Assembly (NCBI GenBank): GCA_002841155.1 | Contig: PHEH01000002.1 | Coordinates: 62,001-126,000, forward strand | Source: Alphaproteobacteria bacterium HGW-Alphaproteobacteria-18 | Lineage (GTDB): Bacteria > Pseudomonadota > Alphaproteobacteria > Caulobacterales > Hyphomonadaceae | Reading direction: 5' to 3' | DNA: 64,000 bases | In this document: positions 1-64,000 of the stretch, piece by piece | How the letters are laid out: each line of letters begins with the position of its first letter | How positions within the stretch are numbered: position 1 is the first letter of the stretch | Position numbers and translations under genes: made by a program | The notes under the pieces: model-generated | Seen by the model: the letters and a program-made list of their open reading frames with translations, nothing else | Database searches by the model: none | Told to the model about the DNA's origin: nothing

Positions 1-1
1 G

Positions 2-22
2 GCACCGGGCCTGCGCCGCTGA
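2..22 (+). CDS. possible C-terminal end of an upstream gene (partial)
   Basis: One frame from the window edge reads A-P-G-L-R-R and then stops at TGA, 20 bases before the next start codon. That spacing would suit the end of an upstream gene in the same operon. Six residues are too few to identify a family, so this is only a possible partial gene. Confidence 0.2.
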   Translation, partial: APGLRR

Positions 23-42
23 TTTTCCGGAGGCTGCCCCCT

Positions 43-570
43 TTGACCGCGCCGCATGAACTGGATCAGTTTGTCGTCGTCGACCTCGAGACGACCGGCT
101 TCAGCCCCCGCACCTGCCAGATCATCGAAGTGGGCGCGCTGCGCGTGGACCTCGTGACGGGCGAGCAGGCGAGCTTTTCCAGCTTTGTAAGGTGCGATGC
201 TCCCCTGCCCTTTCACATTTCCCGGCTGACCGGCATCAGCAGCGACATGCTGAGCGAGGCGCCGGAAACGCATCATGTGATCGCGGGCCTGGCCGATTTC
301 ATCCGGGGGCTGCCGATTGTGGCCTATAATGCGGGCTTTGACATGAGCTTCCTGCGGTCAGCGGCACCTGAGGTTTTTGAGACCCACAGCGTGGTGTGCG
401 CCTTGCAGGCGGCGCGGCGATATCTGAAGCTGCCCGATTACAAGCTGGGAACTGTGGCGCGGCATTTCGGCGTTGAGCAATTGCACGCCCACCGCGCGCT
501 GGACGATTGCCGCACGACCCTGTCGATCTTTGAGGGCATCCGGGCGATCAGTGGGCGCGCGCGGGGCTAA
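43..570 (+). CDS. DnaQ-like DEDDh 3'-5' exonuclease
   Basis: A 175-residue protein of the DEDDh exonuclease family, which removes nucleotides from DNA or RNA 3' ends using two metal ions. All motifs are visible: ExoI DLETTG with D14 and E16, ExoII NAGFD ending in D100, and ExoIII HRALDD with H150 and D155. It is essentially a bare exonuclease domain and lacks the C-terminal region by which full DnaQ binds the polymerase. It could be a stand-alone proofreading or RNase T-like enzyme rather than the replicative epsilon subunit. The start is TTG, chosen because GGAGG lies 9 bases upstream and the motif fits near the N-terminus. Confidence 0.85.
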   Translation: MTAPHELDQFVVVDLETTGFSPRTCQIIEVGALRVDLVTGEQASFSSFVRCDAPLPFHISRLTGISSDMLSEAPETHHVIAGLADFIRGLPIVAYNAGFDMSFLRSAAPEVFETHSVVCALQAARRYLKLPDYKLGTVARHFGVEQLHAHRALDDCRTTLSIFEGIRAISGRARG

Positions 571-636
571 AGCCCCTCCCCATACCGGAAAAGAACCGAT
601 AGGGTTTGCGGTGTTTGCCACGCAAAGGAGCGCCTC

Positions 637-1074
637 ATGAAATCTGTTATCTGTCTTGCTGTTCTGGGAGCCATATTGCTTGGCGGATGTGTCAGCGTGC
701 AGGAAGCAGCGCCCCCTGCCGCGCCTGCGGGCAAGCGCGTACTGGTGCCCGGCAATGCGCTTTACAGCGCGGCGGTAGCGCATGAGGAGACGATTTACCT
801 TGCCGGGGTGATCGGGCGCAGCGAGACCGGGGATGTGAGCGAGGCCACCCGCCAGGCGATGGACGCGGTGAAGACCAATCTCGGCAAGGCCGGCGGGGCG
901 ATGGGCGACCTGCTGAAATGCACGATCTTCATGACGGACATTGAACAGTATGGTCCGGTTAATGAGGTGTATGCGGAGTATTTCGAGAGCGACCCGCCGG
1001 CGCGGACTGCGATTGCGGTTTCCGCGCTGCCATTTGGGGCGCTGGTGGAAGTGGAGTGTATTGCGGGGCGGTAA
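637..1074 (+). CDS. lipoprotein RidA/YjgF-family enamine deaminase
   Basis: A 145-residue protein with a lipoprotein signal (hydrophobic stretch, then LLGGC with the lipidated Cys near residue 18), followed by a RidA/YjgF domain from about residue 35 to the end. RidA proteins hydrolyse reactive enamine/imine intermediates such as those from threonine dehydratase. The arginine that binds the carboxylate in active RidA appears conserved in PARTA (R123), as does the C-terminal LVEVECIA strand. Most RidA proteins are cytosolic, so an exported, membrane-anchored copy is unusual. The start has GGAG upstream (aaaggagcgcctc). Confidence 0.82.
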   Translation: MKSVICLAVLGAILLGGCVSVQEAAPPAAPAGKRVLVPGNALYSAAVAHEETIYLAGVIGRSETGDVSEATRQAMDAVKTNLGKAGGAMGDLLKCTIFMTDIEQYGPVNEVYAEYFESDPPARTAIAVSALPFGALVEVECIAGR

Positions 1075-1089
1075 GAGCCCTCACCCCTG

Positions 1090-1118
1090 CCCCTCTCCCG
1101 CACGCGGGAGAGGGGTTT
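1090..1118. terminator. strong hairpin between convergent genes
   Basis: An 11-bp perfect stem (CCCCTCTCCCG / CGGGAGAGGGG) with the 4-base loop CACG is followed by TTT. It lies between the convergent RidA and SMP-30 genes, so it probably terminates the plus-strand transcript and may work both ways. The sequence also resembles palindromes dispersed in many proteobacterial genomes, so it may be a repeat put to use as a terminator. Confidence 0.6.
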
Positions 1119-1123
1119 GACGG

Positions 1124-2044
1124 TCAGGCGTTGTAGTTCAGCTTCAGGCCGGCCTCGGGCCATCTTGTCTTGATCAGCTGGCCGGTACCGGAGGCGCAGA
1201 TATAGGCGTCTTTCATGTCCCGCCCGCCAAAGGCGATGTTGGTGACGAAGGGGTCGGGAATTTCGGTGAAGGTGGATTTTCCCTCCGGCGTGATGGTGGT
1301 GATGCCGCCAAAGCCGCCATTTTTCAGGATTGTTGCCACACAGATGTTTCCGGAGGCGGCCACCGCGAGGCTGTCGAAATAGCAAAGCTCCGTCTGCCCC
1401 GTAATCACCCGGCCCCTCAGGAAGGGCGGCTTGTGGGGCGTGTATTCGCCGGGGCCGGTGAGGGCAAAGCCCCAGAGGCGGGCGGTCATCGTGTCGGCGA
1501 AATAGAGCGTCTTGCCATCGGGCGAGAGGCCGCAGCCATTGGGCGAGATGTGGTGGTAATCCACTTCCTTGATGAGGGAGCCATCGGGCTTTGCATAATA
1601 GACGCCGCCATGATCGCGGGTGCGGGCAAAGCCCTTGCCGAGGTCTGTGAAGTAGAAGCCGCCCTCTTTATCAAACACGATGTCGTTGGGGCCGCGCAGG
1701 GAATTGCCGTCAACGGCTTCGTAGAGGCGGTCGACCTTGCCGGTGGAGAGGTCGATCCGCTCGATACGGCCGCCGGAATAATCGGGCGGGCAGTTGCCGG
1801 GGATCGTGAGGCCGCCGACCTCGTGATATTCAAAGCCGCCATTGTTGCAGCAGTAAAGCGCGCCGTCCGGGCCGATGGCGAGGCCGTTGGGGCCGCCGCC
1901 GGGGGTGGCGATCACCTCACGCTTGCCGTTCCAGAGACGTGAGATGCAGCCCTTCTGGATTTCCACGATGATGACCGAGCCGTCTTCCATGACGACCGGG
2001 CCTTCGGGAAAACCAAGGCCCGAGCCTACAACTTCAAAGTCCAT
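1124..2044 (-). CDS. SMP-30/gluconolactonase family protein
   Basis: A 306-residue six-bladed beta-propeller of the SMP-30/gluconolaconase/LRE family, which hydrolyses sugar or other lactones using a bound divalent metal. Characteristic segments are LGFPEGPV near the N-terminus (metal-ligand Glu), GPNGLAIGPDGALY, RGPNDIVFDKEGGFYFTD (Asn-Asp metal site) and the later SPNGCGLSPDGKTLYFAD. There is no signal peptide, so it is probably cytosolic. The substrate cannot be told from sequence. The start is supported by GGGAGGA 9 bases upstream, but that ribosome site sits in one arm of a strong hairpin. Confidence 0.85.
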   Translation of the reverse strand: MDFEVVGSGLGFPEGPVVMEDGSVIIVEIQKGCISRLWNGKREVIATPGGGPNGLAIGPDGALYCCNNGGFEYHEVGGLTIPGNCPPDYSGGRIERIDLSTGKVDRLYEAVDGNSLRGPNDIVFDKEGGFYFTDLGKGFARTRDHGGVYYAKPDGSLIKEVDYHHISPNGCGLSPDGKTLYFADTMTARLWGFALTGPGEYTPHKPPFLRGRVITGQTELCYFDSLAVAASGNICVATILKNGGFGGITTITPEGKSTFTEIPDPFVTNIAFGGRDMKDAYICASGTGQLIKTRWPEAGLKLNYNA

Positions 2045-2052
2045 GATGTGTT

Positions 2053-2080
2053 CCTCCCGGGAAGTATCGTTCCTGGGAGG
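2053..2080 (-). promoter_or_regulatory. 5'UTR hairpin occluding the SMP-30 ribosome-binding site
   Basis: On the minus strand just before the SMP-30 start, CCTCCC-A-GGAA pairs with TTCC-C-GGGAGG: ten pairs, one mismatch and a six-base loop. The 3' arm contains the only good Shine-Dalgarno sequence (GGGAGGA). Folding would therefore hide the ribosome site, which suggests translational control or a simple RNA thermometer. No ligand-binding fold was recognised. Confidence 0.45.
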
Positions 2081-2138
2081 CTAAGGCCGCATCAAGGGGG
2101 GTGTCCATCACTGCCCCTGCGTGAAGCGGACGGACGTG

Positions 2139-2669
2139 TCAGACCGGGGCGGAGACGCGGTCAAGCTGGCAGATGGTGAAGGCGTGGTCGTTGCCCTCCC
2201 CTGCCGGATGGGAGGCGATCTCACTGGGGCGCCACAGGCGCATGTCAAGCTCCGGGAAGAAGGTGTCGCCGTCGATCTCAGCATCGACCTCGGAGAGGTA
2301 GATGCGATCTGCAAAGGGCAGCGCCATGGCATAGATTTCAGCCCCGCCGATCACGAACGCCTCCTCCTTGCCTTCGCGGGCCGCGATGGCGCGGGCAGCG
2401 TTCATGGCCGCCGGGAAGCTGGAATAGACGCGCGCTTCGGCGGCGTCATAATCCCAGTCACGGGTCAGCACGATATTCTCCCGGCCGGGAAGCGGGCGTT
2501 TGGGGAAACTTTCCCAGGTCTTGCGACCCATAATGATGGGCGCGCCCATGGTCGCGCTCTTGAAGAACGCCATATCGTCCTTCAGCCGCCACGGCAGCGC
2601 GCCTGAGGCGCCAATGACCCGGTTGCGCGCTTGCGCAACGATCAGGCAGAGTTTCACTTCGATGGACAT
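2139..2669 (-). CDS. folA: dihydrofolate reductase
   Basis: A 176-residue NADPH-dependent dihydrofolate reductase that regenerates tetrahydrofolate. It shows the N-terminal strand LCLIVAQARNRVIG, GALPWRLKDDMAFFKSAT (active-site acidic residue in the D-D pair), the cofactor motif MGRKTWESF, and IGGAEIYAMALPFADRIYLSEV. Length is normal. thyA, which makes its dihydrofolate substrate, lies 2.7 kb further along on the same strand with unrelated genes between, so the usual thyA-folA pair is split here. Confidence 0.95.
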   Translation of the reverse strand: MSIEVKLCLIVAQARNRVIGASGALPWRLKDDMAFFKSATMGAPIIMGRKTWESFPKRPLPGRENIVLTRDWDYDAAEARVYSSFPAAMNAARAIAAREGKEEAFVIGGAEIYAMALPFADRIYLSEVDAEIDGDTFFPELDMRLWRPSEIASHPAGEGNDHAFTICQLDRVSAPV

Positions 2670-2819
2670 TGCTCTAGTTTTTATCTTTCACATCTGTCCG
2701 ACTGGCGTGCTCCCAATTGCGCGCTTCCTCACCCAGAGAGCATGTTTTAAGCAAGCACCGAACACAGCAGCAACTGTATTAAACTGTATTGAACTGGCAC
2801 AGCGGGGAAACACTCATAA

Positions 2820-3482
2820 ATGTCTGAACTCGTAGCGGTCCTTACCAATGGGCAACCTCAGCTCATCGGTCCGGCGCTGGGCGCGCTGTTGCTCACATTC
2901 TGCGCCATCTGGTTCCTGAACGGACGGATCTGGGCCTTCATCTATGTGGCGCTGATTCCCTTCCTGAACTGGTCGTTCGGGGTGATTCCCGAAGCGCAGA
3001 TCATGGCGCCGGGGGGCGATTATGCGCCCGGCATCGCGCTGCATCCGATGACGATGGTGACGGGGATGGTGTTCGTGGTGCGCGACTTCGTGCAGCGCGA
3101 GATGGGGCACAAGGTGCTGATCCTGATGGCCATCGCCGTGGCCTGGTCGTTCTTCTATTCCTGGCCGGTGATTGCGCTGGCCAGCGGGGTTGCCTTTGCG
3201 ATTTCCGAATTCGTTGACTGGCTGGTCTACACCTTCACGAAATACCGGCTTTCCACACGCATCCTGATTTCCAGCGCGCTGGCCTCGCCGGTGGATACGA
3301 CCGTGTTCCTGTTTGGCGCTGACCTTGCCCAGCAGATCGAGATGGGCGCCGAGCCCGGCAATATGCTCCACCCCGTCAACTGGATCGTGTTCGTGATCGG
3401 CAAGATGGTGGGCGCGGTGATCGTTTCTTATGTGATCCGCCGGCGCGAGGATAAGGGGCTGGTCTCGCCCTATGAGGCGTAG
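2820..3482 (+). CDS. VUT-family membrane protein (YhhQ-like, putative queuosine precursor transporter)
   Basis: A 220-residue integral membrane protein with about six hydrophobic segments. The internal segment VVRDFVQREMGHKVLI and the later acidic membrane segment AISEFVDWLVYTFTKYR, followed by SSALASPVDTTVFLF, match the VUT/YhhQ family (DUF165), whose E. coli member imports 7-cyano-7-deazaguanine for queuosine synthesis. No queuosine gene is nearby. The 150-base region upstream is AT-rich for this window. I looked for a preQ1-type riboswitch and could not support one. Confidence 0.8.
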   Translation: MSELVAVLTNGQPQLIGPALGALLLTFCAIWFLNGRIWAFIYVALIPFLNWSFGVIPEAQIMAPGGDYAPGIALHPMTMVTGMVFVVRDFVQREMGHKVLILMAIAVAWSFFYSWPVIALASGVAFAISEFVDWLVYTFTKYRLSTRILISSALASPVDTTVFLFGADLAQQIEMGAEPGNMLHPVNWIVFVIGKMVGAVIVSYVIRRREDKGLVSPYEA

Positions 3483-3503
3483 CCAGATTGCTCGCGGCTA
3501 TTG

Positions 3504-3524
3504 GCTGAGACCTGCGGTCTCAGC
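3504..3524. repeat. perfect palindrome (9-bp stem, 3-base loop)
   Basis: GCTGAGACC-TGC-GGTCTCAGC lies 21 bases after the VUT stop codon. There is no T-run, so it is a weak terminator candidate; it may be a dispersed palindromic element or an RNA-stabilising stem. Confidence 0.5.
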
Positions 3525-3577
3525 GCCGCTGTGCCTGCGCGTTGCTTGTGGGGTGACCGATAGAGAGGTTGGGATGG

Positions 3578-3606
3578 CCCCGCCCCTCTCGGGGCGAGGC
3601 GGGGTT
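3578..3606. terminator. GC-rich hairpin between convergent VUT and aquaporin genes
   Basis: CCCCGCC pairs with GGCGGGG (7 bp), with an inner CCCC/GGGG extension, just before the aquaporin stop codon. It is placed as a shared terminator for the two converging transcripts. The T-tract is short. Confidence 0.4.
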
Positions 3607-3610
3607 AAAC

Positions 3611-4291
3611 CTATTCCGTTTCCAGCAGTTTCTGGCGGAAGAGGATGCCGGCGAGGGCTGCGCCGACGAGCGGAGCGATCAGGAACAGCCAGAGCTGGGA
3701 AATCGCCGGGCCACCCACGATGACCGCCGGGCCGAAGCTGCGGGCCGGGTTGACCGAGACGCCGGTGACCTGGATGCCGACAATGTGGATCACCGCCAGC
3801 GTCAGGCCGATGGCGAGGCCAGCGACCATTCCGGGCGCCGATTTCTGGGTGGAGCCCAGGATCACGACGAGGAAGAGGAAGGTGGCGACGATTTCAAACA
3901 CCAGCGCAGACACAAGGCTGTATTCGCCGAGATAGCCAGCCCCCCAGCCATTCTGGCCGAGCCCGTTGGAGGCAAGGTCATAGCCCGCCTTGCCCGAGGC
4001 GATGAGGTAGAGGATCGCGGCGCCGAGGAGAGCCCCGGCGAACTGCGCGCCCCAATAGCGGAACATGGCGCCCAGCGTCATGCGCCCGGCGATGAACGCG
4101 CCGAAGCTGACAGCGGGGTTTACATGGCAGCCCGAGATCGGGCCGATGCCATAGGCCATGGCGACGATGGCCAGGCCGAAAGCGAAAGCGATACCGAGCT
4201 GGCCAACTTCGCCGCCCGCGAGCACGGCCGAACCACAGCCCAGCAGGACCAGCGCGAAAGTGCCGATAAATTCAGCAATCAGGATTTTCAT
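3611..4291 (-). CDS. aqpZ: aquaporin Z-type water channel
   Basis: A 226-residue MIP-family channel with both pore half-helices: CHVNPAVSFG (first NPA) and SVNPARSFGP (second NPA, followed by the selectivity arginine). The preceding segment VIHIVGIQVTG carries the histidine typical of water-selective AqpZ, so water rather than glycerol is the likely substrate. Six membrane segments, inner membrane. The frame stays open far upstream, but the ATG at 4291 is clearly the start: it has a perfect AAGGAGG 5-6 bases upstream and begins at the canonical MKxxxAEFIGTF N-terminus. Confidence 0.93.
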   Translation of the reverse strand: MKILIAEFIGTFALVLLGCGSAVLAGGEVGQLGIAFAFGLAIVAMAYGIGPISGCHVNPAVSFGAFIAGRMTLGAMFRYWGAQFAGALLGAAILYLIASGKAGYDLASNGLGQNGWGAGYLGEYSLVSALVFEIVATFLFLVVILGSTQKSAPGMVAGLAIGLTLAVIHIVGIQVTGVSVNPARSFGPAVIVGGPAISQLWLFLIAPLVGAALAGILFRQKLLETE

Positions 4292-4441
4292 GGATGCCTC
4301 CTTGGTGGGCTGGAGCGGTCTTATTGCCGCCTCAAGCCGAGGGCAGGATGCAGAGCTTCTGCCCTTACGGCAAGCAACTTTATGGCGACTTGTCAGACTT
4401 GGCATTGCCCGCAACTGTCTGGAAGACAAGGAGTTCTGCCT

Positions 4442-4948
4442 ATGACGCGCGTTTCCGGACTTTTCATGTTGGGGTTTCTGCTGGCAGCCTGCGGGCACAG
4501 TCCCGAGCCCGAGACGGGAACCGCAGGCATGGCTGCCCCGGCGACCACACACGCGCCGGACGCGGTCACCTATGAACCCCGCCCGGCAGCCCTGCCCTTC
4601 CGGCTGGACATCACCGTTTCGGCCGATGTCATCCGGGCGCTGGACGCGGCCGGCGCAAAGCTGACCGTGGGGGCAGATTATTACGGCAAGGCCCGTAGCG
4701 GCGACGCGCCGGTCAGCCTTGGCCATGAAGACCGTCAGATCAGCGCGGGCAACAAGTCGGTCACCCTGGCGGGGCGGTTTGATGCGGGACGCGTGGCACG
4801 TGAGGTGAACGGCGATCCGCGCGTCAAGGTGAGCGCGGCCGTCAGCGACGCGGGCGGACCGGTGGTTTACTGCACGGAGTTTGAGGAATCCCTCGCGATT
4901 GCGGTGGAGACCGGCGGCTTTATCCATTGCGAGCTGCTGAGCGAGTAG
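4442..4948 (+). CDS. putative lipoprotein of unknown function
   Basis: A 168-residue protein with a lipoprotein signal: short basic start, hydrophobic core, then LLAACG, so the mature protein would be anchored in a membrane facing the periplasm. A Pro/Ala/Thr-rich linker (about residues 22-50) is followed by a roughly 115-residue beta-rich domain that I do not recognise. Two cysteines near the end (in VVYCTEF and FIHCELL) could form a disulfide. An AAGGAG sits upstream of this ATG; the open frame extends much further back, but only this start gives a signal peptide. It diverges from aqpZ across about 150 bases. Confidence 0.7.
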   Translation: MTRVSGLFMLGFLLAACGHSPEPETGTAGMAAPATTHAPDAVTYEPRPAALPFRLDITVSADVIRALDAAGAKLTVGADYYGKARSGDAPVSLGHEDRQISAGNKSVTLAGRFDAGRVAREVNGDPRVKVSAAVSDAGGPVVYCTEFEESLAIAVETGGFIHCELLSE

Positions 4949-5050
4949 GCCGGGAGGACCGGTGGCTGTAGGGTTAGGGACAAGCCCTTATTGCTGGCGG
5001 CGCGCCCCGCGCCCAGCTGAAGGGCAGATAACCCCAGCTCAGGAGCCATC

Positions 5051-5407
5051 ATGTCATCAGGAACAAAGGATTACGCCGCCATCACGGGCGCCATCAATGA
5101 GGGCCTGGCTGGCCTGCGCCGCAGCGGCGCAGCCGACACGCTGACCCAGTTCAGCGCCCTCTCCAAAGCGGCCCTTGCCGACGGGGCCCTGGACAAGAAA
5201 ACCAAGGAACTGATTGCCCTAGCCATCGGCATAGCCAAACAGTGCGACGGATGTATCGGCTTTCATACCAAGGCGCTCAAGCGTCTGGGCGCCTCAGATG
5301 ACGAGGTCGCCGAGACGCTGGGGATGGCCGTCTATATGGGCGGCGGGCCGAGCCTCATGTATGCCGGCGATGCTTGGACGGCCTGGCAGGCCCTTCAGGA
5401 TACCTGA
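5051..5407 (+). CDS. carboxymuconolactone decarboxylase / AhpD-like family protein
   Basis: A 118-residue all-helical protein of the CMD/AhpD family. The motif KQCDGCIGFHTKAL contains the CxxC-xxx-H arrangement of the AhpD-type thiol centre, which favours a peroxide- or disulfide-related redox role over true lactone decarboxylation. Upstream LDKKTKELIALAIGIA is the conserved family helix. A good ribosome site (CAGGAG) precedes the ATG. It ends 9 bases from the convergent thyA. No matching peroxiredoxin gene is adjacent. Confidence 0.85.
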   Translation: MSSGTKDYAAITGAINEGLAGLRRSGAADTLTQFSALSKAALADGALDKKTKELIALAIGIAKQCDGCIGFHTKALKRLGASDDEVAETLGMAVYMGGGPSLMYAGDAWTAWQALQDT

Positions 5408-5416
5408 TACGCTGCG

Positions 5417-6211
5417 TCAGACAGCAACCGGCGCCTTTATGTGCGGGTGCGGATTGTAATCATCGACGCGGAAATCCTCGTATTCCCATCCGAAGAGATC
5501 TGTCTTTTCCGGGTTCATATGGATCGTGGGCAGGGCGCGCGGCTCCCGGGTGAGCTGCAGCTCTGCCTGTTCGAGATGGTTGAGATAGAGGTGGGCGTCA
5601 CCGAAGGTGTGAACGAACTCGCCCGGTTTCAGGCCGGTGGCGCGGGCCATCATCATCGTCAGCAGGGCGTAGGAGGCGATGTTGAAGGGCACGCCGAGGA
5701 AGACATCCGCCGAGCGCTGGTAAAGCTGGCAGTTGAGCTTGCCGTCCATGACATTGAACTGGAAGAGGCAATGGCAGGGCGGCAGGGCCATATCGTTCAC
5801 ATCGGCCGGATTCCAGGCCGAGACGATCAGGCGGCGGGAGTTGGGATTGGTGCGGATTTCATTCAGCACCCACTGGATCTGGTCGATGGTTTCGCCGCCG
5901 GGCGTGGCCCAGCTGCGCCATTGTTTGCCATAGACGGGGCCAAGGTCGCCCTTCTCATCGGCCCATTCATCCCAGATGGAGACGCCGTTTTCCTTCAGCC
6001 AGGCGATGTTGGTGTCGCCCCGCAAGAACCAGAGCAGCTCAACGATGATCGAGCGCAGATGCAGGCGCTTGGTGGTGACCATCGGGAAGCCGTCTGACAG
6101 GTCAAACCGCATCTGGCGGCCGAACACACCGATGGTGCCGACGCCTGTGCGGTCGCCTCGCGTGTGGCCGTTTTCGAGGATGTCCCTCAGAAGTGCCTGA
6201 TATTGCTGCAT
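5417..6211 (-). CDS. thyA: thymidylate synthase
   Basis: A 264-residue enzyme, the exact length of E. coli ThyA, that methylates dUMP to dTMP using methylenetetrahydrofolate. Landmarks: [11 protein letters not shown] near the N-terminus, catalytic C146 in [27 protein letters not shown], and [15 protein letters not shown] at the C-terminus. The frame is open 16 codons further upstream, but the internal ATG at 6211 gives the family N-terminus ([12 protein letters not shown]), so I use that. Confidence 0.95.
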
Positions 6212-6393
6212 TAGGCCGGACCTCTCGATTCGCGCGCCAGCCAAGTTAACAGATTCCAAACCCGCCGCGCAAATTTCATCTCACAGCTCTCATCGGGCAG
6301 AAACCCACATCTGTCATAACGCCTTAGTTGCCGGGCATTCGGGGGGCAAATCTGACCCGTATTCCGGATTTATGGATGGGTTAGAGGGTCGTC

Positions 6394-8223
6394 ATGAAAA
6401 TGGGCCGCAAGGGTTTTGCAGGGAACGAGTCCGGGAACGTCGCGATGATCGCGGCGCTCACGATCATTCCGATTATGGCCATCGCAGGGTTTGCGATCGA
6501 TTTCCAGATGACAACGACGCAGAAGGCGCGGGTCCAGTACGCTGTCGACAGCGCCGTGCTGGCCGCAACCAAGTCGCTCGAATCGGGCAAGGCGGAACAT
6601 CTCGTCTTTGCCGAAACGGAGACTTACTTCCGCGCCGTGCTTTCCGCCCACAACACCAAATACCTGACCTGTCAGGATCTGCGCTTCACATTTAACGATG
6701 TCATGCATGAGATCGGCGTGAGCGTGCGTTGCGCCAATGAAACGACGCTTTCGAAGATTGTCGGGCGCAACGAGCTGGAATTTGATGTAAACTCCTCGGG
6801 TGTTTACGGCTCGGGCTCGCTTGAAGTGGCCCTTATTCTGGACACCACCGGTTCGATGGCCGGTTCGCGCATCACGGCCCTGCGCCAGGCCGCCGCCGAC
6901 TTCATCGATATCGTTATCAAGGACGATCAGGAGCCCTTCTATTCCAAGGCTTCGATTATCCCCTATTCCGTGGCGATCAACCTTGGCGACTATGCCGAGG
7001 CGGCCCGCGGCAGCATCACGCCAGGCCGCGCGATCAGCAATGCCACCTGGCAGCTTGGCGCCCAGAAATCCATCTCCGGGATCACCCGCGCAAACCCGGC
7101 CGTGGTGACATCCAACAATCACGGCTTCTCCAATGGCGACCGTGTCTGGATCAGTAACGTCAGCGGTATGACGCAGGTAAACAATAAGGTGTTTACTGTC
7201 GCCAGCGCGTCGGCCAATACATTCCGGCTACAGAGCACAAACAGCACGAACTATTCCAACTATTCCAGCGGCGGCATCATCCGCAAATGCCTGAATACGA
7301 ACTGCGAAGTGACCGTTACGGCGAACAATCACCAGTTCGGCGACAATGACTATGTCGTGATCCGCAATGTTAACGGCATGACCGGTATCAATACAGGCAA
7401 CAATGCCACCTGGCGCGTTTCCGACGTAACCCAGCATACTTTCATGTTGCAGTCATCGGTCGGCCCAAACTACGGCGCCTACACCAATGGCGGCACGGCG
7501 TACTGCACGACGCTCGGATGTGAATTCTATCGCTTCCTGAACAAGTCCTCGAACGCCCAGCGCGTTCACCAGATCAGCACATGCGTAACCGAGCGGACCG
7601 GCGCGCACGCCCTTACCGATGTCGCCCCATCGACCGCGCCAATCGGTTATAATTATCCGTCTACGTCAAACCCATGTACGGCCGTTGTCGAGATGATGCC
7701 CCTGACCAGCAACAAGGCGGCGCTGAAGGCGAAGATCCAATCGCTCGCGGCGGGCGGCTCAACTGCCGGCCACCTTGGGGCCGCCTGGGGATGGTATTCC
7801 CTGTCACCGAACTTCGGCTACATGTTCCCGACACAAAGCAGGCCCGGCGCCTATGGAAAGGTCAGCCTGTTCAAGATTGCCGTTCTGATGACAGATGGTG
7901 AATATAACTCCGCCTACTGTAATGGCGTGATCGCTGGCGACTCCACATCCGGTTCGGGCTCGACCAATGACCAGATCAACTGCAACGCCCAGAATGGCCA
8001 CGCCTTCAATCAGGCCCTGCAATACTGCGCTGCCATGAAGCAACAAGGCATCACCATCTACACGATCGGCTTCGAAGTGGTGAATGACGTGCGCGCCACG
8101 CAGCTGGTGAATGAATGCGCGACGAGCGCGAGCCATGTCTACATGGCTTCCGGCGCCGCTCAGCTTCGCCAGGTGTTCCAGCAGATCGCGCTCGCCATCA
8201 ACGAGGTCCGCCTGACCCGCTAA
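6394..8223 (+). CDS. TadG-like pilus-assembly protein with vWA domain and two FCCH-like repeats
   Basis: A 609-residue protein. The N-terminus (GFAGNESGNVAMIAAL, then a hydrophobic helix and the segment ending QYAVDSAVLAAT) is the TadE/TadG-type membrane anchor. A von Willebrand A domain begins at about residue 143; its metal site is DTTGSMAGS with D150, and the second motif is MTDGE near residue 499. Between the two vWA motifs lie roughly 350 residues, far more than usual. These include two similar blocks of about 65 residues (about 228-296 and 303-369), each with a HGF/HQF-x-(x)G/N-D turn, an I-x-N-V-x-GMT motif and an N-Y-S/G-x-Y-S/T-x-GG end. The blocks resemble the FCCH-type repeats seen in phage and surface proteins. 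The rest is cysteine-rich. It is probably surface-exposed or periplasmic, and a tandem paralog follows. Confidence 0.8.
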   Translation: MKMGRKGFAGNESGNVAMIAALTIIPIMAIAGFAIDFQMTTTQKARVQYAVDSAVLAATKSLESGKAEHLVFAETETYFRAVLSAHNTKYLTCQDLRFTFNDVMHEIGVSVRCANETTLSKIVGRNELEFDVNSSGVYGSGSLEVALILDTTGSMAGSRITALRQAAADFIDIVIKDDQEPFYSKASIIPYSVAINLGDYAEAARGSITPGRAISNATWQLGAQKSISGITRANPAVVTSNNHGFSNGDRVWISNVSGMTQVNNKVFTVASASANTFRLQSTNSTNYSNYSSGGIIRKCLNTNCEVTVTANNHQFGDNDYVVIRNVNGMTGINTGNNATWRVSDVTQHTFMLQSSVGPNYGAYTNGGTAYCTTLGCEFYRFLNKSSNAQRVHQISTCVTERTGAHALTDVAPSTAPIGYNYPSTSNPCTAVVEMMPLTSNKAALKAKIQSLAAGGSTAGHLGAAWGWYSLSPNFGYMFPTQSRPGAYGKVSLFKIAVLMTDGEYNSAYCNGVIAGDSTSGSGSTNDQINCNAQNGHAFNQALQYCAAMKQQGITIYTIGFEVVNDVRATQLVNECATSASHVYMASGAAQLRQVFQQIALAINEVRLTR

Positions 8224-8260
8224 GGCGCTCACGCGCTCCGGCGCAGAATTCAGGACGATC

Positions 8261-9799
8261 ATGAAGGCCTCGTCGACGCGATCCTCACACCTCCGTTCCT
8301 GGGCCTGCGCCCGGGACGGAAACGTGGCGATGATTGCCGCCTTCATCATTCCCTGCATCGTTGCCCTGGCAGGCATCGCCATCGACTTGCAGAATACGGT
8401 ACGCCAGAAATCAAAGGTTCAGGCTGTGTTGGATTCTGCCGTTCTGGCCGGCGCGCTCGGGCGGCAGGCCGGGAATACAGCGGCAGAAGTGGCCTCCGAC
8501 GTACAAACCTATGCGCGAGCCCTGTTCGTCGAGCAGGGTGGCGGGCTGGACTGCGGCCCCGTAAGCGTTCGCTTTGACGAGGCCAATTTCGACATCTACG
8601 GCACCGTGCACTGCCGCCAGCCAACCTATATCTCGAGCCTGATCGGGCATGATGAGCTTGAGTTCACTGTGTCCTCGGCCTCGACCTATGGTGTGGGCAA
8701 GCTAGACGTGGCTTTCATTTTCGACGTGTCGGGATCCATGAACAGCTATAACCGGCTGGCACAGCTCAAGACCGCAGCGGCCGCGGCAATTGACGAACTG
8801 CTGCCCGACAGCCGGAAGCGGGACGGAAGCGTGCGCCTGGCCATTGTCAGCTATAACCATTCCCTGAATGCCGGGCCGTACATAGATCTCGTGACCGAAA
8901 CGGTGACCCTTTCAGCAGACGGATCAAATTCTACTGCGCAGAGCCGCTATAACAGCCACAATACCAAGCGGATGATCGACCAGGAAACCGGGCAGCGTTT
9001 CTTCTATTATCAGCGCGGCACATGCTCAGGCTGGAACTGCGGGCGCAATTCGAGCTGGACCTGGAATGCCGACCGGCGTTTGTTCAGCAATACCGATCTG
9101 TCAGCGTCCTGCGTGCATGAACGCACCGGACCGCAGGCAGCGAGCGATGCCTTGCCGGGCAATGGCGCCTGGATCGGAGCGGGCAATCCACGCTGGAACT
9201 TCTCGGCCAGCAATACGGCCAAGTATGATGGCTGGCAGAATGTGGAAAACCAGGGCGCGACCGGATATGGCGTGGGCGCCTATGAGGGCCGCCACGGCAC
9301 CTGCATGCCGTCTGGGCCGGTGCCCCTGACTGAGGACAAGATCGCCCTGAAGGCGCATGTGAGCGGCCTCATCGCCGAGGGCGGAACAGCGGGGCATCTG
9401 GGCATCGCCTGGGGCTGGTATCTGGTCTCACCGGAATGGGCGGGGATCTGGCCGGAGGAGTCTGAGCCCCTGCCCTATATTGAGCCGCAGACGTCCAAGG
9501 CCGTTATCCTGATGACCGATGGCGAGTTCAACATCGCGCACCCCACCGCCACAAAGAACTCGTTCCGCCAGTCGATGGATCTCTGTGACGCAATGAAGGC
9601 GTCCAACCGGCGCATCCAGATTTATACGGTCGGCTTTCAGGTGCCCTCCGGCGTGGCGCGGACGGGCGATGGACGCACGATCCTGGAATATTGCGCGACC
9701 TCACCCTCCCACGCCTTCAGCGCAGACAGCGGGGAGGAACTGCTCGACGTCTACCGCTCGATTGCCCGCTCCATCTCGGACCTGCGCCTGAAACAGTGA
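8261..9799 (+). CDS. TadG-like protein with vWA domain (paralog of the preceding gene)
   Basis: A 512-residue paralog starting 37 bases after its neighbour. It has the same plan: RDGNVAMIAAFIIP anchor helix, the segment KVQAVLDSAVLAGAL, a vWA metal site FDVSGSMNS around residue 155, MTDGEFN near residue 418, and the same C-terminal ending (QIYTVGFQV... Y/FRSIARSISDLRLKQ). The insert between the vWA motifs is shorter and lacks the FCCH-like repeats, carrying instead a Trp/Asn/Cys-rich stretch. The shared architecture indicates duplication followed by divergence of the insert. No tad secretion ATPase, prepilin or TadE gene is in the window, so the link to Flp pili rests on the N-terminal domain alone. 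Confidence 0.8.
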   Translation: MKASSTRSSHLRSWACARDGNVAMIAAFIIPCIVALAGIAIDLQNTVRQKSKVQAVLDSAVLAGALGRQAGNTAAEVASDVQTYARALFVEQGGGLDCGPVSVRFDEANFDIYGTVHCRQPTYISSLIGHDELEFTVSSASTYGVGKLDVAFIFDVSGSMNSYNRLAQLKTAAAAAIDELLPDSRKRDGSVRLAIVSYNHSLNAGPYIDLVTETVTLSADGSNSTAQSRYNSHNTKRMIDQETGQRFFYYQRGTCSGWNCGRNSSWTWNADRRLFSNTDLSASCVHERTGPQAASDALPGNGAWIGAGNPRWNFSASNTAKYDGWQNVENQGATGYGVGAYEGRHGTCMPSGPVPLTEDKIALKAHVSGLIAEGGTAGHLGIAWGWYLVSPEWAGIWPEESEPLPYIEPQTSKAVILMTDGEFNIAHPTATKNSFRQSMDLCDAMKASNRRIQIYTVGFQVPSGVARTGDGRTILEYCATSPSHAFSADSGEELLDVYRSIARSISDLRLKQ

Positions 9800-9844
9800 A
9801 CCTCGCCATTGCGGCGGCGCCCCGGCGCTGGCAGACGGGTCGCC

Positions 9845-10498
9845 ATGCTTGCCTGGATACCCAACGCCCTGACGATTTCCCGCTGCGTGTTTGCCGCGCT
9901 GGTGCTGTTTGCTGCCTTCAAGGCGGCGGGCATTGACCCGATGCTGGCCGACGCGGGCGTGACCGGCCTGGAGCGCCAGCGCTATGCGACCTTCCAGCAG
10001 CTCTGGCATCAGTTTGCGCTGCTGGCGTTCATCTCGGGCATGCTGACGGATTTTCTCGATGGCTGGGCGGCGCGCGCCTTCAAGGCCGAGAGCCGGTTTG
10101 GCGTATGGCTCGACCCCATTGCTGACAAGCTGCTGGTGGGGGCGGCGTTGATTGCCCTCGCCCTCGCGCTCAAGACCTGGCTGATCTACGTTCCTGCTGC
10201 GCTGATCCTGGCACGGGACGTGTTCATGACCTGGCTGCGCACACGGCCGGAAGCCTCAGGCATCGTGGCCCCTTCCAGGCTGGCGAAATGGAAGACGGCT
10301 GCCGAAATGCTGGCGATCACGGGACTAATGCTGCCACTCGCGCTATGGCCCTTGCCCGAGACACCGGCCGGCAGTGGCGGGCTGCACTGGAGCAGTGTTG
10401 TCACCGGCGCGCTGGTGCTTGCCCTCTGGGTGGCGGCTGCCCTGTCGCTGCTGACGGGCGCGCAATATGTGAAGGCGATCCAGAGCAGCAAACGCTGA
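9845..10498 (+). CDS. pgsA: CDP-diacylglycerol-glycerol-3-phosphate phosphatidyltransferase
   Basis: A 217-residue CDP-alcohol phosphatidyltransferase that makes phosphatidylglycerophosphate for phosphatidylglycerol and cardiolipin. The full family signature is present: D69-xx-D72-G73-xx-A76-R77, then G86-xxx-D90-xxx-D94. The N-terminus WIPNALTISR is typical of PgsA. About five membrane segments, inner membrane. The open frame begins 12 codons earlier, but the ATG at 9845 gives the family start. It lies 45 bases after the second vWA gene on the same strand. Confidence 0.9.
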   Translation: MLAWIPNALTISRCVFAALVLFAAFKAAGIDPMLADAGVTGLERQRYATFQQLWHQFALLAFISGMLTDFLDGWAARAFKAESRFGVWLDPIADKLLVGAALIALALALKTWLIYVPAALILARDVFMTWLRTRPEASGIVAPSRLAKWKTAAEMLAITGLMLPLALWPLPETPAGSGGLHWSSVVTGALVLALWVAAALSLLTGAQYVKAIQSSKR

Positions 10499-10506
10499 AC
10501 GCGAAA

Positions 10507-10534
10507 ACGCCGGCCTGGGGAAGCAGACCGGCGT
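10507..10534 (+). terminator. weak hairpin after pgsA
   Basis: ACGCCGG and CCGGCGT form a 7-bp stem with a 14-base loop, 8 bases after the pgsA stop. No T-run follows, so termination is only a possibility. Confidence 0.3.
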
Positions 10535-10645
10535 CAACGCAAATGGCGGGCTTAAGCGCGGGAGACTGCGAGGCCGTCATTTTGCAAGGTCGTCATCATG
10601 GCGGGAGGGGTAAACCCGACATGTGCCCAGATTGCGCCTCAATTC

Positions 10646-10660
10646 TTAACGGCGGATTAA
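10646..10660. promoter_or_regulatory. CtrA-type binding site TTAA-N7-TTAA upstream of the L,D-transpeptidase
   Basis: TTAACGGCGGATTAA is a perfect match to the full CtrA consensus TTAA-N7-TTAA. It lies about 90 bases before the ATG of the L,D-transpeptidase gene, inside a 250-base intergenic region that otherwise holds only a weak hairpin. A further partial match, ATTAACCTAA, follows about 20 bases later. Cell-cycle control of this wall enzyme by CtrA is an inference from the motif. Confidence 0.5.
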
Positions 10661-10749
10661 TGCCTTGGCTTTCGAACAATTAACCTAAAAATCCCGGGCC
10701 TTCCCCGAACGCGCCCGGCTTCAGCCACAATCGGCATGAAATTGGGCGC

Positions 10750-11523
10750 ATGAGCCCGCGCCACCCGAGATATCGCCGCCGTCCGCAACCGAACATCTTT
10801 GCGATCCTGATCGCGATGTTGGCGTTCCTGTGCCTGCCGGCGCTGTTTGCCTTTGCACATGCTGCGGATGTGCCGGAAACGGCGCGCTCGCAGGCCGCCT
10901 ATGCGGCGCAGAAAGCGCCGCTGAAGGCCGCCCTGGCAGAGAAAGGCCTCGCGCTGGGCAGTCCGGTATTCCTGCAAATCACCAAGGCGCCGGCTGAACT
11001 GACCGCCTATGTTCAGGATGCGGAGGGACGGTTTCAACCCTTTCGGACCTGGCCGGTATGTTCAGTGTCTGGCGGCCTGGGCCCGAAGATGCGCGAGGGA
11101 GACCTTCAGGCGCCCGAGGGGTTTTACAAGGTAAAGGCGAGGCAGATGAACCCAGCCTCCAGCTACCACCTCTCCTTTAATCTCGGTTATCCCAACGCCT
11201 TCGACCGCGCCAATGACCGGACAGGGAGTTTTCTGATGGTGCATGGGTCGTGTGTATCGATTGGATGTTTTGCGATGACCGACCCCGTGATCGAAGAGGT
11301 CTGGACGCTGATGCAGGCCGCCTTCGAGGGCGGGCAAAGCGCCGTGGACGTACATATCTTCCCCTTCCCTATGACCCCGGCGAATCTGGCCGCGCACGCG
11401 GGCAGCGAACATGCCGCCTTCTGGACGGACCTGAAACCTGTCTGGGACGGGTTTGAAGCGACAAGAAAGGTGCCGGACATCAAGGTTTCCGGCAAGGCGT
11501 ATCAGGTTCTCATGGTCCAGTAA
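10750..11523 (+). CDS. L,D-transpeptidase family protein (YafK/DpaA-like)
   Basis: A 257-residue protein with a basic N-terminus and one hydrophobic segment ending in a likely signal-peptidase site (FAFAHA-AD), so it is exported. The catalytic motif of the YkuD fold is HGSCVSIGC at 165-173, with nucleophile C173. The context (FLMVHG before, FAMTDPVIEEVW after, DVHIFPFPM later) is that of the YafK subgroup, whose E. coli member DpaA releases lipoprotein from peptidoglycan. Here it could either cross-link or cleave wall bonds. Its 3' end overlaps the convergent NUDIX gene by 22 bases. A CtrA-type site lies upstream. Confidence 0.85.
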   Translation: MSPRHPRYRRRPQPNIFAILIAMLAFLCLPALFAFAHAADVPETARSQAAYAAQKAPLKAALAEKGLALGSPVFLQITKAPAELTAYVQDAEGRFQPFRTWPVCSVSGGLGPKMREGDLQAPEGFYKVKARQMNPASSYHLSFNLGYPNAFDRANDRTGSFLMVHGSCVSIGCFAMTDPVIEEVWTLMQAAFEGGQSAVDVHIFPFPMTPANLAAHAGSEHAAFWTDLKPVWDGFEATRKVPDIKVSGKAYQVLMVQ

Positions 11524-11972
11524 GGTGAGACGGGGACATCCTGATAAAGTTCCTGAAGGCGCATGAGTGTGCCTCGGGTAACCCCCTCTATCGGGGCGAC
11601 CGGATCGACCCAGGCTGTTTCGGCGATCTCGCCCATCTGAGTGGCTTTCACCGGCTCCCAGCTACCCCAGGGCACGCGGTAGAGGATGACGTGATCGTTG
11701 GGGAAAACATAATGGTTTGAGTAGACATTGATCATGCGCGGCTCGGAAGTGAGCTGTACGCCGGCCTCTTCGACGAGTTCCCGGCGGAGCGCGCCCAGCG
11801 CCGTCTCGCCCCGCTCTACCCCGCCGCCGGGCATGAACCAGCCTTTCATATAGGTGTGGCGCACCATGAAGACATGGCCAGCCTCATTCTCAACGGCGGC
11901 GCGCACGCCAAGCGTCAGCGGGCGGCTGAGACGGAACCAGGACTGAAAGAGACGTGTACGGATTTTAGACAT
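11502..11972 (-). CDS. NUDIX hydrolase
   Basis: A 156-residue NUDIX-fold protein. The Nudix box reads GGVERGETALGALRRELVEE followed by AGV, matching GX5EX7REUXEEXGU with all catalytic glutamates. Flanking GWFMPGG is typical. The substrate (nucleotide sugar, dinucleotide or damaged NTP) cannot be assigned. It lies 6 bases downstream of serB on the same strand, so they are probably co-transcribed, and its stop codon lies within the end of the opposing L,D-transpeptidase gene. Confidence 0.88.
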   Translation of the reverse strand: MSKIRTRLFQSWFRLSRPLTLGVRAAVENEAGHVFMVRHTYMKGWFMPGGGVERGETALGALRRELVEEAGVQLTSEPRMINVYSNHYVFPNDHVILYRVPWGSWEPVKATQMGEIAETAWVDPVAPIEGVTRGTLMRLQELYQDVPVSPYWTMRT

Positions 11973-11978
11973 TCAAGG

Positions 11979-12890
11979 TCATCCAGCGATAAATTCGGAC
12001 GCCTTGTATCCTTGGAAGAACAGAGCCGCCGTCAAGTCCGTATGGCCGATGGCGCCGGCAGCTTCTGCTGCGACGACGGGTTTTGCCTTGTAGGCAACGC
12101 CAAGGCCGGCGGCGCGGATCATGTCGAGATCATTTGCCCCATCGCCCATGGCGATGGCGTCTTCCGGGGCCGCGCCGAGGGCGGCAACCGCCTCAAGCAG
12201 GGCTGTGCGCTTGGCAACCCGGCCGAGGATGGGCTGACCGACCTCGCCGGTAAGGGCGGCGCCATCATCGAGGAGGGTGTTGCCCTGATGGCTTTCAAAG
12301 CCAGCCAGCGCGGCGACGCGGGAGGTGAAGTAGGTGAAGCCGCCGGAGACGAGCAGCGTGGCGGCGCCGTGGGCTTTCATCGTGGCGATGAGGGTGCGCG
12401 CGCCCGGATTGAGGGTGATGCGCTCTTCCAGAGTGCGGGCGAGGGCATGGAGGGGAAGGCCTTTCAGCATCGCGACGCGCTCTGTGAGAGCGGCCTCGAA
12501 ATCGAGCTCGCCGCGCATGGCGCGTTCCGTAATCTCGGAAATCCTGGCCTTGAGACCGACGGCGTCCGCAATTTCGTCAATACATTCCTGGCCGATGATG
12601 GTGGAATCCATGTCCGAGATGAGCAGGCGTTTCTTGCCGAAACGATCGGCCGGCAGGATGGCGGCGTCGATGGGGCCTGCTGCCGCCAGCGCGGCGCGGA
12701 GCGACGCAAGCCCCTCACCGGCCGCAGAAAAGCGCAGGGCACTGGCCTTGAGCGGCCCAGTGTCTGAGAGGCTCATCCAATTGCCCGGCGCGCCGCCAAT
12801 GGCGCTGACAGATGTTGATGTGAGTTCGCTCAAGCGCGCATCTGCCGCGCCGGTGACCGCAACCAAGACCCAATCCATCTGCATTCTCAA
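11979..12890 (-). CDS. serB: phosphoserine phosphatase
   Basis: A 303-residue HAD-superfamily phosphatase catalysing the last step of serine synthesis. HAD motif I is DMDST with nucleophile D93, motif II lies in LLVSGGFTYF, and motif III is AMGDGANDLDMIRAAGLGVAYKAKP. The segment TIIGQECIDEIAD is the SerB cap entry. About 85 N-terminal residues form an ACT-like regulatory region, as in other long SerB proteins. It is divergent from miaA. Confidence 0.93.
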   Translation of the reverse strand: MRMQMDWVLVAVTGAADARLSELTSTSVSAIGGAPGNWMSLSDTGPLKASALRFSAAGEGLASLRAALAAAGPIDAAILPADRFGKKRLLISDMDSTIIGQECIDEIADAVGLKARISEITERAMRGELDFEAALTERVAMLKGLPLHALARTLEERITLNPGARTLIATMKAHGAATLLVSGGFTYFTSRVAALAGFESHQGNTLLDDGAALTGEVGQPILGRVAKRTALLEAVAALGAAPEDAIAMGDGANDLDMIRAAGLGVAYKAKPVVAAEAAGAIGHTDLTAALFFQGYKASEFIAG

Positions 12891-12958
12891 GGCCCTCTTC
12901 GAAGCTGGCCGTCTCTAGGTGGCTTTCCTCAAGGCTCGCAAGTCCTTAGTTGTAGGGG

Positions 12959-13909
12959 ATGCACCCTGCCATCCTGATACACGGCCCCACCGCCAGCGGA
13001 AAATCCGCCCTTGCCATTGAACTGGCCCGCAAGCTCGGCGGGGAGGTAATTAATGCCGATTCCATGCAGGTTTACAGCGACTTGCAGGTCATTTCTGCCC
13101 GCCCAACCGAGGAAGAGATGGCCGGCGTGCCCCATCACCTGTTCGGCTATGTGGATGCGGCAACGCGCTATTCGACCGGGGAATGGCTGGAAGCGGCACG
13201 CCGCGTGCTGGGCCGGCTTCAACGGCAGAACAAGCATGCGGTGATTGTCGGTGGCACGGGGCTATACCTTCTGGCGCTGACTCAGGGGCTTTCCGACATT
13301 CCGCCGGTGCCCGATGACATCCGCGCGGAGGTGAAGGCCATCTCCGAGGCCGAGGGCGCCGAGGGCCTGCGGGCGCGGCTGGCGCCGCATGATCCTGATC
13401 TGGCCGAACGGCTTGGGACCGGCGACCGGCAACGGCTGGCCCGGGCCTATGAGGTGTGGCTGGCGACCGGGCGGCCGCTCAGCGATTTCCAGAATGAGCG
13501 CCAGCCACCCGTGCTGAAAGAAGGCGAATGGGTCGGCTTTGCCCTCACCCCGCCCCGCGCCGCGCTCTACAAGAAGATCGACCGGCGGTTTGAAGGCATG
13601 CTGATGCAGGGCGCCGTGACTGAAGCGCAGGCCCTGGTTGCCCGCAATCTCAATCCCGAACTTCCCGCCATGAAGGCGCTGGGCATGCCCTCGATTGCCG
13701 CCTTCGTGCGTGGCGAGATCAGCGCAGAGGAAGCGGCCGAAAGCGCCAAACGCGAGTCAAGGCGCTATGCCAAAAGGCAATTTACCTGGATTGGCCGGCA
13801 ATTTCCGTTCTGGCCGCGCATCCCTTCCCCGGAAATCGGCGACCGGATGCGGGTTATTTTTGCCCTCTATCGTGAGATTGACACAGCCGACGCGGAAGAT
13901 TATGCCTGA
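12959..13909 (+). CDS. miaA: tRNA dimethylallyltransferase
   Basis: A 316-residue enzyme that adds a dimethylallyl group to N6 of A37 in tRNAs reading UNN codons. It has the P-loop GPTASGKS (residues 9-16), the DSMQVY substrate motif, VGGTGLYL, and the C-terminal KRESRRYAKRQFTWIGRQ tRNA-binding segment. Length is normal. The promoter of the ilv leader appears to lie inside its last 30 bases. MiaA modification affects leader-peptide decoding in other bacteria, so its position next to an attenuator is worth noting. Confidence 0.95.
   Translation: MHPAILIHGPTASGKSALAIELARKLGGEVINADSMQVYSDLQVISARPTEEEMAGVPHHLFGYVDAATRYSTGEWLEAARRVLGRLQRQNKHAVIVGGTGLYLLALTQGLSDIPPVPDDIRAEVKAISEAEGAEGLRARLAPHDPDLAERLGTGDRQRLARAYEVWLATGRPLSDFQNERQPPVLKEGEWVGFALTPPRAALYKKIDRRFEGMLMQGAVTEAQALVARNLNPELPAMKALGMPSIAAFVRGEISAEEAAESAKRESRRYAKRQFTWIGRQFPFWPRIPSPEIGDRMRVIFALYREIDTADAEDYA
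13878..13906 (+). promoter_or_regulatory. putative promoter of the ilv leader transcript
   Basis: A perfect -35 TTGACA (13878-13883), a 17-base spacer and a partial -10 TATGCC (13901-13906) lie at the very end of miaA. Initiation around 13913 would place the leader-peptide ribosome site and GTG just downstream. The -10 match is only fair. Confidence 0.45.
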
Positions 13910-13934
13910 ACTCCTACGATTGAGGAAACGTCAA

Positions 13935-13973
13935 GTGCGCACACATAAAGTCGTAATTCTTAAGTGCCCGTAG
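13935..13973 (+). CDS. ilv leader peptide with Val-Val-Ile-Leu run
   Basis: GTG start with GAGGA 8 bases upstream, encoding the 12-residue peptide M-R-T-H-K-V-V-I-L-K-C-P and then TAG. Four consecutive codons specify the three branched-chain amino acids that the downstream operon makes. The stop codon lies in the first arm of the following hairpin, the arrangement expected for ribosome-controlled attenuation. An in-frame ATG at 13902 could give a 23-residue version, but it has a poorer ribosome site and overlaps miaA. Confidence 0.75.
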   Translation: MRTHKVVILKCP

Positions 13974-14040
13974 CTGCCCTTCGACCAGGCAGTTGCGGGT
14001 GCGCGCACAAAAGGGCTTCCTCCGGGAGCCCTTTTTTCTT
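13964..14040 (+). promoter_or_regulatory. ilv transcription attenuator (alternative hairpins plus terminator)
   Basis: The first hairpin pairs 13964-13978 with 13988-14002: 15 consecutive pairs including G-T wobbles, loop 13979-13987. The terminator pairs AAGGGCTTCC (14011-14020) with GGGAGCCCTT (14024-14033) around a 3-base loop and runs into six T residues. GCCCTT at 13976-13981 is complementary to the terminator arm AAGGGC (14011-14016) but is tied up when the first hairpin forms. A ribosome stalled on the Val-Val-Ile-Leu codons would block the first hairpin, free GCCCTT and favour the antiterminator. Attenuation of ilv genes is known from enterics and, to my memory, Caulobacter. The fold here is read by eye. 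Confidence 0.75.
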
Positions 14041-14097
14041 GGTCCCTTCGCTCTTTTAACCCCTCGCAGAAAACACCCCTCCCGGAAGCTGAAGCCC

Positions 14098-15894
14098 ATG
14101 AACACCAAGACCAAGGCCAAGCCCGCCGCTGAAACGGCAGACACCTCCACCCCGCGCATGATGACCGGCGCCCAGATCGTCGTCGAGGCCCTCCGGGAAC
14201 AAGGCGTATCGGTGATGTTCGGTTATCCCGGCGGGGCGGTGCTACCGATCTATGATGCGCTCTACGGGCAGGACGCGATCCGCCATATTCTGGTGCGCCA
14301 TGAACAGGGCGCAGGCCATGCGGCCGAAGGCTATGCGCGCTCGACGGGCAAATGCGGTGTGGCGCTGGTCACCTCTGGCCCCGGCGCGACCAATATGGTG
14401 ACCCCGATCACCGATGCGATGATGGACTCGATCCCGATGGTGGTCATCACCGGCCAGGTGCCGACGCATCTGATCGGAACCGATGCCTTCCAGGAATGCG
14501 ACACGACCGGCATCACCCGGACCTGCGCCAAGCACAATTACCTGGTCACGGATGTGAACCAGCTGGCCCGCACGATCCATGAGGCGTTCTATATCGCCAC
14601 CAATGGCCGCCCCGGCCCGGTGGTGATCGACATTCCCAAGGACATCCAGTTTGCGACCGGGCCCTATGTGGGCAAGGCGGGCATCCTGAAGCCGACTTAT
14701 GTGCCCCAGACCGAGCCCCTTCCCGAGGCGATCAAGGCGACGGTGGACCTGATCACCAAAGCCTGGCGGCCGATCTTCTATACCGGTGGCGGCGTGATCA
14801 ATTCCGGGCCGCGGGCATCAAAACTGCTCCGCGAATTGCAGGCGATGACCGGTATTCCGGTGACCTCCACCCTGATGGGCCTTGGCGCCTTCCCGGCCGC
14901 GCATCCTGACTGGCTGGGCATGGTGGGCATGCATGGCAGCTTTGAAGCCAACAATGCCATGCATGACTGCGACCTGATGATCTGCGTCGGCGCGCGGTTT
15001 GATGACCGCGTGACGGGCCGGGTCGATGCCTTCTCCCCCAACTCGAAGAAGGTGCACATCGATATCGATGCCTCCTCGATCAACAAGATCGTGCGGGTGG
15101 ACATTCCGGTGCTGGCTGACTGCGCCCAGGCGCTGGAAGCCATTCTCAAGGAGCTCAAAGCCCGCAAGGCACAGCTGCCAGACCTGGCGCCCTGGAAAGA
15201 AGAGATCGGCGCCTGGCGCGCGCGGCGCTGTTTTGGCTACAAGAACTCCAGCGACGTGATCAAACCGCAATATGCCGTCGAGCGCCTCTACGCGCTGACC
15301 AAGGACCACGACACGTACATCACGACCGAAGTGGGCCAGCACCAGATGTGGGCGGCGCAGTTCTATCATTTCAACGAGCCCAACCGCTGGATGACCTCGG
15401 GCGGCCTCGGCACGATGGGCTATGGCCTGCCTGCCGCTGTGGGCGTCCAGTCAGCCCACCCGGACGCGCTGGTCATCGATATTGCAGGCGAAGCCTCCAT
15501 CCAGATGATGATGCAGGAGCTCTCCACCGCCGTTCAGCACAAGCTGCCGGTGAAGGTGTTCATTCTCAACAATGAATGGATGGGCATGGTGCGCCAGTGG
15601 CAGGAGCTGCTGCATGGCGAGCGCTATTCCCACTCCTATTCGGAAAGCCTGCCGGATTTCGTCAAACTGGCCGATGCGCTGGGCGCCTATGGCATCCGCT
15701 GTGATGATCCTGCCGAGCTGGACGCCAAGATCCTGGAGATGGTGAACCATCCCGGCCCGGTGCTGTTCGACTGCCGGGTGGAGCGGGCCGAGAACTGTCT
15801 GCCGATGATTCCATCGGGATCAGCGCACAACCAGATGATTCTCGGTGAAATAACGGGTAACGAGATCGGAGAGGCTGGCCGCGGGCTGGTCTAG
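14098..15894 (+). CDS. ilvB: acetolactate synthase large subunit
   Basis: A 598-residue thiamine-diphosphate enzyme, catalytic subunit of acetohydroxyacid synthase, the first common step of valine, leucine and isoleucine synthesis. Landmarks: GYPGGAVLPIYDALY, VRHEQGAGHAAEGYAR (catalytic Glu), VTSGPGATNMVTPI, a central FAD-binding region, and the ThDP motif DIAGEASIQMMMQELSTAV followed by ILNNEWMGMVRQW. The frame is open upstream through the terminator, but the ATG at 14098 is the sensible start because it lies after the attenuator. Expression is probably set by that attenuator. Confidence 0.96.
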   Translation: MNTKTKAKPAAETADTSTPRMMTGAQIVVEALREQGVSVMFGYPGGAVLPIYDALYGQDAIRHILVRHEQGAGHAAEGYARSTGKCGVALVTSGPGATNMVTPITDAMMDSIPMVVITGQVPTHLIGTDAFQECDTTGITRTCAKHNYLVTDVNQLARTIHEAFYIATNGRPGPVVIDIPKDIQFATGPYVGKAGILKPTYVPQTEPLPEAIKATVDLITKAWRPIFYTGGGVINSGPRASKLLRELQAMTGIPVTSTLMGLGAFPAAHPDWLGMVGMHGSFEANNAMHDCDLMICVGARFDDRVTGRVDAFSPNSKKVHIDIDASSINKIVRVDIPVLADCAQALEAILKELKARKAQLPDLAPWKEEIGAWRARRCFGYKNSSDVIKPQYAVERLYALTKDHDTYITTEVGQHQMWAAQFYHFNEPNRWMTSGGLGTMGYGLPAAVGVQSAHPDALVIDIAGEASIQMMMQELSTAVQHKLPVKVFILNNEWMGMVRQWQELLHGERYSHSYSESLPDFVKLADALGAYGIRCDDPAELDAKILEMVNHPGPVLFDCRVERAENCLPMIPSGSAHNQMILGEITGNEIGEAGRGLV

Positions 15895-15927
15895 GCCGCG
15901 TGATAGAGGCCGGAGCACGGGAATAGT

Positions 15928-16626
15928 ATGGACGCCGCAGGGATCTTCGACTGGCTGAAAGGCAATGGCGAAATCGTCATTGGCATTCTTTCAGCCATCG
16001 TGGCGCTGGGCAGCGCTCTGGTCGCGCGTGGCGAAACGGCCAAGCAGCGCAAATTGCAGACAGAACGCCTGCGCCAGAGCATTGATGCGGCGAGCCTCGA
16101 CTGGGGCGGCGCCGCCATCGATACCCTCGCCCGCTGTGCCATATTTGCCCGCACCCGCCACCTTCACGCCAATGACGCCGCCTTTGTCGCCGCCAGGACG
16201 AACATGTTGATCCAGCTGTCCACCTTGGTGGACCGGGGGCGGATGTTCTTCCCCAATCTCGACGCGTCCGGCAAGAGCGCCGAGAAAGAAGGGGCCTATC
16301 GTGGCAAGCGTCCGCCCATTCTGGACACGCTGATGTTCACCTATCACGAGATTGAAGCCCTCAATCGTGAAGGCGGGCTCCCCTCAGAAGAGAGCGGCGC
16401 TTATATTGATGATTGCCGGCGCCTGCTGGTTTCCGAACTTCAGGCGCATCTTGATCCGCGACGGCTCGACGAAATCGTTGAACGGTATGATGATCAGTCC
16501 CAGGAAAATCGCAAGAAAGCCATAGACAAGGCAGCGAGCCTGCGCGCCCGCTTGCTGGAACGGCGGCCCAACACTTCCCTCGATCGCAGCTTTGCGAGCA
16601 ATACAACACCGGAGCGCCCCCAATGA
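15928..16626 (+). CDS. single-pass membrane protein of unknown function inside the ilv operon
   Basis: A 232-residue protein I do not recognise. It has a short N-terminus, one membrane helix (about residues 14-34, IVIGILSAIVALGSALVA) and then a long charged, mostly helical cytosolic region with a Q/R/K-rich start. It begins 33 bases after ilvB, and its stop overlaps the ilvH start by four bases (ATGA), so it is translationally coupled with the acetolactate synthase small subunit. The layout resembles the protein at 18878, although the sequences do not align obviously. No link to acetolactate synthase is known to me. Confidence 0.7.
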   Translation: MDAAGIFDWLKGNGEIVIGILSAIVALGSALVARGETAKQRKLQTERLRQSIDAASLDWGGAAIDTLARCAIFARTRHLHANDAAFVAARTNMLIQLSTLVDRGRMFFPNLDASGKSAEKEGAYRGKRPPILDTLMFTYHEIEALNREGGLPSEESGAYIDDCRRLLVSELQAHLDPRRLDEIVERYDDQSQENRKKAIDKAASLRARLLERRPNTSLDRSFASNTTPERPQ

Positions 16627-17189
16627 GCGATGGCACCGCCACTCCCGGCCCTGCGCCGAAATCTGCCTATTTCCTTTCCGATGAGGACAAGGAAGTCGAG
16701 CGCCGCACGCTGGCGGTGATTGTTGACAATGAACCCGGCGTTCTGGCGCGGGTCGTCGGGCTGTTCTCCGGACGCGGATATAATATCGACTCGCTGACCG
16801 TTGCCGAAGTGGATGCCAGCCAGCACCGCTCGCGCATCACGATTGTCACGCAGGGTACGGCGCATATACTTGAGCAGATCGAAGCGCAGCTGCTGCGCAT
16901 CGTGCCGGTGGCCGAGGTCATCGATATCACCAATTCCAAGCGCGGGATCGAACGCGAGCTGGCGCTGGTGAAGGTGGCCGGCACGGGCGAGAAGCGGGTT
17001 GAAGCGCTGCGGATCGGCGAGATCTTCCGCGCGCATGTGATCGACACGACGAATGAGAGCTTCATCTTCGAAGTGACCGGCGCCTCCGACAAGCTGACCC
17101 AGTTTGTTGACCTGATGCGCCCGCTGGGGCTTGTCGAAGTGAGCCGTACGGGCGTTCTCTCGATCAAGCGCGGCAAGGAGAAAGGATGA
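16623..17189 (+). CDS. ilvH: acetolactate synthase small (regulatory) subunit
   Basis: A 188-residue regulatory subunit with an N-terminal ACT domain (TLAVIVDNEPGVLARVVGLFSGRGYNIDSLTV) that binds valine for feedback inhibition, and a C-terminal domain (ELALVKVAG... FIFEVTGASDKLTQFVDLMRPLGLVEVSRTG). It pairs with IlvB. Four-base ATGA overlaps exist at both ends, with the unknown genes before and after it. Also called ilvN in some alphaproteobacteria. Confidence 0.95.
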   Translation: MSDGTATPGPAPKSAYFLSDEDKEVERRTLAVIVDNEPGVLARVVGLFSGRGYNIDSLTVAEVDASQHRSRITIVTQGTAHILEQIEAQLLRIVPVAEVIDITNSKRGIERELALVKVAGTGEKRVEALRIGEIFRAHVIDTTNESFIFEVTGASDKLTQFVDLMRPLGLVEVSRTGVLSIKRGKEKG

Positions 17190-17803
17190 TGGTTCTTCGC
17201 CTGGTTCTGATCGCCTCGGCGCTGGCCGCCCTGCCCCTGATGGCAGCGGCGCAGGCAAGCATGTGCGCTCCCGCCACGAATGACCAGGCACGCCTTGATT
17301 GTGATATTGCGCGCGCTTCAGACATATCCACCCAGGGTGAGCGGCTGTTCGGGGCCTCCGCCGAAGAATGGCTGAGGATCGTCGATACTGAATCCTCAAG
17401 CGGCGCGGCCTATGTCTATTACGTCATCGAGGAAGGCCCCTACCTGCTGCTCGAAGCAAGATCTGTTCCCGGCATTGGCGCCGCTGGAAAGGCGCCCGCC
17501 TGTCAGCTGCGCACGGCCCTGCCGCTGGATGTAGCCGATAAGATCAGGGAGACAACCGCCAGCATTGCCGCCACGCCGCCCGAAGGGTATGGCCCGCGCG
17601 AGGCCGTCACCGTGAACGCAGATGGCTCACGCAGCATCCGCCTGATCGTAGACAGCCATGACATCATCACCCGCCTGAAGACGGGCGATGGCATCCTGAA
17701 CTTTTCACGCCTGGCCGGCACAGAGGATGACATCACCCAGCTCAACAATCTCGTCATCGGTGTCGCCAATTTCAGTGGCGACTGGAGCTGCGACGCCGTC
17801 TGA
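17186..17803 (+). CDS. secreted protein of unknown function
   Basis: A 205-residue protein with a clear signal peptide (VLRLVLIASALAALPLMAAAQA), so periplasmic. The mature part is acidic and has four cysteines (one near residue 29, one near 42, one in APACQLRT and one in DWSCDAV), suggesting disulfides. No family recognised. The start overlaps the ilvH stop (ATGA); a second ATG one codon later is also possible. It sits between ilvH and ilvC with only 50 bases to ilvC, so it is co-transcribed with the biosynthetic genes. Confidence 0.7.
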   Translation: MMVLRLVLIASALAALPLMAAAQASMCAPATNDQARLDCDIARASDISTQGERLFGASAEEWLRIVDTESSSGAAYVYYVIEEGPYLLLEARSVPGIGAAGKAPACQLRTALPLDVADKIRETTASIAATPPEGYGPREAVTVNADGSRSIRLIVDSHDIITRLKTGDGILNFSRLAGTEDDITQLNNLVIGVANFSGDWSCDAV

Positions 17804-17808
17804 CCTGA

Positions 17809-18873
<1,065 letters not shown>

Positions 18874-18877
18874 GCCA

Positions 18878-19453
18878 ATGCTGTGTTTGGGAGGAGCGAT
18901 TGATTGGTCAGAAGTTCGCGCTTGGGTACAACTCGGGCTCGCAACGATTGGCGGAACAATCGCTCTTCTCGCCTTCTTTCAGAACATCCGTCAACGTCGA
19001 GTCGACAACGCTTTAAAGCTTGTCACCTTGTTTAAAGGAAGCCTGGAAGATAGCGATATCGAATGCTGGCGGCAGCTATTCTACAAAGCCAGTGAACCTG
19101 CCGGCGCCAAACCAGGACATTTTGTTGATATCGTTGATAATAATCACCAACAACGATCTATCGGAGAGTATTTCTCTGAAGGGGCGCCCGACAACTATGC
19201 AGTATCCAGACTGACGGAAAGTCTTGAGGTTGTATGCCATCAGGTCATCTCGAAAGCAGCTGATGGCAGGACCGTATACTACGAACTTGCTCAACTGATT
19301 CACACGCTAGCCGATTGGTTGCAATCAGTGCCATCACCGACCCAAGGAAAGTCACTCCTTGAGTATTCATTTACGAACATTCATGCTTTCGATAAAAAGT
19401 ACCGTCAACGGCGGTTTGAGTGGCCGTCAAGAGTGTGGGCGTATGTGGAATGA
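18878..19453 (+). CDS. single-pass membrane protein of unknown function, low GC
   Basis: A 191-residue protein starting 4 bases after the ilvC stop. It has one membrane helix (about residues 14-31, LGLATIGGTIALLAFFQN) followed by a QRRVDNALKLVTLF helix and a cytosolic domain rich in aromatic and charged residues. No family recognised. Two lines I counted in this gene are about 48% GC against 68% in a line of ilvC, which suggests a recent arrival. Its stop overlaps the start of the following GNAT gene (ATGA). The open frame extends back into ilvC, but the ATG at 18878 avoids that overlap. Confidence 0.65.
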   Translation: MLCLGGAIDWSEVRAWVQLGLATIGGTIALLAFFQNIRQRRVDNALKLVTLFKGSLEDSDIECWRQLFYKASEPAGAKPGHFVDIVDNNHQQRSIGEYFSEGAPDNYAVSRLTESLEVVCHQVISKAADGRTVYYELAQLIHTLADWLQSVPSPTQGKSLLEYSFTNIHAFDKKYRQRRFEWPSRVWAYVE

Positions 19454-20028
19454 GTCGTCTTTTTCCCCCATCACGGCCTAGTTTCTCGCATCGCATTGCC
19501 ACGCCCGAGGACGCGGCGGAGATCAGCCACCTGATGAATGTGGCGATTGGGGAACTGCAGAAGGGCTTCCTCAGCCCGGAGCAGATCGCCGTATCGCGCA
19601 CCATCATGGGGCTGGACCGGACGCTGATTGCCGACGGCACCTATTTCCTGATCCATGATATAGAGAGCGGAAGGCTGGCTGCTTCGGGCGGCTGGAGCCG
19701 GCGCGCAACGCTCTTTGGCGGCGACCATACCGCCGCCCAGCGCAATGACGCGCCGCTTCGTCCGGGTACGGACGCTGCCCGCATCCGCGCGATGTATACC
19801 CACCCGGACTTCACCCGCCGCGGCCTCGGCCGGATGATCCTTTCCCTTTGCGAGGAGGCTGCTGCCGCCGAAGGCTTCACGCAGCTGGAGATGGGCGCAA
19901 CACTGGCCGGCGCGCCACTCTACGAAGCGTGCGGGTACCGTCTGATCGAGCATACCATTGGCGCTTCGGCAGGCGGCGTAGAGGTGCCGGTGCTGCGCAT
20001 GGGCAAGGCGATTGGCACCCCCGCCTAA
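19450..20028 (+). CDS. GNAT-family N-acetyltransferase
   Basis: A 192-residue protein with the acetyl-CoA binding motif A (IRAMYTHPDFTRRGLGRMILSLCE, with the R/Q-x-x-G-x-G/A type RRGLGR loop) and a GNAT-like ending ALYEACGYRLIE. The substrate is unknown. The start overlaps the preceding stop by ATGA, indicating coupling to the ilv operon tail. Its stop overlaps the convergent GH25 gene by four bases. Confidence 0.85.
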   Translation: MSRLFPPSRPSFSHRIATPEDAAEISHLMNVAIGELQKGFLSPEQIAVSRTIMGLDRTLIADGTYFLIHDIESGRLAASGGWSRRATLFGGDHTAAQRNDAPLRPGTDAARIRAMYTHPDFTRRGLGRMILSLCEEAAAAEGFTQLEMGATLAGAPLYEACGYRLIEHTIGASAGGVEVPVLRMGKAIGTPA

Positions 20029-20699
20029 TCGGCGGCGCGGTTAAGATCGACATTGCCGGAAACGCCCGGCACGCGGCCCTTCATCGAATACTGCCAGATC
20101 GCATAAGGCAGGCGCGGCGGGCCCTCCAATGAGCGAACCCAAAGGGGGTGGGCGTCAAATCCCTCCCCGTCCAGCCATTCGGCGTGGAAGGCAGGCGTCG
20201 TGTAGATGACCGGCACGGCGCCGTATTCTGCCTCAAGCTCGGCGAGGAATATTTTGATCTCCGCAATCGTTTCGGCGCGCGTGCCGCGCGGGGCGCAGTT
20301 GTGTGCGTGCTCCAGATCGACCGCCGGCGGAAGGGCGTCGCCGCGCACTTCGACCTGACGGATGAAATTGGCGGCCTGCCGGCGTCCATCCTGGCAAAGC
20401 AGATAGAAATGATAGGCCCCCGCCTGCCAGTGATGGCGCAGGGCGCCCTGCCAGTTTTCCTGGAAGCGGGTGTCGATATGCCCCTCCCCTTCAGTGGCCT
20501 TGAGATACACGAAAGAGAAGCCGGCCGTTGAGAGGCGGGGCCAGTCAACCGCGCCATTATGGTGGGAAAGATCAATGCCTTCTGCGCCCGGCGCGAGCAA
20601 AAGAGCATCAATCTTCTCGACAGGCGTTGCAGTTGGCCCGCAGGATGCAAGCAGAACCAGCGTGGACAACACCGAAACAAGGCGCAGTGGCACTTTCAT
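20025..20699 (-). CDS. lipoprotein GH25-family muramidase
   Basis: A 224-residue lipoprotein: signal ending LLASC with lipidated C20, then a GH25 (Cellosyl/Acm-type) lysozyme domain from about residue 40. Catalytic residues are visible: D43 in EGIDLSHHNG, and D128 and E130 in AVDLEH. YHFYLL, IYTTPAFHAEW and YAIWQYSMKGRVPG are also typical. It should cut the glycan backbone of peptidoglycan from the periplasmic side. It is divergent from a bactofilin gene across 87 bases, which hints at localised wall remodelling. Confidence 0.88.
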   Translation of the reverse strand: MKVPLRLVSVLSTLVLLASCGPTATPVEKIDALLLAPGAEGIDLSHHNGAVDWPRLSTAGFSFVYLKATEGEGHIDTRFQENWQGALRHHWQAGAYHFYLLCQDGRRQAANFIRQVEVRGDALPPAVDLEHAHNCAPRGTRAETIAEIKIFLAELEAEYGAVPVIYTTPAFHAEWLDGEGFDAHPLWVRSLEGPPRLPYAIWQYSMKGRVPGVSGNVDLNRAAD

Positions 20700-20786
20700 G
20701 AGCCGACGCCCTGCCGGACTGTCCCGATCTGGATCACCTTGGGCATGATGGTACCTCATCACAGGGAAGACATAGGGGAAAGCAGG

Positions 20787-21251
20787 ATGGCCGCAGACAA
20801 GGCAAGGAACACACCGCCTCCGGCGCCCGCCAAGCCCGGTCCCGTAGGCGGCCCAGGCAATGTTATCGCGGCAGGCTGCCGTGTCATCGGCAATCTGACA
20901 CTTACTGGTTCGCTCCGCCTTGGCGGTGAGGTTCTCGGAGATGTGCAGTGTGAGGGCGCGCTGACCGTTGACGCCGGGGCCAGCATACAGGGCCGCGTCA
21001 GCGCCAGCGACATCACCGTGCTGGGCAAGATTGTCGGCGAGATCATAGCTGTCCGCCGGATTGATGTAGGCAAGGGCGCCCACATTGAAGGCTCGATCTT
21101 TGCGCCTTCAATGCGGGTCGAGGGCAATGCCTGCGTGGACGGAGACCTTCTGATATCCCCAGAGCGTTCGCCCGAACATGCCGAACGGGCGAAAAATCTC
21201 TCGATCCTCAAACCAGCACCGCAAGCGCTGCCAGATAGCCCCGGCGCCTAA
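20787..21251 (+). CDS. bactofilin (polymer-forming cytoskeletal protein)
   Basis: A 154-residue bactofilin: a Pro/Ala-rich disordered N-terminus (residues 1-30), then a right-handed beta-helix core made of short repeats (VIGNLTLTGSLRLGGEVLGDV, LTVDAGASIQGRVSASDITVLGKIVGEI, RIDVGKGAHIEGSI) and a disordered tail. Bactofilins polymerise without nucleotides on the inner membrane and recruit wall enzymes; in Caulobacter and Hyphomonas relatives they act in stalk growth. The start is chosen for AGGGGA about 8 bases upstream. The stop overlaps the convergent Sel1-like gene by four bases. Confidence 0.9.
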   Translation: MAADKARNTPPPAPAKPGPVGGPGNVIAAGCRVIGNLTLTGSLRLGGEVLGDVQCEGALTVDAGASIQGRVSASDITVLGKIVGEIIAVRRIDVGKGAHIEGSIFAPSMRVEGNACVDGDLLISPERSPEHAERAKNLSILKPAPQALPDSPGA

Positions 21252-21853
21252 TTGCTGCGCAGGTCGCGTAGGCGCTGCATGGATCTGTCATTCGGGTCGA
21301 ACGCGCCGAGTGTCTGAACACGCTCACAGGCCCATTCATATTCTTTTGCACACGCCTCATTGAGGGCGCGTGTCCCGCCCTGAACATCCTTGGGACCACC
21401 GGTGCCGGTATACGCCATATTGCCCCAGGCCGCGCAGCCGCTGACTTCGCCCAGATCACAGGATTTCTTGTAGAGGCGGCGACCTTCGGCAGCGTTCGCC
21501 GTTACGCCCCTGCCCTGCACCGTCAGATAGGCCAGCCCGGCGCAACCGCGACCGTCCTTTGCGTCGCAAACCTTCTTGTAGTTTGTGGCAGCGGCTGAAA
21601 GATCCTGAACACCGCCAAGCCCCTTGCGCTGCAACTCTGCCAACTCATAGCAGGCCTGATACTCGCGCGCGGCACACTTTGTTCGCGCCGCGTCGCGGGT
21701 AGCCTTGACCTTTGCAAAGTCGGTCTCCGCCTTTTCATAGGCCAATTCTGCCTGCGAGCGCTCGACACGCGCCCCGATACCCTGCGCGGTGGCCGGCAGG
21801 GCGAGCGCCGCAGTCACGATAACAGCGCCCAGCATCATGAGAACCTTGTTCAT
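21248..21853 (-). CDS. secreted Sel1-like / cysteine-rich repeat protein
   Basis: A 201-residue protein with a signal peptide (MMLGAVIVTAALALPATAQG). The mature part starts with a helical segment and continues as Sel1-like repeats in which each helix pair carries cysteines about 8 apart (KCAAREYQACYELAEL, VCDAKDGRGCAGLAYL, SCDLGEVSGCAAWGNM, ACAKEYEWACERVQ). Paired cysteines of this type form disulfides in Helicobacter cysteine-rich proteins. It is a probable periplasmic scaffold or interaction protein; the partner is unknown. Confidence 0.75.
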   Translation of the reverse strand: MNKVLMMLGAVIVTAALALPATAQGIGARVERSQAELAYEKAETDFAKVKATRDAARTKCAAREYQACYELAELQRKGLGGVQDLSAAATNYKKVCDAKDGRGCAGLAYLTVQGRGVTANAAEGRRLYKKSCDLGEVSGCAAWGNMAYTGTGGPKDVQGGTRALNEACAKEYEWACERVQTLGAFDPNDRSMQRLRDLRSN

Positions 21854-21999
21854 GGGGCAGGTCTCCTTTTCCTTTGAAGTATTCTAGCGGCAGAATTAGG
21901 CAAGGCTGGGGCAAACCGCCAGACAGAATGCAGTAGCCGCGCGCAGCCAGCAGGACTAGCATTGGCACAAACACTCAAAAGTTCACGGGAGAAACGACG

Positions 22000-22968
22000 A
22001 TGGCTGCAACAGATCAGGTGCCAGTCGGCTCAGGTTTTCACGCCAAGAGCACGGCAAGGGAAGTTCTTCAGGGGATCGACCTTTCCGGAAAGCACGCAGT
22101 GGTAACGGGAGGTTATTCGGGCATCGGCCTGGAAACCGTGCGCGCGCTGGCAGGGGCTGGCGCGCAGGTGACCGTGCCCGCCCGCCGGCCGGATGCGGCC
22201 AAAGAGGCCCTCGCCGGGCTCAGCGGCGTTACGGTCGCCGCGATGGATCTGGCCGATATTACCAGCGTGCGCGGGTTTGCCCAGGATTATGCCGCCACCA
22301 ACTCAAAGCTGCACCTTCTGATCAACAATGCCGGGATCATGGCCTGCCCGCTGGCGCGCGTCGGGCCGGGCTGGGAAGCTCAGTTCGGCACCAACCATCT
22401 CGGCCATTTCGCGCTTTATCAGGGGCTCCTGCCCTCCCTGCGGGCGGCTGGGGGCGCGCGGGTTGTGGCGCTGTCCTCGACGGGTCATGTCCGCTCCGAT
22501 GTGATCTGGGACGATCCACACTATCAATCGCGCGCCTATGACAAATGGGAGGCCTACGGACAGTCGAAATCGTCCAACGCGCTGTTCGCACTTGGCGTCG
22601 ACCTTCGCGAACGGGACAATGGCATCCGGGCCTTCTCGGTTCATCCCGGCGGGATCTTCACCAATCTTCAGCGCCACCTGCCCGATGAGGAGATGGTTGG
22701 CCTCGGCTGGAAAAACGCTGATGGCACCATACCGGAGATGATCCAGGCGATGTTCAAGACACCTGAGCAGGGCGCCTCCACCACAGTCTGGGCCGCAACG
22801 GCGCCAAAGCTTGAGGGCAAAGGCGGGGTCTATTGCGAAGACTGTGACATCGCCCCGGCCGCTACCGCGGGCAGCCAACGCTGGGAGCATGCGCGTGCAT
22901 GGATCAGCGATGACGCCCGCGCTGAGAAATTGTGGGCGATGAGCGACACCTTCCTCGCCAGCGCATAA
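22000..22968 (+). CDS. short-chain dehydrogenase/reductase (SDR)
   Basis: A 322-residue SDR with TGGYSGIG cofactor motif (residues 36-43), NNAG near 109-112, catalytic Ser in the ALSSTGHV region and the Y186-xxx-K190 pair in YGQSK. The length and the segment FAVHPGGIFTNL-like SVHPGGIFTNLQRHLP match the retinol-dehydrogenase/oxidoreductase subgroup. The substrate cannot be assigned. It stands alone, preceded by about 146 bases of intergenic DNA. Confidence 0.88.
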   Translation: MAATDQVPVGSGFHAKSTAREVLQGIDLSGKHAVVTGGYSGIGLETVRALAGAGAQVTVPARRPDAAKEALAGLSGVTVAAMDLADITSVRGFAQDYAATNSKLHLLINNAGIMACPLARVGPGWEAQFGTNHLGHFALYQGLLPSLRAAGGARVVALSSTGHVRSDVIWDDPHYQSRAYDKWEAYGQSKSSNALFALGVDLRERDNGIRAFSVHPGGIFTNLQRHLPDEEMVGLGWKNADGTIPEMIQAMFKTPEQGASTTVWAATAPKLEGKGGVYCEDCDIAPAATAGSQRWEHARAWISDDARAEKLWAMSDTFLASA

Positions 22969-23020
22969 GACCCTGCCGGCCCAGATTGACGCATGCCAGC
23001 TTTCAGCGCACGAGGGCAAA

Positions 23021-23770
23021 ATGAGCGAGACTGATCTGCCATCGACCGGGCGCCCCGCCTCTCGGCGTGCCCTTATTCTGGGGCTTGGGCTTCTCGGCGT
23101 GATCGCGGGTATCTTTGCCGCCGGCAAGGCGGGCCTGCTGCCCGACGCCGATACGGTCACCGGCATGATGGCAACGCTGAGTGGCAGCCCCTGGGGCCTG
23201 GTGGCCGTGATCGCTGTGTTCTGCATCGCCGCCTTCGCGGGCATTCCGCAATTTGCCCTGATCGCAGCCGCGGTTGCGGTGTTTGGCCCCTGGTATGGCG
23301 CGGGCTATTCCTGGATTGCGAACATGGTTTCCGGGGCAATCACTTTCTGGGTCGGCCGGATCGCGGGCGAAGAGGCGTTCCGGCGCTATGCCGGAGCGAG
23401 CGCACAGAAACTTTCACGCTTTGTCGGGCGGAACGCGCTGGTGACCAGCGCCCTCGTGCGGAATGTGCCGACGGGGCCGTTTCTACTGGTGAACATGGCG
23501 TTTGGTGTCAGCAATGCGACGTTCCGGGATTTCTGGATTGGGCTGGGACTGGGCATCATCCCGAAGATTGCCCTGATTGCCTTTGCCGGGCGCAGTCTTC
23601 TGGCGGCGCTTCAGGGCAATCTTGGGATCGCGCTACTCACAGCGGTTGCGGCCGTGGCTGTGTATGCTGGCGGCTATATCTATTTCCGCCGCCGGGCCGC
23701 CCGGACAAGGCAAAATATTGCTGATCCTGCAGCATCACCGGTTGACAGCACCGGCCAAGCCGGTGATTAG
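23021..23770 (+). CDS. TVP38/TMEM64 (DedA-superfamily) membrane protein
   Basis: A 249-residue integral membrane protein. The core segment [37 protein letters not shown] and the later [34 protein letters not shown] match the SNARE-associated/TVP38 family, whose members are linked to lipid scrambling or transport. About five to six membrane helices and a basic C-terminal tail. A second family member lies at 50388. The last bases of the gene include a 7-bp hairpin and the putative leuA leader promoter. Confidence 0.85.
23742..23770 (+). promoter_or_regulatory. putative promoter of the leuA leader
   Basis: TTGACA (23742-23747), a 17-base spacer and a weak -10 GATTAG (23765-23770) lie at the end of the TVP38 gene. 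Initiation about 7 bases later would fall near the ATG at 23778 and so produce a nearly leaderless transcript. A CACCGGC-CAA-GCCGGTG stem (23749-23765) overlaps this element and may end upstream transcription. Confidence 0.35.
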
Positions 23771-23771
23771 A

Positions 23772-23846
23772 ATGCCTATGCGCAAAGTTCTGCCCCTTCT
23801 CCTTCTGCTTACCGGCCCCTGGCCGGGGACGGACGCCCAAGTCTGA
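23772..23846 (+). CDS. leuA leader peptide with Leu run
   Basis: A short open frame upstream of leuA. From the ATG at 23778 it encodes [22 protein letters not shown] and stops, with six leucines in seven residues (V-L-P-L-L-L-L-L region). An ATG two codons earlier (23772) is preceded by GGTGAT. The leucine run just before leuA is what an attenuation leader would look like. A caveat is that the peptide also resembles a signal sequence, so a remnant of a secreted-protein gene is an alternative. Confidence 0.6.
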
Positions 23847-23867
23847 GGGCGGCCGCGCGACCAGGGG
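23812..23867 (+). promoter_or_regulatory. mutually exclusive hairpins in the leuA leader
   Basis: CCGGCC-CCT-GGCCGG (23812-23826) forms a tight hairpin right after the leucine codons. CCCCTGG (23816-23822), inside it, is also perfectly complementary to CCAGGGG (23861-23867), which in turn can pair with TTCCCT (23891-23896). The three pairings compete, as in attenuators. No T-rich terminator follows, so any control may be translational or Rho-dependent. Confidence 0.4.
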
Positions 23868-23921
23868 ATTTGAGAATAAGAACCGCTTTGTTCCCTCCTC
23901 TCCGCTGAGCTACGCAAAACC

Positions 23922-25484
23922 ATGACCTCCAAGAACACCGCCGCGAATGACGCAAAGAAGCCTCGCGTACTGATTTTCGACACCACCATGCGCGATGGCG
24001 AACAATCGCCCGGCGCATCAATGACACTCAATGAAAAGCTGGAACTGGCAACTGTGCTGGAAAGCATGGGGGTCGACATCATTGAAGCTGGCTTCCCGGC
24101 CGCTTCTGACGGCGACTTTGCTGCTGTTAGCGCCATCGCGGCTCAATCCAAGAGCGCCGTCATCTGCGGTCTCGCACGCTCCACGCCGGGCGACATCGAC
24201 CGCTGCGGCGAGGCTGTCCGCAAGTCCGCCCGCCCGCGCATTCACACCTTCATCTCCACCAGCCCTGTGCACATGAAGCACAAGCTGAAGATGGGCCCCA
24301 ACGCCGTTCTCGAAGCGGTTGGCCGCTCTGTCTCCCAGGCCCGCAACCTGGTGGATGATGTGGAATGGAGCGCGGAAGACGCCACTCGCACCGAGTTCGA
24401 TTTCCTCTGCAAGTGTATCGATACGGCCATCGCCTCGGGCGCAACCACCATCAACGTGCCTGACACGGTTGGCTATTCCCACCCGCATGAGTATGGCGAT
24501 CTGATCCGCCGGCTGATCGAAAACATTCCGAACTCGGACAAGGTCATCTGGTCGGCACACTGCCATAATGACCTTGGCCTGGCGGTTGCAAACTCACTCG
24601 CCGCAATGGCCAATGGCGTGCGTCAGATCGAATGCACAATCAACGGCCTCGGCGAGCGGGCTGGCAATGCGGCGCTCGAAGAGATCGTCATGGCGATGAA
24701 AGTTCGCGGCGATACGCTGCCCTACGAGACTGGCATCGACACCTCTTATCTTGCGCGCGCCTCTGCGATGGTCAGCCGGATCACCGGTTTCCCGGTGCAA
24801 TACAACAAAGCCATCGTCGGCAAGAATGCCTTCGCGCATGAAAGCGGCATCCACCAGGATGGCATGCTGAAGAATTCCGAGACGTATGAGATCATGAAGC
24901 CCGAAGATGTCGGCGTGGCGAAGACCTCGCTCGTCATGGGCAAGCTGTCAGGCCGCAACGCCTTCCGCGACAAACTGGAATCGATGGGCTACACGCTGGA
25001 AGCCGAAGCCCTGAACGATGCCTTCAAGCGCTTCAAGGATCTGGCCGACCGCAAGAAGCATGTCTTCGATGACGACATAATCGCGCTGGTCGACGAACAG
25101 CTGGCGGCCGAAGGCGAGCGGATTGGCTTCAAGCGCCTGCGCGTCGTGGCTGGCACCGAAGGTCCGCAGACGGCTGAAATTGATCTCGTGATCGACGGCG
25201 AGGAAAAATACTCCATCGCGCGCGGCAATGGCCCGGTCGATGCCGTGTTCAACGCTATCCGCCAGCTCGTGCCGCATCAGGTCATTCTGGAGCTTTACCA
25301 GGTGCATGCCGTCACCGGCGGCACGGACGCGCAGGCGACCGTCTCTGTACGGCTGAATGGCGACGGCATCATGGCAACGGGCCGCTCGTCCGATCCCGAC
25401 ACGCTGGTGGCCAGCGCCAAGGCCTATCTGCACGCGCTCAACAAATTCGAGGTTCGCAAGACCAAGCGCAGCAAGGCGGCCTGA
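23922..25484 (+). CDS. leuA: 2-isopropylmalate synthase
   Basis: A 520-residue enzyme that condenses acetyl-CoA with 2-oxoisovalerate, the first committed step to leucine. N-terminal TIM barrel with [31 protein letters not shown] (metal ligands) and [32 protein letters not shown] linker; C-terminal regulatory domain that binds leucine for feedback. It lies 3.9 kb after the ilv operon on the same strand but as a separate unit with its own leader. Confidence 0.96.
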
Positions 25485-25488
25485 AAAC

Positions 25489-25502
25489 GGGCTGATCAGC
25501 CC
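25489..25502. terminator. palindrome between leuA and the PTS genes
   Basis: GGGCTGATCAGCCC is a perfect 14-base palindrome between the converging leuA and HPr genes, overlapping the HPr end. There is no clear T-run; a shared terminator is possible. Confidence 0.3.
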
Positions 25503-25789
25503 CCGTCCCGCTCTCCGAAGCCATCGGCGACCAACGCGGCGATGGCTTCAACCGCCTCTGCGGCCTGCGTGCCGGTGCCCGACAGTTCGATCTCGCAGCC
25601 CGTATGGGCGACGAGCATCAGGAGATCCATGATCGAGCGGGCGTCGGCCTGCTCGCCCTCATGGCGTACAATCACCCTAGCATCATATTCGGCGGCGAGC
25701 TTGGCAACCTTCGCCGAAGCGCGGGCATGCAGCCCTTTGCGATTGACAATCGTGACACGGGCGGAGGCCGCCGGAATGGACGTCGACAT
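25496..25789 (-). CDS. HPr-family phosphocarrier protein
   Basis: A 97-residue HPr. The active-site segment is RKGLHARASAKVAKLA with phospho-histidine H21. The helix around S52 (ARSIMDLLML) carries the serine that HPr kinase can modify. It receives phosphate from enzyme I and passes it to EIIA proteins. In alphaproteobacteria without sugar-PTS permeases such HPr acts in regulatory phosphorelays. Its start overlaps the EIIA stop by one base (TGATG), so the two are coupled. No enzyme I or HPr kinase gene is in the window. Confidence 0.92.
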   Translation of the reverse strand: MSTSIPAASARVTIVNRKGLHARASAKVAKLAAEYDARVIVRHEGEQADARSIMDLLMLVAHTGCEIELSGTGTQAAEAVEAIAALVADGFGERDGG

Positions 25790-26193
25790 CAGGGCAGCCG
25801 GGCGAGGAGTTCGGACGCGATGGTCACATATTTACGCCCAGCCTCGGCCGCCGCGATGGCGGCTTCTTCCAGGCTGAGCACTTCGCGGATTTCGGCCAGC
25901 TTGATCAGCATCGGCAGGTTTGCGCCGGAGACGATTTCCATCGGCACACTGCCGCGAATGGAGAGGACGAGGTTGGACGGGGTGCCGCCGAACATGTCCG
26001 TCAGCACGATCACTCCGCGCCCGGCATCGCACGCCTTCACGGCCGCCAGGATATGCTCCCGCTTGAGATCGAGATCATCGTCAGAATCGATAGAGACTAC
26101 ACGCGCACGCCAAAGGCGGCCCACAACATGCTCCGCTGCCGCGACGAGCTCGTGGGCCAATCTTCCATGGCTGACAACTACAATGCCGATCAT
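25789..26193 (-). CDS. PTS EIIA component, mannose type
   Basis: A 134-residue EIIA-Man-type protein. The phospho-histidine is H9 in IGIVVVSHGRLAHELV, and VLTDMFGGTPSN is the characteristic second motif. No EIIB, EIIC or EIID genes accompany it, which fits a regulatory rather than transport role, as is usual with the HPr/EIIA-Man pair of alphaproteobacteria. The ATG at 26193 is preferred; a TTG six codons upstream is possible. An imperfect repeat, ACAAC-N6-GTTGT, lies about 35 bases upstream. Confidence 0.88.
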   Translation of the reverse strand: MIGIVVVSHGRLAHELVAAAEHVVGRLWRARVVSIDSDDDLDLKREHILAAVKACDAGRGVIVLTDMFGGTPSNLVLSIRGSVPMEIVSGANLPMLIKLAEIREVLSLEEAAIAAAEAGRKYVTIASELLARLP

Positions 26194-26292
26194 ACCGCTA
26201 CTGGGATGCAACCCTGAACGTTAAACAACCGTCACGTTGTCACGATGCTGCGCCGCGTCAAGGCGCATTCGGCTGGAAGTGTGGCGCTTTCC

Positions 26293-27123
26293 TCAGCCGG
26301 TGTGGCCGAGACCCAACACATCGTTCATATCATAAAGGCCGGGTGGTTGACCGGACGCCCAGGCGGCCGCATGCAGCGCGCCTTCGGCAAATACCGAGCG
26401 GTCAAGTGCCGTATGGGAAAGCCGGATCAGCTCCTTTTCGGAGCCGAACGTCACTTCATGCTCGCCGATGACCCCGCCCGCGCGCCGCACGGAAAAGCCG
26501 ATCTGGCCGGTCTGGCGCTGGGCGTCAGGACCATCATAGGGCGCCGCGCGCAGATCACTGAGCCGGGCGCCCCTGCCCTCTGCGGCAGCCGCGCCGAGCA
26601 TCAGCGCCGTGCCTGAGGGGGCGTCTGCCTTCATGCGGTGATGGGTTTCGAGAACTTCAATATCCCACTCCGTGCCCAGACGGCTGGCGGCGAGCCGCGT
26701 CAAGGCTTCCAGCAGATTCACCCCGATGGAGAAATTGCCCGCCTTCACGATGGCAAAATGCGAGGACGCTGCCGCGATGGCATCTTCCTCTGCTGCGGAG
26801 AATCCCGTTGTGCCGATCACTGCTGCGTGGACACTGGTGCCGGCCAGCGCCTCAAGCGCCGCGAGCGTTGCCTCAGGCCGCGTAAAATCGATCCAGACAC
26901 AGGCGCCGTCAGCGGCGCCTGAAGCCTCCGCGACAGGTTTCAGGCCGATGGCCCGGCGCCCGGCAAGGATGCCGATGTCTTCGCCATAGGCATTGGCTGC
27001 GGCCACTTCCGTTCCGCCCGTGAGCTTGATGCCGCGATCGATCGAAACGGCGGCAAGCTGGCGCCCCATACGCCCGGCTATACCGGCAATGGCGACGCTT
27101 ATGGGGCCTTCTGACTTATTCAT
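26293..27123 (-). CDS. dapB: 4-hydroxy-tetrahydrodipicolinate reductase
   Basis: A 276-residue NAD(P)H-dependent reductase of the diaminopimelate/lysine pathway. N-terminal GIAGRMGRQL nucleotide motif, IDFTRPEATL, GTTGFSAAE, and the catalytic segment LETHHRMKADAPSGTALML. The open frame extends 52 codons upstream into the preceding channel gene, but the ATG at 27123 gives the family N-terminus. It overlaps the end of that gene by 8 bases. dapD of the same pathway is at 40320. Confidence 0.94.
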   Translation of the reverse strand: MNKSEGPISVAIAGIAGRMGRQLAAVSIDRGIKLTGGTEVAAANAYGEDIGILAGRRAIGLKPVAEASGAADGACVWIDFTRPEATLAALEALAGTSVHAAVIGTTGFSAAEEDAIAAASSHFAIVKAGNFSIGVNLLEALTRLAASRLGTEWDIEVLETHHRMKADAPSGTALMLGAAAAEGRGARLSDLRAAPYDGPDAQRQTGQIGFSVRRAGGVIGEHEVTFGSEKELIRLSHTALDRSVFAEGALHAAAWASGQPPGLYDMNDVLGLGHTG

Positions 27124-27937
27124 CCAACTTCTCCGCTGCGGCGTCCGCTCTTGTCTGTTCCAGTTCCGTCCGCAGGCTGGACAATTCCCGCTCCCGCAGC
27201 TCATCGGAAAAGGCGCTGGCGAACACACCGGCCGGCAGCGCCACAACGCCAATGCCCACAATCGCGATGATGCCTGCACAGAACCGGCCGAGCGGGGTCA
27301 CCGGGTAGACATCGCCATACCCCACTGTGGTCAGTGTGGCCACTGACCACCAGATGGCGCGCGGAATGGACGCAAAGGCTTCCTGTTGAACTCCGCCAAT
27401 ACCTTCAACGAAATAGAGCAGCACAGCGGCAACATAAACCAGCGTCACCGCCAGGGCGAGAGATGTCAGGAGCAGCGAGCTTGCCCGGCGCACCGCGGCG
27501 CCAAGGGCGTCAAAGGCCGGAATGAAGCGCGCAATTTTGATGAGACGCGCCAGGCGCAGCACGCGCAGAACCAGAAGCGTTGTGCCAGACCCCATCGCCA
27601 TGAGGATCAGCTCCGGTAGGAAGGCGAGCAAATCCGCAATCGAATAGAACTTCGCCATGTATCGCAGGCGTCCGCCCAGTCCGCGATAGAGTGGATCGAC
27701 CCCGGCGCACCAGACCCGCGCGGCATATTCGAGCGCGAAGATCACGACGACCGTGATGTTGAATATGTGGAAGGCCTGCCGCCAGCCCGGAACGGCCTGC
27801 AGCGCTGGCTCGGTTTCGAGCGCCAGGAAAAGGAAGCTGAGAATGACCAGCCCGACGATACAGGCATTCGTCACGGAAAGACCTGACCGGCGCGCCTCGG
27901 GCGCTAATGCTATGTAAAGCTGCCGTTTCAGTCCCAT
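27116..27937 (-). CDS. voltage-gated-type potassium channel (6TM)
   Basis: A 273-residue ion channel with six membrane segments. S4 is the arginine/lysine-rich LLVLRVLRLARLIKIARF (about 121-138), and the pore carries the K+ filter TVGYGD (204-209). The C-terminal 40 residues are charged and likely coiled-coil (RERELSSLRTELEQTRADAA), which may tetramerise it. No cytosolic RCK or cyclic-nucleotide domain. It overlaps the start of dapB, so they are co-transcribed. Confidence 0.9.
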   Translation of the reverse strand: MGLKRQLYIALAPEARRSGLSVTNACIVGLVILSFLFLALETEPALQAVPGWRQAFHIFNITVVVIFALEYAARVWCAGVDPLYRGLGGRLRYMAKFYSIADLLAFLPELILMAMGSGTTLLVLRVLRLARLIKIARFIPAFDALGAAVRRASSLLLTSLALAVTLVYVAAVLLYFVEGIGGVQQEAFASIPRAIWWSVATLTTVGYGDVYPVTPLGRFCAGIIAIVGIGVVALPAGVFASAFSDELRERELSSLRTELEQTRADAAAEKLDE

Positions 27938-27962
27938 CCCAGCCGTCCCCTTGCTGAATAGT

Positions 27963-30356
27963 TTAGCCTCTTAGCACACCGCCGGTTCCCTTGGCGACCG
28001 AAGCGACGATGCGCTCGATCACCTGCTGGATCTGGTCATCCTTCAGCGCTTCCTTCGGCTGGAGCGTGATTTCGATGGCCACCGACTTCTTCCCCTCGCC
28101 GACGCCCGGCCCCTGATAGACGTCGAACACGTCCACCGCTGTGATCAGCTGTTTCTCAGCCGTCTGAGCATGGCGCACGATATCGCCGGACGCAACGCCT
28201 GCATCGACCACGAAAGCAAGATCGCGGCGGATGGGGGTGAGGTCTGCGCGCTCAAGCACCGGCTTGGTCTTGGTCGACTTCACCTTCATCACCGGCAGGG
28301 CGTTGAGATTGAGCTCAAACGCATAGACCGGGCCTTCAACATCCAGGGCCTTCAACACGCCGGGATGGAGCGCGCCGAAATTGGCGACCGTCATCTTCGG
28401 GCCGAGCTTGAGGCTGGCGGCCTGGCCGGGATGCCAGTGCGGCTGGGTCGGCGGGGCGACCTGGAAACGGTCCCCCGGCTGGCCAAGCGCAGCAAGCAAC
28501 GCGAAGAGATCCGCCTTTGCGGCATAGGCGTCATAAGGCGCAGCGCGCCCCTGCCAGTGGCGCTCGGCGGCTGGCAGCACGAGACCGGCTATTACCGTAC
28601 GCTGATCTTTTGGACCATCACCAAGATAGACCGGGCCCGCCTCGAACAGGCGCACGGTGCGCTCGCCGCGATTGCGGGCGCGCTGGGCCGCCTGGGCCAG
28701 ATTGCCCAGCGCCGAGGGGCGCATATAGTTCAGCTCGCTGGCGACGGGATTGGCCACGCCCAGCGCGTCTTCGGTCTTGCCGAAGAGCGCGGCATGTTCG
28801 CGTGCCATGAAGCTCCAGGTCACTGCCTCAAGGAACCCGCGCGCGGCCATGACACGGCGCGAGATCGCCACCCGTGCCTGACGCGGCGTGGTGATCACCC
28901 GGCGCCCGCCCTCGGGCAGCGGGAGGGACGTCGTCGGGAGTTGGTCAAACCCGATCAGGCGGGCAATTTCCTCAACGATATCTGCCGACTGCTCCATATC
29001 GAACCGGTGCGAAGGGGGCAGCAGATACCAGGCGTCGCCTGCGTCCTCGATATCGAATTCGAGATCCTTGAGGATACGCTTCATTTCTGCTGGCTTGACG
29101 ACAAGGCCCGTGAGACGCTCGACATCGACCGGATAGAAGGTCACCTTCTTGGTCCGCACAGAGATCGATCCGGCGATCTTCGCCTTCGATACCTGACCGC
29201 CGCCATATTCGAGGATCAGCGCAATGGCGAGGTTGAGGCCATCCAAGCAGCTTTGCGGATCAACGCCGCGCTCAAAGCGATAGCGTGCGTCTGAGTGAAT
29301 GCCGGTCGCGCGGCCCGTGCGCGCTGTACGCAAGGGGTCAAACCAGGCCGACTCGATGAACACGTCCACCGTCTCGGCAGAGACCGCCGTAGAAATGCCG
29401 CCCATAACGCCGCCAAGACCGATGGCGCCGGAATTGTCCGCAATGACGCACATCTCTTCGGTGATCGGATAGGTTTTCCCATCCAGCGCTTCGAGCTTTT
29501 CGCCTGCCCTGCCGAGGCGGGCGATGACCGCGCCGGAAAGCTTGGCTGCGTCATAGACGTGTAGCGGCCGCGCCCGGTCGAGCGAAATATAGTTGGTGAC
29601 ATCCACCAGAAGCGATTTCGGCTGGAGGCCAGCCGCCTTGAGGCGCGCCTGCATCCAATCCGGAGACGGACCATTCACGACGCCGCGAATGACGGCGCCG
29701 GCAAACATCGGACAGGCGTCTGTGGCTTCAAGTTTGATATCGACCGGGCAGTCAAAGCTGCCATTGATCTTCTTTGGATCGTTGCGCAGGAACCGTCCGG
29801 CGCCCGCCGCTGCCAGATCGCGCGCAATGCCCTGCACACCAAGCCAGTCAGGCCGGTTGGGCGTGACTTCAAAATCGATGACCGGGTCGTTCTGGCCAAG
29901 GGCCTCAGAGGCCGGCGTGCCAACCTTCAGGCTGTCGTCGAGGTCGAGAATGCCGTCATGATCATCGCCCGTTTCAAGCTCGCGTGAGGAGCACATCATG
30001 CCATGGCTCTCGATACCGCGAATGGCGCGGGGCTTCTTGTCGAGCGCAAAATCAAGGCCCGGAATGAAGGTGCCGAGCGGGGCATAGATGGCCGTCATGC
30101 CTGCGCGCGCATTCGGCGCGCCGCAGACGATCTGCTTGACGCCGTCAATGGTCTCCACAGTGCAGACGCGCAGCTTGTCCGCGTCCGGATGCGGCGTTGC
30201 CTCAATCACCTTGCAAACCGTGAAGGGCGCAAGCTTTTCGCGCGGATCAATCACCTCTTCAACCTCAAGGCCAGCCTTCAGCATCAGATCGAGAATGTCC
30301 TGAAGCGACGCCTTGGTGACAAGGTGATCGTTCAGCCAGGAAAGGGAAAACTTCAT
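27963..30356 (-). CDS. pheT: phenylalanyl-tRNA synthetase beta subunit
   Basis: A 797-residue beta subunit with the N-terminal [12 protein letters not shown], an EMAP/tRNA-binding domain (about 40-150), B3/B4 editing domain (residues around 215-380), B5 DNA-binding-like domain, the catalytic-like core and a C-terminal ferredoxin-fold anticodon-binding domain (TPIRRDLAFVVDAGV to the end). Its ATG overlaps the pheS stop by one base (TGATG), so the subunits are translationally coupled. Confidence 0.96.
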   Translation of the reverse strand: MKFSLSWLNDHLVTKASLQDILDLMLKAGLEVEEVIDPREKLAPFTVCKVIEATPHPDADKLRVCTVETIDGVKQIVCGAPNARAGMTAIYAPLGTFIPGLDFALDKKPRAIRGIESHGMMCSSRELETGDDHDGILDLDDSLKVGTPASEALGQNDPVIDFEVTPNRPDWLGVQGIARDLAAAGAGRFLRNDPKKINGSFDCPVDIKLEATDACPMFAGAVIRGVVNGPSPDWMQARLKAAGLQPKSLLVDVTNYISLDRARPLHVYDAAKLSGAVIARLGRAGEKLEALDGKTYPITEEMCVIADNSGAIGLGGVMGGISTAVSAETVDVFIESAWFDPLRTARTGRATGIHSDARYRFERGVDPQSCLDGLNLAIALILEYGGGQVSKAKIAGSISVRTKKVTFYPVDVERLTGLVVKPAEMKRILKDLEFDIEDAGDAWYLLPPSHRFDMEQSADIVEEIARLIGFDQLPTTSLPLPEGGRRVITTPRQARVAISRRVMAARGFLEAVTWSFMAREHAALFGKTEDALGVANPVASELNYMRPSALGNLAQAAQRARNRGERTVRLFEAGPVYLGDGPKDQRTVIAGLVLPAAERHWQGRAAPYDAYAAKADLFALLAALGQPGDRFQVAPPTQPHWHPGQAASLKLGPKMTVANFGALHPGVLKALDVEGPVYAFELNLNALPVMKVKSTKTKPVLERADLTPIRRDLAFVVDAGVASGDIVRHAQTAEKQLITAVDVFDVYQGPGVGEGKKSVAIEITLQPKEALKDDQIQQVIERIVASVAKGTGGVLRG

Positions 30357-31432
30357 CAGCTGAGCCCTCCGCTGACGGACGGCGTAAGCCAGGGCGAGAA
30401 GCCGTAATGACGCGACCATTGCGGATCTGCCTCGAAATAGGGGCGCAGGTCGGGCATGCCATATTTCAGCATGGCGAGGCGGTCGACGCCCATGCCGAAG
30501 GCAAAGCCCTGATGCACGGCCGGATCAATGCCGCAATTGCGCAGCACATTGGGATGAACCATGCCGCAGCCGAGGATTTCCATCCAGCGGTCGCCTGCGC
30601 CAATCTCGATGGCGTCGCCCTTGCGGGAATATTTTACGTCCATCTCTGCCGAAGGCTCCGTGAACGGAAAGAAGTGAGGCCGGAAGCGCGATTCCACATC
30701 GTCCACTTCGAAGAAAGCCTTCACGAAATCGATGAGACAGCCTTTGAGATGGCCCATATGGATGCCCTTCTCGATGACGAGCCCCTCGACCTGATGGAAC
30801 ATCGGCGTATGGGTCGCGTCCCAGTCATTGCGGTAAACCCGGCCCGGCACAAGAATGCGGATCGGCGGCTTTTCTTCCATCATCGTGCGCACCTGCACAG
30901 GGCTGGTATGCGTACGGAGCACTTTTGGCGTATCACCATCGAGCGCCTTCATGAAGAAGGTGTCATGCGTCTCGCGCGCCGGGTGACCCAGGGGGAAGTT
31001 CAGCGCGGTGAAATTGTGCCAGTCGTCTTCGATGTCGGGGCCTTCAGCCACGGTGAAGCCCATATCGCCGAAGATGGCGGCGATTTCCTCGAATACCTGC
31101 ATGACGGGGTGGAGCGCGCCTTCGCCGGGGCCCGGCGCGGGCGGGAGTGTGAGGTCCACGCGCTCGGTCACCAGGCGCGCCTCAAGCGCGGCCGTCTCCA
31201 GCACATCCTTGCGCAGGCGGATCGCGTCATCGACACGGGCCTTGAGGGCGTTCAGAAGCGGCCCCTGCTCCTTGCGCTCTTCGGGGCTCATCTTGCCGAG
31301 GGCGCCCATCAGGGCCGACACCCGCCCCTTCTTGCCAAGCTCGGCCACGCGCACAGCGTCAAGCGCGGTGAGGTCGCCGGCTGCGGCAACCGCCGCGAGC
31401 GCTTCTTGTTCGATCCGGCTAATTTCGGACAC
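30356..31432 (-). CDS. pheS: phenylalanyl-tRNA synthetase alpha subunit
   Basis: A 358-residue class II synthetase subunit: N-terminal coiled-coil that contacts tRNA, then the catalytic core with [50 protein letters not shown] (motif 2) and [14 protein letters not shown] (motif 3). Charges tRNA-Phe with PheT. A terminator separates it from the upstream rpmI-rplT unit, so it should have its own promoter in the 70 bases before its start. Confidence 0.96.
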
Positions 31433-31499
31433 TTGGAATTTCCCTTCAGGTCAGACCGTCGCGGCTTTCTAGTCGCTCGGGCAAGGGCGATGCAATCAG

Positions 31500-31531
31500 C
31501 AAAACGCCCGCAGGCCGGAACCCACGGGCGT
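31500..31531 (-). terminator. intrinsic terminator of the rpmI-rplT transcript
   Basis: Read on the minus strand, ACGCCCG pairs with CGGGCGT (7 bp, 14-base loop) and runs into TTTT. It lies between the small basic-protein gene and pheS, so it ends the ribosomal-protein transcript. Confidence 0.6.
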
Positions 31532-31563
31532 CTCAGGAAACGAGGCGAGGCCGGGGGCGCCGA

Positions 31564-31725
31564 TCAGGCGCGCGCAGCCTTCTTGCGAGCAAGACGTGCG
31601 CGCTTGGTGTTGCCAAAAATCCGGATCTTCGCGCGTTTCGCGAGGTTACCGGTCCATTTCGCATTGCGGCGCTTTACGCGGGGCTTTTTGCTGGCGTCGA
31701 GGACGGCGCTGGGGGATTTAGACAT
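31564..31725 (-). CDS. small basic protein following rplT (53 residues)
   Basis: An open frame of 53 residues beginning MSKSPSAVLDASKKPRV, with GGAGAG about 8 bases upstream and a TGA stop. It starts 22 bases after the rplT stop and ends before a terminator, so it is the third gene of the rpmI-rplT unit. The protein is extremely basic (more than a third Lys/Arg, e.g. KPRVKRRNAKW and TKRARLARKKAARA) and has no hydrophobic segment. That composition and position fit a ribosome-associated or RNA-binding protein. I do not recognise the family. Confidence 0.65.
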   Translation of the reverse strand: MSKSPSAVLDASKKPRVKRRNAKWTGNLAKRAKIRIFGNTKRARLARKKAARA

Positions 31726-31746
31726 CTGAAATCTCTCCGGTTCGGA

Positions 31747-32109
31747 TTAAGCGAGCGCTGCTTTAGCCTGGGCGACGAGTGCGCCGAAAGCGTCCGGCTC
31801 GCGCACTGCGAGATCGGCCATCACTTTACGGTCAACTTCGATGCCGGCTTTGGTCAGGCCGTTGATGAAGGTGGAATAGTTCAGATTCTCGTCATGGATG
31901 CGGACGGCAGCGTTGATGCGCTGGATCCAGAGCGAGCGGAACGAGCGCTTCTTAACCTTGCGGCCAACATACGCATACTCGCCGGCTTTCCAGACGGCAG
32001 CAGCGGCGTTGGAGAAAGTATTCTTGCGGCGGCCACGGAAGCCCTTGGCCTGCTTGATGATTTTCTTGTGGCGGGCGTGGGCGGGAACTTTGGCGCGGGA
32101 ACGGGGCAT
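31747..32109 (-). CDS. rplT: 50S ribosomal protein L20
   Basis: A 120-residue L20, standard length: [26 protein letters not shown] at the N-terminal extension that threads into 23S rRNA, then [21 protein letters not shown] and [26 protein letters not shown]. Needed early in large-subunit assembly. It lies 57 bases after rpmI. Confidence 0.97.
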
Positions 32110-32166
32110 GGTGGCCTCCTGTCAGAAAGTGTTCAAAATCAACGGGTTATCGTGGTCTGCCCAGCC

Positions 32167-32367
32167 TCAGAGGCCGTAGGGCAGGTACTTTTTCACGCGG
32201 GCTTCATCTGCCTTGGCGCCGACGGTCGTGCCGCGGTTCTGGCGGATGTATTTCGCGTTATGGCTCATCAGGCGGTGACGCTTGCCAGCGACGCCGTGCT
32301 TCAGCTTGCCCGTTGCAGTGATCTTGAAGCGCTTTGCAGCGGCCTTCTTGGTCTTCATCTTCGGCAT
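32167..32367 (-). CDS. rpmI: 50S ribosomal protein L35
   Basis: A 66-residue L35 beginning MPKMKTKKAAAKRFKITATG and containing HRLMSHNAKYIRQNRGT, the usual family sequence. It heads the rpmI-rplT-small protein unit. The usual infC partner is not directly upstream; a kinase gene and two terminators intervene. Confidence 0.97.
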   Translation of the reverse strand: MPKMKTKKAAAKRFKITATGKLKHGVAGKRHRLMSHNAKYIRQNRGTTVGAKADEARVKKYLPYGL

Positions 32368-32494
32368 CTTTGTCTCCTTAATCTGTAGAGCTCACACCAG
32401 ATCTGGCGGCCCAGGACACACGGACAGGGGGCAATGCCGTCGCCCCAAAGTCCGGAAGTGGCCGCTTATGGCGGAGCCAGCGCAAGGAATCAAG

Positions 32495-32517
32495 GGGGCG
32501 CGTGAAGGCACGCCCCT
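32495..32517 (-). terminator. possible terminator after the HWE kinase
   Basis: On the minus strand GGGGCGTG-CCTT-CACGCGCCCC forms a stem with one bulged base just past the kinase stop. T-run is short (TTGATT). Confidence 0.35.
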
Positions 32518-32522
32518 GATTT

Positions 32523-33524
32523 TCAGCGCTCCAGGCTCTCCCGGTTCATCTTCAGGGTCACGACAACCCCCTCTTTGGCCCAGTCGCAGGTGAGGGTGCC
32601 GCCCAGCTGCATCGACATCGCCCGGTTGATGAGTTTGCTGCCAAAGCCGCCCTGCCCTGTCGGCCTCTCGACCGGCGGCCCGCCCCGTTCGGTCCAGACG
32701 ACCACGACTTCATCCTCATGACTTGAAGAGGAAACGTCGAGGGTGCCGGCATCGCTGGAGAGCGCGCCATATTTGAGAGAGTTGGTCGCCAACTCATGGA
32801 TGACCAGGGAAAGCGTGGTCGCAGACGCCGCGCCAACCCCCATGCGCGGCACAGCCACCCGGATACGCCCGCTAAAGGCGCCCAGATCGTCATAGGGTGC
32901 CAGCAGCACGGAGAGGAGGTCGCCCAGCAGCGCGTCTGCCTTGGCCTGACCGGGAAGCGGGCGAACCAGGTCATGTGCGCGGCCAAGCGCGGTCAGACGG
33001 TTGGTGAGCTGCTTGGCCATGTCCTCGGTCGAAGACGAGGACCGGGAGGTGATCGATGTGAGGCCCGAGGCGATGGCCAGCAGGTTCTTGACGCGATGGC
33101 TCATCTCGCCGGCGAGGAGTTCGTGGCTTTCCTCGGCCTGCTTGCGGCCGGTGACGTTGAGGAAGATACCGAACAAGGTCCGGTCGACCATGCCGTCATC
33201 TTCCCCCTGGCCCCGGGCGGAAATCCAGCGGACCTCATCGCCGGCCAAGATCCGGAAATCGATTTCATATTGCCCGATGGCCGCCCGGCTGGCCGCAAAG
33301 GCGGCGCGCACCCGGTCCCGGTCGGCAGGGTGAATGTGCGCTGAGAGGTCCTCAAACGTCACCGGGGTGGAGGTTGGGACGCCCCACAGCGCATAGGCGC
33401 GGTCATCCATGATGAGCTTGTCGGTGTCGACATTCCACGCCCAGAGCGCAACGCCGGCGCCTTCAATGGCAAATCGCAGGCGTTTTTCATTCCAGATCGA
33501 CGGCTCTGACGGGCTGGATTCCAT
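32523..33524 (-). CDS. PAS-domain HWE-family sensor histidine kinase
   Basis: A 333-residue soluble kinase. A PAS/PAC sensor domain spans about residues 12-128, followed by the HWE/HisKA_2-type phosphoacceptor AGEMSHRVKNLLAIASG with H143. The ATP-binding part has HELATNSLKYGALS, the WTERGGPP motif that gives HWE kinases their name, and GGFGSKLI. No membrane segment, so it senses a cytosolic signal. No response regulator is adjacent. It sits between infC and rpmI, genes that are usually neighbours. Confidence 0.88.
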   Translation of the reverse strand: MESSPSEPSIWNEKRLRFAIEGAGVALWAWNVDTDKLIMDDRAYALWGVPTSTPVTFEDLSAHIHPADRDRVRAAFAASRAAIGQYEIDFRILAGDEVRWISARGQGEDDGMVDRTLFGIFLNVTGRKQAEESHELLAGEMSHRVKNLLAIASGLTSITSRSSSSTEDMAKQLTNRLTALGRAHDLVRPLPGQAKADALLGDLLSVLLAPYDDLGAFSGRIRVAVPRMGVGAASATTLSLVIHELATNSLKYGALSSDAGTLDVSSSSHEDEVVVVWTERGGPPVERPTGQGGFGSKLINRAMSMQLGGTLTCDWAKEGVVVTLKMNRESLER

Positions 33525-33634
33525 AGGTCAGGCTCCTTGGGCTGATTTTTTGCATGTCTGCTTCAGAAAGTCTGTCTTTGAATCGTTTCAGGCGATCCCC
33601 GCGGGGAAAAACTGGCCTTGTGGCTGTCACGCGC

Positions 33635-33664
33635 AAAAAAGCCCCCGCTGCACGCGAGGGCTTT
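33635..33664 (-). terminator. intrinsic terminator of infC
   Basis: On the minus strand AAAGCCCTCGC pairs with GCGGGGGCTTT (loop GTGCA) and is followed by a run of T. It lies 25 bases past infC, so infC is transcribed on its own rather than with rpmI-rplT. Confidence 0.75.
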
Positions 33665-33688
33665 CCCAATTGAGCAGCTAGCCCGGGC

Positions 33689-34231
33689 TCAGCGCGGCGC
33701 GAGCACCATTGTCATCTGCTTGCCTTCAAGCTTGGGTTCGAGTTCGACCTTTGCGATCTCCTCGAAATCCTTCTTCATCTTCTCGAGCAATTCCATACCG
33801 AGATGTTGGTGTGCCATCTCACGGCCACGGAAACGCAGGGTGATCTTCACCTTGTCGCCTTCTTCAAAGAAGCGGTGGATGGCGCGGGCCTTCACATCAT
33901 AATCATGCGTGTCGATGTTCGGACGGACCTTGATCTCTTTCAGCTCGGAAGATTTCTGCTTCTTCCGGGCGGCGGCTTTCTTCTTGCGCTCTTCAAAGCG
34001 CAGCTTGCCGTAATCGAGAATCTTGACGACCGGAATTTCCTGACCGGCGGACACCTCAACCAGGTCCATCGATGCTTCTCGAGCCGCGTCAAGCGCGGCG
34101 GCCAAGGGCATGACACCCTGCTTCTCGCCATTCTCGTCAATCAGCAGCACCTTTGCGGCGCGGATTTCTTCATTGATGCGGGGGCCAGCCTGTTTTTTGG
34201 GCGGCGCATCGGCTTCAGGTCTGCGAGCTAT
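33689..34231 (-). CDS. infC: translation initiation factor IF-3 with AUA start
   Basis: IF-3 keeps 30S subunits free and checks the start codon. The conserved body runs from [13 protein letters not shown] to the C-terminus. In-frame sequence upstream continues the family N-terminus (A-R-R-P-E-A-D ... [12 protein letters not shown]) back to an ATA at 34229-34231 that has AGGAG seven bases before it. No ATG, GTG or TTG lies between this ribosome site and the conserved GPRINEEIR motif, so AUA is the likely start and gives 180 residues, the E. coli length. Non-AUG infC starts are known and allow IF-3 to repress its own translation. A GTG at 34150 would cut off the conserved N-terminus. Confidence 0.88.
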
Positions 34232-34418
34232 GGGAGATCTCCTATGGTTGCTCAGAAAGTTGCGGGAATATGCCTGTATTCGCCGCCTTCTTCAAGGCGC
34301 GAGGCTTTGACAGCCGCCGAAGCGCAATGCAACCGGCAAAGTTAGGTGGCTTTTGTTGCTCTGCAGCGAGAGATCGCTTTAATCGCGCCAGAGATTGAGA
34401 CGCTGCCGGGGGCCACCG

Positions 34419-36923
34419 ATGAGACTTGCGACCTACTTCACCATCCTCTGCCTTGCCCTGACGGGCCCCGCCCTCGCCCAGGCGAAAACCGAGCCACCCG
34501 CCTCCTTTGAAGCGCGCACCGCGGGCCTTGAGGCCCGGCCGGGCTTTCTGGACCTCTATGTCGACCCGGCCAGTGGCAAGGTGTTTGCCGCCCTGCCCGC
34601 CCCGGATGAAGACGGCCTCTCGGTACGCTTCATCTATTCCACCGGCCTCACCGCCGGGCTTGGCTCAAACCCCATCGGGCTGGACCGGGGCAATGCCTCT
34701 TCCGGCGACATCCTCCGCTTCCGCAAGATTGGAGACAAGGTGGTGGCCGAGGCCGAGAACTGGAAATACCGCGCCACCTCCGGCCGGGCGGATGAGGAAC
34801 GCTCCGTACGCCAGAGCTTTGCAAGCTCGTTTCTCTGGTCGGCCGTCATCGAGGCGACCGGCGCTGACGGCCGGTTGCTGATCGACCTTTCCGGCTTTCT
34901 CACGCGCGATGCGGGCGATATCGCCAGCGCGCTGAAACATGGCAAGGATGCGGGCGAGTACCGCCTCGCCGCCGACCGCTCGATGCCAGACCCCGCCAGC
35001 GTGCTCTCCTTCCCCGACAATGCCGAGATCGACGCCTTCCTGACTTTCGAGACCTCCCGGCCCAATGCGCAGACCTATGCGACGGCGGCCGACGCGCGCG
35101 CGGTGACGCTGGTGCTGCACCATTCTTTCGTGCGCCTGCCGGACGCGGCCTATACGCCGCGCCTGTTTGACCAGCGCACCGCCAGCATCGGCATGGGCTT
35201 TCACGACTTCTCCGCGCCGCTCGGCGCCCCGCTCGTCTCCCGTTTCTCGCCCCGCATGCGGCTGGAACGAATAGACACCGCCGCCGTCTCCGGCCCGGTG
35301 AAGGAACCGATCGTCTTCTATGTCGATAATGGCGCGCCGCAGGAAATCCGCGACGCGCTGATCGAAGGGGCGGCCTGGTGGGCGGAAGGCTTTGCAGCGG
35401 CGGGCTTTGAGGACGCTTACCGGGTGGAGGTTCTGCCCGAGGGCGCCCATCCGCTGGACGTGCGCTATAATGTCATCAACTGGGTGCATCGTCAGACGCG
35501 CGGCTGGTCCTATGGCGGCAGCGTGATGGACCCGCGCACGGGGGAGATCCTCAAAGCCAATGTGATCCTCGGATCGCAGCGGGTGCGCCAGGACCGGATG
35601 ATTATCGAAGGCCTCGCCGGGGCGGCAAAGACCGGCACGGGAACGGCGGATGACCCGGTGGAGGTGTCCCTGGCACGCATTCGCCAGCTTTCGGCGCATG
35701 AAGTGGGCCATACCCTTGGTTTTGCGCATAACTTTGCCGCCAGCACGAATGACCGCGCCTCGGTGATGGATTATCCGGCGCCCTGGGTGCGGCCAACCTC
35801 TGGCGGCGGGCTCGACTTTAGAAATGCTTATGCCACCGGCCTTGGCGCCTGGGACGTGTTCACGGTGAAATGGCTCTATGGCCAGTTTCCCGAAGGCGGG
35901 GATAACCTGCCCGCTCTCAACCAGCTCGTGGACGAGGCCTATGGCACAGGCCTGCGTTTTGTGTCGGACGATCATGCTCGCAGCAAGGACACAGCCCACC
36001 CCTTCGGCGCGGTCTGGGATAATGGCGCAGACCCGATCGGGATGCTCGATGAAGTGATGGAAGTCCGCCGGATAGCGCTGGCAAATTTTGGTCCCGGAGC
36101 GCTGGCTGAGGGCCGGCCAATGTCGGACCTCAACGCCGTGATCGTCTCGATCTATCTTTACCACCGCTATCAGGTGGAGGCCGCCGCCAAGAGCATCGGG
36201 GGCCTCGATTTCCGTTATCATGTGAAGGGCGAGGGCGAGACACCGGCCGTTCCGGTGGCGCCTGCCGAGCAGCGCCGGGCGCTGGAAGCCCTTGTAAAGA
36301 CACTGAAACCTGCCGCGCTCGACCTCTCTGACGAGACGCTGAACTATCTCACCCCCGGCGATATTGGCTATGCGGGCGGAAGCTCCATCGAGGAGCTCTT
36401 CCCGAACCGCACCGGGCCGGTGTTCGATCTGGCCGCTTCTGCTGAGATTGCAGCAGGTTTGACGCTCTCGGCGGTGCTCGATCCGGCCCGCGCCAACCGC
36501 CTGATGGCGTATGAACAGCGCGATACCGCCGCCGTGACGCTGAAAGAAGTGATCGGGCGCTTAGAAACGGCTGTTTTTGTTCAGGAAAAGAGCCCGCGCC
36601 TCGCCGCGCTCAGCCAGATTGTGCAGACGCGGTTTGTGGCCGAGCTGATCGCGCTGTCGCGCAATGAGAGCGCGTCATCGGGCGTCAAATCCGTGACAGA
36701 TGGGTACCTTTCCGGTCTCCAGACGCGCCTTGCGAAGTCAAAACCAGGACAATTCGGGACAACTCAGGACACCTCGCGCGCCCTTGCGGACATGATCGGC
36801 AAGCATCTGGCAGGCGACGCGCTGCCCGCCTCGATCCTGCGCCCCGCCCCGGTGACACCGGCTGGCGCCCCCATCGGCGCGATGGGCCAGATCGAAGAAT
36901 GCTGGCACTGCCCGGTGGATTAG
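34419..36923 (+). CDS. secreted zinc-dependent metalloprotease (DUF5117/DUF4953 type)
   Basis: An 834-residue protein with a signal peptide (MRLATYFTILCLALTGPALAQA). The extended zinc motif HEVGHTLGFAH spans residues 427-437 with E428 catalytic, followed by SVMDYPAPWV, which supplies the Met-turn-like segment. The N-terminal domain (FLDLYVDPASGKVFAALP... GSNPIGLDRG) and the C-terminal helical part are those of a large family of bacterial zinc metalloproteases of unknown target. Likely periplasmic or secreted. The ATG at 34419 is chosen since it begins the signal peptide. Confidence 0.85.
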   Translation: MRLATYFTILCLALTGPALAQAKTEPPASFEARTAGLEARPGFLDLYVDPASGKVFAALPAPDEDGLSVRFIYSTGLTAGLGSNPIGLDRGNASSGDILRFRKIGDKVVAEAENWKYRATSGRADEERSVRQSFASSFLWSAVIEATGADGRLLIDLSGFLTRDAGDIASALKHGKDAGEYRLAADRSMPDPASVLSFPDNAEIDAFLTFETSRPNAQTYATAADARAVTLVLHHSFVRLPDAAYTPRLFDQRTASIGMGFHDFSAPLGAPLVSRFSPRMRLERIDTAAVSGPVKEPIVFYVDNGAPQEIRDALIEGAAWWAEGFAAAGFEDAYRVEVLPEGAHPLDVRYNVINWVHRQTRGWSYGGSVMDPRTGEILKANVILGSQRVRQDRMIIEGLAGAAKTGTGTADDPVEVSLARIRQLSAHEVGHTLGFAHNFAASTNDRASVMDYPAPWVRPTSGGGLDFRNAYATGLGAWDVFTVKWLYGQFPEGGDNLPALNQLVDEAYGTGLRFVSDDHARSKDTAHPFGAVWDNGADPIGMLDEVMEVRRIALANFGPGALAEGRPMSDLNAVIVSIYLYHRYQVEAAAKSIGGLDFRYHVKGEGETPAVPVAPAEQRRALEALVKTLKPAALDLSDETLNYLTPGDIGYAGGSSIEELFPNRTGPVFDLAASAEIAAGLTLSAVLDPARANRLMAYEQRDTAAVTLKEVIGRLETAVFVQEKSPRLAALSQIVQTRFVAELIALSRNESASSGVKSVTDGYLSGLQTRLAKSKPGQFGTTQDTSRALADMIGKHLAGDALPASILRPAPVTPAGAPIGAMGQIEECWHCPVD

Positions 36924-36930
36924 GCGCGGC

Positions 36931-37989
36931 TTATCCCGTGGATAAGGATGATCCGGTGGGCAGGATGCCCAGAGCCCGGACCGACTGCCAGACATCGTCC
37001 ACCGAGAGCTCTTTCAGCGTCGGGGCGGAGTTGACGATGACGGTTTTGGGGCCGCGGGGGGCCGAATGGTCGGGATTGCTTTCGGTGAGGGCGAAGAGGG
37101 CGATGCCCGGCGCGCCGGCGAGGGTCGCCATATGCATCGGGCCGGTATCGTTGCCGACAACGAAGACCGCCGTTTCTGCCAGCGTCACGATCTGGAAGAG
37201 GTCTGTGCGGGTCACCAGGCTTTTGACGCGCGGCTCGCGTTTCATCAGTTCCTGAGCGATGGCGCTCTCGGCCTTGCCGCCGATGACGACCGGCGTGATG
37301 CCGAGGTCGGCGATACGTTTGGCCAGCTCAGCATAGTTCTCGATTGGCCAGCGCTTGGCTTCCCGGTGTTCCGAAGCGCCGGGGATCAGCAGCATGTAGG
37401 GCTTCTGGATGCCGAAATAGGCCGGGCTGAGGCGCGGCGGATCGCCGAGCTTTGGGCGCACCCAACCGAGATCGGGAAACGGACCGCTCTTGCCGAGCCA
37501 GCGGCCCTGGGGCGCAACGCCGGCGACTTCCAGCTGCTCGGCCAGCCGGTCGATCGAGTGCATGCTCGCGCGGGCGGGGTTGTCGTGGAAGAAGGCAGCC
37601 TTCTCATGATGGCCCGACCAGAGCGGCGCCTTGCCGCCGCGCGAAAGCACCGAACAGTAATTCTTGGTGCGCCCGCTGGTCTGGAAATCATAGACGATGT
37701 CGTATTTTGCCCGGCGCAGGCGGCTGAGCAGCGCGTTGGTGCCTTTCAGGCCTTCAGGGCGGCCATCAGTCTCCACCACATCGAAATACGGGCAGGTTTT
37801 GGCAAACTCTTCGAAGGGCGGCGTGGTCAGCAGGGTGATGCGGGCAGAGGGGTGGAACTCACGCACTGCGCGCATGGCGCCCAGCGCCAGGACAAAGTCC
37901 CCCAGCGCGCTGAGCTTGATAACCAGCACCTCTTTCGCCTTTACGCCTGGGTTTACCGGGCTGGCGGCGTTTCCGCGCGCACTCGACAA
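36931..37989 (-). CDS. glycosyltransferase family 9 (heptosyltransferase-like)
   Basis: A 352-residue GT9-type protein: VLVIKLSALGDFVLALGAMRAV at the N-terminus, and the sugar-nucleotide region SLVTRTDLFQIVTLAETAVFVVGNDTGPMHMATLAGAPGIALF. Such enzymes add heptose or related sugars to lipopolysaccharide core. The start is uncertain: a TTG at 37989 has AAGGGGA upstream and starts 4 bases after the preceding glycosyltransferase stop; a GTG about 16 codons in would also keep the domain. It lies in a two-gene unit with the GT4 enzyme. Confidence 0.85.
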   Translation of the reverse strand: MSSARGNAASPVNPGVKAKEVLVIKLSALGDFVLALGAMRAVREFHPSARITLLTTPPFEEFAKTCPYFDVVETDGRPEGLKGTNALLSRLRRAKYDIVYDFQTSGRTKNYCSVLSRGGKAPLWSGHHEKAAFFHDNPARASMHSIDRLAEQLEVAGVAPQGRWLGKSGPFPDLGWVRPKLGDPPRLSPAYFGIQKPYMLLIPGASEHREAKRWPIENYAELAKRIADLGITPVVIGGKAESAIAQELMKREPRVKSLVTRTDLFQIVTLAETAVFVVGNDTGPMHMATLAGAPGIALFALTESNPDHSAPRGPKTVIVNSAPTLKELSVDDVWQSVRALGILPTGSSLSTG

Positions 37990-37993
37990 GTGA

Positions 37994-39145
37994 TCAATTC
38001 CCCTTCTCCAACAGGCGCTTATAGACGGTGAGTGTCGCCGTCTGAAGCCCCCTCTTGGAGAAATGGCGGATGACATGCGCCCGGCCGGCCGCGCCCATCG
38101 ATGCGCGCACCGTGGGACCAAGCCCGATCATGGCCCGCAGCGCCCCGGAAAGTGCGCCTGCATCCCCCGGCGTCACCCGCGCGCCAGTCTCGTATTCGAG
38201 GACCGTTTCGCGCCCGCCGCCATGGTCTGACACGATGACGGGACGCTCCATCGCGGCCGCCTCAGCGGCCACCCGGCCGAAGGCTTCAGGCCGTATGGAC
38301 GGGGCGAGCACGATGTCGGCGGCAAGATAAGCCGCTGCCATATCGGAAATGTGGGGAACGATACGCACGGCGTTTTCAAGCCTCAGCGCGATGATCTTGT
38401 CCTGAAGTTCCTCGACATAGCGGTCGCGCCCCTGCGGATCACCGGCGAGGACAAGCACCATGCCGGCGCGCTCATCGGCGGCGAGGGAGGCGAAGGCGTC
38501 AAGGGCGAGGCCCTGCCCTTTCCATTGCGTGAGGCGGCCGGGGAGTAGCAGCGTCAGGCGCTGGTCGCCGTGCAGGCTCCAGCTTTCGCGGATAGCATCG
38601 ATCCGGGATTTCGAGACCGCTTTTGGATCAAACACGTCCAGATCCACCCCGCGCGGGATGGTGATGATCTTTTCGGGCGGCGTCTCATGCACCCTGGCGA
38701 TATGCGCAGCGATCCAATTTGAATTGGCGATGACGAGATCGCCCTTTGCCATCACTGAATTGTAAGCGCGCTTGAGACCGGATGTGCCCGAATAGGCGCC
38801 GTGATAGGTGGTGACGAAAGGAATGCCTTCAGCTTTTGCTGCGCCGTAGGCGCTCCAGGCCGGGGCGCGCGAGCGGGCATGGATGAGGTCGACCTTCTCC
38901 TCACGGATGATCTGGCGCAGCTTGCCTTCATTGATACGGATCGTGACCGGGTTGCGGCTTTTTGCGTCCATACGGAAGAGTTCGCCACCCAGGCGCTCAA
39001 ACTCGGCCTCCAGCCTTCCACCTCTGCTGGCAAGCAGGGCACGCCCGCCCGCGCCCACAATCGCTTCGGTGACCTCAAGCACGGTCCGCTCTACGCCGCC
39101 CGCGGAAAGCTCCGGCGCGACTTGCAGGATTACCCTGTTCTTCAT
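37994..39145 (-). CDS. glycosyltransferase family 4
   Basis: A 383-residue GT-B enzyme: N-terminal VAPELSAGGVERTVLEV, HARSRAPAWSAYGAAK, the nucleotide-sugar region LLPGRLTQWKGQGLALDAF, and the EX7E-like segment RPEAFGRVAAEAAAMERPVIVSDHGG. The acceptor is probably a lipopolysaccharide or capsular intermediate because it precedes a GT9 enzyme in the same unit. The frame is open upstream to 39226, but the ATG at 39145 starts the conserved domain. Confidence 0.88.
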   Translation of the reverse strand: MKNRVILQVAPELSAGGVERTVLEVTEAIVGAGGRALLASRGGRLEAEFERLGGELFRMDAKSRNPVTIRINEGKLRQIIREEKVDLIHARSRAPAWSAYGAAKAEGIPFVTTYHGAYSGTSGLKRAYNSVMAKGDLVIANSNWIAAHIARVHETPPEKIITIPRGVDLDVFDPKAVSKSRIDAIRESWSLHGDQRLTLLLPGRLTQWKGQGLALDAFASLAADERAGMVLVLAGDPQGRDRYVEELQDKIIALRLENAVRIVPHISDMAAAYLAADIVLAPSIRPEAFGRVAAEAAAMERPVIVSDHGGGRETVLEYETGARVTPGDAGALSGALRAMIGLGPTVRASMGAAGRAHVIRHFSKRGLQTATLTVYKRLLEKGN

Positions 39146-39219
39146 ATCCGGAAGTTCGCCCAAAACGCGGCCTCGACTACTCGCTTGACAGGCGAGAGAG
39201 ATGGCGGAAGGCAGCATCC

Positions 39220-39990
39220 ATGACAACGGAATATTTCACATCCCCCGAGGGCCGCCGGCTCGCTTTCCGGAAAATACCGGCCGTGAATGGCCGCCCGACC
39301 CTGATCTGGTTATCCGGCTACAGATCAGACATGATGGGCGGCAAGGCGCAGGCGGTTCAAACCTGGGCGCAGGAAACCGGCAACGGCGCTGTTTTGTTTG
39401 ACTATTCCGGACATGGCGAATCAGAGGGCCGTTTCGAAGACGGAACAATTTCAGCCTGGCGGGAGGACACCCTTGCGGCCATCGACGCCCTGTCGGACGG
39501 CCCGCTCATTCTTGTGGGATCCAGCATGGGCGGCTGGATGGCGCTGCTGGCCGCCCTTGCCCGGCCGGAGCGTGTGAAAGGCCTTGTGCTGATCGCGCCG
39601 GCGCCCGACTTCACCGAAAAGTTGATGTGGGCAAGCCTTAGCCCCGCCCAGCAGGAAGAAGTCATGACCGAGGGCGTGACGCTGCGCCCGTCAGACTATG
39701 GCACGCCCGACCCGGTCACGAAGGCGCTGATCGAGGATGGCCGTAACTGGCAGATCCTGGACGCGCCGATTGAGTTCGATGGCCCCGTGCGCATCCTTCA
39801 GGGGATGCAAGATCCGGATGTGCCCTGGTCGCATGCTCTGGAGATCAACGAGCGGCTGACTTCTCCAGATGTCGTCCTTACCCTGATCAAGGACGGCGAC
39901 CACCGGCTGTCACGCGATGAGGATGTCGCGCGGTTGATTGCTGCCTGCGGGGATGTGGTGGGCAAAGTCGGGCGCGGCGCAACAGGATAA
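39220..39990 (+). CDS. alpha/beta hydrolase
   Basis: A 256-residue alpha/beta hydrolase with nucleophile S102 in the elbow GSSMGG, an oxyanion strand near WLSGYRSDMMGGKA, FDYSGHGES, and C-terminal acid/His in QGMQDPDVPW and KDGDHRLSR. The sequence is close to ABHD10-type thioesterases/esterases, which remove acyl groups from proteins or glucuronides; the substrate here is unknown. It is divergent from the glycosyltransferases. Confidence 0.85.
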   Translation: MTTEYFTSPEGRRLAFRKIPAVNGRPTLIWLSGYRSDMMGGKAQAVQTWAQETGNGAVLFDYSGHGESEGRFEDGTISAWREDTLAAIDALSDGPLILVGSSMGGWMALLAALARPERVKGLVLIAPAPDFTEKLMWASLSPAQQEEVMTEGVTLRPSDYGTPDPVTKALIEDGRNWQILDAPIEFDGPVRILQGMQDPDVPWSHALEINERLTSPDVVLTLIKDGDHRLSRDEDVARLIAACGDVVGKVGRGATG

Positions 39991-40012
39991 CCCGTCGCGC
40001 CGCAGCGCAGGG

Positions 40013-40240
40013 TCACCCTTGCGCGTTCGCCCGCATATGGGCGGCAATGGCATTGGCATGGCCATGGCTGAGGCCGTGGTCTTTCTTCAGCCAGTTGACG
40101 ATGTCGGCATGTTTGGCGCCCTTGCGGGAAGCAACCAGCGTGAACCAGTGGTTCATCGGCTTGCCATACGTCTTCTCGATCACGGGGAAATAGGAGGCAG
40201 GCCCTTTGATCGGTTCGCTTCCGTGGATTTCGTCGGCCAT
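40013..40240 (-). CDS. DUF4287 domain protein
   Basis: A 75-residue protein consisting of one DUF4287 domain: SYFPVIEKTYGKPMNHWFTL, then KHADIVNWLKKDHGLSHGHANAIAAH. The function of the family is not known; the small helical fold is often found alone or fused to DUF5655. A strong terminator lies between dapD and this gene, so it has its own transcript. Confidence 0.85.
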   Translation of the reverse strand: MADEIHGSEPIKGPASYFPVIEKTYGKPMNHWFTLVASRKGAKHADIVNWLKKDHGLSHGHANAIAAHMRANAQG

Positions 40241-40261
40241 TGAAAGCCTCCATCTCTATAT

Positions 40262-40286
40262 AAAAAACATGCGCCGGCGGCGCATG
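40262..40286 (-). terminator. intrinsic terminator after dapD
   Basis: On the minus strand CATGCGCC-GCC-GGCGCATG is followed by six T residues. It is a textbook terminator at the end of the long rpmH-to-dapD gene run. Confidence 0.85.
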
Positions 40287-40319
40287 CCGCGTGCTGTATC
40301 ACGTTGCCGGGGTCTGCGC

Positions 40320-41147
40320 TCAGTCGCGGAGCAGTTCGTTCACGCCGGTTTTCGAGCGGGTCTGCGCGTCCACCGTTTTCACGATCACGGCGCAGGCGAG
40401 CGACGGGCCGCCTTTGGGGTCGGGCAGCGTGCCGGGCACGACCACGGAGTAAGGCGGGACCTTGCCATAGATGATCTCGCCGGTGCTGCGATAGACGATC
40501 TTGGTGGACTGGGTGATGAACACGCCCATGGCGAGGACCGAGCCTTCGCCGACGACGACGCCCTCGACGACTTCAGAGCGCGCGCCGATGAAACAGTTGT
40601 CTTCGATGATGGTCGGGTTGGCCTGAAGCGGCTCAAGCACGCCGCCAATGCCGGTGCCAGCGGAGATGTGGCAGTTCGCGCCAACCTGCGCGCAGGAGCC
40701 GACCGAGGCCCAGGTGTCGATCATGGTGCCTTCGCCGACATAGGCGCCGATATTCACGTAAGACGGCATCAGCACGGCATTCCTGGCGATGAACGCGCCG
40801 CGGCGCACAGCCGAGGGCGGCACGGCGCGGAAGCCGGCTTCCTGATATTCCGCCGCGCCCCAGCCTTCGAACTTGGAGGGCACCTTGTCCCACCACACCC
40901 CGCCGCCTGGCGAGCCGGCGACGACGCCATTGGCGTTGAGTCGGAAGGAGAGCAGCACGGCCTTCTTCAGCCATTGATGCGTGATCCAGCTGCCGTCTGC
41001 CTCTTTGGTGGCAACACGCGCTTCGCCGCTGTCGAGCAGGCTGATGGCGGCATCGACCGCGTCGCGCACTTCGCCGGTTGTCGAGGTGGAAAGGAGGTCA
41101 CGGCCCTCCCAGGCAGCATCGATTACACGGGCAAGGGCGTCGGTCAT
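40320..41147 (-). CDS. dapD: 2,3,4,5-tetrahydropyridine-2,6-dicarboxylate N-succinyltransferase
   Basis: A 275-residue left-handed beta-helix acyltransferase of the succinylase branch of diaminopimelate synthesis. The hexapeptide repeats run from [21 protein letters not shown] to [29 protein letters not shown]; the N-terminal helical domain and the C-terminal [14 protein letters not shown] are as in the family. It lies 16 bases after the HAD nucleotidase gene on the same strand. Confidence 0.95.
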
Positions 41148-41163
41148 GGCATCTCTCTCAGTC

Positions 41164-41900
41164 TTATTTTTTTACGGTCAGGCTCGACACCGCCGTGTTC
41201 AGGAAACCGGCAAGGTCGCCGGTGACATAATCGATGTGCTCAGAGCCGTCATCCCCGAAAGCGTCCCCTGCCCCGGCAGGACGCGCTTCGATGGGCTCAT
41301 GGCTCCAGTCCTTGGCCGAATGGACGAGCACGGTGGTGAAGCCAAGGGATTTGGCGGGCTTCAGGTTGCGGGCAAGATCCTCGAAGAAGATCGCGCCTTC
41401 AGGCTCTACCTTGTGAAGCTGGCAGAAGGCTTCATAGGCATCGAGATGGGGCTTTGGCCGGTAGGCGGCTTCCACGATGCCGAAACTGTCATGGAAGAGG
41501 TGCGCCAGGCCCATCTTCTCGGTCACGCGCTCGGCATGGCGGCGCGAGCCATTGGTGTAGATGAATTTGCGGCCGGGAAGCGCAGCGAGCGCCGTGCGCA
41601 GGTCTGGCAGGTCCGGCAGCGGCGACAGGTCGATCTCGTGAACATAATGAAGGAATTCTGCCGGATCGAGATTGTGGACCTGCATCAGACCTGACAGCGT
41701 TGTGCCATACTTGGCGTAATAGGCTTTCTGGACCTTGCGGGCCTCGCCGCGCTCCATACTGAGGAAGCGCGAGACAAAATCGGTCATGCGCACATCAATC
41801 TCGGCGAAGAGATCGCATTCGGCAGGGTAAAGGGTGTTATCGAGGTCGAAGACCCAGTCCTGAACATGACCGAAGGCTTTGTCGTCAGGGCCTGGCAAGC

Positions 41901-41904
<4 letters not shown>
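41164..41904 (-). CDS. HAD-superfamily pyrimidine 5'-nucleotidase-like protein
   Basis: A 246-residue HAD phosphatase of the Sdt1/PynA-like group: motif [12 protein letters not shown], motif [17 protein letters not shown], the lysine region [11 protein letters not shown] and motif [25 protein letters not shown]. Members dephosphorylate UMP/CMP or pyridoxal phosphate. It is commonly found beside dapD in alphaproteobacteria. The start overlaps the preceding stop by ATGA. Confidence 0.87.
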
Positions 41905-44069
<2,165 letters not shown>

Positions 44070-44090
44070 GCCACTCCCTCCGCAAAATGC

Positions 44091-44291
44091 TCAGCTTCTG
44101 CCGCTCGCCTGGCGTACCGTTACAGGAACAGGAACCAGTTCCCCCTCACCGGCATCCTGCCGGAGGCGCGAGAGCTCTGCCAGCTCGCTCTGGATACGGC
44201 GCAGTTCAAGCTCCCGCCCGGCTTTTTGGGTCTGGCGATAGAACAGCACGCCCCCGAATACAGCTATCAGCACAAACGGAATTACCAGCAC
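44091..44291 (-). CDS. small membrane protein (paralog of the preceding entry)
   Basis: A 66-residue protein from a GTG start with AGGGGGG upstream. Hydrophobic helix at residues 2-18 (LVIPFVLIAVFGGVLFY), then QKAGRELELRRIQSELAELSR. Shared positions with the 43866 protein include the PF near residue 5, the F-F/Y end of the helix, KA-x-RE-x-E-x-RRIQ and LAE. Both are probably inner-membrane proteins with a cytosolic helix, a layout common among small proteins that bind larger membrane complexes. Confidence 0.62.
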   Translation of the reverse strand: MLVIPFVLIAVFGGVLFYRQTQKAGRELELRRIQSELAELSRLRQDAGEGELVPVPVTVRQASGRS

Positions 44292-44323
44292 TGCAGAGCC
44301 CCCCTAAACGCAACCTCCCCCCC

Positions 44324-44352
44324 CTTTAAAGCAGCGCAGATTCATCCGTCAA
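44324..44352 (-). promoter_or_regulatory. weak candidate promoter for the small membrane proteins
   Basis: On the minus strand TTGACG, 17 bases, TTAAAG. The -35 is good and the -10 poor. It lies between the GNAT gene and the GTG of the first small protein. Confidence 0.3.
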
Positions 44353-44394
44353 GACGGGTTGAATATTACCAGCCGTTAAGGTGAAAAATGCCTG

Positions 44395-44856
44395 TCACAT
44401 TTGCAAATGCATGAAGACACTGTTCGGATCTTCGGCATATTCCCCGAAGGGGCCACAATATCCAAAGCCATAGGTTTCGTAGAGCCTACGGGCTGGGATA
44501 AAGGCATCCATCGAGCCCGTTTCCAGCCAGAGATCCGTATAGCCGCGCGTTTTTGCGACGCTGAGTATGTGTTCCAGCATCAACCGGCCAAGGCCCCTAC
44601 CCCTCAGATGCGCGCGGGTGTGCATGGACTTGATCTCTCCCTGCTGGGGCTCGATCTCCTTGAGCGCGCCGCAGCCGATGAGCGCGCCGTCTTCCCACAT
44701 CGACCAGACGCTGACCGAGGGCTGGCGCAGGCCATCTATGGGCAGGAAGTGGCAGCTCTCCGGTGGTGAGGACGCAAGCATCGTCTGTGCATGGGTGACA
44801 ATCAGGTCAGCCATTTCCAGGCTGGTGAGATCGTCAGGCCGAATGTCGATGGTCAT
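44395..44856 (-). CDS. GNAT-family N-acetyltransferase
   Basis: A 153-residue acetyltransferase. Motif A is IKSMHTRAHLRGRGLGRLMLEHIL with the acetyl-CoA loop RGRGLG, and the end LYETYGFGYCGPFGEYAEDPNSVFM matches the PA4866/YsnE-like group that acetylates small molecules or amino acids. Preceded by GALIGCGALKEIEPQQGE, the central strand. It follows engB with about 36 bases between. Confidence 0.87.
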   Translation of the reverse strand: MTIDIRPDDLTSLEMADLIVTHAQTMLASSPPESCHFLPIDGLRQPSVSVWSMWEDGALIGCGALKEIEPQQGEIKSMHTRAHLRGRGLGRLMLEHILSVAKTRGYTDLWLETGSMDAFIPARRLYETYGFGYCGPFGEYAEDPNSVFMHLQM

Positions 44857-44892
44857 GCAAAGCGCCTCGCCGGTAGTTATCCGGCAGAATCG

Positions 44893-45555
44893 CTAGCCGA
44901 GCGCGGCGAGGCCTGCAATCTCTGCCCGGAGCTCTGGAATGCCAAAGCCCTTTTCTGCTGATGTCATGCGCACGACGGGGTGTGCCGCGCCGCGTTTTTT
45001 CAGCTTTTCAGCGATCTTGACCACGATCTTCTCGACCTCGCCCTTGGGCAATTTGTCGACCTTGGTGAGCACGACCTGATAAGTGACCGCAGCCCCATCC
45101 ATCAGGTTCATGACCTCTTCATCGGTATCCATCAGGTCGCCGCGGCGCGCATCGACCAGCAGGAAAACGCGCCGCAGGCTGGGCCGGCCGCGCAGATAAG
45201 ATTTGATCAGCTTGGTCCAGGCCGCCGTCTGGGTCTTGGAGACCTTGGCATAGCCAAAGCCGGGAAGGTCAACGAGGTAGAGCTTTGCCTCATCGCCAAT
45301 GTCGAAATAGTTCAGCTCCCGCGTGCGGCCCGGCTCTGCGGAGGAGCGGGCAAGCTTGGCGCGGCCGGTGAGGGCGTTGATCAGGCTGGACTTGCCGACA
45401 TTCGAACGCCCCGCAAAGCAGACTTCCGACCGGTCAGCCGGTGGCAGTCCCGAAAGGCTGACCACGCCCATCACGAATTCCGCCTTGCCGGCAAACAGCA
45501 GGCGGCCAGCCTCCAGGGCTTCTTCGGAAAATTCCGGGGCGGCTGCTGTGTCCAA
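44893..45555 (-). CDS. engB: ribosome-biogenesis GTPase YihA/YsxC (EngB)
   Basis: A 220-residue TRAFAC GTPase needed for 50S assembly. G1 is GRSNVGKSSLINAL, G2 region PGRTRELNYF, G3 DLPGFGYA, G4 TKVDKL. A short N-terminal extension precedes the domain. It starts 3 bases after the yidC stop on the same strand, so it is co-transcribed with the rpmH-rnpA-yidC group. Confidence 0.95.
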   Translation of the reverse strand: MDTAAAPEFSEEALEAGRLLFAGKAEFVMGVVSLSGLPPADRSEVCFAGRSNVGKSSLINALTGRAKLARSSAEPGRTRELNYFDIGDEAKLYLVDLPGFGYAKVSKTQTAAWTKLIKSYLRGRPSLRRVFLLVDARRGDLMDTDEEVMNLMDGAAVTYQVVLTKVDKLPKGEVEKIVVKIAEKLKKRGAAHPVVRMTSAEKGFGIPELRAEIAGLAALG

Positions 45556-45558
45556 GAT

Positions 45559-47379
45559 CTATTCCGCCTGCGTTTTCTTGAGCCCGAGCCGTGTGGCTAC
45601 GAACTTGCCGATCTCGGTCTCCACCCCGTTGAGACGCATGATGATGTATTGCTGGATGAAGGTCAGCACGTTCGACCAGACCCAGTACATCACGAGACCG
45701 GCCGCAAAGCCGCCGAAGACAAACATGAACACGATGGGCATGGCCATGATGATGCGGGCCTGCATCTTGTCAGGCGGCGGCGGGGAGAGCGACTGAAGCG
45801 CCGCCATCGTCGCGCCGTAGAGGATCGGCAGGATGCCGATGCCGATGATGATGCCGATGATCGGGATGCTTTTCACATCTGCGCCCGACCAGAACGGGAT
45901 GAGGCCGAAAAGGTTGCCGATGGCTGTCGGATCCGGCGCCGAGAGATCCTTCAGGAAGGCGAAGGGCGCATGGCGCATTTCCAGAGAGACATAGAGCGTC
46001 TTGTAGAGGGCGTAGAAGATCGGGATGGTGAAGAGGATGGGCAGGCAACCGCCGATGGGGTTGGCGCCCTCCTCCTTGTAGAGCTTCATGAGCTCCTGCT
46101 GCTTGCGCTGGGGGTCACCGGCGAAGCGCTCATTCAGCTGCTTCATCGGTTCCTGCAGCTTCTTCAGCTTGGCCATCGATTTGAAGCTCGCATTATACAG
46201 CGGCACGAGGGGCAGCTTCACCAGAACGGTAAAGGCAAGGATCGACCAGCCGAAGGAACCGAGGAAGCCGTTCAGCCAGTGCAGAACATAGAAGAACGGT
46301 TTGGTGAGGAAGTAAGCCCATCCCCAGTCAATAGCGTCGACCATGCGGGGAATGCCTGATTTTTCGTAGCCCTGGAGCACTTCGAAGCGCTTTGCGCCGG
46401 CGAAGATGCGGTTCTCCACCGTGACACTGGCGCCTGAAGCAAGCTCAACCGGTGTCGCTTCGGTGCGCACTTCCAGCGGGCCGCCACGTGCGAGGCTCGC
46501 GCGGTTGACCGAGGCCGTGAACGGGCGGGACTGTTCGGGCACAAGCGCGCCCATCCAGTACATGTCGGTGAGGCCCCACCAGCCGCCTTCATCAGAGAAG
46601 AATGTTCCCTCGCTCGATTCGCCGCTGATCTTCTTGGCCTGGAAGAGCGGCTTGTATTTCTGAAGGCGCAACTCGTTGTCGACCACCCCCATCAGCCCCA
46701 GATGGGCCGGGCCGCCACTGGTGGCAGAGGCCGGGTCGGTGATCTCGAGGAAGCGTTTCCAGTCGCCATGACGCTCGAACGAGCCGATAGCGCGGACACT
46801 GCGCGGGGCCGCCGACGTGTTCGTCAGCGTGTCGCGGAAGGTGAACATGAAATTCTCGTCGATCGAGACTTCCCGGTCGATGGTCATGCCTTCCGTTTCC
46901 AGGCGCAGCGTAACCGGCGCGGCCGTGGTCAGTGTTCCCCCGGCAACCTGAGTCCAGGCGGAGTTGCGGCCGGCAATCAGCGAGCTGCCATCTGCCCAGT
47001 AATAGGTGCCGAAATAGCTGCCTTCCGTGGCTTCGGGGCGCAGCAGGCGAATTTCTGCAAGCCGGTCGACCGTGGTGTAAAACTGCTTGAGGCTGAGATC
47101 ATCAATGCGCGCGCCAGCGAGGCGAATCGAACCATCCACAGCGGCGGCATCGAATTTCACCCGATCCCCCTCAGTGAGGGCTTCGTCCAGCGACTTCGGC
47201 CCGAGCACTTCGGCGACGCCGGTATCGGTGCCCGCGACCTGTTCGGTTGCCGCACGCACAGCCTGTTCGGCCTCATAGCGCTTCTGGGCCGGCTCCATCA
47301 CGAAATACTGGTACAGGAAAACGAACGCGATCATCGCCGCCATGGCGATCAGGAAGTTGCGTTGTTCTTGAGGTTCCAT
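45559..47379 (-). CDS. yidC: membrane protein insertase YidC
   Basis: A 606-residue insertase, length typical of Gram-negative YidC. N-terminal RNFLIAMAAMIAFVFLYQYF membrane anchor, a large periplasmic beta-sandwich domain (about 60-350), and the conserved C-terminal five-helix core with GWSILAFTVLVKLPLVPLYN, the positively charged cytosolic loop MAKLKKLQEPMKQL and NPIGGCLPILFTIPIFYALYKTL. It inserts and folds inner-membrane proteins with or without SecYEG. Confidence 0.96.
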   Translation of the reverse strand: MEPQEQRNFLIAMAAMIAFVFLYQYFVMEPAQKRYEAEQAVRAATEQVAGTDTGVAEVLGPKSLDEALTEGDRVKFDAAAVDGSIRLAGARIDDLSLKQFYTTVDRLAEIRLLRPEATEGSYFGTYYWADGSSLIAGRNSAWTQVAGGTLTTAAPVTLRLETEGMTIDREVSIDENFMFTFRDTLTNTSAAPRSVRAIGSFERHGDWKRFLEITDPASATSGGPAHLGLMGVVDNELRLQKYKPLFQAKKISGESSEGTFFSDEGGWWGLTDMYWMGALVPEQSRPFTASVNRASLARGGPLEVRTEATPVELASGASVTVENRIFAGAKRFEVLQGYEKSGIPRMVDAIDWGWAYFLTKPFFYVLHWLNGFLGSFGWSILAFTVLVKLPLVPLYNASFKSMAKLKKLQEPMKQLNERFAGDPQRKQQELMKLYKEEGANPIGGCLPILFTIPIFYALYKTLYVSLEMRHAPFAFLKDLSAPDPTAIGNLFGLIPFWSGADVKSIPIIGIIIGIGILPILYGATMAALQSLSPPPPDKMQARIIMAMPIVFMFVFGGFAAGLVMYWVWSNVLTFIQQYIIMRLNGVETEIGKFVATRLGLKKTQAE

Positions 47380-47434
47380 ATCGGGTGTCCGCGGGGCTGA
47401 GGCCGTGCCGGTCCGGCAGGCGCGGGGCTTAGGG

Positions 47435-47800
47435 TCAAGTGCGCGCGAGGCTTATCAGCGCGCTTTCCATATCGTCAAGCAAACGTGCCCAGCCGGTATC
47501 AAGTGTCGCTTCCCGCGCGATGAAGACATAATCCCATCCGGGCAGGCCATGCTGGGCAAGAAGGCGCCGGGCTGCTTCGCGCAGGCGGCGCTTGGCGCGG
47601 TTGCGTTCGACGGCGCCGCCAACCTTCTTGGTGGCCGTATACCCTTCCCCCACATGCTCCCCAACTTCGTCGCCGGGACGGGCGCGGGCCTGAACAACCA
47701 GTGTCTTGCGCCGTTCTGTCACGCCGTCGCGAACATAGGTGAATTCGCGGCGGCGGCGGAGCCGGCGCAGTTCTGGCATGGGGGTGAGATCGGGCGGCAT
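47435..47800 (-). CDS. rnpA: ribonuclease P protein component
   Basis: A small basic protein (121 residues from this start) that helps the RNase P RNA cut the 5' leader from tRNA precursors. The signature GAVERNRAKRRLREAARR (RNR motif) and RLRRRREFTYVRDGV are present. The ATG at 47779 (114 residues) is an alternative start; neither has an ideal ribosome site. It follows rpmH, the standard arrangement. Confidence 0.93.
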   Translation of the reverse strand: MPPDLTPMPELRRLRRRREFTYVRDGVTERRKTLVVQARARPGDEVGEHVGEGYTATKKVGGAVERNRAKRRLREAARRLLAQHGLPGWDYVFIAREATLDTGWARLLDDMESALISLART

Positions 47801-47837
47801 TACCTCAGCGCCGGGATTCCGGCGTTGGGAGAGCTCG

Positions 47838-47972
47838 TCAGGCCGTCAGAGACTTACGGCCCTTCGCGCGGCGGCGCGCCAGGACCTTGCGGCCGTTCTT
47901 CGTGGACATGCGCTCGCGGAAGCCATGCGTGCGCGCGCGGCGGAGGTTGCTCGGCTGGAAAGTGCGTTTCAT
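47838..47972 (-). CDS. rpmH: 50S ribosomal protein L34
   Basis: A 44-residue protein beginning [18 protein letters not shown] and containing [19 protein letters not shown], the standard L34 sequence at its standard length. It heads the rpmH-rnpA-yidC-engB gene run. Confidence 0.97.
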
Positions 47973-48166
47973 CGGACGGCCCTGACGGCTTTGAATTCTG
48001 GAAACCGCGGCCAATACAGGCCGGGCGCGGGCAGGTCAAGCGGGGCCTGCTCAATTCCGCACGCCTGCACGCGCCGAATACAGCTGGACTGCCGCAATCA
48101 CCTTTACACTTTGATGGCACACATAGCCTTATCAGGTAAGCATCAGAGGCGCGGTGGAGAGCAGTT

Positions 48167-49345
48167 ATGGCCCGGATTTTCGCACTTTTGCTGGGTATCC
48201 TTACCCTGATAGCAGGGCCCGCCTCCGCGCAAGGCATTGATTATCAACGCCTTGACCAGAGACTGACGCAGCTTTCGCTTGAGGAAGACATGGTCGGCCT
48301 TGCCGTGGCGGTGATCGAGGGCGGCGAAATCACCTTTGCCGAGGGGTATGGCGTAACGGCCTATGGCGAGGGACCCGTCACGCGGGATACCGTTTTCCGC
48401 TGGGCCTCCCTCTCGAAAGGCGTCGCGACCAGCCTGGTCACCAAGCTCTCCCTGGAGGGCAAATTTGCGCTGACCGACACCCTCGCCTCGTTCCAGACGA
48501 GCCTGCGCCTGCCCGGCGGAGGCGAACGTCTGGCCACCCTGGAAGACCTGATGGCCCACCGGGTAGGCGTGGTCTCCAATGCGTATGACACCTTGCTGGA
48601 AGACGGGGCAGACCCGGTCTACATCCGCAATCGCCTCGGCAATCTCAAAGTCTCCTGCCCGATCCGAGAGTGCCATTCCTATCAGAATGTTGCCTTTGAT
48701 GCGATCACCGAGATCGTGGAGGGGGCAACCGGCCTGCCCTATGCGGCGGCCGCTGAAATCATCCTCTTCCGCCCGCTGAAGATGACCACCGCCAGTACCG
48801 GACGCGACGCGCTGATGGCCTCACGCTCCTGGGCCAAGCCATATGAGACGCGGCGCGGGTCACCTTTGCCCACGCTCCAGACCGTCAAGGAGCCCTATTA
48901 CAAGGTGCCGGCGGCCGGCGGAGTAAACGGCTCCATCCTTGACCTTGCCCAGTTTGCCCGTGCCCAGATGGGCCTGGCGCCCAATGTCCTGACGCCCGAT
49001 ACACTGACCGCACTGCACACACCGCGCGTCTATACCCCACGCGAACAGGCCCGGCTGCGCAATCAATATGAGAGCCGGATGCAGGATGCCCGGTATGGGC
49101 TTGGCTGGCGCGTCTATAAATATGACATCACCGGCAACCGGGTCGTCGGGCACCGGGGCGCGGTGGAAGGCTATCGCTCGCTGATGCTGTTCGACCCGGA
49201 ACTCGACTCAGGCGTGGTTGTGCTCTGGAATTCCAACGCGCGCCGCCCGGTCGGCATCGAACTGGAAGTCATGGACATGATCTATGGTCTGCCGCCGCAC
49301 GACTGGATGCGGATTGATGGCGGGACCGTAGGGGCCGCGAAATAG
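48167..49345 (+). CDS. exported beta-lactamase-family serine hydrolase
   Basis: A 392-residue protein with a signal peptide (LLLGILTLIAGPASAQG) and the class C beta-lactamase/PBP fold. The catalytic SxxK is S81-L-S-K84, the YxN motif is Y172-Q-N174, and the KTG equivalent is HRG in VVGHRGAVEGY. The HxG variant and overall sequence suit an esterase or D-amino-acid peptidase more than a true beta-lactamase. It is divergent from rpmH across about 194 bases that hold no gene I can support. Confidence 0.87.
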   Translation: MARIFALLLGILTLIAGPASAQGIDYQRLDQRLTQLSLEEDMVGLAVAVIEGGEITFAEGYGVTAYGEGPVTRDTVFRWASLSKGVATSLVTKLSLEGKFALTDTLASFQTSLRLPGGGERLATLEDLMAHRVGVVSNAYDTLLEDGADPVYIRNRLGNLKVSCPIRECHSYQNVAFDAITEIVEGATGLPYAAAAEIILFRPLKMTTASTGRDALMASRSWAKPYETRRGSPLPTLQTVKEPYYKVPAAGGVNGSILDLAQFARAQMGLAPNVLTPDTLTALHTPRVYTPREQARLRNQYESRMQDARYGLGWRVYKYDITGNRVVGHRGAVEGYRSLMLFDPELDSGVVVLWNSNARRPVGIELEVMDMIYGLPPHDWMRIDGGTVGAAK

Positions 49346-49464
49346 AACGCCCCGGCCCGATCACGCGTCTTTGACCTGATATCGCTAAGCCGTGTGGCGC
49401 TTTTCAGAAACAGGCAGGCTATGTGACGGGGCAAGTTGTTGTCCCCGCACAAGGTGCCCTGCTG

Positions 49465-50283
49465 ATGAAATTGCCCAGTCTGATGGGATCGGCCCCGATC
49501 TGCCTGCTCGCCCTGGCGATGGGCTGCGCGCCCCTTGCGATGTCAGCGCAGACTACCAGCCCCGCCACAGAGGAGACCGTCATGGCCAAGGCCGAGCATG
49601 CTGAATGGACCCGCCTGCTGGCAAAATATGTGAAGGCCTCCGAAGATGGGATCACCCGCGTCGACTATGCTGCCTTTGCCGCAAGTGCCTCTGACCGGGC
49701 CGCGCTCGACGCCTATATCGCAGGCTTTTCCGACGCCGATCTCTCAGCCCGCACCGACGCCAATTTTGCCACCTGGGCCAACATCTATAACGCGGTCACG
49801 GTGCGCTATATCCTTGAGAAATATCCCTTAAAGTCGATCCGCGACGGGTATCTGATCAGCGGGCCGTGGAAGGATATCAAGGTGCGCGCGGGCCGTCAGG
49901 AGGTCAGCCTCGACGGCATTGAGCACAAGATCCTGCGCAAGGTGTGGGGCACGCCGGAAGTCCATTATGCCATCAACTGCGCCTCCTACAGCTGCCCGAA
50001 CCTGCCGCGACAAGCCTGGGAAGCGGCCACGCTGGAAGCCGATCTGGAAGCCGCCGCGCGCGATTATGTGAACCATCCGCGCGGGGTGACAGTTACGTCC
50101 AAAGGCCTCACCGTCTCGTCCATCTATGACTGGTTTCAGGCCGATTTCGGCGGATCGAAGGCGGCCGTGGTCGACCATCTCGTGAAATATGCCAGCCCAA
50201 GTCTCGCAGATGACATCCGCGCCAACCCAAAGATCGTAAGGGACAGCTATGACTGGTCCCTCAATGATGTTCAAAAGCCCTGA
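49465..50283 (+). CDS. secreted DUF547 protein
   Basis: A 272-residue protein with a signal peptide (ICLLALAMGCAPLAMSAQ; LAMGC may also act as a lipobox). The DUF547 domain is recognised by FATWANIYNAVTVRYILEKYP, GIEHKILRK, PEVHYAINCASYSCPNL and VSSIYDWFQADFG. DUF547 has a papain-like fold with conserved Cys and His, but its activity is not settled. A GTG 14 codons upstream is possible; the ATG at 49465 gives the better signal peptide. First gene of a five-gene run with TVP38, a flavoprotein, a kinase and an RluA-type enzyme. Confidence 0.85.
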   Translation: MKLPSLMGSAPICLLALAMGCAPLAMSAQTTSPATEETVMAKAEHAEWTRLLAKYVKASEDGITRVDYAAFAASASDRAALDAYIAGFSDADLSARTDANFATWANIYNAVTVRYILEKYPLKSIRDGYLISGPWKDIKVRAGRQEVSLDGIEHKILRKVWGTPEVHYAINCASYSCPNLPRQAWEAATLEADLEAAARDYVNHPRGVTVTSKGLTVSSIYDWFQADFGGSKAAVVDHLVKYASPSLADDIRANPKIVRDSYDWSLNDVQKP

Positions 50284-50310
50284 AAATGGGGGGATAAGCC
50301 CCCAGAAAAA

Positions 50311-50372
50311 CTCCAACGATTCCTCCAACGGGCCGCTGAAAAACTCCAACGGCGCAGGCCAATCCTCCAACG
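50311..50372. repeat. four direct copies of CTCCAACG between DUF547 and TVP38 genes
   Basis: CTCCAACG occurs at 50311, 50323, 50344 and 50365, with spacings of 12, 21 and 21 bases; two copies share the longer GAAAAACTCCAACG. All are on the same strand in the 104-base gap between genes. Could be a regulator-binding array or leftover slippage; the 21-base spacing is two helical turns. Confidence 0.55.
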
Positions 50373-50387
50373 AAATGAGCTCCTGAC

Positions 50388-51140
50388 GTGACCGACCTTC
50401 CGCCCCCGGCGAACGACATTGAGCCCAAGCGCCCGGCTCCGCTCAGGGCCCGCCTCTGGCCGATCTACATCATCCTGGCGGGCCTCGGCCTCGCCCTCTC
50501 CCAAGGCTGGCACGACTATCTCAGCCTGCAATCGCTGTCCGATAACGCCGTTGCCCTCGACGCGATGGTTCGCGCGAACCTGCTCCTGGCGCTCGGCGCC
50601 TATGTGCTCGTCTATGCGGCGGCGACCGCCTTCATGATCCCCGGCAGCGCGCTGACCATCGGGGGCGGGTTCCTCTTCGGCCTGGCGCTCGGCACGCCGG
50701 CCACGGTGATCGGCGCCACGCTGGGCGCCTCGATCCTCTTTTTTGCGTCCAAGACGTCCATCGGCGCAGTGCTGCGCGAGGTCGCCGGCCCGTTCCTCGG
50801 CAAGATGCAGGCAGGCTTTGCCGAAAGCCCCTTCTCCTACATGTTTGCCCTGCGCCTCATTCCCCTCTTTCCGTTTGCCGCAGTGAACATCGCGCCCGCC
50901 CTGCTGGGGGCAAAATACCGCGACTATCTGATCACCACCTTCCTCGGCATCATCCCCGGCACGCTGGCCTACACCTGGATCGGGGCGGCAGTAAAAGGCA
51001 CCCTACTGGCAGGCGGCACGCCGGACATCGGCTCGCTCGCCTCAAACTTCCTGCCTGCTTTCATTGCGCTGGGCGTGGTGTCGCTGATCCCGGCGGTCTA
51101 CAAGAAACTGTTTCCCAAGAAGGCGCCTGCCAATGTCTGA
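50388..51140 (+). CDS. TVP38/TMEM64 (DedA-superfamily) membrane protein
   Basis: A 250-residue integral membrane protein from a GTG start. The core AAATAFMIPGSALTIGGGFLFGLALGTPATVIGATLGASILF and the FALRLIPLFPFAAVNIAPALLGAKYRDYLITTFLGIIPGTLAYTWIG segment are the TVP38/SNARE-associated signature. Its stop overlaps the flavoprotein start by 8 bases, so the two are translationally coupled. TVP38 next to a mercuric-reductase-like flavoprotein is a recurring pair in bacteria. Confidence 0.88.
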   Translation: MTDLPPPANDIEPKRPAPLRARLWPIYIILAGLGLALSQGWHDYLSLQSLSDNAVALDAMVRANLLLALGAYVLVYAAATAFMIPGSALTIGGGFLFGLALGTPATVIGATLGASILFFASKTSIGAVLREVAGPFLGKMQAGFAESPFSYMFALRLIPLFPFAAVNIAPALLGAKYRDYLITTFLGIIPGTLAYTWIGAAVKGTLLAGGTPDIGSLASNFLPAFIALGVVSLIPAVYKKLFPKKAPANV

Positions 51141-52566
51141 ACTCCGTACCCTGAAGGCAGATCTGGCCGTGATCGGCGCTGGCTCTGCCGGCCTCTCCGC
51201 AGCGGCGGGCGCCGCGATGCTCGGCCTCAAGGTGGTTCTCTTCGAGAAGCATGAGATGGGCGGAGATTGCCTGAACTTCGGCTGCGTGCCCTCCAAGGCG
51301 CTGATCTCGGCAGCAAAGATTGCCCATGTGCCCGAAGAGGCTGTGCGTTATGGCATCTCCCTGCCCCCGGCGGTGGTGAACTGGGACGCGGTGAAAGCCC
51401 ATGTCCGCGGCGCCATCGAGGCGATCGCGCCGGTCGACAGCCAGGAACGTTTCGAAGGCCTTGGCTGCACGGTGATCCGCGAGGCGGCCCGCTTTGAAGA
51501 CAGGAACACGCTCGTCTCCGCCAGCGTGCGCGTGAAGGCGCGGCGCATCATCCTCGCCACCGGCAGCCGGGCGATCATCCCGCCGGTGCCGGGCCTGGAA
51601 GACATGGACTATCTCACCAATGAGACGATCTTCTCCGCGCCGGACTTTCCCCATGAGCTGATCATTCTTGGCGGCGGGCCAATCGGGCTTGAACTGGCGC
51701 AAGCTTTCGGCCGCCTCGGCTCGAAGGTCACCGTCATCGAGATGGGCCGCGCCCTGCCCCGCGCCGACGCCGCCCATGCGAAGATCGCCGTGGACGCCCT
51801 GCGCGCCGAAGGCGTCACCATCCTGGAAGGCCACAAGGCGACGCGCGTTTCGGGCGGGCCGGGAAATATCAGCGTGAAGGCTGAAGGCCCGGCCGGCGAC
51901 GTGATGATCTCTGGCAGCCACCTCCTCATCGCCGCAGGCCGCCGCGCGGTAACCGATGGCCTCGACCTTGAAAAAGGCGAGGTGGATTTCACAGACAAGG
52001 GCGTCACCGTCAGCAATACCCTCCGCTCAAAGAGCAATCCGCGCGTCTGGGCGCTGGGCGATATTGCCGGCCAGGGCCAGTTCACCCACCTTGCCGGCTG
52101 GCATTCCTCCGTCTTCGTGCGCCGGGCCTTCTTCAAGCAGGGCTCGAAAGCCTCCAGCCTGCCGCTGCCGGCGGTGACCTACACCTCGCCGGAAGTGGCG
52201 CAGGTCGGCCTGACCGAAGCCGAAGCGCGGGAGAAATTCGGAGACGCGGTCAAAACCTCCGCCTTCCCCTTTCATGACAATGACCGCGCCATCGCCGAAG
52301 CCAGGACGCTGGGCGAAGCCAAGCTCATCCTCCACAAAGGCAAGCTGGTGGGCGCCTCCATCGTCGGCGAAGGGGCGGGCGACATCATCCAGATGGTAGG
52401 CCTGGCGATGTCCAACGGGCTTAAACTGACGGCGCTCACCAATTTCATCTCGCCTTACCCGACCCGCACCGAAGTGGTGAAGCGGGCGGCTTCTGCCTAT
52501 TTCACGCCCAGCGTGTTTGGCGCCCCGGCCCGCACGCTGGTCGGCATCTTGCAGAAAATCGCTTAA
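51133..52566 (+). CDS. FAD-dependent disulfide reductase (mercuric-reductase/dihydrolipoamide-dehydrogenase type)
   Basis: A 477-residue flavoprotein. FAD motif AVIGAGSAGLSAAAGAAMLG, redox-active disulfide GGDCLNFGCVPSKAL, NAD(P)H motif LIILGGGPIGLELAQAF, second FAD motif VWALGDIAGQGQFTHLA, and the dimerisation domain with the C-terminal TNFISPYPTRTEV in place of the usual HAHPT-type motif. Because the C-terminal His-Glu catalytic pair of dihydrolipoamide dehydrogenase is absent, it is more likely a specialised thiol/quinone reductase. There is no heavy-metal-binding N-terminal domain, so a true mercuric reductase is unlikely. Coupled to TVP38. Confidence 0.88.
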   Translation: MSELRTLKADLAVIGAGSAGLSAAAGAAMLGLKVVLFEKHEMGGDCLNFGCVPSKALISAAKIAHVPEEAVRYGISLPPAVVNWDAVKAHVRGAIEAIAPVDSQERFEGLGCTVIREAARFEDRNTLVSASVRVKARRIILATGSRAIIPPVPGLEDMDYLTNETIFSAPDFPHELIILGGGPIGLELAQAFGRLGSKVTVIEMGRALPRADAAHAKIAVDALRAEGVTILEGHKATRVSGGPGNISVKAEGPAGDVMISGSHLLIAAGRRAVTDGLDLEKGEVDFTDKGVTVSNTLRSKSNPRVWALGDIAGQGQFTHLAGWHSSVFVRRAFFKQGSKASSLPLPAVTYTSPEVAQVGLTEAEAREKFGDAVKTSAFPFHDNDRAIAEARTLGEAKLILHKGKLVGASIVGEGAGDIIQMVGLAMSNGLKLTALTNFISPYPTRTEVVKRAASAYFTPSVFGAPARTLVGILQKIA

Positions 52567-52612
52567 GGCGGCCCGGTTTCCCTTGGGGCTGTTTTAGCCT
52601 AGATGTCCGCCC

Positions 52613-54037
52613 GTGAGTGAGCCTGGCCCATCCCCCAGCCCTGCCCCGCAGCGCCGTACCCGGCAGCTGACGGAAAGCCTTGCCGCGCGTCTCTTTGCGC
52701 TGACGCTGGGGGCGATCCTCCTGACCGAAGCACTGATCTTCGTGCCCTCGGCCAGCAACGCGCGGGCGCAATGGCTGGGAGAGCGCGTGCAGGCGGCGCG
52801 GATTGCGGCCCTCGCCCTGGAAGCGGCTCCCATGCGGGAAGTGTCCGAGGAGCTTTCCGAAAGCCTGCTGGAAAGGGCCGAAGTGCTGGCCGTCACCGAA
52901 GTGGAAGACGAGATGCGCTTCCAGCTGCTTGCCCCGGCCATGGACATGGAAGAAGCGCCCACCCGGATCGTGGACCTGCGCGCGCCCACCATGATGGGCC
53001 AGAGCGCAGCGGCGCTGAGCGAGTATTTCGCGCCGGAAGGCCAGATGCTGGTGATCATCGCCGAAGGCTCCGGCGCAGGCCGCGTAATTGAAGTGGTGGT
53101 GCCCCAGGCGCCTCTGAAGAAAACGATGGTGGACCTTGCCTGGCGCGTGGCGGGGCTTTCCCTGATCATCGCGCTGGTGGCGGCGCTGGTGATCTACCTC
53201 GTGCTCGATGCGATTGTTGTGCGCCCGGTGCGGCGCGTGACGGTCAGCGTCGAACAGTTCAGCCGTGACCCCGGAAGCTGGACGCGGCGCCTCTCCCCCA
53301 CGCGGCGGCGCGACGAGATCGGCCGCGCGCAGAACGCGCTCGCAGGCATGGAGGAAGCCGTGGCGGACGCCTTCCGCCAGCGCGCCCATCTGGCAGAGCT
53401 TGGCAGCGCGGTCGCCAAGATCAACCATGACCTGCGCAATTCGCTCGCCTCCGCCCAGCTTGTTTCCGATGGCCTCGCCGCCTCCGAAGACCCCCGCGTG
53501 CAGCGCGCCGCCCCGCGCCTCAAACGCGCGCTGGAGCGGGCCATCGAGCTTGCCACCGCAACCCTCGACTATGGCAAGGCCGCGCCGCGCGCGCCGGTGA
53601 TGCAGACGGTGCGCCTCCTCAGTGTGCTGCAGGGCGCGGCTGAAGAAGCGCTGGTGGAAAACGGCGTGGCGACCGACATCGCCGTGCCCGAAACCCTCGT
53701 CATCCGCTCCGACGCCGACCATCTCCACCGGATCGCGGCCAACCTTATCCGCAACGCCGCCGAGGCGATGCGGCAGGTGGGCACGCCCGCGCCGGAAATC
53801 CGCCTGCGGATTGAAGACGGCGCGCTGATGTTTGCCGATAACGGCCCCGGCGTGCCCGAGAAGACGAAAGAAAACCTCTTCCGCCCCTTCTCCGGCTCCG
53901 GCCGGGTGGGCGGCACGGGGCTTGGCCTCGTGATCGCGCATGAACTGGCGCAGGCGCTGGGCGGAAGCCTCACCCTGGCGCGCACCGGGCCGGAGGGAAC
54001 GGTGTTCCGGCTGGATCTTCCGGGCCTTGACGCATGA
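52613..54037 (+). CDS. membrane sensor histidine kinase
   Basis: A 474-residue two-membrane-helix kinase from a GTG start: first helix about residues 27-50, periplasmic sensor domain (about 50-180), second helix and HAMP, then phosphoacceptor KINHDLRNSLASAQ with H272 (HDLRN variant of the H-box), and an ATP-binding domain with NLIRNAAEAM, FADNGPGVP, LFRPFSGSG and GGTGLGLVIAHELA. No response regulator is next to it. It follows the flavoprotein by 46 bases, and its stop overlaps the next gene by ATGA, so it belongs to the same transcript. Confidence 0.88.
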   Translation: MSEPGPSPSPAPQRRTRQLTESLAARLFALTLGAILLTEALIFVPSASNARAQWLGERVQAARIAALALEAAPMREVSEELSESLLERAEVLAVTEVEDEMRFQLLAPAMDMEEAPTRIVDLRAPTMMGQSAAALSEYFAPEGQMLVIIAEGSGAGRVIEVVVPQAPLKKTMVDLAWRVAGLSLIIALVAALVIYLVLDAIVVRPVRRVTVSVEQFSRDPGSWTRRLSPTRRRDEIGRAQNALAGMEEAVADAFRQRAHLAELGSAVAKINHDLRNSLASAQLVSDGLAASEDPRVQRAAPRLKRALERAIELATATLDYGKAAPRAPVMQTVRLLSVLQGAAEEALVENGVATDIAVPETLVIRSDADHLHRIAANLIRNAAEAMRQVGTPAPEIRLRIEDGALMFADNGPGVPEKTKENLFRPFSGSGRVGGTGLGLVIAHELAQALGGSLTLARTGPEGTVFRLDLPGLDA

Positions 54038-54681
54038 GCCTTTATGCCCCGGCGCCAGGGCCGGTTTCCTATATCTACCACGACGCGCATCTGATCCTGA
54101 TCGACAAGCCATCGGGCCTTCTCTCCGTACCCGGACGGGGCGCAGACAAGGCCGACTGCGCCATCGCGCGCGTGCAGGCAGAGTATCCCGATGCGCTGAC
54201 GGTCCACCGGCTGGACATGGCGACCAGCGGCCTCCTGCTGATGGCGCGCAGCAAGGAAATGCAGCGCGCGCTCTCGGGCCTGTTTGAGCGCGGCGACATT
54301 GAGAAATCCTACCTCGCCGATGTCTGGGGCGCGCCCGCCCCGGCGAGCGGCGAGATTGACCTTCCCCTGATCACCGACTGGCCAAACCGGCCCTTGCAGA
54401 AGGTCGATCACGAAATCGGCAAGCCGAGCCGGACGCTCTATGAAACGCTGTCTGTTTCGGCAGGCATCGCGCGCCTCAAGCTGACCCCGCTGACCGGGCG
54501 TTCGCACCAGCTGCGGGTGCATCTGGCGGCGATTGGCCATCCGATTCTGGGCGACGAGTTCTATGCGACCGGCGAGGCGCTTGCGGCGCGACCGAGGCTT
54601 GCGCTGCACGCGGCGCGGCTTGCCTTCACCCATCCGTCCACGGGGGACCGGATGGAGTTTGACGCGGCTTGCCCGTTTTAA
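54034..54681 (+). CDS. RluA-family pseudouridine synthase
   Basis: A 215-residue pseudouridine synthase with the catalytic motif VHRLDMATSGLLLMARS (catalytic Asp in HRLD), LLSVPGRG near the N-terminus, and LTPLTGRSHQLRVHLAAIGHPILGDEFY. No S4 domain, like E. coli RluA, so it may modify 23S rRNA and/or tRNA. Overlaps the histidine kinase stop by four bases. Confidence 0.92.
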   Translation: MSLYAPAPGPVSYIYHDAHLILIDKPSGLLSVPGRGADKADCAIARVQAEYPDALTVHRLDMATSGLLLMARSKEMQRALSGLFERGDIEKSYLADVWGAPAPASGEIDLPLITDWPNRPLQKVDHEIGKPSRTLYETLSVSAGIARLKLTPLTGRSHQLRVHLAAIGHPILGDEFYATGEALAARPRLALHAARLAFTHPSTGDRMEFDAACPF

Positions 54682-54751
54682 GGCTGCAATGTGTTGACGG
54701 GGCGCCGTCCCTCATATATTGAATAACGATAAGAACCCAAGGAGCCGCCCC

Positions 54752-55180
54752 ATGCATGCTGAACTCGTTCGCGTTGCGCTGCACGAAGTCGATATCAAGA
54801 TTGTCTCGGGCGAGCGGATGCATGTGCTGCAATGGCGGCGCAATCTGCTCTGGGATGAAGTGCTGCTCGATGGCAAGCGCCAGGCCGCCAGCCATGGCCT
54901 GTGGGGCCGCGAAAAGGTCTATGGCCTCGTCTTCGGGCGCGATCTTGAAGGCCGGGGCGGCGAGCAGGTGATGCTGATCCTCGACCCGGCCCAGTCCTAT
55001 GACTGGAGCCATGTCGGCGAGCGCATTCGCGGCGTGCGCCTGGAAGGCAAGGACGGCGCGCTGGTCTCCTATGGCTCGCTGGAAGCGAACGCCCTGAAAA
55101 AGCCCGCCACCTTCTCCGACTGGATGAAGCGCTCCATGGGCATGGACTGGGGCGACGATACCGGCCGGCGCCCGAACTGA
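54752..55180 (+). CDS. protein of unknown function (142 residues)
   Basis: A 142-residue soluble protein starting MHAELVRVALHEVDIKI, with GGAG about 8 bases upstream. It appears to be mostly beta-strand in the first two thirds (SGERMHVLQWRRNLLWDEVLLDG, EKVYGLVFGRDL, GEQVMLILDPAQSYDWS, GKDGALVSYGSLE) and ends with an acidic-basic helix and tail. No signal peptide and no catalytic motif I can name. It follows the RluA gene by about 70 bases and converges with the PBP4 gene 15 bases later. Confidence 0.75.
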   Translation: MHAELVRVALHEVDIKIVSGERMHVLQWRRNLLWDEVLLDGKRQAASHGLWGREKVYGLVFGRDLEGRGGEQVMLILDPAQSYDWSHVGERIRGVRLEGKDGALVSYGSLEANALKKPATFSDWMKRSMGMDWGDDTGRRPN

Positions 55181-55195
55181 TACTCCGCCTGCGGC

Positions 55196-56638
55196 CTAAT
55201 TCGCTTCCGCAATGCGCACGAGGTTTGCGTCCATCTCCCCGATGATCGAGGGCGCGTCCGCCGGGCGGTCATTGGCGTAGACGGCAAAGACCAGCGTCTG
55301 GCCGCTTCGCGCGGTCATATAGCCGGAGAGCGCGTTGACGCCGTGCAGCGATCCGGTCTTGGCGAAGATCTTCCCCTCCAGCGAGGTGCCCCGGAAGCGC
55401 CGCGCCAGCGTGCCATCGGCCCCGCCGACGGGCATCATCGCGCGCCAGTCCTCGCCCCAGGGCTGGCCCGCCGCCCAGCGGAGGAATTCTGCCATGCCGC
55501 GCGGGGTGACGCGGTTATAGCTGGAGAGGCCTGAACCATCGAAAAGCTCCACCTCAACAGGGGTGAGCCCCGCTTCGGCCACCAGCGCGGCTAGCACTTC
55601 GGGGCCACCCTCCTGCGACAGCTCGCCCCGCGCCAGCGCAATGCGCCGCAGCAGAAGCTCGGCATGCAGATTATGGCTGTTGATCAGGATGCGGCGGATA
55701 CTTGCTTCGAGCGGTGCGGGCGTGAGGCGCGCGATCAGCGATTGGGGGGCTTGTGCGCTGCTCAACTCATGGCGGGCACGCATGATGCCGTCCACCGCGA
55801 CGCCGCGTTCGATCAGTAGACGGACAAAGCGCAGGGCGGCCGTCTCCGCCGGATCACGCATCGCTACGGCATAGAGGCGCGGGACGGCATCGGCCGGAAT
55901 AAATCCGGCAAGCCGCAGCATTTCGAGGCCGGGCACGCGCTCCATGCGCAGCGTCGGCTCACTGCCCGCCGGGCCGGTGAGGGCGCGGTTGTCGAAGATC
56001 AGAAGATCGTCCCCCGGCGCCCAGCTGACAACGCCCGGATCACCCGGCGCCGCCCCCGGCGCCACGCTCAGCCCCAGCGTATTCTCGTTCACCGAGAGGG
56101 CCGAGACGGGCGCGGCATAATACCAGATGAAATTGTTCCAGCTCCAGCCCTGCCCCCACAGCGCGGCGGGCAGCAGCGTGTCATCGCCAATCACATCGCC
56201 CACGCGCGTGATCCCGGCGGCGACCACAGCGTCCGCCAGCTGATGCAGGCAATTGTCGATGCAATCGGCGCTGTCCATCAGCCCCGGATCGCCTGCGCCC
56301 TTCAGAACGAGGTCTGGCGCCTCGCCTGCCCCGCGCGGCTCCAGCCAGAGGGATGTGCCGCCGGCCGGGTCCGGCGTGTCGAGGCCGGTGAGATAATGAA
56401 AGGCGGCGGCGGAGGTAAACACCTTGGTGTTGGAGGCCGGGATGAAGCGTTCATCCGCGCTGCGGGCAAACACCTCCCGCCCGTCCAGCGTCATGACGGA
56501 AACGCCCCAGCGCACGCCGTCGACCTCCATCGCCTCAAACGGCGCGGGCGGCGGCGGCTCAGCGGGCGTCGTGGTGCAAGCCGCCAGGCCAAGGACGGCG
56601 GCAGCGAGCGCGCCAGAAAGGTAGCGGGGCAGTTTCAT
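55196..56638 (-). CDS. lipoprotein D-alanyl-D-alanine carboxypeptidase/endopeptidase (PBP4 type)
   Basis: A 480-residue peptidase S13 family protein. Lipoprotein signal ending LGLAAC with C21. Catalytic SxxK is S69-N-T-K72 in IPASNTKVFTSAAAFHYL; SxN is SHN in ILINSHNLHAELLLR; KTG is in FAKTGSLHGVNALSGY. The two-domain insertion between the first two motifs is typical of DacB/PBP4. It trims or cuts peptide cross-links of peptidoglycan. Lipid anchoring is less common for this family. Confidence 0.9.
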   Translation of the reverse strand: MKLPRYLSGALAAAVLGLAACTTTPAEPPPPAPFEAMEVDGVRWGVSVMTLDGREVFARSADERFIPASNTKVFTSAAAFHYLTGLDTPDPAGGTSLWLEPRGAGEAPDLVLKGAGDPGLMDSADCIDNCLHQLADAVVAAGITRVGDVIGDDTLLPAALWGQGWSWNNFIWYYAAPVSALSVNENTLGLSVAPGAAPGDPGVVSWAPGDDLLIFDNRALTGPAGSEPTLRMERVPGLEMLRLAGFIPADAVPRLYAVAMRDPAETAALRFVRLLIERGVAVDGIMRARHELSSAQAPQSLIARLTPAPLEASIRRILINSHNLHAELLLRRIALARGELSQEGGPEVLAALVAEAGLTPVEVELFDGSGLSSYNRVTPRGMAEFLRWAAGQPWGEDWRAMMPVGGADGTLARRFRGTSLEGKIFAKTGSLHGVNALSGYMTARSGQTLVFAVYANDRPADAPSIIGEMDANLVRIAEAN

Positions 56639-56661
56639 CCGTAACCGTCCTTGTCTCGTCC

Positions 56662-59100
56662 CTAGAGGCGTTTCTTGACGCGCCCCTCATGGGCCCGGGC
56701 ATTTGCCGGGTCATCGGGCCAGTCATGCTTTGGATAGCGCCCGTGCATATCCTTGGCCATATCCTTGTAGCCTGCGCCCCAGAACCGCGCGAGGTCCTGC
56801 GTTGTGGCGGCCGGTTTCATGCCGGGCGAGAGCAATTCCACCGTCACCGGCACACGGCCCGCCGCAATCTTCGGATGCTCGGTGAGCCCATAGAAGGCCT
56901 GCGCCCGCGCCGAGACCAGCGGCGCGCGCGGGTCGAGCCAATCCACCCGCGCGCCCTGGCCGGAGGGCAACTCCAGGCTCAGCGGGGCGTGGCTGCGCAG
57001 CGCCTCCTGCAACGGCCAGGCGAGCGACTGGACCAGCGCCTCACGCACATCATGGGCTTCAGGCAGCTGCGCCCCGCGCCGCTTCAGGGCGGGTTTCAGC
57101 CATTCGGGCGCGCTCGCCACAAGGGATTCCAGCGACATCTCCGGCGCTTCGATCAGACCCGCCTCGGCGAGGATACGCAGACGGCTGAGCGTTTCCTCGA
57201 TCACATCGCTGGCGCCAATGGCGCTGAAGCCTTCAGTCTCAATCGCGGCCAGCATCGCCGTGGCGGCTGCTTCAGCGGAGGGTTTGGGGAGCGGGGCTTC
57301 AGAAAGGACAATCGCGCCCAGCGCCTTGACACGCCGGGCGGTGAATCTGCCGGTTTTGGACTCGAAGGCCGCGCGTTCCTCTGTCAACGTAGGCTGGGAA
57401 GCCAGTGCTTCGGCCTCGCTGATGGGCAGGCCGAGCAGGATGCGCGGTTCCTTGGCCGCGCCGCCGAGATCGGCCACAACCAGCCAGTCAGATTTCGCCA
57501 GACCATCGGCAGGCTGAACACCCGCTGCGCGACCAGACGCCATCAGATAGCTGCCCGCGCTGCCCGGCCGCCGCCGTGCCACCTGATCGGGCCAGGCCCG
57601 GGCGAGAAGCTTTGCCAGATCGCCGCCGGGCGCCGCGCCCCCGCCCCAGCTTTTTGCCTGCTGTTTCAGGGCGCGCGACCGCGGGCTGCCATCGGCGCGA
57701 AAGCGCTGGAGACGCGAGGCAAGATCACTGCTGTCCCCGCCCATGCCGCGCTCGCCCATCATGGCGGCAATTTCGGCGGCAAGCGCCTTCTCTGCCGGCC
57801 CGGGGGCCGACGCAACCAGGGCGGCAAGGCGCGGGGGCAAAGGCATGCGCGCCATCTCCTTGCCCTTGCCTGTGAGCTTGCCCGCTTCATCCAGCGCGCC
57901 GAGCGCGGTGAGCTGGTCGCGCGCGCCTTTCAGCTTTCCGGCCGGCGGGGCGTCCATCCATGTGAGCGCGCCCGCGTCCTGCGCCCCCCATTCGGCCAGC
58001 GTCAGGGCGAGGCCGGAAAGATCCGTGACCAGAATTTCAGGCGTGGGCGCGGCCATCAGCCCGCGCGTGGCGGCCTCATCCCAGAGGCGGTAACAGACAC
58101 CCGGCGCGGTGCGCCCCGCCCGGCCCCGGCGCTGATCGGCCGAGGCGCGCGAGGCGCGCACGGTGGTCAGCCGGCTGCCCAGCCCGCCAAGGTCTTCCTC
58201 GGCCACCCGCGAGAGACCCGCATCAATAACAATCCGTACGCCCTCAATCGTCAGCGCGCTTTCGGCAATGTCGGTGGCCAGCACAATCTTGCGCTTGCCT
58301 GGCGGGGCGGGCGAGACCGCCGCGTCCTGCTCGCCCGGCGAGAGCGCGCCATAGAGCGGCGCAATGATAACGTCCGGCCCGAGCCCGGTCAGTGCCTCGG
58401 CCGTGCGGTTGATCTCCCGCGCGCCCGGCAGGAAGGCGAGGACAGACCCCGCCTCCTCCCGCAGCGCCTGACGGATCACCCTTGGCATCCGGTCTTCGAT
58501 CCGCTCGTCCGACTTGCCGAGATAGCGTGTCTCCACCGGATACATCCGCCCCTGGCTCTCGATCACCGGTGCGTCGATGGCGCGGGCAACGGCGGCAGTA
58601 TCGAGCGTCGCCGACATGATCAGAAGGCGGAGATCCTCGCGCAGGATCGCCTGAGCCTCCAGGGCGAGCGCCAGGCCAAGATCGGCATTCAGCCGCCGCT
58701 CGTGAAATTCGTCAAACACCACCGCGCCGATGCCGGTGAGTTCCTGATCGGCCAGGATGCGGCGGGTGAAGAGGCCGTCGGTGATAACTTCAATGCGCGT
58801 GTCCCTGGAGACTTTCCGGTCCACCCGCGTGGTGAGGCCGATGGTCTGGCCGACGCGCTCTCCCAGGGAGGACGCCATGCGCTCGGCGGCCATGCGCGCG
58901 GCCACGCGGCGCGGCTCCAGCAGCAGGATGCGCCCCTCGATCACGCCCGGCGCGCCCAGCATACCGGCCAGCGCCAGCGGCACGCGCGTTGTCTTGCCCG
59001 CGCCCGGCGGCGCCGCCAGTACCAGACGCGGCCCCGCCGTCAATGCGCGGAGGATGTCCGGCATCACCTCATCAATCGGAAGGGCCTCGGCGTGGGTCAT
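56662..59100 (-). CDS. hrpB: ATP-dependent helicase HrpB
   Basis: An 812-residue DEAH/DExH RNA-type helicase. Walker A APPGAGKT (30-37), DEFH motif II in VFDEFHERRLNADLGLAL, SATLDT motif III, the helicase C part with ATDIAESALTIEGVRIVIDAGL and QRRGRAGRTAPG, and the long C-terminal domain particular to HrpB. The open frame extends 148 codons further upstream, but the ATG at 59100 begins the family N-terminus. The long open frame on the other strand (56689-59571) is its shadow. Confidence 0.93.
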   Translation of the reverse strand: MTHAEALPIDEVMPDILRALTAGPRLVLAAPPGAGKTTRVPLALAGMLGAPGVIEGRILLLEPRRVAARMAAERMASSLGERVGQTIGLTTRVDRKVSRDTRIEVITDGLFTRRILADQELTGIGAVVFDEFHERRLNADLGLALALEAQAILREDLRLLIMSATLDTAAVARAIDAPVIESQGRMYPVETRYLGKSDERIEDRMPRVIRQALREEAGSVLAFLPGAREINRTAEALTGLGPDVIIAPLYGALSPGEQDAAVSPAPPGKRKIVLATDIAESALTIEGVRIVIDAGLSRVAEEDLGGLGSRLTTVRASRASADQRRGRAGRTAPGVCYRLWDEAATRGLMAAPTPEILVTDLSGLALTLAEWGAQDAGALTWMDAPPAGKLKGARDQLTALGALDEAGKLTGKGKEMARMPLPPRLAALVASAPGPAEKALAAEIAAMMGERGMGGDSSDLASRLQRFRADGSPRSRALKQQAKSWGGGAAPGGDLAKLLARAWPDQVARRRPGSAGSYLMASGRAAGVQPADGLAKSDWLVVADLGGAAKEPRILLGLPISEAEALASQPTLTEERAAFESKTGRFTARRVKALGAIVLSEAPLPKPSAEAAATAMLAAIETEGFSAIGASDVIEETLSRLRILAEAGLIEAPEMSLESLVASAPEWLKPALKRRGAQLPEAHDVREALVQSLAWPLQEALRSHAPLSLELPSGQGARVDWLDPRAPLVSARAQAFYGLTEHPKIAAGRVPVTVELLSPGMKPAATTQDLARFWGAGYKDMAKDMHGRYPKHDWPDDPANARAHEGRVKKRL

Positions 59101-59224
59101 GTGCCCGCTGATAGGGCGGCCCCTGCCCCAATGGCAAGCACTCTGCGCGCCAACGCAGGCGGGGCGGTTGCCATCTTTCGCCCCGGCCCCTACCGTCGCG
59201 GCGGGTATATGCTGGGAGTTGCGT

Positions 59225-60538
59225 ATGAAGGCGTGGTTTGCAATCGATCTCTGGAAGCGGGTGCTGATGGGCCTCGTTCTGGGCACACTGATAGGCCTTG
59301 CCTTCCGGTATGGCCTCGGCCCGGAACGCGGCAGCGAGATCGTCACCACCTGGTTCAAGCCGGTCGGCGATGCCTTCATCAGCCTCATCCAGATGCTGGT
59401 TGTGCCGCTGATCTTCACCACGCTGGTTTCCGGCGTGCTGGCGATGGGCGACCCCAAACGCCTCGGCAGCCTCGGCGGGCGGGCGATGGCGATGTATATG
59501 GTCACCACCGTTTTTGCGATCTGCTTCGGCCTGCTGATGGGCACGCTGGTTCAGCCGGGCGCGGGCTTTGATACCTCCATCGCCTCAACCACCGACATTG
59601 AAGCAACCCGCTCGCGCCTTGCCGCCAACGCGCCGCCCGGCACGGTGGGCGAGCAGCTGATGAACACGCTGCTGTCGATCATTCCGAAAAATCCGATTGA
59701 TGCTCTCGCCCGGGGCGATGTGCTGCAGATCATCTTCTTCGCCATCCTTCTGGGCATCGGCATCATGATGGCCGGGGAAGCGGGCAAGCCGGTGGAGAAG
59801 CTGTTTGCTTCGGCCTCCGAAGCCATCATGAAGCTCACCCTGATCGTCATGGAAACCGCGCCGCTCGGCGTGCTGGCGTTGATGGCCTGGGTGATGGGCG
59901 ACCGGGGGCTGAGCATCCTCACCGTGCTCGGCAAGATGACGCTGGCCCATTACACCGCCTGCATCCTGCATATCCTCTTCACCTATGGCTTCATCGTGAA
60001 GGTCATCCTGCGCCTGCCCCTGCTGCCCTTCCTCAGGGGCGTGTTCGATGCCCAGATGGTCGCCTTCTCGACCTCATCGTCCAACGCCACCCTGCCGATG
60101 ACAATTTCCTGCGCGACCAAAAATCTCGGCATCGGCAAGCCGATTGCCTCCTCGGTCCTGCCGCTCGGCGCGACCATCAATATGGACGGCACCGCGCTCT
60201 ATCAGGGCCTGATCGCGCTGTTCGCCGTGCAGGCGCTCGGCATCCCGATGGCGCCGAGCATGTATCTGACCATCATCCTGATGGCGACGCTGGTGTCGAT
60301 CGGTACGGCGGGCGTGCCCTCGGTCAGCCTGCTGCTGGCTACCACCACGCTCAGCATTGTCGGGGCCAATCCGGAACAGATCGTGCTGATCATTGCCGTG
60401 CTGTTCCCGTTCGACCGGATCCTCGACATGATGCGCACTGTGACCAACATCACCGGCGACCTCGCCGTCTCCACCGCCGTCGCCAAATGGGAAGGCGACC
60501 TGGATGAGGACGTCTTCCGAGCAAAAGACCCGGTGTAA
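59225..60538 (+). CDS. dicarboxylate/amino acid:cation symporter (DAACS family)
   Basis: A 437-residue transporter with about eight membrane helices and two re-entrant hairpins. Diagnostic motifs: the serine-rich hairpin AFSTSSSNATLPMTI, the substrate/Na+ site ATINMDGTALYQ, and TTTLSIVGANPEQIVLIIAV-FPFDRILDMMRTVTNITGD. It imports glutamate, aspartate or C4-dicarboxylates with H+ or Na+. The open frame goes back past the hrpB start; the ATG at 59225 gives a normal N-terminus. Divergent from hrpB. Confidence 0.92.
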   Translation: MKAWFAIDLWKRVLMGLVLGTLIGLAFRYGLGPERGSEIVTTWFKPVGDAFISLIQMLVVPLIFTTLVSGVLAMGDPKRLGSLGGRAMAMYMVTTVFAICFGLLMGTLVQPGAGFDTSIASTTDIEATRSRLAANAPPGTVGEQLMNTLLSIIPKNPIDALARGDVLQIIFFAILLGIGIMMAGEAGKPVEKLFASASEAIMKLTLIVMETAPLGVLALMAWVMGDRGLSILTVLGKMTLAHYTACILHILFTYGFIVKVILRLPLLPFLRGVFDAQMVAFSTSSSNATLPMTISCATKNLGIGKPIASSVLPLGATINMDGTALYQGLIALFAVQALGIPMAPSMYLTIILMATLVSIGTAGVPSVSLLLATTTLSIVGANPEQIVLIIAVLFPFDRILDMMRTVTNITGDLAVSTAVAKWEGDLDEDVFRAKDPV

Positions 60539-60550
60539 CGTATTGAAATC

Positions 60551-60576
60551 GCCCTCTCCCTGAAATGGGCGAGGGC
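60551..60576 (+). terminator. hairpin after the symporter gene
   Basis: GCCCTC-T-CCC pairs with GGG-C-GAGGGC around TGAAAT, 12 bases past the symporter stop. It probably slows or helps end the transcript together with the next hairpin. Confidence 0.4.
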
Positions 60577-60595
60577 GCTGAAATGACCCCCAAGG

Positions 60596-60630
60596 AAAAA
60601 GCCCGGCCTCACGATGAGACCGGGCTTTTT
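60596..60630. terminator. bidirectional intrinsic terminator
   Basis: AAAAAGCCCGGCCTC pairs with GAGACCGGGCTTTTT (one C-A mismatch), with A-run and T-run on the two sides. It serves both the symporter gene (plus) and divL (minus). Confidence 0.85.
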
Positions 60631-60653
60631 CTTTTGGGGGCTAATGGCTCAGA

Positions 60654-63101
60654 TCAGTGCGCGGTCGGCTGAGGCTCGAAGGCGTTATGGCTGGGCGGCA
60701 GCGAAGCGGTGACCGGCGCCTGCGAGGGCAGCCAGCAGGTAACTTCAAGCCCGCCCCCATCCACCGATTTCATGCCGACCGTGCCGCCATGCAGATGGAT
60801 GAAATGCTTCACCAGGGCGAGGCCGAGACCCGCGCCGCGCTGGTCGCCGGAAACGAAGCTGTCAAAGCTCGTGGCGCGCTTGTCGGCCTCAAGGCCCGCG
60901 CCATTGTCCCGTACGCTGAGGGTGATCATGTCGCCCATGCGCTGGGCGGAAACAACGATCTCCCCGCCCGGCTCGGTAAAGCGCAGCGAGTTGGAGATGA
61001 GGTTGAACAAGACCTGCTTGATCCGGCGCTCATCGCCCCGCATCTGGCCAAGCCGCCCGGTGATCTCGGCGCGCACCGAAACCTCGGTATCTTCCGCCTT
61101 CGACACGACGAGTTCCACGCTCTGATGGATGACCTCTTCCAGATCAAGCTCGCTGAGTTCCAGATCAAGGCGCCCGGCCTCGATCAGGGCCAGATCGAGA
61201 ATGTTCTCGATCAGCTTGTTGAGATGGTCAGACGCCGAGAGAATGGCGCGGACGTGATCGGTCTGACGCTCGGTCAGCGGGCCATTGCGCTGGGTTTCCA
61301 GAAGCTCGGCATAGCCAAAGATCGTGGTCAGCGGCGAGCGCAGCTGATAGCTCACATTGCGCACGAACTCGGTCTTCAGGCGGTCGGCCGCTTCAAACGC
61401 TTCGGCCCGGTCGCGCAGCGCCGATTCCACCCGGCGCGTGGCGGTCACATCGGCAAAGGCGATCATCGTGTTTCCATCCGGGAGCGGATGGGTGAGATAG
61501 GTCAACAGCGAGCCATCTGACCGGCGCATCTCGCCGGTGGTGGACTGGCGCGCGGTCGGGTCAGTGATGTGAACCTTGATCGCGTCCCAGATGTCCATGT
61601 CATGGAACAGGGGCACGCAGCCCCCGATCACATCGGCATAGTCGGGATTGTCCTTCAGCCGGTCAGCCGGGATATCCCACACCCGTTCAAAGGCGCGGTT
61701 GTGCAGCTTCAGCCGCCCGTCCGAGCCGAACACGGCGACCGCCTCATGCAGATTGTCCAGCGTCGAAGACTGCGTCTTGATCAAGGCATTGAAGCGCGTC
61801 TGCAGCGACAGGTGATCGGTGATGTCCTTGAACAGGACCAGCAGCCCGCCCATCGGATGGCGTTGGCGCGTCACAGACAGGGTGCGGCTGTCGGGCAGAG
61901 ACCATTTGTCTTCCTTCACCCCGTCAATGTCGAGATAGTAGGAAATCTCCTCGGCGCGCCATTCGGCATAGTTCATCCGTGCCGGGAGCTTGCGCTTCTC
62001 GCGCAGCCGGTCGAGCAGCTGGCCATGATTGGGCCGATCAAGGAGGAAGGTCTCCTCCAGATCCCACATGTCGCGGAAGGCCTTGTTGTAGAAGTTGAGC
62101 TTGCGGTCAGGCCCGAAGATCGCCACGGCGTCGGCCACATGGTTGAGCGTCTCGTCATGGGCGCGCACATGCCGGTTAAGCTCCTCGCGGGAGTTTTCCT
62201 GATCGGTCACGTCAAACGCCATACACCCTGCCCCGCCCGAGAGCGGGAATGTCAGCACGCGCATTGCCCGGCGCTGGTTGTTGACCACGATATGCCGCGT
62301 CTCGTCATGCTCGGCGCCGTCGGTAATCGTCTTGCGCGCCTGCTCGCTGACGGCCTGGTCGAGCGTCACCTGACGCTCCAGCACGCGGTCGAGATTGCCG
62401 CCATCAACCGCTTCGATATAGGCGGGGTTGGCCCATTGCAGGCGCCCCATGCCCGACACGCGCCAGGCCGGGAACGGCGCCTTGCCCAGCATGTCGAGGA
62501 AGGCGGTCGGGTCGCGCGCAATCACCTGGCGCGCCTCTTCCAGCTTGCCGCGGGCCGAGCTCTCTTCCAGGCCCTTGATCGTCGTATCGTTGATCCAGAC
62601 CACCGCGCGCACGCCGGCCGTGCGCCCATCGGCCTCCAGGAACCGGCCCGACGTGCCGATGATCGTCAGCGAGAAAGGCTGGCCGCTCTCGCGCAGCTCG
62701 CGCAGGCGGATGCGCAGCGTCGTATCCTGCCCGGCCGAATCCCGCGCTTCCAGATCGGCAAGCCCCTCGACGATGCGCACCGCCGGGTCCGGCGAGATCG
62801 CGTCATCGGTAAAACTCAAGAGGCCGGCCAGCGCCACAGGGGAGCCGTAAAGCTCCGGCGGCGTGATTTCGTCCCCGTCGAGCTCCAGCTTGTCGCCCTG
62901 CCAGACAAGAATAACGCCCGGATGGGCACCTAACACAGATTTAAGGCCGGCATTTTCGGTTTCGCGGTCTCCGGCGACTTCCCGGTAGCGTTTGGCCGCG
63001 CCGCGCGCGCCGTCTGACACCCGAAGCGCCCAGAGGAGCGCCCCCAGCGCCAGAAGCGCGGTGCCAATAGCCATCAGAATGGGCATCTGTTCAGCGGTCA
63101 T
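60654..63101 (-). CDS. divL: DivL-type cell-cycle pseudo-histidine kinase
   Basis: An 815-residue membrane protein: one N-terminal helix (IGTALLALGALLWALRV), four or so PAS-like domains (about 60-560, e.g. GPDRKLNFYNKAFRDMW and GSDGRLKLHNRAFERVWD), then a HisKA-like dimerisation domain and ATPase domain. In the H-box, FVRNVSYQLRSPLTTIFGYAEL, the phospho-accepting histidine is replaced by tyrosine Y585, the hallmark of DivL. ATPase motifs: NLISNSLRFTEPGG, SVRDNGAGLEAD, GAGLGLALVKHF. Caulobacter DivL interacts with CckA and DivK to steer CtrA activity. A CtrA-type site lies about 120 bases upstream. Confidence 0.9.
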   Translation of the reverse strand: MTAEQMPILMAIGTALLALGALLWALRVSDGARGAAKRYREVAGDRETENAGLKSVLGAHPGVILVWQGDKLELDGDEITPPELYGSPVALAGLLSFTDDAISPDPAVRIVEGLADLEARDSAGQDTTLRIRLRELRESGQPFSLTIIGTSGRFLEADGRTAGVRAVVWINDTTIKGLEESSARGKLEEARQVIARDPTAFLDMLGKAPFPAWRVSGMGRLQWANPAYIEAVDGGNLDRVLERQVTLDQAVSEQARKTITDGAEHDETRHIVVNNQRRAMRVLTFPLSGGAGCMAFDVTDQENSREELNRHVRAHDETLNHVADAVAIFGPDRKLNFYNKAFRDMWDLEETFLLDRPNHGQLLDRLREKRKLPARMNYAEWRAEEISYYLDIDGVKEDKWSLPDSRTLSVTRQRHPMGGLLVLFKDITDHLSLQTRFNALIKTQSSTLDNLHEAVAVFGSDGRLKLHNRAFERVWDIPADRLKDNPDYADVIGGCVPLFHDMDIWDAIKVHITDPTARQSTTGEMRRSDGSLLTYLTHPLPDGNTMIAFADVTATRRVESALRDRAEAFEAADRLKTEFVRNVSYQLRSPLTTIFGYAELLETQRNGPLTERQTDHVRAILSASDHLNKLIENILDLALIEAGRLDLELSELDLEEVIHQSVELVVSKAEDTEVSVRAEITGRLGQMRGDERRIKQVLFNLISNSLRFTEPGGEIVVSAQRMGDMITLSVRDNGAGLEADKRATSFDSFVSGDQRGAGLGLALVKHFIHLHGGTVGMKSVDGGGLEVTCWLPSQAPVTASLPPSHNAFEPQPTAH

Positions 63102-63217
63102 CGAGCTACCGGGCCTCTAGTTTGGCGCATCTTGCACCGATCATTGCCGTCCGCGCGCAGAAACAGGCGCCGCGACTCGCGAGAGTTTATACTGGTTAAT
63201 GAATGGTGCTGCGAGCG

Positions 63218-63232
63218 TTAAGGCGGGGTTAA
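63218..63232. promoter_or_regulatory. CtrA-type site TTAA-N7-TTAA between divL and the EF-hand gene
   Basis: TTAAGGCGGGGTTAA matches TTAA-N7-TTAA perfectly. It lies about 117 bases upstream of divL and about 122 bases upstream of the divergent EF-hand gene, so it could control either. A second TTAAT lies 20 bases away. Confidence 0.5.
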
Positions 63233-63354
63233 TACTGCTTACCTCACGCTGCCTCCAGTTCAGCCGTGCTGGCCCCCAAGCCTGCACTTAGGTGTTGCAA
63301 AGACGCCACACCCACCTAGGTTATACCGGCCTGCCTTTCAGGAGCTTTCCTCGC

Positions 63355-63930
63355 ATGCGCGCTATCCTTGCCTGCCTTGCCCTGTCGCTTGTTTTACCCT
63401 TCACGGCGGCCGCCTCCGGTGAGGAAGGGGCCATTGATACAGACGAGATCGTGCGCCTGCCCGGCCAGCAGGCTGGCCGGCCCGACAAGATGTCCCTGCC
63501 CGGCGGCAAAGGCGGCAAGCCCGAGCGCCTGGTGCCCGGCGGCGTCCTGATCGTCAGCTTCGACGCAAATGGCGATGGCATCATCACGCAGGAAGAGCTG
63601 CGCGAAGGCATCGCCGCCGCCTTTGCGCTGGCCGACGCCAATGGCGATGGCGAGCTGACCGCGCTGGAACAGCAGGCCTGGGCCGCCAACATGCCGGTGC
63701 GCGACGATACCCTTGCCAATCCGGTCCGCTTCGATCCCAATCTCGACCGGATCGTGACCTATGAAGAATTCTACACCGTCGTCCTGCAACTGGCGGCCAG
63801 CTATCAGGATGCTTCCGGCAATGTTTCGGTGGCCAGCCTCGCGGCCCCGGAGAAACCCGAGAAGGACGACCGCCGCCTGGCCCAGGGGCTCCAGCCCGGA
63901 GAGCTTCCCCCCCGCGGCCCCCGCCGCTGA
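63355..63930 (+). CDS. secreted EF-hand calcium-binding protein
   Basis: A 191-residue protein with a signal peptide (ILACLALSLVLPFTAAASG). Three EF-hand-like loops: DANGDGIITQEE, DANGDGELTALE and DPNLDRIVTYEE (the last has Arg at the conserved glycine). The C-terminal third is Pro/Arg-rich and disordered. Probably a periplasmic Ca2+ binder of unknown role. The ATG at 63355 is preceded by GGAG; an open frame 21 codons longer lacks a signal peptide. Confidence 0.85.
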   Translation: MRAILACLALSLVLPFTAAASGEEGAIDTDEIVRLPGQQAGRPDKMSLPGGKGGKPERLVPGGVLIVSFDANGDGIITQEELREGIAAAFALADANGDGELTALEQQAWAANMPVRDDTLANPVRFDPNLDRIVTYEEFYTVVLQLAASYQDASGNVSVASLAAPEKPEKDDRRLAQGLQPGELPPRGPRR

Positions 63931-64000
63931 GGCGCGCGGCGCCCCCCAAGCCCCTTACTTGACTCTCTGCGCGGTTCAGGAAACCCGTTTCCGCCATGAC
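63931..64000. other. tail of the window, possible start of the next gene
   Basis: After the EF-hand stop there is a short GC-rich stretch. An ATG at 63996 with AGGAAA about 15 bases upstream may start a further plus-strand gene cut by the window end. Nothing more can be said. Confidence 0.2.

Follow-up and report, generated by a model that had tools for sequence, protein, structure and literature searches.

Leader-peptide attenuators that sense branched-chain amino acids are already known, and the closest one described is that of C. crescentus, whose ilvBN leader is an attenuator with tandem isoleucine and valine codons (PMC4117421, accessible in part, citing Tarleton, Malakooti and Ely 1994). 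The locus described here is like it in the operon concerned, in its tandem branched-chain amino acid codons and in its Rho-independent terminator; the likeness is one of description, and the codons differ, being Val-Val-Ile-Leu here and Ile-Val-Leu in the genomes labeled f2/g19, which we take to be Caulobacter. Again by description only, it resembles the rhizobial ilvIH attenuator, a leader element ahead of acetohydroxyacid synthase genes; a cis-regulatory element of S. meliloti ilvIH is listed after Vitreschak 2004 in the accessible part of PMC2573895. The seven E. coli leaders trpL, hisL, leuL, thrL, pheL, ilvL and ivbL likewise combine a leader frame containing control codons with a terminator before the first gene, and Rhodobacterales ilvB leaders share codons of the Val-Val-Ile-Val type, the same TTGAC promoter and a terminator. 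The accessible text of PMC2965389 and PMC10117765 holds nothing on ilvB or ilvI, and among the titles found, with subscription literature thinly covered, none concerned a Hyphomonadaceae ilvB leader or its lack of an antiterminator. The kind of attenuator is already known; this Hyphomonadaceae example is a new one.

The window, that is, the whole 64,000-nucleotide stretch of DNA analyzed here, carries between miaA and ilvB (positions 13878–14037; all features are on the + strand) a promoter, a short leader frame, a hairpin (P) and an intrinsic terminator (T), in this order. The upstream gene miaA (12959–13909; tRNA dimethylallyltransferase, Pfam PF01715, E 2.2e-71) carries the promoter, and the gene presumed to be controlled, ilvB (14098–15894), codes for the large subunit of acetohydroxyacid synthase, as recognized by the N, M and C domains of TPP enzymes in Pfam. 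The small subunit is encoded by ilvN (16623–17189; Pfam PF10369 and PF22629). The two genes are usually adjacent; here, a frame of 232 amino acids without any Pfam match (15928–16626) lies between them. The predicted leader RNA is ∼125 nt long, and the region 13910–14045 folds with an energy of −59.7 kcal/mol (z −5.6), which was equaled by none of 200 shuffled sequences. Judged from sequence comparison, the element is very probably a leader-peptide transcription attenuator of the ilvB–ilvN operon, a reading that follows from compensatory changes in P and T, the codon bias of the leader, the spacing of P, and the recurrence of leader, P, T and promoter. The original prediction of a branched-chain amino acid attenuator thus stands for the leader, the protector-type hairpin, the terminator and the promoter, but not for the switch it proposed via a GCCCTT segment, nor for the link it drew to miaA.

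For comparison, 105 Hyphomonadaceae genomes (42 of the window's genus) were searched, yielding 97 regions upstream of ilvB. Eight genomes gave no such region, either because the match begins within ilvB (G058, G072 and G099) or because there was no close ilvB (G017, G031, G043, G090 and G095); the loci L002 and L003 are other enzymes. Leaders were defined by script in 94 cases, outside of which are L059 (contig end), L070 (assigned wrongly by the script) and L084 (where it located no start), the latter two of which do show a leader. The layout of leader, P and T recurs in nearly all of the 97 family loci and in many other Alphaproteobacteria, and the sequences indicate that the promoter accompanies these three elements both within the family and outside it. 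Lineage tests comprised 124 sequences from 32 lineages, including Caulobacteraceae, Rhizobiales and Rhodobacterales, with at most three sequences used per lineage; five mixed sequences (label o) were excluded from them and counted among the 33 labels of the folding tests. From named loci, the best 80 of 592 were kept, 76 of which had enough upstream sequence; 20 entered the lineage set, although more than these have a leader. Other families of the order contributed 26 loci, of which 15 were taken into the lineage set, four were unused (L189, L196, L198 and L209), and seven had no leader by script (L192, L193, L205–L208 and L210). An ilvB match reaching E 1e-150 was missing from 24 of 50 genomes of these other families (13 of 14 in f4, 6 of 11 in f5, two in f2, namely G105 and G109, and three in f3), which may reflect loss or another enzyme. 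The Caulobacteraceae loci (f2) have leader, P, T and mostly the same promoter spacing as the window, and one of them (L203) is identical in its leader stretch to a Phenylobacterium locus (L114); unlike in most of the window's family, miaA lies directly upstream in only 4 of 10.

The leader frame (13935–13973) consists of 12 codons, starts with GTG, ends with TAG (13971–13973), and is preceded at a distance of 6 nt by a Shine–Dalgarno sequence, GAGGAAA (13922–13928), of which GAGGAAACG is invariant in 38 genus sequences. It reads GTG-CGC-ACA-CAT-AAA-GTC-GTA-ATT-CTT-AAG-TGC-CCG-TAG and codes for the peptide VRTHKVVILKCP (initial residue taken as Met). On both strands of the window, it is the sole frame of 7–20 codons that combines at least four consecutive Val/Ile/Leu codons with a Shine–Dalgarno score of at least five of six. 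The control codons GTC GTA ATT CTT (13950–13961), predicted originally as a tandem Val-Val-Ile-Leu in a 12-codon leader with its own Shine–Dalgarno sequence, were indeed found conserved in relatives. Among the 94 family leaders, 81 contain four to six consecutive Val/Ile/Leu codons and 13 a run of two; valine is present in 94, leucine in 93 and isoleucine in 69 (absent from 25). Synonymous changes between GTA, GTC and GTT show the leader codons to be conserved at the amino acid level. In one clade of the genus (clade B; L008, L009, L011, L012 and L014–L018), the leader reads Val-Val-x-Leu, with lysine, glutamine, threonine or asparagine in place of isoleucine. Nine of 10 clade B leaders have no isoleucine, and their sequences suggest that sensing of isoleucine has been lost and that of valine and leucine retained.

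Codon choice in the leaders departs from that of 41 long open reading frames of the window (16,165 codons), which served as the reference. GTA makes up 136 of 235 valine codons (58%, vs 5.6% in the reference), ATT 50 of 80 isoleucine codons (vs 22.4%), and CTG just 26 of 151 leucine codons (vs 43.7%), all counts being non-independent owing to shared descent. For biased control codons in attenuators, selective charging of isoacceptors has been proposed, and rare codons explain the bias only partly (PMC1183508, accessible in part). That the structure is a small RNA or riboswitch instead of a peptide-coding leader is scarcely credible in light of this conservation of amino acids through synonymous changes, and no Rfam family reached its gathering score, be it in the window or in 20 ilvB loci (19 from relatives and the window's own). 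What favors such a reading is a full-length but weak match of 13922–14045 to Atu_C8, a small RNA of Rhizobiales, at 23.1 bits compared with a cut-off of 50 (E 0.015). Atu_C8 may itself be a terminated leader of the ilvB-leader kind.

Hairpin P (13964–14002) comprises 15 pairs between the arms 13964–13978 and 13988–14002, and the leader stop codon sits in its 5′ arm. Across 38 distinct genus sequences aligned with one another, P was paired in 97.2% of cells and five of its pairs had changed on both sides, so that the 15-pair hairpin containing the stop codon was confirmed as predicted. Terminator T (14009–14037) has 12 pairs (14009–14020 with 14024–14035), rather than the 10 assigned to it at first, and is followed by the expected T-run (14032–14037); it was paired in 93.0% of cells, with one pair changed on both sides. 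The score of the whole structure in this alignment was 0.251, compared with 0.178 ± 0.007 for shuffles, and slid versions paired at 37–55%. Cognate arms paired better than non-cognate ones in 32 of 32 lineages, both for P (z −21.7) and for T (z −12.8); as the lineages are related, these z values are a guide and not a probability. Spacing is also kept: the last control codon lies 0–10 nt ahead of P in 128 of 129 sequences and 13 nt in one (2 nt in the window), and the gap between P and T is 0–11 nt in all 129 (6 nt in the window). A hairpin preceding a T-run could be picked in 96 of 96 loci scanned, by a script that takes the best one and applies no threshold. The short GCGCAC tail between P and T (14003–14008) is complementary to the leader start, GTGCGC (13935–13940), and the two were paired in 95.2% of genus cells; they are palindromic and pair no better than when slid by −2 (95.6%), and over lineages their z was −1.6 and −2.1 in two samplings.

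A scan for E. coli-type promoters found none; the promoter was placed by comparing loci. Its −35 box, TTGACA (13878–13883), lies in the last codons of miaA, and its −10 box, TATGCC (13901–13906), follows 17 nt further on, as located by alignment on TTGAC; transcription would be expected to start at ∼13912–13914. Of 129 loci, 128 have a TTGAC in the 90 nt preceding the leader start, usually at −54 to −61; among control windows, 52 of 1,095 contain one. In the window TTGAC is found at −57, matching the ∼54–61 nt promoter spacing of alphaproteobacterial ilvB leaders, and among loci where it lies at −63 to −50, 99% have an A at +24 from its start, and in 78% this position is preceded by a T (lineage-weighted). 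The nearest TTGAC is closer, at −34 to −45, in Amylibacter, Neomegalonema, the lineages f3b, f3c and f5, and one f2 genome. The original suggestion that the promoter lies inside miaA is thereby borne out, with both boxes in the end of the coding region. C-terminal codons of miaA (Ile-Asp and Tyr-Ala) double as the −35 and −10 boxes (13878–13906), and because the same bases serve both purposes, the promoter and the end of the MiaA protein constrain each other. A plain terminator after miaA, combined with a short frame arisen by chance and an ilvB promoter further downstream, would be in keeping with the fact that T is strong on its own and starts 99 nt past the miaA stop codon, but is highly improbable, as the frame, its codon bias, P and the upstream promoter are conserved across the class, also where miaA is absent.

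MiaA acts on tRNAs that read UNN codons, and tRNA modification by MiaA had been suggested to feed into the switch. The control codons of the window are GUC GUA AUU CUU. Leucine codons of the 94 family leaders are of the CUN type in 144 of 151 cases, with UUG accounting for seven and UUA for none. UNN codons elsewhere in these leaders number 76, mostly Ser UCN, and six of 40 genus leaders contain the Cys codon seen in the window's clade. In the family, miaA lies directly upstream in 89 of 97 loci (one of the eight exceptions is at a contig end). Among the 76 named loci, 32 have a leader without miaA, 30 miaA without a leader, four both and 10 neither (miaA within 420 nt), where a leader was defined by script as a frame of 8–21 residues with at least four consecutive Val/Ile/Leu near its start, a rule that misses some leaders and may admit chance frames; the leader of the Methylobacterium locus L106, for instance, is visible by eye and was missed. 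The idea of feedback through miaA was rejected on these grounds: leucine codons are mostly CUN, and leader and miaA are separable in gene order. As each occurs without the other, their adjacency is better regarded as a gene arrangement of long standing, from which the leader derives its promoter, and a regulatory loop through miaA is not supported by the sequences.

From these parts, a course of events can be proposed. By sequence and comparison, the promoter at the end of miaA drives the leader RNA, and the four control codons of its 12-codon frame sit immediately ahead of P. When tRNAs charged with Val, Ile and Leu are abundant, the ribosome would complete the leader and transcription would stop at ∼14037; when they are scarce, the ribosome would stall on the control codons beside P and RNA polymerase would enter ilvB. 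The step that leads from the stalled ribosome to prevention of termination does not appear, from the sequences compared, to be accounted for by a conserved antiterminator. Originally, the attenuator had been considered complete and its geometry workable, in the classical sense that stalling would free GCCCTT (13976–13981), which would then pair with AAGGGC (14011–14016) of the terminator 5′ arm. These six pairs do exist in the window and in the five other members of its clade, with a duplex energy of −10.3 kcal/mol, and the apical part of P is complementary to the terminator arm in Bosea, f3b and Azorhizobium, and partly in f2/g19. However, of the 94 family leaders only six contain the pairing, and these all belong to the clade of the window; in the genus alignment it shows no two-sided change, with 69% of cells paired compared with 61–69% when slid by +1 to +3, and 437 of 500 shuffles pair equally often. 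Moreover, the first three bases of GCCCTT also belong to the 5′ arm of P, and an apical hairpin (GCUGCC:GGCAGU) persists when the lower arm of P is masked. The loop of P did not stand out against the terminator arm over 32 lineages (z −0.6), nor did its apical arm plus loop (z −0.6). The complementarity as such is correct but neither conserved nor covarying, and this form of switch is unlikely. Aligned with its Hyphomonadaceae relatives, the locus therefore retains its control codons and the compensatory changes in P and T, but lacks covariation at GCCCTT.

Other pairings were compared as well. The classical antiterminator, formed by the 3′ arm of P and the 5′ arm of the terminator, paired worse in cognate than in non-cognate combination (z +4.0, with the cognate pair ahead in 4 of 32 lineages), and a local hairpin between the 3′ arm of P and the terminator arm did not surpass its shuffled versions (mean z per clade, −0.6 to +1.3). 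For the two 5′ arms, that of P and that of the terminator, mutual pairing gave z −3.6 (−2.8 after thinning); it was not adopted because the presence of P precludes it and because the signal comes from few lineages. Neither covariation nor folding tests found a classical antiterminator in Hyphomonadaceae or related families.

The folding test gave the cost of freeing the terminator 5′ arm before its 3′ arm is made, with the ribosome at each codon. It used equilibrium energies, an assumed ribosome footprint extending 13 nt 3′ of the A site, and no pseudoknots, proteins or kinetics; as such it cannot exclude a kinetic or protein-aided antiterminator. Stalled and finished translation were separated in 7 of 7 E. 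coli attenuators, with a maximum of 8.4–18.4 kcal/mol on the control codons and 0–3.7 at the stop codon; without a ribosome, the cost was 0.1–4.4 kcal/mol, except for ivbL (16.5). In contrast to these seven, in which the hold on the terminator arm depends on where the ribosome stands, it hardly does so in the window: the six sequences of its clade gave means of at most 4.8 kcal/mol on a Val/Ile/Leu codon, 3.4 at the stop and 1.8 without a ribosome. Hyphomonadaceae clades in general ranged from 1.9 to 6.8 kcal/mol on Val/Ile/Leu codons and from 2.0 to 4.4 at the stop, and f2/g19 had 1.9 and 0.3. Over the 33 lineage labels, the mean maximum was 4.3 kcal/mol, and 2.7 without a ribosome. According to this model, the terminator arm is only weakly held in the window's family wherever the ribosome stands, which, together with the fate of the GCCCTT pairing, leaves the idea of a complete attenuator unsupported.

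Some lineages do switch (control codons/stop): Bosea at 10.7/1.6, Amylibacter at 6.8/1.7, and Rhodobacterales at 7.4/1.4 kcal/mol (means of 12 sequences). In Rhodobacterales, unlike in the window, P abuts T, and by the same model their leaders are a more classical switch than those of the window's family. In most Rhodobacterales loci among L120–L172, the leader peptide terminates with Arg-Met-Gly-Arg, and the codons for these four residues make up the 5′ arm of P. In Methylobacterium (9.9/7.1) and Azorhizobium (8.5/9.5), the terminator arm was held in both states. When the upstream sequence was shuffled (20 shuffles each), E. coli leaders had z values of 1.3–6.9, whereas the alphaproteobacterial mean was −0.46 (33 lineage labels, one sequence each), that is, at chance level; the highest were Bosea (2.3), g10 (1.2) and Rhodobacterales (1.0). 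The power of single sequences is limited in this test, as trpL (z 1.5) and leuL (z 1.3) each had 2 of 20 shuffles as high.

The leader's own ribosome binding site might serve as the antiterminator, with the Shine–Dalgarno sequence GAGGAA pairing with UUCCUC (14017–14022) and the start GUGCGC with GCGCAC, so that a stalled ribosome would leave the Shine–Dalgarno sequence free and block reloading. When the upstream RNA was included, freeing the terminator arm cost 6.7, 11.7 and 7.0 kcal/mol in clades A, B and C, and an initiating ribosome lowered this to 3.0, 2.4 and 2.9; a cognate gain for the Shine–Dalgarno sequence plus start was also seen in six genus clades. Yet a ribosome at the stop (6.6, 10.7 and 6.6 kcal/mol) hardly differs from one on the control codons (at most 7.3, 9.6 and 6.9) in these three clades, the cost on control codons is at most 5 kcal/mol in clades D–F and most other lineages, and the Shine–Dalgarno sequence reached only z −2.0 against the terminator arm over 32 lineages, with no two-sided change in the genus. 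Pairing of this kind, which only some members of the genus and a small number of further lineages show, was rejected as a candidate; as an explanation of the switch, it is very unlikely.

Tentatively, and with more doubt than confidence, we propose that the Hyphomonadaceae and Caulobacteraceae ilvB leaders may be a class of attenuators without a competing antiterminator, in which a ribosome stalled against P, a few nucleotides short of the terminator, would block termination not through refolding but by contact or by occluding the RNA at the polymerase exit, and in which complementarity between the 3′ arm of P and the terminator would even be avoided. Such a switch is, in itself, unsurprising as a means of amino acid control. 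What sets it apart from textbook attenuators is that, in this large family, selection has preserved the sensor, the hairpin and the terminator, whereas the refolding element expected between them is not visible, a contrast that bears on whether ribosome-mediated attenuation needs any antiterminator.
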